Below are positions 1 through 36,207 of a stretch of 36,207 nt of DNA, piece by piece (position 1 is the stretch's first letter; each line of letters starts with the position of its first letter). The position numbers and the translations under genes are program-made. The notes beneath the pieces are model-generated. The model was not told the origin of the DNA. It made no database searches and saw only the letters and a program-made list of their open reading frames with translations. This DNA comes from an uncultured Clostridia bacterium. GTDB taxonomy: Bacteria > Bacillota > Clostridia > Oscillospirales > Ruminococcaceae. The DNA lies in contig CANQNY010000010.1 in assembly GCA_947625335.1 (NCBI GenBank), positions 1-36,207 on the forward strand, in the 5' to 3' direction.

Positions 1-910
1 AAATGTCGCACGGTTATTTTGGAGAGCTATTTGAATTACAGGAAAAATCGGCGGGAATGAATTGCGTGAGTTTAATCGCGGCGAAATAAACGGCATAAAC
101 AAGCGCGGGAAAATGTCGCACGGTTATTTTGGAGAGCTATTTGAATTACAGGAAAAATCGGCGGGAATGAATTGCGTGAGTTTAATCTCGGCGAAATAAA
201 CGGCATTACCAAGCGCGGGGAAATGCTGCGGCGGTTATTTTGGAGAGCTATTTGAATTACAGAAAAAATCGGCGGCGCGAGTGAGAAATTTTGAAAGCCG
301 TTTGAATTCAATTCTGCGAACATCTCGCGGCGAAATAAACGACATAATCAAGTGTGGGAAAAGGCGCGGCGGTTATTCTGGAAAGTTATTTGAATTAAAG
401 AAAAATCGGCGGGATTAGAGCGTTTTCGGGCGGTTGTCAGTAAACGCGACGCGGCGTTTTTGAAAGCTGTCTTTAATTTCAGCAATCGGACGGGATTGAG
501 TTGTCCGGGTTAAATTGCGGCAAAATAAACGACATAAACAAGCGCGGAAAACGCTGCGCGGTGCTGGATCAGGCGGCTGCGGCGGTTATTCCGGAGAGCT
601 ATTATAATTACAGAAAAAATCGGCGGCGCGAGTGAAAAATTTTGAAAGCCGTTTGAATTCAAGTTTGTGAACGTCTCGCGGCGAAATGAACGGCACAAAC
701 AAGCGCGGGGAAACGCTGCGGCGGTTATTCCGGCAAGCTGTTTGAATTAAAGAAAAATCGGGCGGGATTGAGTTATCCGAGTTAAATTGCGGTTAAAATA
801 AACGGCATAAACAAGCGCGGAAAAAAACGCCGCGCGGTGCTGGATCAGGCGGCTGCGGCGGTTTTTTGGAAAGCTATTTGAATTACAGGAAAAATCGGCG
901 GGAATGAGGG
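1..910. repeat. Mosaic of degenerate tandem repeats, non-coding
   Basis: Seven imperfect copies of a core that reads roughly GGTTATTTTGGAGAGCTATT and continues through TTGAATTACAGAAAAATCGGCGG begin near 11, 121, 231, 370, 582, 722 and 858. The first two units (1-110 and 111-220) are almost identical with an exact 110-bp period. A second module, GCGAAATAAACGGCATAAAC followed by AAGCGCGG, recurs near 80, 190, 329, 521, 680 and 793. A third (TGCTGGATCAGGCGGCTGCG) occurs at about 561 and 838. Later units are longer because extra modules are inserted. Unit lengths are not multiples of three and open frames here are broken, so a repetitive protein is unlikely. The array continues past the left edge. 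No gene is seen before 1000. Confidence 0.85.
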
Positions 911-999
911 CTGTTGCCAAAAATCAGGGCGGGCGCGGACGATATTAAAATAACTGGCGCGATGGTTTGTAAATTATATATCAATTTTGGAGTGAAATA

Positions 1000-1500
1000 A
1001 TGAATTACAGCGTTTCTTTTACGGGACATCGGCTGCAAAAATTGGGTTTCTTCGGCGATGACGACCCGATGGCAGTCGAGCTTAAAAATCGCATCTACAG
1101 CACGACCGCGGCTCTTATAAACGACGGCGCGGACGCATTTTTTACGGGAATGGCTTTGGGAGTGGATACCTGGGCGGCGGAAGTCGTCCTCGGACTTCGG
1201 AGAATTCACCCAGAGATAAAGCTCACGGCTCTCGTTCCCTGTCCTGAGCAGGATAAGCTGTGGAACGATTTGCAAAAAAGGCGGTATAGGGAAATTCTCA
1301 GGCAATGCGACGAGGTCGTGATGGTTTCCGAGCGGTACAACAAGGGTTGTATGCACAAGCGTGACCGCGAGCTTGTAAACTGCTGCGATGTGCTGGTCGC
1401 GGTGTTCGACGAGCAAAACGTTACAAAGGGCGGCACTCAATACACCGTCGATTACGCGAGGAGTAAGGGCAGAAAAGTAATTATTATTCCGCCTTTGTGA
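1000..1500 (+). CDS. SLOG-family protein (DUF1273/YoqJ-like)
   Basis: This 166-residue protein resembles the SLOG (SMF/DprA-LOG) Rossmann-like families that bind nucleotide ligands. The N-terminus has FTGHR (residues 8-12). It is followed by the glycine-rich GMALGVDTWAAE segment near residues 50-61, which matches the ligand loop seen in DUF1273/YoqJ proteins. Near the C-terminus, KGGTQYTVDYA and the VIIIPPL strand complete the fold. The start is chosen from TGGAG at 988-992, eight bases before the ATG. Cellular function is not established for these bacterial members; links to nucleotide sensing, stress or phage defence are only inferred from relatives. It stands alone between the repeat array and the thrH promoter. 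Family is fairly sure, role unknown. Confidence 0.8.
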   Translation: MNYSVSFTGHRLQKLGFFGDDDPMAVELKNRIYSTTAALINDGADAFFTGMALGVDTWAAEVVLGLRRIHPEIKLTALVPCPEQDKLWNDLQKRRYREILRQCDEVVMVSERYNKGCMHKRDRELVNCCDVLVAVFDEQNVTKGGTQYTVDYARSKGRKVIIIPPL

Positions 1501-1504
1501 AAAA

Positions 1505-1537
1505 CTACTTGAAAAATATTTCAAATAGTGCTATAAT
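1505..1537 (+). promoter_or_regulatory. thrH promoter with overlapping palindrome
   Basis: TTGAAA (1509-1514) and TATAAT (1532-1537) are separated by exactly 17 bp, and TGC before the -10 gives an extended -10. A palindrome, CTAcTTGAAA-AATA-TTTCAAaTAG (1505-1528), covers the -35 and half of the spacer, which is where a repressor could sit. The promoter is read from sequence; the operator role is inference. Confidence 0.8.
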
Positions 1538-1577
1538 AAATGTGTAAATTTTTTTCAACAGCAGGAGGAAGTTATAT

Positions 1578-2183
1578 ATGTACATCACTTGTTTGGATTT
1601 AGAGGGCGTTTTGGTGCCGGAAATCTGGATAGCTTTCGCCGAGGCGAGCGGTATCCCCGAACTTCGCAGGACGACCCGCGACGAGCCGGATTATGACAAG
1701 CTTATGAAATGGCGGCTGGGGATTTTGAAAGAACACGGTCTCGGACTTCGGGAAATTCGGCAGACTATCGAGAAAATCGACCCTATGGAGGGCGCGAAGG
1801 AGTTTCTCGACGAGCTTAGAACTCTGTCGCAGGTCATTATTATCAGCGACACGTTCACGCAGTTTGCAGCTCCGCTTATGGAAAAGCTGGGGCAGCCGAC
1901 GATTTTCTGCAACTCGCTGGAAGTAGCGCAAAACGGCGAAATCACGGGTTATAAAATGCGCTGTGAGAAGTCGAAACTCACCACCGTAAAGGCGCTGCAG
2001 TCCATAGGCTTTGAAACTATCGCGGGCGGCGATTCGTTCAACGATCTGGGAATGATACAGGCGTCGAAATTCGGTTTCCTGTTCCGTTCGACCGAGCAGA
2101 TTAAGAAAGATTACCCGCAGTATCCCGCGTTTGAGGAGTACGGAGAGCTTATCAAGTTCCTGAAAGAGTGCCTCGCGAAGTAA
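1578..2183 (+). CDS. thrH: Phosphoserine phosphatase / homoserine phosphotransferase ThrH
   Basis: This 201-residue HAD-superfamily enzyme matches ThrH closely over its whole length. The opening CLDLEGVLVPEIWIAFAE is nearly the same as in the Pseudomonas enzyme as I recall it, with nucleophile Asp7 and Glu9 in place of the second Asp of the usual DxD, as is typical of ThrH. IISDTF (HAD motif II) and GGDSFNDLGM (motif IV) are present. ThrH dephosphorylates phosphoserine and can move the phosphate to homoserine, linking serine and threonine synthesis in the cytoplasm. An AGGAGG site at 1563-1568 supports the start. It has its own promoter upstream and a terminator downstream, so it is probably a single-gene unit. 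Confidence 0.93.
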   Translation: MYITCLDLEGVLVPEIWIAFAEASGIPELRRTTRDEPDYDKLMKWRLGILKEHGLGLREIRQTIEKIDPMEGAKEFLDELRTLSQVIIISDTFTQFAAPLMEKLGQPTIFCNSLEVAQNGEITGYKMRCEKSKLTTVKALQSIGFETIAGGDSFNDLGMIQASKFGFLFRSTEQIKKDYPQYPAFEEYGELIKFLKECLAK

Positions 2184-2192
2184 ATTCAAAAG

Positions 2193-2227
2193 TCCGAAAC
2201 GGCAAATTGTTCGTTTCGGATTTTTTT
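2193..2227 (+). terminator. Intrinsic terminator after thrH
   Basis: TCCGAAACG (2193-2201) pairs perfectly with CGTTTCGGA (2212-2220) around a 10-nt loop, followed by seven T residues (2221-2227). It starts nine bases after the thrH stop. Confidence 0.9.
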
Positions 2228-2267
2228 GTGAAAAATTTCTAAATTCACAAAAAATTATAAAAATATA

Positions 2268-2296
2268 TTGACAAACCGGGAAAAGGGGTGTATAAT
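2268..2296 (+). promoter_or_regulatory. Consensus sigma-70 promoter of the lipoprotein/ABC operon
   Basis: Perfect TTGACA (2268-2273) and TATAAT (2291-2296) lie 17 bp apart. The upstream 40 bases are very A/T-rich, like an UP element. They contain a 10-bp inverted repeat (2223-2232 with 2244-2253) that could be an operator. The leader to the ATG at 2388 is about 85 nt. Confidence 0.9.
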
Positions 2297-2387
2297 GTAA
2301 TTATTAAATTTCCCCATGGCGATTTTTTTAAACACCAATTTTTTACAAGCTTTAAACTACTACTGTGCAGCAACGAGGTATTATTCC

Positions 2388-3443
2388 ATGAAAAAATTAG
2401 CTTTAATTCTGCTTTCTGTCTTTGTATTTACGGGCTGTGTATCGGAAAACCCGACGTCTGATGAAAAGATGTCGGGTTATTCGAGTTTGCAGAGCTATTC
2501 AAGTTCTTCACCCGAAATCCCGTCGCAAAGCGAACCCCCGGCAGACCACGACTTGTCTCTTGAACCGTTTACATTTGGCACGACTATAAATGTTTTTCGG
2601 GAAAAGGGCGGGGTTTCTCCGTGCGCTCACCGCTTTGATGTGCCGGAGGACGAATTCCTGTCGCTTGAGGTCTGGATGAGCGTTTCCCCCGATAAAAGTA
2701 TGCCGAGGGAAAATATTCCCTTGCGGGTATATGCCGTAGGCGACGGAGCGCCTGTTGATTTTTCCGTTGAGAGCAATTTTTACAACGGAGAACTCGGGAA
2801 AATGCACGAGCTTTATGTCGGCTCCGACGAGGATATTATTTGTAACATCAAAATTCCCCGAGGCGAAATAAAGGACGTTACGGTGCTGTCGATAGTGTAC
2901 AATTGTTTCCCCGAATATATCCCGAAAAAGGGGCTTGGGCGGTTTTCGGGAGTGGGCGCGTATACAATGGCTAATTCCGCGAAAACTACCGAAAGTTTTC
3001 GGCAAAATACCGCCCGCGACAGCGATTATTATATCACCGATTATGAAAATACATATTCGGATATAGGCACAATACCTTTATCTGAACTTCCCGACGGCGA
3101 CAGCGAAAATCATTTTTACAATGATGTTGAAATTACAAGCGAAAATCAACCTCTTTATATTAAATTTAACAGCGGCGGGAAAGCGAATTATTCTTATGAC
3201 ATATTGCTGTTCCGCGACGGAGAGCTTTTGCGGGCTTTCGGCGGAGAGTATTCTTTAAGAGTAAACTGCGACTCGGGCAAAAGGACTTTACAGTACTGTA
3301 TCCCGCCCGAACTTCTCGGCGAAGACGGACTTCACACATTTTGTTTTGCGGCAATTCCCGCATTTTTACCGCAGGAGGTTTCGTTTACTATGGGTACGCA
3401 GACTACCGCTAAAATCAGAGTTCTTGTAAACAAGGAGGTATAA
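2388..3443 (+). CDS. Secreted lipoprotein of unknown function
   Basis: I place the start at 2388: GAGG at 2375-2378 is well spaced and the protein then opens with a clear lipoprotein signal (MKKLALILLSVFVFTGC, lipid-bearing Cys17). A longer reading from 2316 would put non-signal residues in front. The mature part, about 335 residues, begins with a Ser/Pro-rich linker and then a probably beta-rich domain with no motif I recognise. It is the first gene of a five-gene operon behind a strong promoter and stops two bases before the next lipoprotein. A substrate-capture or sensor partner for the downstream ABC proteins is a reasonable guess, not shown. Confidence 0.8.
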   Translation: MKKLALILLSVFVFTGCVSENPTSDEKMSGYSSLQSYSSSSPEIPSQSEPPADHDLSLEPFTFGTTINVFREKGGVSPCAHRFDVPEDEFLSLEVWMSVSPDKSMPRENIPLRVYAVGDGAPVDFSVESNFYNGELGKMHELYVGSDEDIICNIKIPRGEIKDVTVLSIVYNCFPEYIPKKGLGRFSGVGAYTMANSAKTTESFRQNTARDSDYYITDYENTYSDIGTIPLSELPDGDSENHFYNDVEITSENQPLYIKFNSGGKANYSYDILLFRDGELLRAFGGEYSLRVNCDSGKRTLQYCIPPELLGEDGLHTFCFAAIPAFLPQEVSFTMGTQTTAKIRVLVNKEV

Positions 3444-3444
3444 T

Positions 3445-4632
3445 ATGAAAAAATCAAGGATAATTTCAACTGTATTGTGCGCGGTGTTGCTTTGCGGGTG
3501 CAATAACGAGCAAAACAGCGTTGACAGCGGCTATGTTGATGTTTCGGAATTCGTTTCCGAGTACGAAAACGAGCTTGAAAACAAAGATGAAACGGACAGC
3601 AATATGTTCCCGCTTGCCGAATACGACGACAAAGCCGTCGCCGTAATGAGCCTTAATTACTCGGCGAACGGGAAATATCTTTACTGTATGGGAGCTCCAA
3701 ACCTCCGTATAGACGGCGATAGCGGCGAGGTCAGAATATTGTGCAGCAAGGCGGGCTGTGCGCATAAATCCGACTCGCTTGACTGCTCGGCGTACCAAAG
3801 AATGCCGGGCGGGCTGTCTGCGCCCGAGGGGTATTATTATACTCTCGGAAATCAGCTTTGCCTTTTCGACGGGGAAGCTCACAAGGTGCTTTTTGAAAAT
3901 AATTTCTGCACGGATTTCGACAAGGAAATGAACGAGGACAATCCGTGCTCGCTGGGCGAAATAGTTTACTGCGATGGTTTGCTTTATATTTTCGGGCTTT
4001 CGCATTATTTTACCTACGATATTTCAAAGGGCACAACAAGCGAACCCGCCGTGTTTTGCGACCGCGATATAATAATGTCCATTGACACAAACGGGGAGAA
4101 TATTTATTACTGCACTCAACTTTCAAACGAATTGTACGTCTATAATATCGCGGCAAAAGAGTCGAAAAAGATTTGCGACAACTCGACCGCGCTTGATTAC
4201 AAAAACGGCGCGTTGTATTATGTTCAATACGAAAACGGCGTTCCTATGCTGTATATGGCGGACGAGAACGGAAATTCCCCGAAAAAAATAATCGAGGACT
4301 GCTATGTTAATTTCTGCGTAACGGACGACTGCATTTATTATCAGAATTATGCAGACCCCGCAAGAGAGGCGTTTATGTGCAAAATTGACGGCTCGGACCC
4401 GCAAAAAATTGAATTTCCGCAAAAGGTAACCACCGAAAACGGTGTTGACATTGTGTCAAAAAAAGCCGACAAGGACCTTTTGAAAATTATCTCGTCGTCG
4501 GCGGCGGACAAGGCGTATATTATCTGTTCGGGCAGCAAAACCACGGGCGGCGTTGTAACGCCCGAGGAAATGATTTTCGCGTTCGATAAGGGCAGCGCGG
4601 AATGTAAACTTATCGCAGAAACGGAGCGTTGA
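3445..4632 (+). CDS. Lipoprotein, probably beta-propeller-like
   Basis: The 395-residue product starts with a lipoprotein signal (MKKSRIISTVLCAVLLCGC, Cys19), and AGGAGG lies a few bases before the ATG. A cysteine cluster of the form LCSKAGCAHKSDSLDC occurs near residues 96-111. It is followed by repeated strands of the style GLLYIFG, ENIYYCT, GALYYVQ and DCIYYQN, which suggest a beta-propeller like those in DUF5050-type lipoproteins of Clostridia. Such lipoproteins often sit beside ABC transporters in gut Firmicutes. The family idea rests on pattern only. It is the second gene of the operon and ends one base before the membrane protein gene. Confidence 0.78.
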   Translation: MKKSRIISTVLCAVLLCGCNNEQNSVDSGYVDVSEFVSEYENELENKDETDSNMFPLAEYDDKAVAVMSLNYSANGKYLYCMGAPNLRIDGDSGEVRILCSKAGCAHKSDSLDCSAYQRMPGGLSAPEGYYYTLGNQLCLFDGEAHKVLFENNFCTDFDKEMNEDNPCSLGEIVYCDGLLYIFGLSHYFTYDISKGTTSEPAVFCDRDIIMSIDTNGENIYYCTQLSNELYVYNIAAKESKKICDNSTALDYKNGALYYVQYENGVPMLYMADENGNSPKKIIEDCYVNFCVTDDCIYYQNYADPAREAFMCKIDGSDPQKIEFPQKVTTENGVDIVSKKADKDLLKIISSSAADKAYIICSGSKTTGGVVTPEEMIFAFDKGSAECKLIAETER

Positions 4633-4633
4633 G

Positions 4634-5842
4634 ATGCGTTTTGAATTTAAAAAATTGTTCGCGTCGGTTTTTATGTGGATAATTTTCGGGATTGTTTTGG
4701 CGTATCTCGGAATTTATATCGTTATCCCTGCAAACGGCGGGAAAGCGTACCCGAATTCCCAACACCTGAACGCGCTTTTAAACACTCTGAATGAAAGCGG
4801 AATGACGCCCGACGGGCAGATTGAATTTTGCCGCGCAAAGCAGGAAGAAATACAATCGGCGGCGTTCGGCGAAAACAGGGCTGACAAGGGAGAATATACC
4901 AACACGGTTTTCGGTGATTATATACTTTTGGATTGCGCTGTAGACGTGCTTGAACAAATTTATAATGAAATTCCCGAAAACCGAACGGCAATTGTAAAGG
5001 ACGCGCTGAGAAATATTGCCGAGGAAAACGCGAAATCCGAACCCGATTTGGGCGTTATCAGAATGAATTCGCTTGCCGTCAAAAAATACAACCGCATAGT
5101 GGAATGTGGGGTAAAGTATGCGGGGCATTTCAGCGCGGTCTACGACGTTTACGACGACGCGCCGTGGGACTTTGTTATGATATTTTTTACGGTAATTCTG
5201 ACCGCGAGAATGTTTACGCTGGACATTTCGCGCGGCAGTTTTAAGATGATTTTTTCCTCAAAAAACGGCAGAATAAAGCTGTTTTCAAAGCAGCTTTCGG
5301 CGTGCTTTTTTGTCGTCGGAGGAATAATTTTACTTCACACGTTAAGCGGGATTATGGTCGGAGCAATTTGTTACGGCGTGAATAATTTCTCGCTCCCTAT
5401 ACAAATGGCTGCGCCGTTCAGCGCGTGCCCATTTGCGCTCAACCTCGGCGGTTATTACGCCGTGAGAACGCTCGGAAAACTGCTTTTTTATTTTTCGTGC
5501 GTGACGTTTACCGCGCTTGCCGCAATTCTTTCAAAAAGAGCTCTTCCGACAGCCGCCGCAGGGGTTATTTTCTGCCTTGCGCCCGCGGTTTTAATGTCAA
5601 GGCTGTATACCGCGTCAAATAGCGAATATTCGGCGATTACGGCGCGGAAAGCACTAAACGTTTTAAGGTGCTTTGTGCCGCAGTCGTTTTTGAATATAAA
5701 AACGTTTTTTGAGGATTTCGATTACGCGGAAATTTTCGGTTTCCCGATGAGCAGAATTATTTGCGTTTTTTGCGTGACGGGAATTTTAATTTTAGCGGAA
5801 ATTGTGATTTCTGCACGCATTTTCGGGCGCGAAACGAGGTGA
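4634..5842 (+). CDS. ABC-2-like membrane protein (first of two)
   Basis: This 402-residue protein has one N-terminal membrane helix (about residues 10-32). A soluble loop of about 150 residues follows, with clear charge, and then some five or six membrane helices from about 180 to the end. That layout is common in ABC-2-type exporter permeases of Firmicutes, where the loop faces outside. It opens with MRFEFKKLFAS, echoing MKLLFFEFKKIF in the second permease at 6721. The two probably arose from a common form and may pair around the ATPase encoded at 5847. Substrate unknown. Confidence 0.78.
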   Translation: MRFEFKKLFASVFMWIIFGIVLAYLGIYIVIPANGGKAYPNSQHLNALLNTLNESGMTPDGQIEFCRAKQEEIQSAAFGENRADKGEYTNTVFGDYILLDCAVDVLEQIYNEIPENRTAIVKDALRNIAEENAKSEPDLGVIRMNSLAVKKYNRIVECGVKYAGHFSAVYDVYDDAPWDFVMIFFTVILTARMFTLDISRGSFKMIFSSKNGRIKLFSKQLSACFFVVGGIILLHTLSGIMVGAICYGVNNFSLPIQMAAPFSACPFALNLGGYYAVRTLGKLLFYFSCVTFTALAAILSKRALPTAAAGVIFCLAPAVLMSRLYTASNSEYSAITARKALNVLRCFVPQSFLNIKTFFEDFDYAEIFGFPMSRIICVFCVTGILILAEIVISARIFGRETR

Positions 5843-5846
5843 TTTT

Positions 5847-6719
5847 ATGGAACTTAAATACGAAAATATCACGAAAAAATACCGCAGGAAAACCGCGCTC
5901 GACGGCTTTAATGCGGCTTTGCACGAGGGAATTTACGCGCTTTTAGGTCCGAACGGCGCGGGAAAATCCACGCTTATGAATATCACGGCGACGCTTTTAA
6001 AACCGACCGCGGGGAGCGTGCTTTTTGACGGAACGGATATATTCAAACTCGGCGGGGAATACCGGAATATTCTCGGTTATCTTCCGCAGGATCCGGGATT
6101 TTATCCGACGTTTTCGGGTTTGGAAATTATGAAATATTTCGCGGAATTAAAGAATGTAAATTCGCCTCAAAATCGAATTGAACAACTTCTGGAATTTGTG
6201 AATTTGCAAGACGACTGCAACCGAAAATACAAGGAATATTCGGGCGGAATGAAACGCCGTCTGGGCATTGCGGTGAGCCTTTTGAACGACCCGAAAATTC
6301 TTATTCTCGACGAGCCGACCGCGGGGCTCGACCCGAAAGAACGCGTGAGATTTCGCAATATAATCGGAAAAATCGGGAGCGATAAAATAATAATTCTCGC
6401 AACGCATATCGTGTCGGATATTGAAAATATCGCGCAGGGAATTATTTTTTTAAACGGCGGAAAAATCGCGTTAAGCGGCTCGGTGTCCGATGTTTTGGGT
6501 GCAATTTCGGGGAAAGTTTACGAATTTAAAACCGACAAAAAAACCGCCGAAGAATATGTTTTTTCACACCCGAACGCAAGGCTTATCGCGTCCGAAGAAA
6601 ATTCAGCGGTTCGCACAGCGTCGGATAAATTGCCGTCTGAAGGCGCGGTGTTATGCGAACCGACGCTTGAGGACGTTTATATGTACCTGTTTTCCGAGTC
6701 GTCCGAAAAGGAAATTTGA
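5847..6719 (+). CDS. ABC transporter ATP-binding protein
   Basis: A complete ABC ATPase of 290 residues. It shows Walker A GPNGAGKST (34-42), Q-loop Gln81, signature SGGMK (132-136), Walker B ILILDEP with Asp155/Glu156, and switch His187. The C-terminal 80 residues form the extra domain seen in exporters of the CcmA/BcrA type, with LEDVYMYLF near the end. It would power the two flanking membrane proteins at 4634 and 6721. The start is supported by GAGG just before ATTTTATG. Export of a peptide, lipid or drug is likely by family; import is unlikely since no classical binding-protein/permease pair is present. Confidence 0.95.
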   Translation: MELKYENITKKYRRKTALDGFNAALHEGIYALLGPNGAGKSTLMNITATLLKPTAGSVLFDGTDIFKLGGEYRNILGYLPQDPGFYPTFSGLEIMKYFAELKNVNSPQNRIEQLLEFVNLQDDCNRKYKEYSGGMKRRLGIAVSLLNDPKILILDEPTAGLDPKERVRFRNIIGKIGSDKIIILATHIVSDIENIAQGIIFLNGGKIALSGSVSDVLGAISGKVYEFKTDKKTAEEYVFSHPNARLIASEENSAVRTASDKLPSEGAVLCEPTLEDVYMYLFSESSEKEI

Positions 6720-6720
6720 A

Positions 6721-7731
6721 ATGAAATTATTATTTTTTGAATTTAAAAAAATATTTACGAAAAAAACGATTATTTTGCTTGCGGTAATTATTTTAGCGCA
6801 AATAGCGGTGATGTTTATTCCGAAAAATTACGAGCGAAATTTCTCGCCGATAATTTACAAAAGATATATCGAGGAACTGAGCGGAGAATTTTCGGAGGAA
6901 AAATACAACGCCGTCAAAGCGCGGTGTGATGCGATAAACGAGGTGTTGTCCTCGGACGACGCAATAACCGCGGCTTATCACAACGGCGAAATTACCGCGG
7001 AGGAATATTACAAGCACAGCTACGAACGCACGAAGGCGTTGAACGAAAAAAGCACCGCGGAATACCTCCTCGAAAAAAGCGATTATTTTAAAAAAATCGG
7101 CGGCGGCGTTTATTTTTACGATGTGGATTGCGGGGATTTTCTCGCGGAAAACGGGTTTAATTTTCTCGCGGCGTTTGCGGTTATTTTTATTACGATACCG
7201 ATTTTTTGCGCGGAATACCGCTCGAACGCAAGGTCTATGCTTTTTTCGTCCGTAAACGGCACTCACAGGCTTTGCGGCTGCAAAATAACGGCTGCGGCGG
7301 TGTGCGCGTTTTTTATTTCAATGCTGATTTTTATGGCGAGATATTGCTGTTTTTGCGGTATTTACGGCAATTTCGGTGGCTATCTTGTCCGAAATATTAT
7401 GGACTATTCTGCGTTCGGAAATTTATCAATATTCGGATATTATTTTTTAAATTCCGTGATAAAATCCGCGGGGCTTGCCGTCGGCGCGGTGTTTATCTGC
7501 GCGGTTTCCTGCATTACGGGAAACACGCTTTTCACGGCGTTTTTCGTAAGTTTAGCGATTTTTTTTCCCGCGTTTTTAACTGTAAATTCGCAAATTTTTT
7601 CTTATGCGTTTTTAGGTTTCACGATTGAAAACGGTTATTTTGCGGGGGCGAATATCGCGCTGATTTTTGGGATAATGCTTATAAAAATCGTGATTTATTC
7701 GCTGATTTGCAATTACGCTTGGAGAAAATAA
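6721..7731 (+). CDS. ABC-2-like membrane protein (second of two)
   Basis: I start this gene at 6721, one base after the ATPase stop, with AAGGA at 6708-6712. A longer frame from 6490 lies inside the ATPase gene and is not credible. The 336-residue product has an N-terminal helix (about residues 17-33), a charged loop of about 100 residues rich in Glu/Lys/Tyr, and then about five or six membrane helices. The arrangement mirrors the permease at 4634 but is shorter. The pair plus the ATPase suggest a heteromeric exporter. The gene is followed by a terminator at 7771. Confidence 0.78.
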   Translation: MKLLFFEFKKIFTKKTIILLAVIILAQIAVMFIPKNYERNFSPIIYKRYIEELSGEFSEEKYNAVKARCDAINEVLSSDDAITAAYHNGEITAEEYYKHSYERTKALNEKSTAEYLLEKSDYFKKIGGGVYFYDVDCGDFLAENGFNFLAAFAVIFITIPIFCAEYRSNARSMLFSSVNGTHRLCGCKITAAAVCAFFISMLIFMARYCCFCGIYGNFGGYLVRNIMDYSAFGNLSIFGYYFLNSVIKSAGLAVGAVFICAVSCITGNTLFTAFFVSLAIFFPAFLTVNSQIFSYAFLGFTIENGYFAGANIALIFGIMLIKIVIYSLICNYAWRK

Positions 7732-7770
7732 AATCGGTAAAAAGCGCGGTCGCATCGCGTTATAAAAGCA

Positions 7771-7797
7771 AAAGGACGCTTTAGGGCGTCCTTTTTT
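7771..7797. terminator. Bidirectional terminator between convergent operons
   Basis: AAAGGACGC (7771-7779) pairs with GCGTCCTTT (7786-7794) over a 6-nt loop, then a T run. On the minus strand the A-rich left flank also gives a broken T-run. It probably ends both the ABC operon and the minus-strand operon ending at 7938. The remaining 140 bases of the gap hold only an imperfect inverted repeat. Confidence 0.85.
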
Positions 7798-7937
7798 ACT
7801 TTTTTTGTTTTTTCGCGTGCCGCAAAAACCCCGAACTTCCCACAGACAATGGGTATAAATTAACCGCCGACAGGAAAATGTGCGGGCGATGATTTCCTTT
7901 GAACTTCGGGATAAATAGGCAATACAAAAAGCGTGGA

Positions 7938-9695
7938 TTATATAGGCAGCGTTATTTTTCGCAGCCATTCTTTTTCGAGGGGGTCAAAATGCGGGGAAAG
8001 CTGCTCGAAAACAAGCTGCTGATAAGCGTTGAAATACTCAATCTGCCGCGGCGAAAGCAGCGTTTTTTCTACGCCGCGCGGGTCAAACGGCACTAATGTC
8101 AGCGGCGAAAATCCGAGAAATTCTCCGTATTCGGATTTGCCGCGATTTTCGCATAACAACAGGCTTTCGTGGCGTATGCCAAACTTGTTTTCCGCGTAAA
8201 ATCCCGGCTCGTCGGAGGTAATCATTCCCGCGCGCAGCGGCTCGTCGCCCACCGCGCTGCGGCTTATGCGCTGAGGTCCTTCGTGGACGTTCAACAGAAA
8301 TCCCACGCCGTGACCCGTGCCGTGACCGTAGTCCAAAAGTTCCCGCCAAAGCGGCGCGCGCGCGGCATAATCCAAAGTTGAACCGCGAACGCCCGCGGGA
8401 AAAACTGCATTCAAAAGCTCCAGATGACCGCTAAGAACCAGCGTAAACGCGCGCTTTTCGTCGGGCGAAAGATCTCCTAAAACAAAAGTCCGCGTAACGT
8501 CGGTCGTGCCGTCGAGGTAGTGCCCGCCCGTGTCGGACAGCAGCAGCCCGCGCGGGAGAATTTCCGCGTCAGTCCGAGCCGTCGCGGAGTAATGCACAAT
8601 CGCCCCGTGCGCGCCGTACGCCATTATCGGCGCAAAGCTCTGACCGAGGTAATTTTCGCCCCGCTGTCGCAATTCTTCGAGCTTTTCGGCAGCGGAAATT
8701 TCGGTGATTTTTTCGCGCCCGACCGCGCCCTCAAGCCACATCATAAAACGCGTCACGGCAATTCCGTCTTGCAGGTGAGCGCGTTTTTCGGCGGCAATTT
8801 CGGCGGGATTTTTGACAGCTTTTAAAAGGACAATCGGACTTTGTTTTTCGACAATTTTGCAGCTTTCGGGGACGCTTGAAAATAATTTGTAATTCACAGC
8901 CTTGGGGTCGGCTAAAACCGCACCGCTAAGCGATTTCAGCGCGTTGTAAACATCATTGTACGGTAGAATTTCAACGCTGTCAGCGGCAAGTTTTGCGGCA
9001 ATTTTTTCGGAAAAAATCGACCTCTCCGCGAAGAGCCGAACGCGCTCGCCGACGAGCATAAACGCGAGGAAAACGGGGTTGTAATCCACGTCGCCGCCGC
9101 GCAAATTCAGCGTCCAAGCTATCTCGTCGGGCGCGGAAATCAGCAGAAAATCAGCGTTTTGTTCGCGCATTTTTTCGCGGATAACAGACAATTTTTCGGC
9201 GCGCGAAATCCCGCAAACGCTCTCCGGGAGCGCGATGACGGGCATTTTCGGCAGCGGCGGGCGATTTTCCCAGACAAGATCTCCGAGGTCGTCGGTTTTG
9301 ATCCCGATGTTTTTTTCGCAAAGCCCCTGCTTTAATCGGCGGACAAATTCCGTGGACAGGCATCTCCCGTCAAAGCCCAAAAATGAATTTTTCGGCATCG
9401 TATCCTGCAAAAATTTAACAATCGAGGGCGTTTCGGGAAGTCCCTGTTTCATAAGCGTAATGCCGTGGGAAAGCTGCTGTTTCGCCTGGATAAAATAGCG
9501 GCTGTCCGTCCAGAGAAAGGCGTCGTTTTCCGTCACGACAAGCGTTCCCGCAGAGCCCGTAAACCCGCTTAAATACTCGCGTAAGCGAAAATGCGCGCTG
9601 ACGTATTCGCTGCCGTGAAAGTCGTCCGTGGGGACGATATACGCGAAAATTCCGCGCTCTTTCATGACGCTTTGAAACTTAGAAATTCTGTCCAT
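7938..9695 (-). CDS. Xaa-Pro aminopeptidase (M24B, long aminopeptidase P form)
   Basis: The 585-residue length fits the long aminopeptidase P type with two creatinase-like N-terminal domains and a C-terminal pita-bread catalytic domain. The five metal ligands are visible: Asp388 and Asp399 (DTGGHYLDGTTD), His462 (HGTGHGVG), Glu496 (SDEPGFYAE) and Glu510 (RHES). Their spacing equals that of human XPNPEP1 as I remember it. A second histidine lies in LLNVHEGPQRIS. The enzyme removes N-terminal residues preceding proline, with two divalent metals, in the cytoplasm. It is the last gene of the minus operon, one base after the pullulanase-like gene; the link to glucan genes is probably only shared transcription. 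Confidence 0.95.
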   Translation of the reverse strand: MDRISKFQSVMKERGIFAYIVPTDDFHGSEYVSAHFRLREYLSGFTGSAGTLVVTENDAFLWTDSRYFIQAKQQLSHGITLMKQGLPETPSIVKFLQDTMPKNSFLGFDGRCLSTEFVRRLKQGLCEKNIGIKTDDLGDLVWENRPPLPKMPVIALPESVCGISRAEKLSVIREKMREQNADFLLISAPDEIAWTLNLRGGDVDYNPVFLAFMLVGERVRLFAERSIFSEKIAAKLAADSVEILPYNDVYNALKSLSGAVLADPKAVNYKLFSSVPESCKIVEKQSPIVLLKAVKNPAEIAAEKRAHLQDGIAVTRFMMWLEGAVGREKITEISAAEKLEELRQRGENYLGQSFAPIMAYGAHGAIVHYSATARTDAEILPRGLLLSDTGGHYLDGTTDVTRTFVLGDLSPDEKRAFTLVLSGHLELLNAVFPAGVRGSTLDYAARAPLWRELLDYGHGTGHGVGFLLNVHEGPQRISRSAVGDEPLRAGMITSDEPGFYAENKFGIRHESLLLCENRGKSEYGEFLGFSPLTLVPFDPRGVEKTLLSPRQIEYFNAYQQLVFEQLSPHFDPLEKEWLRKITLPI

Positions 9696-9696
9696 T

Positions 9697-11481
9697 TTAG
9701 TTCAGCCTCCTCGCCGCTAAAACTGAATATTCCGCACAACAAAGCCGTTTTTGAGTGAATAAAGATTTGTCGGACGCACAATTTTTATCGATGAAAATTT
9801 CAAATTCTCCGTCGATATTCGGGAAGAATTTCTCGCCGGTCGAATTAAGTAAAATTACAAAATATCCGTTTTGTGTATATATAGAAATTATATACGCGCC
9901 ATTTTCGCGTTTATAGCAAATTTCCCCGAAATCCGCGAGAAATCGCTTTCTGAACGCGATTAAGCCGCGATAATACTCGACGATTTCGCGGTTTTCGGTG
10001 ACTTGATCCCACCGCAAAGCGTTCACCTCATCGCCCGATCGATAACTGTTTTCATCGCCTTGTTTTGAACGCAAAAACTCCTGACCCGCCGCGATAAACG
10101 GCGTTCCGCGCGATAAAAAAACCAGCGCGGCTGCCATTTTATCGGCGCGTTTTATTCGCTCTAGATCCGCATTGTTAAGCGAAATATTCAATTTATCGAA
10201 TAAAGTTAAATTATCGTGACATTCTACATAATTTATCGTTTGTTTTGAATTATCCGTCCAAAAATCCTGCAAAAAATTCCCCGAAATCGACTGAATTATT
10301 GTCGAAAAACAATCTTCCGCCGCGCCGCCGTTCACGAAACCGCAGCCGCGCGCGTCGAACACCGAGCCTTTGACCGCGTCGCGGAAACTGTCGTTGAAAA
10401 ACGCGATCTCAGGGAGCTTTCGAGCCTTGCGCTGAACCGCGCGAGACCGCTCCGGGAGCGCGCTCACGCCGCCCGTCCACCCCTCCCCGTACAGGAGGAT
10501 TTCGGGGTTTATCCGCCGCAGCCGACGGACGATTTCGCGCATCGTTTTAAGGTCCAGCAGCCCCATCAAATCGAACCTGAACCCGTCGAATTTGTACTCC
10601 CGCGCGAGGAATTCGAGGCTGTCCAAAATGAATTTTCGCGCCATAAATCTTTCAGACGCGAATTCGTTCCCGCAGCCCGAACCGTTCGATTTTCCGCGAA
10701 AATAATACCCCGGAAATATCTTCCCGAACGCGCATTTTTCCGCCGAAAACATGTGGTTGTACACAACGTCCGCCACCACTCCGAGCCCTTTTTCGTGCGC
10801 GGACAGCACCAGCTGTCTCAGCTCTAAAACCGCATTGTTATGCGAATAATAAGCGCTCGGCACGTTTGGAAAACGCGGGTTATAACCCCAGTTATATTGC
10901 TCCCCGTCAAAATTAAAATCGAAAACGGGCATAAGCTGAATATGCGTCACGCCGAGCGATTTTATATATTCGAGACCGATTTTTTCGCCGTGAGAATTTG
11001 TCCGATTTTCCTCGCAAAATGCAAGAAATTTTCCGTGACTTGCAAAATTTGCGTTTTTGTCCATCGAAAAATCCCGCACCGAAAGCTCGTAAATTATCGG
11101 ATTTTCGCCCGAAATCGCGGAGGTTTCGTCCCAACCCGCGGGCTTATTTTTTCGCATATTAACAACGATCGACAGCCTCCCGTCGGGCGTTATCGCGCGC
11201 GAATACGGGTCGGGACTGCATACGGTTTTGCCGTTTTGCGTGATCGAAAAATCGTACCGCACGCCGTCCATATCGCCCATTTTTTCGTACTCGAAAATTC
11301 CTCTTTCCCGGCGCATTTTTCTCTTGAAAAACATCTCGTTTTCCGCATTGTAGAGCCGCAAAACCGCGCTCTCCGCAAACGGCTGCCACACGCGGAAAAG
11401 CGTTTTTTTGCGCGAATAAACAGCGCCGAGCTGTCCGCAGAATTTTTCCTCGTCTGCGCGCTGAAAATTTTTATCAATCAT
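9697..11481 (-). CDS. Type I pullulanase-like GH13 enzyme
   Basis: This 594-residue protein has an N-terminal CBM48-like region and a GH13 barrel. The pullulanase signature YNWGYNP begins at residue 196. The catalytic triad is readable: nucleophile Asp304 (GFRFDLMG), acid/base Glu333 (LYGEGW) and Asp423 (ECHDN). It should cleave alpha-1,6 branches of glycogen, pullulan or limit dextrins. There is no signal peptide, so it likely acts inside the cell on glycogen together with malQ two genes upstream. I choose the ATG at 11481 (GGAG seven bases before) over a TTG one codon earlier. It overlaps the end of the ttcA-like gene by 8 bp, so translation is probably coupled. It is slightly short for the family, with a reduced C-terminus. 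Confidence 0.92.
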   Translation of the reverse strand: MIDKNFQRADEEKFCGQLGAVYSRKKTLFRVWQPFAESAVLRLYNAENEMFFKRKMRRERGIFEYEKMGDMDGVRYDFSITQNGKTVCSPDPYSRAITPDGRLSIVVNMRKNKPAGWDETSAISGENPIIYELSVRDFSMDKNANFASHGKFLAFCEENRTNSHGEKIGLEYIKSLGVTHIQLMPVFDFNFDGEQYNWGYNPRFPNVPSAYYSHNNAVLELRQLVLSAHEKGLGVVADVVYNHMFSAEKCAFGKIFPGYYFRGKSNGSGCGNEFASERFMARKFILDSLEFLAREYKFDGFRFDLMGLLDLKTMREIVRRLRRINPEILLYGEGWTGGVSALPERSRAVQRKARKLPEIAFFNDSFRDAVKGSVFDARGCGFVNGGAAEDCFSTIIQSISGNFLQDFWTDNSKQTINYVECHDNLTLFDKLNISLNNADLERIKRADKMAAALVFLSRGTPFIAAGQEFLRSKQGDENSYRSGDEVNALRWDQVTENREIVEYYRGLIAFRKRFLADFGEICYKRENGAYIISIYTQNGYFVILLNSTGEKFFPNIDGEFEIFIDKNCASDKSLFTQKRLCCAEYSVLAARRLN

Positions 11482-12277
11482 CAAATTTCTCCAAAAAATT
11501 ATGCGTGCCGCGCTCGTCCTTGTAAGATAAAATCCTGTCCAGACGAACGTTCTGTACGCTGTGAAAAATGTTCTGTGCGACCTGCGGATTTTCCTCGCAA
11601 AGTCGCGCTATAAGCCGCTTTGTGAACTCCCGCTTGGAGTTTTCCTCGCGTTTTGAAAGCGCGCAGCTGCACTTTGGAAACTGCAAATTGAACGCCCCGC
11701 ACCACGCCAGAATATCCCGCTCGCGGATAAAAAACATCGGGCGGATAAGCTCCATTCCCGCGAAATTCTGCGACTTCACGCGCGGCAGCATGGTCTGCGC
11801 CTGACCGCCGTACAAAACGCCCATGAGCGTGGACTCGATAACGTCGTCGAAATGGTGTCCGAGCGCGATTTTATTGCAGCCGAGCGACTGCGCTTTCGCG
11901 TACAGATGCCCGCGGCGCATTTTCGAGCAGAGAAAACACGGATTTTTTCGCTCGTTTTCGGTGTGTCTGAAAATCTCGGTCTTGAACTCCTCAAGCGGTA
12001 TTAAAAGGCGTTTCGCGTTGTCGTAGATAAGCTTTTTATTGTCAGCCGAAAATCCCGCGTCCATCAAAAGATACCGCACCGTTACACCGCTGTCCCTGCG
12101 TTCAAGCTGCCGAAACAGCGCGGACATCAGCGTCGAATCCTTCCCGCCCGACACGCACACGCACACGCTGTCGCCGCGTTTTACAAGCCGAAATTCCTCG
12201 ACTGCGCGGAAAAACTGCTTTGTAATCGTCTTTGCAAATTCCCCGCAAAGGCTTTGTGTTATCGCATTTTCAGCCAT
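11474..12277 (-). CDS. TtcA-family tRNA 2-thiolation protein
   Basis: This 267-residue PP-loop ATPase carries SGGKDS at 43-48, the cysteine pair Cys114/Cys117 (NPCFLC), GHHFDDVIES near 140-149 and further cysteines at 203 and 205. These fit the TtcA group, which adds sulfur to cytidine 32 of tRNA using an iron-sulfur cluster held by three cysteines. Close relatives in Firmicutes are often only called TtcA-family, and a different target base cannot be excluded. It sits between malQ (4 bp gap) and the pullulanase-like gene (8 bp overlap), so it is co-transcribed with glucan genes. Confidence 0.85.
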   Translation of the reverse strand: MAENAITQSLCGEFAKTITKQFFRAVEEFRLVKRGDSVCVCVSGGKDSTLMSALFRQLERRDSGVTVRYLLMDAGFSADNKKLIYDNAKRLLIPLEEFKTEIFRHTENERKNPCFLCSKMRRGHLYAKAQSLGCNKIALGHHFDDVIESTLMGVLYGGQAQTMLPRVKSQNFAGMELIRPMFFIRERDILAWCGAFNLQFPKCSCALSKREENSKREFTKRLIARLCEENPQVAQNIFHSVQNVRLDRILSYKDERGTHNFLEKFDD

Positions 12278-12281
12278 TTCG

Positions 12282-13778
12282 TCAACCCTTTTCGGGCGGC
12301 TTTGCGCGCATATAAGTCACGGCGAGGTCATAAAGCCTTGACGCGTCTTTCGCGCGCAGCTGCTTTTTCACCATGCGCCAGCTCCAGTTTCCGCCGAGCG
12401 TTGACGGAACGTTCATTCGCCCGCGTTTGTCAAGCCCCAGAACGTCCTGCATGGGGATAATCGCAAGGTCCGACGGCGACGCATACGCCGCCCTTATAGC
12501 GCAGTAATTCAGCCGCTTGAAAGCCCTCTTGTCGAGATACTTTTTCGCCATTTTGCGCGATTTTGCGTCCGCCTCCTTGAACCATTGCACAAACGTTGCG
12601 TTGTCGTGCGTTCCCGTGTAGCAGACGGAATTTTTCGGGTAATTGTGCGGGAGATGGTCGTTGTCGGAAAACTCCGGGTTGAACCCGAACTGCAACACCT
12701 TCATGCCCGGAAAACCGCATTTTGAAAGCAATTGTTTAACGCTGTCGAAAATATCTCCCAGATCCTCCGCAATGATGTTGACGTCGCCGAGCTGATTTTT
12801 GATAGCGTCGAACAGATCTGTTCCGGGACCTTTTTCCCAGTTTCCGTGCTCGGCGGTTTCCGCGCCGAACGGAATTGCGTAATAGGTGTCAAACGCGCGG
12901 AAGTGGTCAATTCTCAGCATATCGTACAGCTGCGCCGATTTTTTCACGCGTTTTATCCACCAGTCAAAGCCCGTTTTTTTCATCTCGTCCCAGTTGTAGA
13001 GCGGATTTCCCCAAAGCTGACCCGTTTTTGAAAAGTAATCGGGCGGCACTCCCGCAACGCGTTTCGGGCAGAGTTTTTCGTCCAGCTCGAACAGTTCGGG
13101 GTGCGCCCAGACGTCCGCGCAGTCGGGCGCGACGTATATCGGAATATCGCCGATTATGCTTATCCCTTTGGATTTGCAGACGCTGTGAAAGCGGTTCCAT
13201 TGGCGGAAAAAGATGTACTGACACCACTTTACAAACCGAATTTCCTCTTTAAGCTCCTCGCGGTAACGCTCCAGAGCCTCAGGCGTGCGGAGTTTTATAT
13301 CCTCGTCCCACTCGCTCCAGGAAACGCCGCCGAACTGCTTTTTAAGCGCGGTAAACAGCGCGTAATCGTCCAGCCACTCAGCTTCCTCCAGCACGAAAGA
13401 CGTGTACCCCACGTCGTCCGTGAACTTCGCAAACGCCTTTCTTAAGAGAACGTCCCGCGTAGCCGAGATTTTCGCGTAGTCTACAAACGCTGGGTCTGCG
13501 CCGTAATCGGCGTTTTCGCAGTCGGATTTGTCCAGAAGCCCATGCTCGCAAAGCTCGTCAAGGTCTATCATAAGCGGATTTCCCGCAAACGACGAAAACG
13601 GCTGATACGGGCTGTCGCCGTACCCCGTCGGACCTATCGGCAGCACCTGCCAGAAGCTCTGTCCCGCGGACTTCAGCCACTCGGCGAAATTCTCCGCGTC
13701 CTTACCCAGAGTCCCTATTCCGTAGGGCGACGGCAGGGACGTTATGTGCATAAGCACGCCGCAGTTTCTTTTGCTCAT
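12282..13778 (-). CDS. malQ: 4-alpha-glucanotransferase (amylomaltase, GH77)
   Basis: A full-length GH77 enzyme (498 residues). The opening GVLMHITSLPSPYGIGTLG is typical. Catalytic residues can be placed: nucleophile Asp291 (RIDHFRAF), acid/base Glu338 (IAEDLG) and Asp392 (THDN). It transfers alpha-1,4-glucan chains between maltodextrins and releases glucose in the cytoplasm. Together with the debranching pullulanase in the same operon it would handle glycogen or maltodextrin. AAAGGA ten bases before the ATG supports the start. It lies 15 bp after comM. Confidence 0.97.
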   Translation of the reverse strand: MSKRNCGVLMHITSLPSPYGIGTLGKDAENFAEWLKSAGQSFWQVLPIGPTGYGDSPYQPFSSFAGNPLMIDLDELCEHGLLDKSDCENADYGADPAFVDYAKISATRDVLLRKAFAKFTDDVGYTSFVLEEAEWLDDYALFTALKKQFGGVSWSEWDEDIKLRTPEALERYREELKEEIRFVKWCQYIFFRQWNRFHSVCKSKGISIIGDIPIYVAPDCADVWAHPELFELDEKLCPKRVAGVPPDYFSKTGQLWGNPLYNWDEMKKTGFDWWIKRVKKSAQLYDMLRIDHFRAFDTYYAIPFGAETAEHGNWEKGPGTDLFDAIKNQLGDVNIIAEDLGDIFDSVKQLLSKCGFPGMKVLQFGFNPEFSDNDHLPHNYPKNSVCYTGTHDNATFVQWFKEADAKSRKMAKKYLDKRAFKRLNYCAIRAAYASPSDLAIIPMQDVLGLDKRGRMNVPSTLGGNWSWRMVKKQLRAKDASRLYDLAVTYMRAKPPEKG

Positions 13779-13793
13779 TTTAAAACAATCCTT

Positions 13794-15320
13794 TCATATG
13801 CGGTCCCAATATTTCCTGTCAAGACTTCTGAAACTTATCGCCTGTGAAATATGGTTTTTAAGTATCGGCTCGCTGCCGTCAAGATCGGCGCAGGTCCTCG
13901 CAACTTTAAGTATCCTGTCATACGCCCTCGCGGACATTCCGAGAGTATTAAACGCCCGTTTCAGCATATCCTCCGCGTCGGGGGTCATTTGGCACACTTC
14001 CGAAATCATATCGGACGTTATCATACTGTTTGCCCGAATATTCGTTCCCCTATAACGCCTTGCCTGTATATCCCGCGCTTTCTGAACGCGCTCGGCAATC
14101 GCCGCGGAGCTTTCCTGGGGCTTTCGGTTGGACAGCTCTTCAAACTTCACGGGTTTAACCTCAATCTGAATATCAATTCTGTCCAGCACAGGACCGGAGA
14201 TTTTCCGCAGATACGCCTTAACCTGATTTTGCGTGCAGGTGCATTTTTTCAGCGGATTTCCGTAGTTCCCGCACGGACACGGGTTCATTGCCGCGATAAC
14301 CATAACGCTGCAGGGGTATGTTACCGTGCCGCTGGCTCTGGAGATAGTCACCGAGCCGTCCTCCATAGGCTGCCGCAGCGTTTCGAGAGACTTTCTGTCA
14401 AATTCGGGCAGCTCGTCCAGAAACAGCACCCCGTTATGCGCGAGCGAGATTTCTCCGGGGTGCGGGATAGTACCCCCGCCGATAAGCCCCACCGAGCTTG
14501 CGGTATGGCTCACCGCGCGGAACGGACGCTCTTTTACCAGCGGGTCGCGCGGGTCGATTATCCCCGCGACGGAATGTATCTGCGTGGTCTCAATGCTCTC
14601 CTCAAACGTGATTTTCGGCAATATAGAGGGAATTCTCTTGGCGATCATCGACTTTCCCGCTCCGGGAGGTCCGAGCATAAGCACGTTATGCGAGCCTGCC
14701 GCCGCGACTTCCACAGCCCTTTTCGCCGCAAACTGCCCCATAACTTCCGCAAAATCCGCATAATGCGTTTTTGCAACGTCAAAGCCGTTGTAATGCGGTT
14801 CGGGAGAAAGCCCTCGCCCGTAGATGTAAAAATCCACGAGCTGCATAAGGTTGTCCACCCCGTAAACCTCGATTTCCTTTACAACAGACGCCTCGCGGGC
14901 GTTCGCGGCGGGCAGGAACAGGCGTTTTACGCCGTTGTTCGCGGCGTGGATAGCCATACTCAAAACGCCGTTTACGGGGGACAATTTTCCGTCAAGCGAA
15001 ATTTCCCCGATAAACGCGTCGCCGTCGGACGTGGAAATATACCCGCCCATCTCCAGAAGAGCCGCCGATATGGGCAGATCGAACATCGAGCCGATTTTCC
15101 TGACGCTGGCGGGCGCGAGATTTACCGTGACGTGACCCGAAAGCACCTTAAGGCACAAATGCTCCATAACGGCGCGAATTCTCGCCTTGCTCTCCTGAAC
15201 GGCGGCGTCGGGCAGTCCTACCATCTCGAAACTCGGCTGTCCCGCGCCGATAGTAGCCTCCACGGTCACGGAAAACGCATTCAGACCGAAAAGACCTATG
15301 CTGTTTATTTTGCTGAACAT
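13794..15320 (-). CDS. comM: YifB/ComM-family Mg-chelatase-like AAA+ ATPase
   Basis: The 508-residue protein follows the ComM plan: an N-terminal LonC/S5-like domain (about 20-165), a Mg-chelatase-type AAA+ core with Walker A GPPGAGKS at 217-224, the Walker B segment VLFLDELPEF, and a C-terminal helical domain. The cysteine-rich CPCGNYGNPLKKCTC insert is present. In Gammaproteobacteria ComM is a helicase that extends branch migration during natural transformation; its role in Firmicutes is less clear. GGAGG lies close before the ATG. It is the first gene of the five-gene minus operon, with a promoter at 15489-15517 and an inverted-repeat element in its leader. Confidence 0.93.
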   Translation of the reverse strand: MFSKINSIGLFGLNAFSVTVEATIGAGQPSFEMVGLPDAAVQESKARIRAVMEHLCLKVLSGHVTVNLAPASVRKIGSMFDLPISAALLEMGGYISTSDGDAFIGEISLDGKLSPVNGVLSMAIHAANNGVKRLFLPAANAREASVVKEIEVYGVDNLMQLVDFYIYGRGLSPEPHYNGFDVAKTHYADFAEVMGQFAAKRAVEVAAAGSHNVLMLGPPGAGKSMIAKRIPSILPKITFEESIETTQIHSVAGIIDPRDPLVKERPFRAVSHTASSVGLIGGGTIPHPGEISLAHNGVLFLDELPEFDRKSLETLRQPMEDGSVTISRASGTVTYPCSVMVIAAMNPCPCGNYGNPLKKCTCTQNQVKAYLRKISGPVLDRIDIQIEVKPVKFEELSNRKPQESSAAIAERVQKARDIQARRYRGTNIRANSMITSDMISEVCQMTPDAEDMLKRAFNTLGMSARAYDRILKVARTCADLDGSEPILKNHISQAISFRSLDRKYWDRI

Positions 15321-15372
15321 AAAAAACCTCCGAAAACATTTGAACTATTCAGCCTGTATAAAAAGTCAAATC

Positions 15373-15479
15373 TTAGGCTGTTGAGAAAGCTCCAGATGCA
15401 AGGAAGCGGTGCTGCGGCTAGGCTTTGTGCCTGCCGCAGTACCACTGACGTAGCAGATGGGGCTTTATCGACAGCCTAA
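15373..15479 (-). repeat. Inverted-repeat element, copy 1 (MITE-like or structured leader)
   Basis: A 107-bp element opens with TTAGGCTGTTGAGAAAGC and closes with GCTTTATCGACAGCCTAA, terminal arms that match at 16 of 18 positions. Inside is a second hairpin, CTGCGGC (15412-15418) with GCCGCAG (15433-15439), extended by AGGC/GCCT around TTTGT. Relative to the minus-strand comM transcript it lies just after the predicted start site, so it would fold as the 5' leader. It is homologous to the element at 15615-15720 in opposite orientation. It encodes nothing. Confidence 0.85.
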
Positions 15480-15488
15480 CTATTGTTT

Positions 15489-15517
15489 ATTATACTACAT
15501 TTTCTCTGAAATTGCAA
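15489..15517 (-). promoter_or_regulatory. comM operon promoter
   Basis: On the minus strand TTGCAA (15517-15512) and TATAAT (15494-15489) are 17 bp apart. Transcription would begin near 15482, directly in front of the inverted-repeat element, and run into comM. Confidence 0.75.
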
Positions 15518-15567
15518 CGGAATTCCCAAAGTTTTTTCGGAAAATTGACATTTCCGGGTTTTTTAGG

Positions 15568-15596
15568 TTGAAATTTTATAAAGAATATGTTATAAT
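15568..15596 (+). promoter_or_regulatory. rlmB operon promoter
   Basis: TTGAAA (15568-15573) and TATAAT (15591-15596) are 17 bp apart, with TGT before the -10 giving an extended -10. A small inverted repeat CGGAAA/TTTCCG (15538-15556) lies upstream. The transcript would carry the element at 15615-15720 in its leader before rlmB. Confidence 0.82.
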
Positions 15597-15614
15597 ATTC
15601 TTATATGCTTTAGG

Positions 15615-15720
15615 TTAGGCTGTTGATAAAACCCTATCTGCGTCGTCAGCGACTTGTCAACAGCCACAAATGCCGGTTTCAAGCCCCTTCCCAGCATCTA
15701 GGGCTTTCTCAGCAGCCTAA
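15615..15720 (+). repeat. Inverted-repeat element, copy 2 (MITE-like or structured leader)
   Basis: A 106-bp relative of copy 1, running the other way. Its arms TTAGGCTGTTGATAAAACCC and GGGCTTTCTCAGCAGCCTAA pair well. The centre differs in sequence from copy 1 but can still form a hairpin (CTTG 15653-15656 with CAAG 15680-15683, inner AAC/GTT) around a shared CACAAA loop. It lies in the leader of rlmB, ending 42 bases before the ATG. Confidence 0.85.
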
Positions 15721-15762
15721 ACAGGTGTTTTTACACACAAGGATTTTGATAAAAGGAAATTT

Positions 15763-16506
15763 ATGGAAAATAACGTTGAAAACAAAATAATATACGGAAA
15801 AAACGCCGTTTTAGAGGCGTTGAACTCGGACGCGGGCGTTGATACGGTTTTTGTGCAGAAAGGGCTGTCGGCGGGGAACATTTTTGCCGCGGCGAAAAGC
15901 CACGGCGCGGTGATAAAAGAAGTCAGCGCGGAAAAGCTTGCGGCTCTTACGGGCACGCCGAAACACGGCGGCGTTGCGGCGGAGCTTTCTGCGTGCGAGT
16001 ACGCCGAGCTTTCGGATATTCTCGAAGAGTCAAAACGCAAGAATAAGCCGCCGTTTATAATCATTGCGGACGAAATTGCCGACCCGCACAATCTTGGGGC
16101 GATAATCCGCTCGGCGGAGGCTGCGGGAGCGGACGGGGTGATTATCCCGAAAAGGCGTTCCGCGTCGCTTAACGGGACGGTTTTCAAGACCAGCGCGGGC
16201 GCGGCGGCGTGGATAAAAGTTGCACGGGTGGCAAACCTTGTGGACGCTATTAAAACGCTTAAGAAAAACGGCGTCTGGGTGTACGGCATGGAGGCTGACG
16301 GCGCGCCTTACGACAGCGCGGACCTCACGGGCGCGGCGGCGATAGTCGTCGGCAGCGAGGGTTTCGGGCTGGGGAGACTTGTGCGCGAGAACTGCGACGA
16401 GGTGCTGTCGCTGCCGATGAGCGGGAAAGTGAATTCGCTGAATGCGTCGGTGTCGGCGGGTATTTTGATGTACGAGGTTGTAAGGCAGCGGCGCAAAAAA
16501 GGCTGA
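15763..16506 (+). CDS. rlmB: 23S rRNA (guanosine-2'-O-)-methyltransferase, TrmH/RlmB family
   Basis: A 247-residue SPOUT methyltransferase. An N-terminal substrate-binding domain (IIYGKNAVLEAL) precedes the three SPOUT motifs: DPHNLGAIIRSAEAAGA (motif 1, with the conserved Asn and Arg), IVVGSEGFGL (motif 2) and LPMSGKVNSLNASVSAGI (motif 3). It methylates the ribose of G2251 in the peptidyl-transferase region of 23S rRNA. AAAGGAAA before the ATG supports the start. It heads a long plus-strand operon with other RNA-maturation genes. The sequence of its C-terminal motif recurs in scrambled form about 330 bases downstream. Confidence 0.93.
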   Translation: MENNVENKIIYGKNAVLEALNSDAGVDTVFVQKGLSAGNIFAAAKSHGAVIKEVSAEKLAALTGTPKHGGVAAELSACEYAELSDILEESKRKNKPPFIIIADEIADPHNLGAIIRSAEAAGADGVIIPKRRSASLNGTVFKTSAGAAAWIKVARVANLVDAIKTLKKNGVWVYGMEADGAPYDSADLTGAAAIVVGSEGFGLGRLVRENCDEVLSLPMSGKVNSLNASVSAGILMYEVVRQRRKKG

Positions 16507-16742
16507 CAGCGCGGTCGGCGGGATTTGCCGTTTGGGCGTTTCGGCAGCTCGGAGCGCGGGGTTCAATTCCCCCGTTTAGGGCGATGTCCGCGGTGAAAAG
16601 CAGCTTGCCGAATGCGTGGAGCGGGGCAAGCAGCGCGGTCTGCGGGATTTGCCGTTTGGGCGGTTTCGGCAGCTCGGAGCGCGGGGTTCAATTCCCCCGT
16701 TTAGGGCGATGTCGGCGGCGAAATGCAGCTTGCTAAATGCGC
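16507..16742 (+). repeat. Two direct copies of a ~111-bp unit after rlmB
   Basis: Units at 16507-16617 and 16631-16742 start with CAGCGCGGT and share a long, nearly identical stretch including GGAGCGCGGGGTTCAATTCC; the period is 124 bp. They differ at a few bases and by a one-base insertion. The first follows the rlmB stop directly. GGGG-TTCAATT-CCCC inside resembles a tRNA T-arm, but no matching acceptor stem, D-arm or anticodon arm is present. No open frame of note. Confidence 0.85.
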
Positions 16743-16781
16743 GAGAAATTAAGGGATATGTAAATTTAAGGAGAGGTTAAA

Positions 16782-16868
16782 ATGGCTGATAGATTTGGCA
16801 GCACGCTGTTTTCGCTGCCGATGAGCGGAAAAGTGAATTCCCACGCGAGGGCGCAGGCGGAATTTTGA
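16782..16868 (+). pseudogene. Chimeric mini-ORF made of flanking-gene fragments (28 aa)
   Basis: The frame opens with ATGGCTGATA behind AAGGAGAGG, almost a copy of the initiation region of the large gene at 16925 (MAD start, AAGGAGATG). After about eight codons it continues with SLPMSGKVNS, copied from the rlmB motif 3, then stops. It therefore looks like a leftover of a duplication that fused the head of one neighbour to the tail of the other. The ribosome site is strong, so it may be translated. A further degenerate copy of the initiation region lies at about 16746-16765. Confidence 0.7.
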
Positions 16869-16924
16869 AAGATTTTGAAATATTAAGGCAGCGCGGACGG
16901 CGCGAAAATTAAGGAGATGTAAAG

Positions 16925-19870
16925 ATGGCTGATAAATACAACGTGGACGATATACTAAAAGAGTTGGATAATCGGCGCTCAAACGACGATGAGGATCTCC
17001 CCGAAAAAGAGGAAACTCAACACGAGAGCGTTACCGAAATTATCGACAGCGAGGCTGTAAACCGGGCTTTGCGGGCGGGAAAACAACGCTCAAAGCCCGA
17101 CCTCAGCGTTACGCAGGTGATAAACTCCCTCGACAAAAAAGGCGGTCAGACCGCGCGCCAGATGACCGAGGAGGAATCTTCTTCGCGGCGCGAACGCGAT
17201 ATAGAAAAGGCTATAAGCGGCGTGAAAAAGCCTAAGGCGCGGCGCGATACGCTCTCCGCAAGGCAGCTTACCGAGGAAGAAAGCAGCGAGCGCATCGGGC
17301 GCGATATTTCCCGTGCCGCCGACATCAAAAAATACGAGCGGCTGCGCGAAGAATATGACGAAAACGCCTCCGAAGACGTGGTTGTATATCCCGAAAGCGA
17401 GTATGTAAAGCCTTTCGTAAAGCCGCAGGTGTCGGAGGACGAGGACGACGGCGATATTATCTTCCACACGCGCGGAGACCTCGTTACTACCGAGACTATG
17501 GAGCTGCGAAAGCAGAAAAAAATAGACGACATCAACCGCGCGCTGCTTAAAATCGACAGCGAGGCGGAATCTCCCGATGATATGCTGGATTCGCTTAATC
17601 CCATGGAGTCCCGCGAAAAGGCTCAGGAGATTATTAAAGACCAAACCGAGGACAGCACCGATACGTTGGCGGTTGCGGGAAACGATTTAAAGCGCATCGG
17701 CAGGGGCGAGGAGCGTCTTAAGGAATATCACCCGTCGAACGGTTCGGACGAGTATGAAGAACCGCTTGCGGGGGTTCAAAGCCCTGTTTTTCCCGCGGAA
17801 ATTCATGTCGGCGAGACGATTGTCGAGGCTTTGAACAAGAAAATCATCGAACAGGAAAAGTCCGACGTCGAACCCGAATTTTCCGAAAACGCCAAAGCTC
17901 CCGCCGAGGAAGAAAGCGGCGGGGAAGATGAAGAACTGGAGCGTATTCGCATAGCCGACGAGCTGGCGCAGAAAAAGAAACGCCGCATTGCGAATTTTAT
18001 TCTTGACACGCCCGACACCGAGGAGATTGAACCGCCTGCGGAGGAGGATATTTCCGAGGACGAGGACGATGAATTCGAGGACGATTACGACGAGCCCGTG
18101 GACCTCGACGACGAAAACGTTATCCGCGACCGCTTAACGCGCGCGTCAAAGGGGCTTTTAAGCCGTCTGCTGATACTGGCGGCGTTGTTTGCGGCGTCGC
18201 TGTTCGTGGAGCTTACGAATGTTTTCGACTGGAATTTAGGCGGGCTTAACAAAATTATCAATTTCCACCGCAGCGCGGGGAGCAATTATCTGTACACAAA
18301 CTTAACGATAGGCATTCTGTCGTTTGCGGCGTGTTCGTCGGTCATTTCAAACGGCTTTTCAAGGCTTGTAAAGCTCCGTCCCGACGGCGATACGCTGTGC
18401 GCGTTCGCGCATATGGGCGCGCTTGCGGCGCTTATTCCATATCTTATCAACAACGAGTATATTTTAAGATCCCGCGCGCACGTTTATCTTCTGGTGTCGC
18501 TTGCGGCTCTTATTTTCAACACGCTGTCGAAAATCTGCACCGTAAAGACCGCTCAGAACAACTTCGCGTTTACGTTCGGAAATCACCCGAAATACTTTAT
18601 CGGGCGGTGCGAGGATTCCGGCGCGGATATGCTCGCGAAAGGCACTGCGTCCGGTATTCCCGCGGTGGGAGCTATGCGGAAGACCGAGATGCTGTGCGAT
18701 TTTATCGTGTCGACTTACTGCGAGGACGCCTCCGACAGACTTTCGAGAAAGCTTGTGCCCGCGGTGGGAGCGGCGGCGGTCGCGGGCGGTATTGCGGGAT
18801 TTTTCGCCTGCGCGGGAGAGACAGATATGCTCTCGAACCGCTTTAACTTCGCATTTACCGTGCTTACGGCAATTCTGGCTCTCGGGGCGGCGTTCTCGTC
18901 GTCTATGACGGTAACTTTGCCGCTTCTGACAACTTCCCTCGGCAACAAAAAGCGCGGTTCTGCGATACTCGGCTACAACGCCGCAACGGAGCTGTCCGAG
19001 CTTTCGGCGGTGCTGCTGGAGGCAAATTCCCTTTTCCCCGCAAATTCCGTCAGAATTACCAATATCTGCGGCTATGACAAGCCTAAAAACCGCGGCGAGG
19101 GCAAAATCAACATCGACGAGGCGATAATCTACGCGGCAAGCCTTGCGGTGGCGTCGGACAGCATTTTAGCGGACGCGTTTTTCGGTATGCTGAATTACAA
19201 GCGGGAGCTGCTTAAGGACGTTTCGGGGTGCGTTTACGAAAGCTGCCGAGGAGTTATGGGCTGGATAGACAGACGAAGAGTGCTGCTCGGCAACAGAAGT
19301 CATATGAAGGCTCACGAGATAACCGTTCCGAATATGAAAAAAGAATCCGCCGCGAACGCCAACAACGACGAGGTGATTTACCTTGCGGTGGGCGGAGAGG
19401 TGTGCCTGCTGTTTTTCGTGCGGCTGTCCGCAGACCCCGTGATAAAACAAAACGTAAAGGCTCTGTCCGACAGCGGCGTTTCTATGATAATCCGCACGGT
19501 GGACGGTATGATAACCGAAAGCGCGGCAGCCGATCTGTTCGGAATTGACCCCGACGACGTTCGGATACTGCCGTTTGAGGCGCACGAGGCGTTTTTGGAG
19601 AACACGCGCTTTATTTCGAGCGGCAGCGCGGGCGCAAACTGCGTGGGGACGTTCCCGTCGTTTGCGGGGGCTGTCAGGGAATCCAAAAAAATCCGCTCGA
19701 AAACCTATATAAGCAGCATAGTTCAGCTTTGCGGGATTGCTCTCGGCACTTTGCTCGCGCTTATCTTCGCGCTGTTCTTCAACTTCCGCTTTTTCGGAGC
19801 AATTTACCTGCTTATTTACAATCTTGTTTTCGGCGCGGCGGCTCTCGGAGCGCAGTTTATAAAACGCTGA
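16925..19870 (+). CDS. Degenerate P-type-ATPase-like membrane protein
   Basis: A 981-residue protein in two halves. Residues 1 to about 405 are acidic and low-complexity, probably disordered, with a repeat ARQ(M/L)TEEESS at 77 and 112. From about 412 there are membrane helices near 413-432, 459-478, 491-510, 516-540, 609-631 and 639-670, then a cytoplasmic region, then two helices near 926-950 and 955-978. This order copies P-type ATPases. GVMGWIDRRRVLLGN (776-790) resembles their nucleotide-binding loop and IIRTVDGMITE (855-865) their TGDN region. Yet the phosphorylation motif DKTGT is replaced by EANSL (699-703), and the GDGxNDxP hinge is absent (SSGSAGANCVG). It is probably not an ion pump. 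AAGGAGATG supports the start. Confidence 0.75.
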   Translation: MADKYNVDDILKELDNRRSNDDEDLPEKEETQHESVTEIIDSEAVNRALRAGKQRSKPDLSVTQVINSLDKKGGQTARQMTEEESSSRRERDIEKAISGVKKPKARRDTLSARQLTEEESSERIGRDISRAADIKKYERLREEYDENASEDVVVYPESEYVKPFVKPQVSEDEDDGDIIFHTRGDLVTTETMELRKQKKIDDINRALLKIDSEAESPDDMLDSLNPMESREKAQEIIKDQTEDSTDTLAVAGNDLKRIGRGEERLKEYHPSNGSDEYEEPLAGVQSPVFPAEIHVGETIVEALNKKIIEQEKSDVEPEFSENAKAPAEEESGGEDEELERIRIADELAQKKKRRIANFILDTPDTEEIEPPAEEDISEDEDDEFEDDYDEPVDLDDENVIRDRLTRASKGLLSRLLILAALFAASLFVELTNVFDWNLGGLNKIINFHRSAGSNYLYTNLTIGILSFAACSSVISNGFSRLVKLRPDGDTLCAFAHMGALAALIPYLINNEYILRSRAHVYLLVSLAALIFNTLSKICTVKTAQNNFAFTFGNHPKYFIGRCEDSGADMLAKGTASGIPAVGAMRKTEMLCDFIVSTYCEDASDRLSRKLVPAVGAAAVAGGIAGFFACAGETDMLSNRFNFAFTVLTAILALGAAFSSSMTVTLPLLTTSLGNKKRGSAILGYNAATELSELSAVLLEANSLFPANSVRITNICGYDKPKNRGEGKINIDEAIIYAASLAVASDSILADAFFGMLNYKRELLKDVSGCVYESCRGVMGWIDRRRVLLGNRSHMKAHEITVPNMKKESAANANNDEVIYLAVGGEVCLLFFVRLSADPVIKQNVKALSDSGVSMIIRTVDGMITESAAADLFGIDPDDVRILPFEAHEAFLENTRFISSGSAGANCVGTFPSFAGAVRESKKIRSKTYISSIVQLCGIALGTLLALIFALFFNFRFFGAIYLLIYNLVFGAAALGAQFIKR

Positions 19871-19871
19871 T

Positions 19872-20354
19872 ATGACGGTTGACGAAGAATTTATGGAAAA
19901 GGCTCTCGCGCTGGCGCAAAAGGCTGCCGAAATGGGAGAAATTCCCGTGGGCGCGCTGGTTGTGGACGGCGGGGGAGAAATTGTCGGCGAGGGGTATAAC
20001 AAGCGCGAGGCGTTGTTATCCCCGCTTGCACACGCGGAGATTATCGCTATCGACGCGGCGGCGAAAAGGCTCGGCAGAAGAAGGCTTTCGGACTGCACGC
20101 TGTATGTTACGCTCGAACCCTGCCCCATGTGCGCGGGAGCTGTTATGAACGCGGGGTTAAAGCGGCTGGTATACGGGGCGTTTGATGAGAAAAACGGCGC
20201 GTGCGCGTCGGTCGCAACGCTGTTCGACGAGAAATTCACGCATATCCCCGCGGTGAAAAGCCGCGTGCTGGAAAAACGCTGCGGCGAGGCGCTAAGCGAG
20301 TTTTTTAAAAAGCTCCGCGAAAAAACTAACGAATTCGGGACATTCTGTTTATGA
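19872..20354 (+). CDS. tadA: tRNA adenosine(34) deaminase
   Basis: This 160-residue deaminase has zinc ligand His54 and catalytic Glu56 in HAE, plus ligands Cys84 and Cys87 in PCPMC. GEIPVGALVV near the N-terminus is the usual TadA stretch. It converts the wobble adenosine of tRNA-Arg(ACG) to inosine. The start lies one base after the stop of the previous gene, with no strong ribosome site, suggesting coupled translation; the N-terminal alignment to TadA supports this start. It overlaps the flippase gene by four bases (ATGA). Confidence 0.95.
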   Translation: MTVDEEFMEKALALAQKAAEMGEIPVGALVVDGGGEIVGEGYNKREALLSPLAHAEIIAIDAAAKRLGRRRLSDCTLYVTLEPCPMCAGAVMNAGLKRLVYGAFDEKNGACASVATLFDEKFTHIPAVKSRVLEKRCGEALSEFFKKLREKTNEFGTFCL

Positions 20355-21781
20355 ACAAATATCGTACTTTGGCAAGCAATATGTTTATCTTAGCTGTCGG
20401 ACAGTTAGGGTCAAAATTGCTTGTCTATGTAATGCTGCGATTTTATACGAATATCCTCGGCGCGGAGGGCTACGGGGTGATGTCAAACATCGTCACCGCG
20501 TGCGATCTGCTTATCTCGACGGTGTCGCTGTCGGTGTCAAGCGCGGTGCTGAGGTTTGCTCTCGAAAAGGCAAACGACGGGAGAATGGTGCTGTCGGTCG
20601 CGATTAACACTATCCTTATAAATTCGCTGATTTTTCTCTGCGCTGTGCCGCTTATCGGAATGATACCCATTTTCCGCGGGTACGAGCTGTTAATTTACGT
20701 CTACGTCGTAATCGCGATGATAAAGGATTCCTCGGCGATTTATGTGCGGTCGAGATATTCCGTGGGGCTGTTTGCGGTGGACGGAATTGTGACTACAGTA
20801 TCAACCGTGGTGTACAACCTCATTTTGCTGGGAGTTTTTAAGTTCGGAGTGGCGGGGTACGTTTTCTCGATAGTTTTAGGCAATATCACTTCGCTCATTT
20901 TCCTCGGAATAACCACGAAATTTTTCGCGGACTATCGTCCTATCGGCTGCGACAAAACGCTGCGGGCGGCGATGCTGAGATACTGCGTGCCGCTTATGCC
21001 GACCACTATTATGTGGTGGATAATCAGCTTTTCCGATTTGTATATGATAACCTATTTTATCGGCGAAAGCGCGAACGGTATTTACGCGTTCGCGTACAAA
21101 TTCCCGAACCTCGCGATAGTCGTTATGGGCGTGTTTTCGCAGGCGTGGAGAATGTCCGCGATTACCGAGCGAAATTCCCGCACGACGTCGAAATTCTACT
21201 CAAATACTTTCAGTATGATGCAGACGATAATGTTTCTGGCAAGCGCGGGGATAATGCTGATTTTAAGACCCGTGATAATGCCGTTTTTCGGCTCGGAGGA
21301 GTTCAGAACGGCGTATCTCTATGTGCCTATACTGCTTGGCGCGGTGATTTTCCAGAGCTTTGACAACTTTTTGGCGTCCATTTACGAGGCTGCCCGAAAA
21401 ACCACGCATTCCATGACGTCGTCCGCTATCGGGGCGGCGTCGAACATCGTGCTGAATATCGTGCTGATAAAGCTTTTCGGCATAATGGGCGCGGCGGTGG
21501 CGACGATTTCGAGTTACATTATCGTGTTTATTTACAGAATTATCGATACGAAAAAGTATCTTTATATGAAGATTTATTGGGCGAAAATATTCGTCAATCT
21601 GTTTTTGCTGACGGCGATGTCGGTGTCGATTATGGCGTTGAATTACGGGACTTTGCAGAACGTGATAAACGTTGTGATTTTCCTCATTATCGCCGCGCTT
21701 AATTTCCAGTCCTGCGTTCAGGCGGTGAAACTTGTCCTCAACAAAAACAAAACTCCCGAAAAAAAGGAAAATAACGTATGA
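20351..21781 (+). CDS. Polysaccharide-type flippase (MOP/MATE superfamily)
   Basis: The 476-residue protein is almost entirely hydrophobic, with about 12-14 membrane helices. It opens with NMFILAVGQLGSKLLVYVMLRFYTNILGAEGYG, the typical start of Wzx-like or MurJ-like lipid-linked sugar flippases. It probably moves a lipid-linked glycan across the membrane. No glycosyltransferase lies nearby, so the substrate cannot be told from context. It overlaps tadA and rimM by four bases each, making it a tightly coupled part of an RNA-modification operon. Confidence 0.88.
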   Translation: MNKYRTLASNMFILAVGQLGSKLLVYVMLRFYTNILGAEGYGVMSNIVTACDLLISTVSLSVSSAVLRFALEKANDGRMVLSVAINTILINSLIFLCAVPLIGMIPIFRGYELLIYVYVVIAMIKDSSAIYVRSRYSVGLFAVDGIVTTVSTVVYNLILLGVFKFGVAGYVFSIVLGNITSLIFLGITTKFFADYRPIGCDKTLRAAMLRYCVPLMPTTIMWWIISFSDLYMITYFIGESANGIYAFAYKFPNLAIVVMGVFSQAWRMSAITERNSRTTSKFYSNTFSMMQTIMFLASAGIMLILRPVIMPFFGSEEFRTAYLYVPILLGAVIFQSFDNFLASIYEAARKTTHSMTSSAIGAASNIVLNIVLIKLFGIMGAAVATISSYIIVFIYRIIDTKKYLYMKIYWAKIFVNLFLLTAMSVSIMALNYGTLQNVINVVIFLIIAALNFQSCVQAVKLVLNKNKTPEKKENNV

Positions 21782-22290
21782 AAAAATATTTAGAGGCGGC
21801 GAAAATTGTCGCTGTACACGGAATTCACGGCGAGGTGCGCTGCCAATGCTTTTGCGATTCCGCGGAGGTTTTAGATGAATTTGAAACCCTCTATATGGGG
21901 CGCGAAAAAACGGCGGTGAGCATATCCCACACGTTTCCGAGGAAAAATACGGTGGTCATAAAGCTCGAGGGTGTGGACACCGTGGAGCAGGCGCAGACGC
22001 TTATCGGGAAGACGCTGTATATCGACCGCGAAGATACCGAGCTGCCGGAGGACGTTTATTTTATTCAGGATATAATAGGGCTTACAGTCAAAAACGCCGA
22101 AAGCGGAGAGGTCTACGGGAAAATCTCCGAGGTGTATCAAAACGGCGCGGCGGACGTTTACGAAATTAAGGCTGACGACGGGCACAGGCTGCTGTTTCCG
22201 TGCATTGACGAGGTTGTCAAAAAAATCGATACCGACAACGGCGAAATGCTGATAATCCCGCTTGAGGGGCTGTTTGACGATGCGAATTGA
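21778..22290 (+). CDS. rimM: Ribosome maturation factor RimM
   Basis: A 170-residue RimM with the N-terminal beta-barrel (AKIVAVHGIHGEVRC, DTVEQAQTLIGKTLYI) and the PRC-barrel half (DVYFIQDIIGLTV, LLFPCIDEVV, LLIIPLEGL-like end). It assists late assembly of the 30S head through S19. It overlaps trmD by 11 bp, a common pairing. The ATGA overlap with the flippase is unusual, since rpsP commonly precedes rimM in Firmicutes. Confidence 0.95.
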   Translation: MKKYLEAAKIVAVHGIHGEVRCQCFCDSAEVLDEFETLYMGREKTAVSISHTFPRKNTVVIKLEGVDTVEQAQTLIGKTLYIDREDTELPEDVYFIQDIIGLTVKNAESGEVYGKISEVYQNGAADVYEIKADDGHRLLFPCIDEVVKKIDTDNGEMLIIPLEGLFDDAN

Positions 22291-23011
22291 CATTGCGACG
22301 CTGTTTCCCGAAATGTGCAAAAGCGTTCTCGAAACCAGCGTTTTGGGGCGCGGGATAAAAAACGGCTTTTTGGAGGTGTACGCCCACGATATACGGCTTT
22401 ACACCGAAAACCGCCACCGAAACGTCGACGACAAGCCCTACGGCGGCGGCACGGGAATGATTATGGCGGCGCAGCCTGTTTATGACTGCGTTATGGCGCT
22501 GCTGTCGCTGCACAGGACGCGTCCGCGGATAATTTATCTGTCGCCGCAGGGGGAAACTCTCACCCAAAACAAGGTGCGCGAGCTTGCCGCCGAGGAGGGT
22601 CTTATCCTGCTTTGCGGGCATTACGAGGGCGTTGACGAGCGCGTTTTGGAGGAGCTTTGCGTGGAGGAAATTTCCGTCGGGGATTACGTTCTGACGGGCG
22701 GGGAACTGCCCGCTTTGATACTGACCGACGCCGTTGCAAGACTTCAGCAGGGAGTTTTGCCGAACGAGGACGCTTATTCGATAGAATCGCATTATACGGG
22801 GCTTTTGGAGTTCCCGCAATACACAAGACCGGAGGTCTGGCGCGGGAAAAAAGTTCCCGAAACGCTGCTTTCGGGGGATCATGCGAAAATTCGGGAATGG
22901 CGCGAAAAAATGGCTCTCGAAACTACGAAATCCAAGCGTTTTGATATGTACGAAAAGTTTGTCGCGGAACACCCGGACAAACTTTTGCCGAAAAAACATG
23001 GGAAAGGTTAA
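22280..23011 (+). CDS. trmD: tRNA (guanine(37)-N1)-methyltransferase
   Basis: The 243-residue enzyme is a trefoil-knot SPOUT protein. It shows YGGGTGMIM, LSPQGETLTQ, LCGHYEGVDERV and EISVGDYVLTGGELPAL, the S-adenosylmethionine-binding knot. It methylates G37 next to the anticodon and prevents frameshifting. I start at 22280 (MRIDIATLFPEM), preceded by GAGGGG ten bases away; a reading six codons longer is atypical. The start lies inside the end of rimM. A magnesium-dependent active form is expected from the family. Confidence 0.96.
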   Translation: MRIDIATLFPEMCKSVLETSVLGRGIKNGFLEVYAHDIRLYTENRHRNVDDKPYGGGTGMIMAAQPVYDCVMALLSLHRTRPRIIYLSPQGETLTQNKVRELAAEEGLILLCGHYEGVDERVLEELCVEEISVGDYVLTGGELPALILTDAVARLQQGVLPNEDAYSIESHYTGLLEFPQYTRPEVWRGKKVPETLLSGDHAKIREWREKMALETTKSKRFDMYEKFVAEHPDKLLPKKHGKG

Positions 23012-23014
23012 ATT

Positions 23015-23923
23015 ATGAGCAAAAATGTTTTTATAGCCGTGACGGGGCGACCCAACGCGGGAAAATCCTCGCTGACGAACCTCCTTGTCGGGGAGAAAAT
23101 TTCTATCGTCAGCGAAAAACCGCAGACTACGCGAAACAAAATAAACGGCATCTTAACGCGCGGCGATACGCAATATGTGTTCACCGACACGCCGGGCATG
23201 ATGCGCGCGAGAAACCGCCTGAACGAGCATATGGTGAAATCCGTCCGCGAGGCGGTGTCAAGCGTTGACTGCGCGGTGCTTATGGCGGACGCTTCAAAAA
23301 AGATCTCCAATATCGAGCGGGAGCTTGTGCGTTCGTTCGAGCAGAACGGAACGCCCGCGATTTTGCTGCTCAACAAAATCGACCTTATCGGCGACAAGGA
23401 ACAGCTTTTGCCGATAATCGCCGAGTACAGCAAGCTTTTCGATTTTGCGGAAATTATCCCGATAAGCGTAAAACGCAGGATAAATACCGAGAAAATTCTC
23501 CCCGCGCTTGATAAATTCGCCGTCGAGGGCGAGCATTTCTTCCCGGAGGACATCGCTACCGACCGCACCGAGCGTTTTCTCTGCGCGGAGCTTATCCGCG
23601 AGAAAATTCTTTGGACTATGCAGCAGGAAATTCCTCACGGGACGGCTGTGGATATCGAGGAGTTCAAGACGCGCAAAAAAAGCAACGGCGCGGAGGACAT
23701 TCTCGACCTTAGCGCCGTTATAATATGCGAAAAAAATTCCCACAAGGGAATGATTATCGGAAAAGGCGGAGAGCGCTTGAAACAAATCGGCTCTCTCGCA
23801 CGAAAGGATATTGAAGAGCTTTTGGGACTTCGCGTGAACTTAAAACTCTTTGTCAAGGTCAAAGAGGACTGGCGCAGCCGCGAAAACGTCATCAGCGAAT
23901 ACAACATCGCGGACGACAGCTAA
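23015..23923 (+). CDS. era: GTPase Era
   Basis: A 302-residue Era. GTPase motifs are G1 GRPNAGKSS (11-19), G3 DTPGM and G4 NKID. A C-terminal KH domain follows, with GMIIGKGGERLKQIG and the end LKLFVKVKEDWR. Era binds the 3' end of 16S rRNA and checks 30S maturation. It sits three bases after trmD with a ribosome site in the trmD tail, and it ends the operon, convergent with the regulator at 23934. No clear terminator is seen in the 10-bp gap. Confidence 0.97.
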   Translation: MSKNVFIAVTGRPNAGKSSLTNLLVGEKISIVSEKPQTTRNKINGILTRGDTQYVFTDTPGMMRARNRLNEHMVKSVREAVSSVDCAVLMADASKKISNIERELVRSFEQNGTPAILLLNKIDLIGDKEQLLPIIAEYSKLFDFAEIIPISVKRRINTEKILPALDKFAVEGEHFFPEDIATDRTERFLCAELIREKILWTMQQEIPHGTAVDIEEFKTRKKSNGAEDILDLSAVIICEKNSHKGMIIGKGGERLKQIGSLARKDIEELLGLRVNLKLFVKVKEDWRSRENVISEYNIADDS

Positions 23924-23933
23924 TTGCAGCTAA

Positions 23934-24599
23934 TCAGAGGAACTTCCGCAGCTCGCGCTCGGCGTTTGTAACCACCGAAAACAAAGCCGCGCTTTGCTTT
24001 GGGTAATCCTGCTCGATACGGGAGGCGGTTATCTGCTCATCGGCAGTACCCTCCGCCTTTGCCGCGCGGGAGCGCATATCGTCCATGGACATTTTCGCCA
24101 GACACAGCCCCGAAACGTCCTCCGCAGGCACGGAAAAACCGTCCTCGTCGTTTTGCCCGCCCGCGGAATACACCATTCTGTACACGCGGTAAACAGCGGT
24201 CACAAGGTACGAACCCGCGGCTTTCGCGAGCTTTGAATTTTTCGTTTTCATAAGCAGCGAGAAAATTATCTCGATAGAGTTTGTGATGAGTTTTTTCCTG
24301 AGCAGCGTCCCCGCCCCCGCGAGAGAACCCTCGTAGGACTCGGACACCGTGCTTTCGGGCAGCTCTTCCGAGGCAACCACCGTTCCCGTGCGGGAATTCG
24401 TTCTTCCGAGGATATAGTCCACCGAAACGCCGTACAGATCCGCCACGCTTACCAGAAAATCCAGTCCGCACTCGCGCTTTCCGTTCTCGTAATGCGACAA
24501 AAGCGCCTGCGCCACGCCTAAGCGGTCGGCAGCCTCTTTTTGAGTAAATCCGCGCTCGCGCCGAAGGAGCTTTATAACTCTCGGAAAATCCTTGTTCAT
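23934..24599 (-). CDS. XRE-family transcriptional regulator
   Basis: The N-terminal 60 residues are a clear Cro/C1-type helix-turn-helix: GFTQKEAADRLGVAQALLSHYENGKRECGLDFLVSVADLYGVSVDYILG. The remaining 150 residues are mainly helical and unfamiliar, perhaps for dimerisation. I choose the ATG at 24599 (AAAGG nine bases before) over a TTG seven codons upstream. The gene has its own promoter with an inverted repeat over the -35, which suggests self-repression. It diverges from the histidine phosphatase gene at 24754 and may regulate it. Confidence 0.88.
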   Translation of the reverse strand: MNKDFPRVIKLLRRERGFTQKEAADRLGVAQALLSHYENGKRECGLDFLVSVADLYGVSVDYILGRTNSRTGTVVASEELPESTVSESYEGSLAGAGTLLRKKLITNSIEIIFSLLMKTKNSKLAKAAGSYLVTAVYRVYRMVYSAGGQNDEDGFSVPAEDVSGLCLAKMSMDDMRSRAAKAEGTADEQITASRIEQDYPKQSAALFSVVTNAERELRKFL

Positions 24600-24654
24600 A
24601 ATTTCAAGCCTTTCTGACAACGCACAAATTGCTGCGTAAAATAATATATTGTAT

Positions 24655-24691
24655 ATTATAGCACATTTATGTCGTTTTGTAAAGAGACATA
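24655..24691 (-). promoter_or_regulatory. Promoter and likely operator of the XRE regulator
   Basis: On the minus strand TTTACA (24683-24678) and TATAAT (24660-24655) are 17 bp apart, with TGC giving an extended -10. A perfect inverted repeat TATGTC/GACATA (24668-24673 and 24686-24691, 12-nt gap) brackets the -35. Confidence 0.78.
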
Positions 24692-24753
24692 TTTAACAAA
24701 TTTGCAGCCAAATAATGTGCTTTTTTATCATATTAAGAAATCTTGGAGGAAGT

Positions 24754-25362
24754 ATGCAAAATTACTATCTTTACCTTATCCGTCACGGTATAACGCAGGG
24801 CAATCTTGACGGAAAATACATCGGTCAGACGAATTTGTCGCTGTGTCCGGAGGGGCGGCGGCAAATCGAGAAATTCGCCGCGTCGGACATCTACCCTGAG
24901 GTCGGGAAAGTGTACTCGTCGCCGCTTGCGCGATGCCTTGAAACCGCCGAGATAATCTACCCCGAACACACGCTTATGGTGGTGGACAAGCTGTCGGAGA
25001 TGAATTTCGGCGACTTTGAGGGCAAAACGCAGGACCAGCTTAAGGACCTCGGCGCGTATACAACGTGGATAAAAGGCGGTCGCGACGCCGCTCCCCCGAA
25101 CGGCGAGAAATACGGGGATTTTGTATTAAGATGCGTGGAGGGGCTGGGGGAGATCTTCTTTGATATGATGGATAAGCAGATTTTCCGCGCAGCCTGCGTA
25201 ACCCACGCGGGAGTTATAACCAACCTGCTTTGCGGGTGCGGACTCCCGAAAGGCAGACCCGCGGACTTTCTCTGCGCGCCGGGAGACGGTTTCGAGATAA
25301 TTCTCTCGCCGTTTTTGTGGCAAAAAGGTCCTGCGTTTGAGATTTCCGGGAGGCTGTCGTGA
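24754..25362 (+). CDS. Histidine phosphatase family protein (phosphoglycerate-mutase-like)
   Basis: A 202-residue branch-1 histidine phosphatase. The phospho-accepting His11 lies in LIRHGITQGN, with SSPLARCLETAEII, the acidic SEMNFGDFEG and a second catalytic His in VTHAGVI. GGAGGAAG directly before 24754 fixes the start; a frame from 24715 lacks such a site. The substrate is not readable: these proteins include GpmB-like and alpha-ribazole phosphatases, and no cobalamin gene is nearby. Its stop overlaps the GTG start of the next gene. Confidence 0.87.
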   Translation: MQNYYLYLIRHGITQGNLDGKYIGQTNLSLCPEGRRQIEKFAASDIYPEVGKVYSSPLARCLETAEIIYPEHTLMVVDKLSEMNFGDFEGKTQDQLKDLGAYTTWIKGGRDAAPPNGEKYGDFVLRCVEGLGEIFFDMMDKQIFRAACVTHAGVITNLLCGCGLPKGRPADFLCAPGDGFEIILSPFLWQKGPAFEISGRLS

Positions 25363-26264
25363 AATTTTTCCGTTTTGCAATTGCAGTCCTTGCGGCGGTT
25401 TTTTTGATAACGCTTTCGGGCTGCGCTCTGAACTCTCAAAAAAAAGAAACCGTAAACCCGCCGTTTTTTAAGGTTACGGACGAGCAGACGGGCGGCGTTG
25501 TGTATCTTTTTGGGACAATACACGCCGCGCCGAAGAATATCGATTTTTCAGATGAGGTTTACGAGGCTCTGGACGAATGCGGCGCGCTTGCGGTGGAAAT
25601 TGATTTGCAGGAGCTGGACCGCGACGAGGAGCGTTTGTATAACGCCATGGAGCTTTTAAAATGCGATAACGCCGCCGATTATATGGGCGGGGATTACGAA
25701 AAAATTCGGGACAGCTTTGAAAATTTGGGGTTGTACAACTCGGCGTTTGACAGCTATATTCCCGCGGTCTGGAGCAGTCTGCTTACAAACAAAATTACCG
25801 CCGACTGCGGGTATTATGCGGAATACGGAGCGGACAGACTACTGTTGTCTTATGCGAAGAAAAAGGGGCTTGAAATCCGCGAACTTGAAAGCGTCGAACA
25901 GCAATATTCGATAAACGCCGCAGAACCAAAAGAGCTTCAGATTTACCTGCTGAAAAGCTCTGTGGAAACGGATTACGAGGTTCTGAAAGAGCAGATGAAA
26001 GGGCTTTACGCCGCGTGGAGCGAGGGCGACTGCGCCGCGCTCGAACGTATGCTTTACGAGGACGAAGTGCCCGAAAATCTGCAAGATGAATACGATTTTT
26101 ACTTCGCGCAGATGTACGAATTGCGCCAGCGGGCGATGGCTGAAAAAATCGCGGAATACCTCGAAAACGGCGAAAAAGTGTTTGTCGCGGTGGGAGCAAT
26201 GCATTATGTGGCAACGCCCGATATACTCGATTTGCTCCGCGAACGCGGTTTTCAAGTCGCATAA
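25359..26264 (+). CDS. TraB/GumN-family lipoprotein
   Basis: It begins with GTG (GTGA overlap with the previous stop) behind GGGAGG. The first 22 residues form a lipoprotein signal ending LSGC, Cys22. The TraB/GumN (Tiki-like) fold is suggested by two GxxH motifs: FGTIH with His55 and VGAMH with His282, near the two ends of the domain, as in these putative metalloproteases. EIDLQELDRDEE after the first motif supplies further acidic residues. It would act outside the membrane. The true substrate of bacterial members is unknown. A terminator follows at 26292. Confidence 0.88.
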   Translation: MKFFRFAIAVLAAVFLITLSGCALNSQKKETVNPPFFKVTDEQTGGVVYLFGTIHAAPKNIDFSDEVYEALDECGALAVEIDLQELDRDEERLYNAMELLKCDNAADYMGGDYEKIRDSFENLGLYNSAFDSYIPAVWSSLLTNKITADCGYYAEYGADRLLLSYAKKKGLEIRELESVEQQYSINAAEPKELQIYLLKSSVETDYEVLKEQMKGLYAAWSEGDCAALERMLYEDEVPENLQDEYDFYFAQMYELRQRAMAEKIAEYLENGEKVFVAVGAMHYVATPDILDLLRERGFQVA

Positions 26265-26291
26265 ATCACCATATTTTCAATGAAACATATT

Positions 26292-26331
26292 ATATTATCG
26301 GAACAGTATGTCGTTCCGATAATATTTTTTT
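26292..26331 (+). terminator. Strong terminator hairpin abutting the feoA ribosome site
   Basis: ATATTATCGGAAC (26292-26304) pairs perfectly with GTTCCGATAATAT (26313-26325) around an 8-nt loop, then T residues to 26331. GGGGTGG, the feoA ribosome site, starts at the next base. It ends the GumN transcript, but it also lies in front of feoA. Confidence 0.88.
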
Positions 26332-26342
26332 GGGGTGGAATT

Positions 26343-26579
26343 ATGGACAAAATCGGTTCTTTATGCGATATAACAGTCGGAGAAAAAGCAATGGTAACGG
26401 GGCTTAATATCCACGGAGCAATGCGCCGCAGGCTGCTGGATATAGGGCTTTGCGACGGCACAGTCGTAGAGTGCGTCGGGCGCAGTCCCATGGGCGATCC
26501 CGCGGCGTTCCTTATTCGCGGAGCAATCGTCGCTATCCGCGACTGCGACAGCCGAGGCGTTAAAGTAAGGGGGATTTGA
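26343..26579 (+). CDS. feoA: Ferrous iron transport protein FeoA
   Basis: A 78-residue SH3-like protein with the FeoA pattern: VGEKAMVTGL, MRRRLLDIGLCDGTVVECV and AAFLIRGAIVAIRD. It probably acts with FeoB at the membrane in Fe(II) uptake. I start at 26343 behind GGGGTGG; a longer frame from 26280 would start inside the terminator. It stops directly before feoB. Confidence 0.93.
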   Translation: MDKIGSLCDITVGEKAMVTGLNIHGAMRRRLLDIGLCDGTVVECVGRSPMGDPAAFLIRGAIVAIRDCDSRGVKVRGI

Positions 26580-28715
26580 ATGGGACTTACCGCAAAATCT
26601 ACGGGGTTTTCGGCGGCAGGGGGCGATATTGCCGTTCGGAAAAATTCTCCCGACGACAAAATAATCGCTTTCGCGGGAAACCCGAACGTCGGAAAAAGCA
26701 CCGTTTTCAACGCGCTCACGGGACTTCATCAGCACACGGGAAACTGGTCGGGAAAAACCGTCGCGACAGCTCAGGGGCATTTCAAAACAAAGCGTTTTTC
26801 GTATATTCCCGTGGATATTCCGGGAACGTATTCCCTGCTGGCGCACTCCGCCGAGGAGGAAGTAGCGCGCGATTTTATCTGCTTTGGCGGCGCGGACGCG
26901 GCGGTTGTCGTATGCGACGCAACCTGTCCCGAACGCAGTCTGAACCTCGCGTTGCAGATAATGGAGGTCTGCCCGAAAACGCTGGTTTGTATGAACCTTA
27001 TGGACGAGGCAGAACGCCGCGGCATTAAGCCGAATATCGAACTTCTCGAAAAGGAACTCGGCGTGCCTGTGGTGGGAACTTCGGCGCACGACAAAAAGAC
27101 CCTTTCGGCTCTCACAGAGAAACTTGACAAGCTTTGTGCGGGAGAAATCGTCCCCGCGCCGCGACGTCTGCACTACATAAAGCCGATTGAGCAGGCTTTG
27201 GATATTTTAACGCCCGCGGTGGAGAAAATTACAAAAAACGCTCTGCCCCCGCGCTGGACAGCTTTAAGATTGCTTGACAACGATTCGTCGTTCACGGCGG
27301 GAATTGAGAATTTTCTGGGGGTAAAGCTGTCCGAAAACGAGGAAATTGCCGCTGCCCTCGAACACGCGCAAAATCTCCTCGCCGAAAACGACATCACCGC
27401 CGACCGCCTTAAGGACAGAATTGTGTCCTGCATTATGCTGAACGCCGAGGAGGCGTGCGGGGACGCGTTTTCCGCCGTTCCGAGGACGCTTTCGCGCGCG
27501 GATAAAATTCTCACAAGCCGCGTGTGGGGCTTTCCGATAATGTTTTTGCTGCTGATTTTAGTGTTTTGGATAACGATTATCGGCGCGAATTATCCGAGCG
27601 AATTGCTAAGTAAATTGCTGTTCGGGCTGGGGGATTGGCTGTCGGAATTGATGATAAAAACAAACGCCCCCGAATGGCTGCGCGGGATACTCATAGACGG
27701 CGCGTACCGCGTGCTTGCGTGGGTGGTGGCGGTAATGCTGCCGCCGATGGCGATTTTTTTCCCGCTGTTTTCGCTGCTGGAGGATCTGGGGTATCTGCCG
27801 CGGATTGCGTACAACCTTGACCGCCCGTTTTGCAAATGCAACGCCTGCGGAAAACAGGCTCTGACTATGTGCATGGGCTTTGGCTGCAACGCGGCGGGAA
27901 TTGTCGGCTGCCGAATAATCGACAGCCGCCGCGAGCGCCTTATCGCGATGCTTACAAACGTTTTCGCACCCTGCAACGGGCGTTTCCCGATGATACTGAC
28001 GATAATCTCGGTGTTTTTCGCGCGGAAAGCGTCGGGCGTGTGGGGAAGTCTTGTCAGCGCGGCATTGCTGGCGGTCGTGATCGTCGCGGGGATTTTGGCA
28101 ACCCTCGGCGTATCGAAAATTCTTTCTGCAACCATTCTCAAAGGCGAACCGTCCTCGTTTACGCTGGAACTGCCGCCCTATCGCCGCCCGCAAATAGGGA
28201 AGATACTGCTGCGGTCGCTGCTGGACAGGACGATTTTCGTACTCGGCAGAGCCGCCGCAGCCGCCGCGCCTGCGGGAGCGGTTATCTGGCTGCTTGCGAA
28301 CGTCAGGGCGGGCGGCGCGCCGATACTCTCGTATATAACCTCGGCGCTTGACCCGTTCGGACGGTTTATCGGCATGGACGGCGTGATGATAACGTCGTTT
28401 TTGCTGGGACTTCCCGCAAACGAGATAGTAATCCCGCTTGCCGCGATGACCTATATGCAGCAGGGAGCATTGTCCGAGATAGCTCCCGCGCAGATGTACG
28501 AGTTGTTTACGCAAAACGGCTGGACGTGGGTGACGGCGCTGTGCGTAATCGCGTTTTCGCTTATGCATTTTCCGTGCGCCACGTCGCTCCTCACCGTGAA
28601 AAAGGAGGCAGGCGGGTGGCGCTGGGCGGCTCTGGCGTTTGCGATACCGACGGTGTGCGGGGTGGTCTGCTGCGCCGTTATCGCCGCTGTCGGGAGAATT
28701 TTCACGGGTGTGTAG
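26580..28715 (+). CDS. feoB: Ferrous iron transporter FeoB
   Basis: The 711-residue protein has a cytoplasmic G domain (G1 GNPNVGKST at 33-41, G3 DIPGTYSL, G4 NLMD, G5-like SAHDKK) and a helical GDI-like region. A membrane part follows with the Gate motifs GFGCNAAGIVGCRIID and PCNGRFPMI, and a second Gate region near PANEIVIPLAAMTYMQ. It imports Fe(II). The CNGRFP form is the version I associate with Clostridia. The ATG directly follows the feoA stop, with GGGGG nine bases before. A C-terminal FeoC is not seen. Confidence 0.96.
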   Translation: MGLTAKSTGFSAAGGDIAVRKNSPDDKIIAFAGNPNVGKSTVFNALTGLHQHTGNWSGKTVATAQGHFKTKRFSYIPVDIPGTYSLLAHSAEEEVARDFICFGGADAAVVVCDATCPERSLNLALQIMEVCPKTLVCMNLMDEAERRGIKPNIELLEKELGVPVVGTSAHDKKTLSALTEKLDKLCAGEIVPAPRRLHYIKPIEQALDILTPAVEKITKNALPPRWTALRLLDNDSSFTAGIENFLGVKLSENEEIAAALEHAQNLLAENDITADRLKDRIVSCIMLNAEEACGDAFSAVPRTLSRADKILTSRVWGFPIMFLLLILVFWITIIGANYPSELLSKLLFGLGDWLSELMIKTNAPEWLRGILIDGAYRVLAWVVAVMLPPMAIFFPLFSLLEDLGYLPRIAYNLDRPFCKCNACGKQALTMCMGFGCNAAGIVGCRIIDSRRERLIAMLTNVFAPCNGRFPMILTIISVFFARKASGVWGSLVSAALLAVVIVAGILATLGVSKILSATILKGEPSSFTLELPPYRRPQIGKILLRSLLDRTIFVLGRAAAAAAPAGAVIWLLANVRAGGAPILSYITSALDPFGRFIGMDGVMITSFLLGLPANEIVIPLAAMTYMQQGALSEIAPAQMYELFTQNGWTWVTALCVIAFSLMHFPCATSLLTVKKEAGGWRWAALAFAIPTVCGVVCCAVIAAVGRIFTGV

Positions 28716-28766
28716 TTGCATTTTCGGGCAGTTTTCGGCAGGTTGTCCTTGGGGAGAATTTCCTTG

Positions 28767-28813
28767 GCGGGGCAGGCTGTTTGTCTGCGGGAAGTGTTTC
28801 GCAGCCGCCCCGC
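28767..28813. other. GC-rich stem-loop after feoB
   Basis: GCGGGGC (28767-28773) and GGCTG (28775-28779) pair with CAGCC (28802-28806) and GCCCCGC (28807-28813) around a 22-nt loop. It lies 51 bases after the feoB stop with only a weak T-run further on. It may protect the mRNA end or slow polymerase. Confidence 0.45.
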
Positions 28814-28838
28814 AGTCAGCATTTTCCCCGATTGTGCA

Positions 28839-28868
28839 AATTCCCGTCCTCGCAAGGGGACGGGAATT
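28839..28868. terminator. Perfect 11-bp hairpin between convergent genes
   Basis: AATTCCCGTCC (28839-28849) pairs with GGACGGGAATT (28858-28868), 8-nt loop. It lies two bases beyond the stop of the minus-strand gene at 28871 and downstream of feoB. T-tracts are short on both strands, so termination may be weak. Confidence 0.6.
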
Positions 28869-28870
28869 GT

Positions 28871-29038
28871 TTAATACAGCGAATCCATAAACGTGCCGAT
28901 AAGCTTTGCGGCTTTGGCGGCGGTTTTGCGGCGAAGACGGCGGCTGCTTGTAAGCCGTTTTACCGCCAGAAACGCCAGCCCGCCCGTCACCGCGCCCGCA
29001 GCCGCGCTTTTGACGTAGCATTTCGCCTCGTGCGTCAT
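28871..29038 (-). CDS. Small protein with one hydrophobic segment (55 aa)
   Basis: AAGGAG stands well placed before the ATG at 29038. The product starts MTHEAKCYVKSAAAGAVTGG, has one glycine/alanine-rich hydrophobic stretch (about residues 10-26) that may be a membrane helix, and then a strongly basic tail (RLTSSRRLRRKTAAKAAK). I do not recognise the family. A small membrane-bound protein with a cytoplasmic basic tail fits. It sits alone between feoB and amt. An upstream reading to 29107 has no ribosome site. Confidence 0.65.
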   Translation of the reverse strand: MTHEAKCYVKSAAAGAVTGGLAFLAVKRLTSSRRLRRKTAAKAAKLIGTFMDSLY

Positions 29039-29178
29039 AAAATCAACTCCTTTGTTTTCGGTAGTCAGGCTTATTTTCCGCGAAATCGGGCGTTTTATTA
29101 TTCGCATTTTGTGGGAATTTGTTGAAAAGCGTGCATTTTTTGTAACAATTGCTTTGCCGAAGAAGAAATTGGTAAAAT

Positions 29179-29225
29179 ATTTTGTGAATTTCTACAAAAT
29201 GCAAGTTTTATTTTAAAAACTTGCA
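29179..29225. repeat. Two adjacent inverted repeats upstream of the amt promoter
   Basis: ATTTTGT (29179-29185) pairs with ACAAAAT (29194-29200). Sharing its last base, TGCAAGTTTT (29200-29209) pairs with AAAACTTGCA (29216-29225). Both lie within 55 bases upstream of the -35 and could be protein sites. The rest of the 29039-29233 gap shows nothing clear. Confidence 0.6.
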
Positions 29226-29233
29226 AAAAACCC

Positions 29234-29262
29234 TTGACAAATTATTTTGAACGTAGTATAAT
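29234..29262 (+). promoter_or_regulatory. amt promoter
   Basis: Perfect TTGACA (29234-29239) and TATAAT (29257-29262) with a 17-bp spacer. The expected start near 29268 coincides with the first base of the leader hairpin P1. Confidence 0.9.
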
Positions 29263-29267
29263 AAAAC

Positions 29268-29326
29268 CATAGCAGAGAGGCTATGAAGTGCGGATTTATC
29301 GGGAGTTCGCACGTCATAGCCTTTTT
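29268..29326 (+). promoter_or_regulatory. ANTAR-type antiterminator and attenuator in the amt leader
   Basis: Hairpin P1 is CATAGC-AGAGAG-GCTATG (29268-29285), a perfect 6-bp stem with a hexaloop that has A at position 1 and G at position 4. A second hairpin (29288-29312) can present hexaloop ATCGGG, again A1 and G4, on an imperfect stem with one bulge and one mismatch. A competing terminator forms when GGCTATGA (29279-29286) and GTGCG (29288-29292) pair with CGCAC (29308-29312) and TCATAGCC (29314-29321), then TTTTT (29322-29326). P1 and the terminator share GCTATG and exclude each other. Two A1/G4 hexaloops before a terminator are the known signature of targets of ANTAR proteins, several of which control nitrogen genes. 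The ANTAR protein itself is not in the window. Confidence 0.72.
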
Positions 29327-29384
29327 GTTTTATATAACCTTTGGAAAAGCGAACAAAGGGACAAAATGAAAGGAGCGGTCTTAA

Positions 29385-31184
29385 ATGAACGCAATTTTAA
29401 CGACGCTTTCACAGGCGACAGCGGGCGTTGACGAAGTCGTCAACAGCACGATGTTCAATGTGGGCGACGGAAACGGCATATGGTACCTTATCGGTGCCGC
29501 GTTGGTATTCTTTATGCAGGCGGGTTTCGCGATGGTGGAAACGGGTATGACCCGCGCGAAGAACGCCGGCAACATCATTATGAAGAACCTTATGGACTTC
29601 TGTATCGGTACGGTGGTATTTATCTTCCTCGGTTTCGGGCTGCTGCTCGGCGAGGACGCGCTGTTCGGACTGGTGGGTATCCCGACGCTTGACGTACTCG
29701 GCAGTTTCACCTCGTTTGACAGATGCGCGGAGTTCGTGTTCAACCTTGTTTTCTGCGCGACAGCGGCGACTATCGTGTCGGGCGCAATGGCGGAGCGCAC
29801 AAAGTTCATAAGCTACTGCATTTATTCGGCGGTTATAAGCGCTGTAATCTACCCCATCGAGGCTCACTGGGTATGGGGCGGCGGCTGGCTGGTACAAATG
29901 GGATTTGTTGACTTCGCGGGCTCGGCGGCAATTCACACCGCGGGCGGCGTATGCGCGCTTATCGGCGCGGCAATGGTAGGTCCTCGTATCGGCAAATTCG
30001 GCAAGGACGGCAAACCCCGCGCTATTCTCGGTCACTCTATGACGCTCGGCGCGCTGGGCGTGTTCATTCTGTGGTTCGGCTGGTACGGATTTAACGGCGC
30101 GGCGGCGTCCAATGTCGAGTATCTCGCGAACATCTTCCTCACCACGACGGTTGCTCCTGCGGTTGCAACCTGCACGACTATGATATTCACCTGGCTTAAA
30201 AACGGCAAACCCGATGTTTCGATGTGCTTGAACGCGTCTTTGGCGGGACTTGTCGCGATAACAGCTCCCTGCGCGGACGTTGACTGCCTGTCGGCGGCGA
30301 TAATCGGTCTGGTTTCGGGATTTATCGTAGTATTCGGCGTTTGGCTGCTGGACTATGTCCTCAAAGTCGACGACCCTGTCGGCGCGGTTGCGGTTCACTT
30401 CTGCAACGGCGTCTGGGGAACGTTGGCGGTAGGCTTGTTCGCTAACGGTCACGGTCAGAACGTCGGCGTTGGCGGCGAACCCGTAAAGGGTCTGTTCTAC
30501 GGCGGCGGATTTAAGCAGCTTGGGGTTCAGGCTCTCGGCGAGCTTTGCATTATCGCGTGGACGGCGGTTACCATTTCGCTTACGTTCCTGTTCCTCAAAA
30601 AGACTATCGGACTGCGTGTTTCCCGTCACGAGGAAATTGTCGGTCTGGACGCTACGGAACACGGACTTCCGAGCTCTTACGCGGACTTTATCCCGACAAT
30701 GCAGGTGGAAACCACCTCTTCGGGTCGTGAAAAGGAAGTCGATACTCTGGCGAAAGTCGAGGCTGCGGCAGGCTCTTCCGAAAAGGACGTTCCTGTTGTA
30801 CATAAGAAATACACTCCCTCGGACGGCGCTCATATGTCTAAGGTGGTTATTATCACCAAACCGGAGCATATCGAGGCTCTCAAAAACGCAATGTCCGGCA
30901 TAGGAATAACCGGTATGACGGTGACGAACGTCCTCGGCTGCGGAATGCAGAAGGGCTCTACGGAATACTACCGCGGCGTTCCTATCGAAACTCACCTGCT
31001 GCCGAAGATAAAGATGGAAATCGTCGTTTGCAAAGTGCCTGTTGAAACGGTCGTTGAGACCGCCAAGAGCGTGCTTTACACGGGCAAAATCGGCGACGGC
31101 AAGATTTTCGTATACGACGTTGTCGACGTTGTAAAAGTAAGAACGGGCGAGAGCGGCTACGACGCTCTTCAGGACGTAGAATAA
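29385..31184 (+). CDS. amt: Ammonium transporter fused to a PII signal domain
   Basis: Residues 1 to about 420 are an Amt/MEP channel with the pore histidines His184 (SAAIHTAGG) and His338 (VAVHFCNGVWG). A polar linker follows. Residues 484-599 are a GlnB/GlnK-like PII domain: MTVTNVLGCGMQKGS, then the T-loop with Tyr529 in TEYYRG at the position modified in proteobacterial PII, then LPKIKMEIVV and TGKIGDGKIFV. PII normally plugs Amt as a separate trimer when nitrogen is plentiful; here regulator and channel are one chain, so stoichiometry is fixed. AGGAG at 29371-29375 supports the start. A promoter, the attenuator leader and a terminator make it a single-gene unit. Confidence 0.95.
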   Translation: MNAILTTLSQATAGVDEVVNSTMFNVGDGNGIWYLIGAALVFFMQAGFAMVETGMTRAKNAGNIIMKNLMDFCIGTVVFIFLGFGLLLGEDALFGLVGIPTLDVLGSFTSFDRCAEFVFNLVFCATAATIVSGAMAERTKFISYCIYSAVISAVIYPIEAHWVWGGGWLVQMGFVDFAGSAAIHTAGGVCALIGAAMVGPRIGKFGKDGKPRAILGHSMTLGALGVFILWFGWYGFNGAAASNVEYLANIFLTTTVAPAVATCTTMIFTWLKNGKPDVSMCLNASLAGLVAITAPCADVDCLSAAIIGLVSGFIVVFGVWLLDYVLKVDDPVGAVAVHFCNGVWGTLAVGLFANGHGQNVGVGGEPVKGLFYGGGFKQLGVQALGELCIIAWTAVTISLTFLFLKKTIGLRVSRHEEIVGLDATEHGLPSSYADFIPTMQVETTSSGREKEVDTLAKVEAAAGSSEKDVPVVHKKYTPSDGAHMSKVVIITKPEHIEALKNAMSGIGITGMTVTNVLGCGMQKGSTEYYRGVPIETHLLPKIKMEIVVCKVPVETVVETAKSVLYTGKIGDGKIFVYDVVDVVKVRTGESGYDALQDVE

Positions 31185-31207
31185 AAAATTGTGTAGAACA
31201 AAAGTTG

Positions 31208-31234
31208 ACCCCGCGGAGCAGTCCGCGGGGTTTT
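31208..31234. terminator. Terminator after amt
   Basis: CCCCGCGGA (31209-31217) pairs with TCCGCGGGG (31222-31230) around GCAG, followed by TTTT. It also lies just beyond the convergent gene ending at 31238, though its minus-strand T-run is weak. Confidence 0.85.
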
Positions 31235-31237
31235 GCG

Positions 31238-31642
31238 TTATCCGTCAATCAGCATTTTCGCGCAAAACGCCGCCATAAGGTCGAATTCCGAGAACCGCTC
31301 TTTCAAAACGGGCTTTTCAAGCGGTTCGATAACGCCCCCCCGCGTTTTTATCGAGCGGTTCAGCGAAAGCGTTATTTTCTCGTCGGTGCGGGAGGTTATC
31401 GACACGGTATTTTTGGGCGACACCCCGCAGGTGATAAGCTGCACCCCGCGCGAAAGTTCCCCCGAAACGCCCTCGTCCACAATCACCGCCAAAGCCGAAT
31501 TTACCGCGAAATCCGCGTTTTTTCCCGCGATAAGCACGGCGTTTTCGCAGTTTACTTCGGCTCGTCCGACAACCTTTACCGCGGGATAATTTTCAAGCAG
31601 TTTGAAACTCTCGCATTCTCCGCAAACGATAATAATGCCCAT
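31238..31642 (-). CDS. Conserved-looking protein of unknown function (134 aa)
   Basis: I start at the ATG at 31642, since AGGG lies eight bases before it; a GTG three codons upstream abuts that site. The product is mostly beta/alpha: GIIIVCGE at the start, then AVLIAGKNADFAVNSALAVIVDEG, VQLITCGVSPKNTVSITSRT and a C-terminal helix FDLMAAFCAKMLIDG. The CGVSPKNTVSITS stretch reminds me distantly of Mur-ligase domains, but no nucleotide-binding motif is complete. It lies downstream of the sigma-factor genes but beyond their terminator. Function unknown. Confidence 0.6.
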   Translation of the reverse strand: MGIIIVCGECESFKLLENYPAVKVVGRAEVNCENAVLIAGKNADFAVNSALAVIVDEGVSGELSRGVQLITCGVSPKNTVSITSRTDEKITLSLNRSIKTRGGVIEPLEKPVLKERFSEFDLMAAFCAKMLIDG

Positions 31643-31677
31643 TATTTTCACCCTGAATTATTGTAACCCGAAAATAT

Positions 31678-31708
31678 ACAAAAAAACCGCGAAATTCTCC
31701 GCGGTTTT
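31678..31708 (-). terminator. Terminator of the dnaG-rpoD operon
   Basis: On the plus strand AAAACCGCG (31683-31691) pairs with CGCGGTTTT (31700-31708). Read on the minus strand, the hairpin is followed by a run of seven T (A-run 31680-31686 on plus). It starts 37 bases after the sigma-factor stop. Confidence 0.85.
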
Positions 31709-31744
31709 CTTATGTAATTTCCTGCCGAAGAACACTTCGGCATT

Positions 31745-32800
31745 TTATGCGAGAAATTCCCTTAAAGCCTTGCTTTTGCTCTGAGAGCGCAGTTTCCGCA
31801 GAGCCTTAGCCTCGATTTGGCGAATACGCTCGCGCGTTACGTTAAACTGCCGCCCGACTTCCTCCAGCGTATGAGCGCGGTCGTAACCCACCCCGTAGCG
31901 GAATTTCAGCACCTCGCGTTCGCGTTCGGGCAAGGTGTTCAGCGCCTTGTTAAGCTCGTCTTTAAACACCGACTGCATAGCCGTGTCAATCGGCGCGGGA
32001 GCGTCCTCGTCGGGGATAAAATCCCCCAGAAAGCTGTCGTCTTCCTCGCCCACGGGAGCCTCCAGCGACACGGGGTCCTGCGCTATGCGGATAATTTCCC
32101 TCACCTTGTCGGGGGTCATATTAAGCTCCTTTGCAACCTCGTCCACCGTCGGCTCGTGACCCTTTTCGTGCAGCAACTTGTTCTGCATTTTCTTAACCCT
32201 TGAGATAGTCTCCACCATATGCACGGGTATGCGGATAGTCCTCGCCTGGTCGGCGATTGCCCGCGTAATAGACTGTCTTATCCACCAGGTAGCGTAGGTC
32301 GAGAATTTGTAGCCCTTTGTGTGGTCAAACTTCTCCACCGCCTTTATAAGCCCGCTGTAGCCCTCCTGAATAAGATCCAGCAGCGGCATACCGCGTCCGA
32401 CATAGTGTTTCGCAATGCTCACCACCAGCCTCATATTCGCGACGATAAGCCGATCTCGCGCCTGCCCGTCGCCCTCGGTAATCTTTTCGGCAAGCTCGAA
32501 CTCCTCTTCGGCGGAAAGCAGGGGAATACGCCCGATCTCGCGAAGATGGATCTTCACGGGGTCGTCCATACCGATGTCCTTTTCGTTGTCCTCGCCCAGA
32601 TCCAGAGCCTTATTCAGCTCGTCGTCAACGCTGAAATCATCATCAAGCTTGATATTGTTGCGGTCGAGGAACTCGCTGAGCTTGTCGAGATCGACGTCCG
32701 CCTCGTCAATGATGTTGTAAATCTCCCTTGTCGAGAGAGTGCCTGTTTGTTTTCCGCGTTCCAGAAGCTCATTAAAAATATTCTTTTCGCTGTTACTCAT
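31745..32800 (-). CDS. Primary-type RNA polymerase sigma factor, second copy
   Basis: This 351-residue factor has sigma regions 1.2 ([21 protein letters not shown]), 2 ([40 protein letters not shown]), 3 and 4 ([29 protein letters not shown]). The key residues for -10 and -35 contact in regions 2.4 and 4.2 match group 1 factors. It departs from the neighbouring copy in region 4 ([11 protein letters not shown]) and at the end, where the usual RHPxRS becomes RSQSKS. AAAGGA stands before the ATG. It begins 30 bp after the first copy and shares its operon. Either a group 2 (stress or stationary) paralogue or a second vegetative factor. Confidence 0.9.
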
Positions 32801-32830
32801 TTACAAATCCTTTCATCGGGTTATGTATAA

Positions 32831-33919
32831 TCATTCAAGAAAATCTTTCAGCTTTCGGCTCCTGGTCGGGTGGCGAAGTTTTCTCAAAGCCTTTGTTTCG
32901 ATCTGTCTAATTCTCTCTCGTGTTACCTGAAATTCCTGTCCGACTTCCTCCAAGGTTCTCTGACGCCCGTCGATAAGCCCGAACCTTAAGATAATAACGC
33001 GTTTTTCGCGTTCCGTCAGCGTATCCAGCACCTCTCCGAGCATTTTTTTCATCATCGAGTTGCATGCTTCCTCGGCGGGCGCGGGCGCGTCCTCGTCCTG
33101 GATAAAATCTCCGAGGTGGCTGTCTTCCTCCTCGCCGATAGGCGTTTCAAGCGACACGGGGTCCTGCGCTATCCTCAAAATCTCGCGGACGCGGTCGGTA
33201 CTCATTCCGAGATACGCGCCGATTTCCTCCTCGCTGGGCTCCGAGCCGTTCATGTGAAGCAAATGCCCCTGCGCCTTTTTAACGCGGGTTATCGTCTCCA
33301 CCATATGCACGGGAATACGAATAGTCCTCGCCTGGTCTGCAATCGCCCGCGTTATAGCCTGCCTTATCCACCATGTGGCGTAGGTTGAGAACTTAAATCC
33401 CTTTGTGTAATCGAACTTTTCGACAGCCTTTATAAGCCCCAGATTGCCCTCTTGAATTAAATCGAGAAACTGCATACCTCGGCGGACGTATTTTTTCGCA
33501 ATGCTCACCACAAGCCGGAGATTTGCCTCTACAAGCCGTTTTTTCGCGTATTCGTCGCCCGCCTCCATACGCGCGGCAAGCTCGATTTCCTCCTCGGTGG
33601 TAAGCAGGGGAATTTTTCCGATGTCCTTTAAGAACGTCTTCACCGAGTCGTCGGGCAGCAGCAAATCCGCGTCCTCGTCGTCGGAATAATCCCTGTCCGC
33701 ATAGTCCAGAAGATTGTCAATATCAAGGTCGGCGTCAAAGTTGTCGACTATCTTGATATTCATATTGACAATTTTCTCGAAAATATTGTTTATCTGGTCC
33801 GCGTCGAAATTCAGCTCTTCCAGAGCGTCTGTAATTTCCTTTGCGGTCAGACTGCCTTTTTGCTTGCCTTGATTTAACAACTCCTCCAAAGCGTTGGAGA
33901 AACCGCCGTTTTCTGTCAT
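32831..33919 (-). CDS. rpoD: Primary RNA polymerase sigma factor RpoD/SigA, first copy
   Basis: A 362-residue primary sigma factor. An N-terminal region 1.1-like helical part ([28 protein letters not shown]) precedes region 1.2, region 2 ([55 protein letters not shown]), region 3 and region 4 ([41 protein letters not shown]). It directs transcription from promoters like those seen here. The start at 33919 (AAAGGAG eight bases before) overlaps the dnaG stop as ATGA. This copy is the better match to the standard SigA, and the dgt-dnaG-rpoD order is the usual one for Firmicutes. Confidence 0.95.
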
Positions 33920-35655
33920 TTTCTCGTCTCCTTTAATTTTCGCGCCCATTCGAGCAGCTCGTCGTCGGACATTTCCCCCGGAGGTTTCGCAGCGTCCCCG
34001 CGGCTGTTCAAAACGTTTATAAAGTCCGGCAGCGCGGCGCTGTCGCGTGCGAACATTTCGTCCTGCGTGATTTTAGTTATTCTGCCCATTTCCATCGGCT
34101 CAAATTCCTCGTTAAACAAAGAAATATCGGGCGTATCGCCGTTTTCTATGATTTTTTTCAAGAATTCGTACACTTTTTTGTTAAACGCAGTCGCAAACCC
34201 CTGCGTGAGCTGTTTATCTATCCTGTCCAAAGCCTCTGGATTGTGAAACAGATAGCAGATAATTCCGCGCTCGGCGCGCTCCTCTTTAGGGAGCATATGC
34301 GCGTCGGGGTTGACCTTATCCTCCGGCGCGCGCAAAAACGCGTTTTGTTCGCGGGTATGACGGCGTTTTTTTGCGCGGAACATCTCGCTTTCGACGGCTT
34401 TTTTAACCGTTTCGGCGGGGATATCCGCGGATTTTGCCGCCCTTGATATGTAAACCGCTCTGTCGATTTCGTTTGTAACCTGCGCCAGAAACGGTACGGC
34501 TCTTTTTATAAAAGCTGCTCTGCCGTCCGCCGTGTTGAGGTCGAACCCCGCGGCAAGCTTGTCCATTTGATATTCAATAGCCCCGGCTGACTTCTCGATA
34601 AGCGAGTTGAACGCGTCCGCGCCGTATTTTTTGATAAACTCGTCGGGGTCTTTCGCGCCCTCGACTTTAAGCACTCTCGCCCTTATTCCCGCCTCGGACA
34701 GCAGATTTATCGCGCGCGACGCGGCTTTTTGCCCCGCCTCGTCGGAGTCGTAGGAGAGAATAACCTCCTTTTTCCCAAGCCGCGAGAGCATATTCGCCTG
34801 CTGCGAGGTAAGCGAAGTTCCAAGCGACGCGACAGCGCAGTCAAAACCCGCCTGATGCAGCGCGATAACGTCCATATACCCCTCGCAGAGAATAAAGTAG
34901 TCCGCTTTTGTATTTTTCGCATAATTCAGCGCGAACAGCAGATTGCTTTTTGAAAACACCATAGTTTCCGCGCTGTTCAGGTATTTCGGAGCATATTTTT
35001 CGTCGGTGAGAATTCTCCCGCCGAACGCCGCGACGTTTCCGCGCGTGTCGAAAATCGGGAACATAACGCGGTTTCTGAACTTGTCGAAGAAATTGTTGTT
35101 TTTAGCTGAAACCAGCGACCCGTCAAACTGCTCGAAATCGGTGTAACCGAGACTTTTAAGGTAATTGTGCAGATAATGCCACTCGTCGGGAGCAAACCCC
35201 AGCCCGAACCGCTTTATCGTGTGATCCGACAGCCCGCGCCGCCGCAGATAATCAAGACCCGCCGCTCCGCGCTCGGAAAACAGCGTTTTATGGAAAAACG
35301 CTCCCGCCGCGCGGTTCATTTCGTACAGCCGAAGTCGCTTTTTTGACGCGGCGTCGTCCGCGTCGTCGGGCAATGACATTCCCGCGCGCTGGGCGAGAAA
35401 TTTCACAGCCTCTATATAATCGAGATTTTCGATAAGTTTCACAAAAGTGATAACATCTCCGCCGACCCCGCAGCCGAAACAATGAAAAAGCTGTTTTTCC
35501 TCCGAAAAGGAGCAGGACGGCGTTTTTTCCGTGTGAAACGGGCAGCGGCACATATATGTATTCCCCGAACGCCGAAGATCGGTGTAATTCTGCGCGAGAG
35601 CGATTATATCGTTTCTGCTGCGAAGTTCGTTCAGATAATCTTCCGACAGGCGCAC
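33916..35655 (-). CDS. dnaG: DNA primase
   Basis: The 579-residue primase has the N-terminal zinc finger (Cys38, His41, Cys59, Cys62 in CPFH...CFGCG). Its Toprim domain has Glu258 (EGYMD) and Asp303/Asp305 (DSDEAG), and the C-terminal part should bind the DnaB helicase. It makes RNA primers at the replication fork. I start at GTG 35655: AAAGGAGG lies eight bases upstream and [17 protein letters not shown] is the normal DnaG beginning. A longer frame to 35742 would run back into the dgt gene. It overlaps rpoD by four bases. Confidence 0.95.
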
Positions 35656-35702
35656 CCTGCCCACCTCCTTTGTAATTTTCGGGCGCAGGGCAGGGAAGGG
35701 GA

Positions 35703-36206
35703 TCAGATGATGTACCCCGTGTTCCAGCCCCTCGGCAGGCACAGCTTTTTAAAGTAGTCCACGGCGTATTCGTCCGTCATACCGCTTATATAGTCGCCCA
35801 CAGCGGTTTCCAGCCCGTCGCGCTCCGCGATTTCCACATAAAGCCGCGGCATTTCGTCCTTGTTTTTATAAAAATAGTTGAACAGATATTCCACAATATG
35901 CCCCGCCTTGTCCTTTTCGGCAATCGTCGGCGCGGCGCGGTAAACGTTCTCGAACATAAACTCCCGAAGTTCAAAAAACGCATTTTCTGTTTCTTTGTCG
36001 AATTTCACCACATCGCCGCTGTTGTCAACCAGCGACCGCACAAGGCTGGTAATCCGCTCGGATTTGGTTTTCCCAAGCGCCGCCACGGGTCTTTCGGGCA
36101 GCATTTCCGGGGTAATAACTCCCCCTCGCACAGCGTCCTCGATATCGTGATTTATATACGCGATTTTATCGCAAAACCGCACTATCATGCCCTCCCGCGT
36201 TATGGG
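35703..36206 (-). CDS. dgt: dGTPase-like HD-domain phosphohydrolase, 3' part only
   Basis: The gene runs off the right edge; about 168 C-terminal residues are seen. EGMIVRFCDKIAYINHDIEDAVRGG is the typical downstream part of Dgt proteins, with the metal-site Asp-Lys-Ile-Ala-Tyr helix. The ATG within the window is internal, as the frame stays open upstream through ITREG. The enzyme would cut dGTP or other dNTPs into nucleoside and triphosphate. It is the first visible gene of the dgt-dnaG-rpoD operon, 47 bp before dnaG. Confidence 0.88.
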   Translation of the reverse strand, partial: PITREGMIVRFCDKIAYINHDIEDAVRGGVITPEMLPERPVAALGKTKSERITSLVRSLVDNSGDVVKFDKETENAFFELREFMFENVYRAAPTIAEKDKAGHIVEYLFNYFYKNKDEMPRLYVEIAERDGLETAVGDYISGMTDEYAVDYFKKLCLPRGWNTGYII

Positions 36207-36207
36207 A

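Follow-up and report, generated by a model that had tools for sequence, protein, structure and literature searches.

In the eut system of Enterococcus faecalis, short hairpins whose hexaloop carries A at position 1 and G at position 4 (A1/G4) are the targets of the ANTAR protein EutV. The published order is that of a free upstream hairpin, P1, followed by a second one, P2, which overlaps the terminator (PMC3369931, PMC8934654), and EutV needs both hairpins in vivo (PMC3369931). According to the paper on the 2022 EutV structure, one hexaloop represents the minimal ANTAR binding unit and Met172 of EutV is essential for RNA binding; the same paper raises the question of the in vivo need for two hairpins and answers it with a model in which P1 serves for recruitment (PMC8934654). 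ANTAR elements have also been computed before nitrogen genes, including those for ammonium transporters and P-II, by a search model that needed two hairpins and a subsequent screen of the hits for a terminator overlapping P2 (PMC3369931), and the presence of such elements before ammonium transporters is thus already in print. The predicted actinobacterial targets are dual stem-loops as well (PMC8164766). Since two hairpins are required in the searches described in these two sources (PMC3369931, PMC8164766), a class of targets with a single hexaloop would be missed by them.

The leader considered here lies in a window of 36,207 nt, i.e., the whole stretch of DNA that was analysed (contig CANQNY010000010.1 of assembly GCA_947625335.1, from an uncultured Clostridia bacterium of the Ruminococcaceae), where it precedes a gene fusing an ammonium transporter to a P-II domain (amt-PII). 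It resembles the computed nitrogen-gene targets of PMC3369931 in gene context and loop signature, and eut in having a short A1/G4 hexaloop hairpin that excludes an intrinsic terminator, with an ANTAR protein as the effector proposed here. Unlike eut, which has a free upstream P1 and a P2 at the terminator base, both needed in vivo, the 5'-terminal hairpin of this leader itself overlaps the terminator, and in relatives the second A1/G4 loop, if any, sits in the terminator apex. It is likely that the amt-PII leader works as a transcription attenuator with a single hexaloop, operated by an ANTAR protein. Its features are the following (coordinates in the window):

29200-29225, no strand assigned: inverted repeat TGCAAGTTTT / AAAAACTTGCA, just 5' of the -35 hexamer; candidate site for a DNA-binding regulator
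29234-29239, plus strand: -35 hexamer TTGACA, from the sequence and aligned in orthologues
29257-29262, plus strand: -10 hexamer TATAAT, from the sequence; 17-nt spacer, predicted +1 at about 29269
29268-29285, plus strand: P1, antiterminator hairpin CATAGC-[AGAGAG]-GCTATG with A1/G4 hexaloop, from sequence, folding and orthologous leaders
29274-29279, plus strand: hexaloop AGAGAG (A1, G4), presumed ANTAR contact
29279-29321, plus strand: terminator hairpin, from folding; the 3' arm of P1 forms its 5' base, and its apical pentaloop is AUCGG (29298-29302)
29298-29303, plus strand: ATCGGG, proposed earlier as the P2 loop; no stable hexaloop here by folding
29322-29335, plus strand: U-rich tract of the terminator, from the sequence
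29385-31184, plus strand: amt-PII fusion gene, 599 aa, ammonium transporter with a C-terminal P-II domain (PF00909 1.3e-118, PF00543 3.7e-24)

The stem of P1 is perfect over 6 bp and starts 5 nt after the -10 hexamer, which places it at about +1 by prediction. The terminator arms, GCTATGA...TCATAGC, are followed by TTTTT, and GCTATG doubles as the 3' arm of P1. P1 and the terminator are therefore mutually exclusive, as they share this arm and as the computed energy of an 80-nt segment is -36.7 kcal/mol at the unconstrained minimum versus -20.8 kcal/mol with P1 enforced; such exclusivity of antiterminator and terminator is expected of ANTAR-type antitermination by a single hexaloop. In line with the original prediction, P1 thus proves to be a perfect stem with loop AGAGAG, located at about the predicted first base of the transcript, and the terminator sharing its 3' arm forms the excluding state. 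None of 200 shuffles folds as well as the 125-nt leader (z -6.26), and computed folding of the growing chain gives, in order, P1, P1 together with the upper terminator, and the full terminator at about 56 nt. Rfam yields no match at gathering score within the whole window, and 11 sub-threshold matches in 29180-29400.

The original prediction went further and read the leader as a two-hairpin ANTAR antiterminator, in which a second stem presents ATCGGG. That stem has U-A and U.G as its only closing pairs, with a U.U mismatch next to them. Folding puts a pentaloop at the apex, and behind P1 the own amt leader offers no A1/G4 hexaloop on a stem of 3 bp or more. When compared with the dual-hairpin targets, the leader thus has the first A1/G4 hexaloop hairpin and lacks a second one of at least 3 bp, and its terminator is built on the 3' arm of that first hairpin instead of overlapping P2 and leaving P1 free. 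In this species the leader has a single good hairpin, the first, and this is the one that excludes the terminator. What can be retained is ANTAR-type antitermination, which represents the best reading given the A1/G4 loop kept in orthologues, the exclusivity of the two states, the ANTAR gene found in 38 of the 43 genomes of the genus, and the published nitrogen-gene elements (PMC3369931); the two-hairpin element is not supported for this species.

Orthologous leaders allow P1 to be followed across the genus, where Amt is present in 41 of 43 genomes, the own one included. The 39 leaders examined, again including the own, are L021-L050 minus L046, whose upstream region is a run of N, plus L201-L208, L210 and L211; L209, L212 and L213 were left out because the stretch stops at a contig end. 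P1, picked by the longest stem regardless of the loop (in L024 the loop served as the criterion instead), carries A1/G4 in 35 of them, with stems of 5-10 bp (3 bp in L024). In a stricter scan, which looks for the unit of a hairpin plus a perfect 8-bp terminator helix, A1/G4 is found in 24/39 leaders and any other loop class in at most 5, and the 15/39 leaders that fail have interrupted terminator helices or a long insert. The insert, present in L040, L042 and L205, places extra stem-loops after P1 and ahead of the terminator's 3' arm. Four of the 39 leaders have neither P1 nor an A1/G4 unit, and their genomes have ANTAR. They are L206-L208, where amt apparently lies directly after purF, without attenuator, and L210, which is apparently downstream of a glutamine synthetase gene (neighbours named by eye).

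The orthologues also bear on a canonical dual-hairpin ANTAR element made of P1 and an imperfect P2 (ATCGGG), both needed, which appears unlikely. The A and the G of ATCGGG are correctly placed, its short stem starts 9 nt after P1 with eut linkers being of 5-12 nt (PMC3369931), and in 14 same-genus leaders the predicted apex of the terminator is an A1/G4 hexaloop. Against this reading, the own ATCGGG has the weak closing pairs and the pentaloop described above, the published motif has the terminator overlapping P2 and not P1, and L022, the relative with the most similar Amt, has an apical tetraloop. Apical loops of exactly 6 nt are predicted in 16 of the 35 leaders, 14 being A1/G4 and 2 A1/A4. 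If any inner hexaloop on a stem of at least 3 bp is counted, A1/G4 occurs in 17/35 leaders and the next class, C1/A4, in 10/35, so that the apical count (14/16) is the cleaner figure. The apical A1/G4 hexaloops sit inside the terminator and would therefore exist in both states. Where relatives have a second A1/G4 hexaloop, folding thus predicts it within the apex of the terminator, so that the order is reversed with respect to the published motif. The expectation that orthologous leaders would keep two A1/G4 loops is thus borne out in part, as many keep the terminator and one loop, not two.

The same type of leader is also found elsewhere in the own genome (G000). A pattern search for promoter plus loop, used in place of a covariance model, matches 15 places; it can miss members, since it accepts TATAAT without any mismatch and C-G alone as the closing pair. 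MAFFT split the stems in the promoter-plus-hairpin alignment (25 of 48 sequences). Three of the 15 places have a hairpin of at least 3 bp and a terminator, namely the leaders of amt-PII, glutamine synthetase III (GSIII) and an ATP-grasp gene, and a fourth, L254, has a 3-bp stem without terminator. The two further leaders are:

L243 position 855, contig C17 of G000: GSIII leader hairpin GAAAC-AACGGC-GTTTC (Pfam GSIII_N 3e-82)
L251, contig C17 of G000: leader of a circularly permuted ATP-grasp gene, 3-bp stem (PF14403 4.9e-136)

An A1/G4 loop is thus common to unlinked leaders with different stems, that of amt-PII on contig C10 and those of GSIII and ATP-grasp on C17. By eye, no second A1/G4 hexaloop is seen in the own GSIII and ATP-grasp leaders, a further point against the dual element.

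Both genes were followed through the genus. A type I glnA query matched 5/43 genomes, and PF00120 then found the longer type; no unit is present in the five type I glutamine synthetase loci (L214-L218). The glutamine synthetase set comprises 25 fetched loci (L219-L243), the own one alone being Pfam-tested. An A1/G4 hairpin is present in 16/25 GSIII leaders of the genus, 14 of these 16 with a terminator by strict scan, and the other 9/25 have G at loop position 1 with G4 kept, 1/9 passing the strict hairpin-plus-terminator scan. In L220-L227 and L240 the glutamine synthetase leader loop reads GACGGC or GACGGT (G1, G4 kept). For ATP-grasp, 18 rows gave 15 assessable leaders, L270 being too short and L271 and L272 partial genes. 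The A1/G4 hairpin is found in 14/15 by pattern and hairpin plus terminator in 13/15 by a relaxed scan, and the fifteenth leader, L274, has the loop on a 2-bp stem. Loop conservation is here partly by construction, since the ATP-grasp hairpins and the 16 GSIII hairpins were chosen with the loop in the criterion.

Stem covariation was evaluated on 28 distinct hairpins, with a result that is favoured by selection on pairing: 31 cells are double-changed versus 11.2 in shuffles, the score is 0.538 versus 0.204, and slid controls give at most 3 cells. Two of the five covariation measures are not above shuffles (double-change pairs 3 vs 2.8; further pair types 8 vs 7.3). These data are relevant to the possibility that the attenuator is free of any protein, P1 merely delaying termination or shielding the 5' end. 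Two points speak for it: hairpins at +1 can protect mRNA, and the terminator is far more stable than P1. This explanation is nonetheless highly improbable, as the loop positions are kept while the stems covary and differ between genes, which would be needless for a hairpin that no protein reads.

Beyond the genus, the analysis was extended to the best 80 of at least 589 amt loci, scanned for a hexaloop hairpin of at least 4 bp whose 3' arm is common to a terminator helix of at least 8 bp with a U-rich tail. An A1/G4 hairpin sharing its 3' arm with the terminator is found in 41/80 of these leaders, whereas ten rounds of dinucleotide shuffling give 0.8 on average, and none of the 15 other loop classes exceeds 5; the remaining 39/80 have no A1/G4 unit by this strict scan. 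The leaders L121-L123, which belong to the 41, are identical to leaders from the genus, and without these three the count is 38/77. A second A1/G4 hairpin lies upstream in 2/41 (other classes up to 6) and downstream in 6/41 (other classes up to 5), the six including L121, L122 and L184. In 20/41 the distance from the end of a promoter (at most 2 mismatches) to the 5'-most hairpin is 5-11 nt, and when the cut-off is relaxed to 3 mismatches the figure is 21/41 versus a shuffle expectation of 2.1. Because the promoter ends so close, the hairpin in those 20/41 is the first structure of the transcript and an upstream hairpin has no room. By virtue of the second-hairpin counts and the promoter distance, the canonical dual element was rejected for most leaders of the wider set, with the 21/41 leaders that have no recognised promoter at 2 mismatches being those that could have an upstream hairpin with a shorter stem or a longer linker. 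Seven leaders of the wider set (L139, L155, L159, L160, L168, L172 and L174) carry two or three A1/G4 attenuator units in tandem before amt.

The identity of the protein acting on these leaders was approached through the distribution of ANTAR genes. The ANTAR search had no match in 14 control genomes and did match relatives. Among the genomes of the genus with at least 90% completeness and low contamination, 26 of 27 have ANTAR, the own one being the exception. The original prediction called for an unlinked ANTAR gene in this genome, and ANTAR searches found none in the own assembly; a contig does end, however, inside the operon that carries ANTAR in relatives. In the relatives read, the ANTAR gene comes after a glutamate-synthase-like GXGXG gene, and in L083 it is the last of the operon. 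The own contig C103 breaks off within the first gene of that operon, its last base corresponding to position 10403 of L083 (82% over 3.8 kb), and for the remainder of the operon the own assembly gives no match. The start of contig C91 has a short match, weaker at 74% over 91 bases, to the gene that flanks the operon on the other side. When the ANTAR-locus DNA of the relative G058 was compared with the own genome, no coding part of the operon end was found. Since C103 ends inside the operon and the remainder is unmatched, the own ANTAR locus was most likely lost in an assembly gap, as judged from the contig end. A 270-nt stretch of the own genome (L081, G000:C7:22643-22912) resembles, at 68%, DNA that adjoins the G058 ANTAR operon.

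The ANTAR proteins of the genus have been seen through 29 sequences, extracted by the ANTAR-domain motif from 30 loci, all of relatives and with the gene of the own species not among them. In 29/29 the phospho-acceptor position is occupied by Ser and not by Asp. The suggestion that the ANTAR protein may be a response regulator is thus supported as far as the fold is concerned and contradicted at the phospho-acceptor. Met172 of EutV is kept, and at the position of EutV Tyr164 the proteins have His (by eye, from the alignment). Among solved sequences, the closest to the ANTAR query is Rv1626 (1s8n; E 1e-14, query residues 44-182 aligned), with AmiR and EutV also matching. Rv1626 has Asp where the proteins of this genus have Ser, and EutV is phosphorylated, unlike these proteins without the Asp. 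AmiR of Pseudomonas aeruginosa (1qo0) is similar in having a receiver-like domain without phosphorylation residues (PMC8934654) and, by eye in the alignment, a His at the EutV Tyr164 position; it differs in having an amide operon, an AmiC partner and a dual hairpin (PMC3369931).

In the wider set, 79 genomes behind the 80 leaders were searched, 70 of which have ANTAR. The A1/G4 unit is present in 38/70 genomes with ANTAR versus 2/9 without (one-sided p 0.07), a co-occurrence that weakly supports the link between the two. The two leaders with the unit and no ANTAR match in their genome, L122 and L177, together with the absence of ANTAR from the own assembly, would fit an antiterminator other than ANTAR that binds the hexaloop and works these attenuators. 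We judge this quite unlikely. The A1/G4 hexaloop overlapping a terminator is the published ANTAR signature, and ANTAR is widespread in the genus, where the relatives read carry it in a glutamate-synthase-like operon. Moreover, the L122 leader is the same as that of L050, whose genome (G051) is 77% complete. A candidate that was dropped is the presence of the same attenuator before the glutamate-synthase/ANTAR operon itself, for which two leaders were read by eye and no A1/G4 enrichment was found in these loci (13/166 units over 16 classes, stricter scan); a first scan of 14 ANTAR loci gave scattered matches only.

An attenuator worked by an ANTAR protein would operate as follows. Because transcription is predicted to start at the base of P1, this hairpin would fold first, and the upper half of the terminator would fold next, alongside it. 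The last 3' arm to emerge would then displace the 5' arm of P1, presumably by branch migration, and complete the terminator, so that the default state would be OFF. An active ANTAR protein may grip the A1/G4 hexaloop and clamp P1, thus keeping the base of the terminator open and allowing amt-PII to be read, and in this species a second hairpin would be unneeded. Since the device also precedes GSIII and ATP-grasp in the own genome, a small ammonium-assimilation regulon may be under the control of the ANTAR protein, presumably ON when nitrogen is scarce, as the genes suggest. Because the receiver-like domain has no phospho-acceptor Asp, this pseudo-receiver protein would probably sense through a ligand or a partner.

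One A1/G4 hexaloop at +1, itself excluding the terminator, appears from these sequences to be a new architecture. No report of natural single-hexaloop ANTAR targets was found in the literature searched, the scope of which left aside most subscription papers and all bioRxiv preprints. We lean slightly towards the broader view that many Clostridia may control ammonium assimilation (amt-PII and, in this genus, also GSIII and ATP-grasp) through single-hexaloop attenuators at +1 and an unphosphorylated ANTAR protein, the recruitment hairpin being dispensable and one genus having a second hexaloop inside the terminator, with the order reversed. If right, this would name a nitrogen regulon of uncultured Clostridia, and the leaders that seemingly have one hexaloop at the first transcribed bases would provide a natural test of the EutV recruitment model.

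The surroundings of the amt promoter show further features. Halves similar to those of the inverted repeat TGCAAGTTTT/AAAAACTTGCA recur by eye at the corresponding position of 28 amt upstream regions from the genus, some with changed letters, and the repeat may perhaps serve a second regulator acting at the DNA level. The half CTTGCAAAA is also found 5' of the -35 of the glutamate-synthase/ANTAR operon, both in L083 and in the own contig C103. Beside amt, on the minus strand (window 28871-29038), there is a small divergent ORF of about 55 codons, and by eye L201, L205 and L211 seem to have comparable frames upstream of their amt genes. Upstream of amt there are also feoA-like and feoB-like genes for ferrous iron transport (26280-28715), named from their translations.
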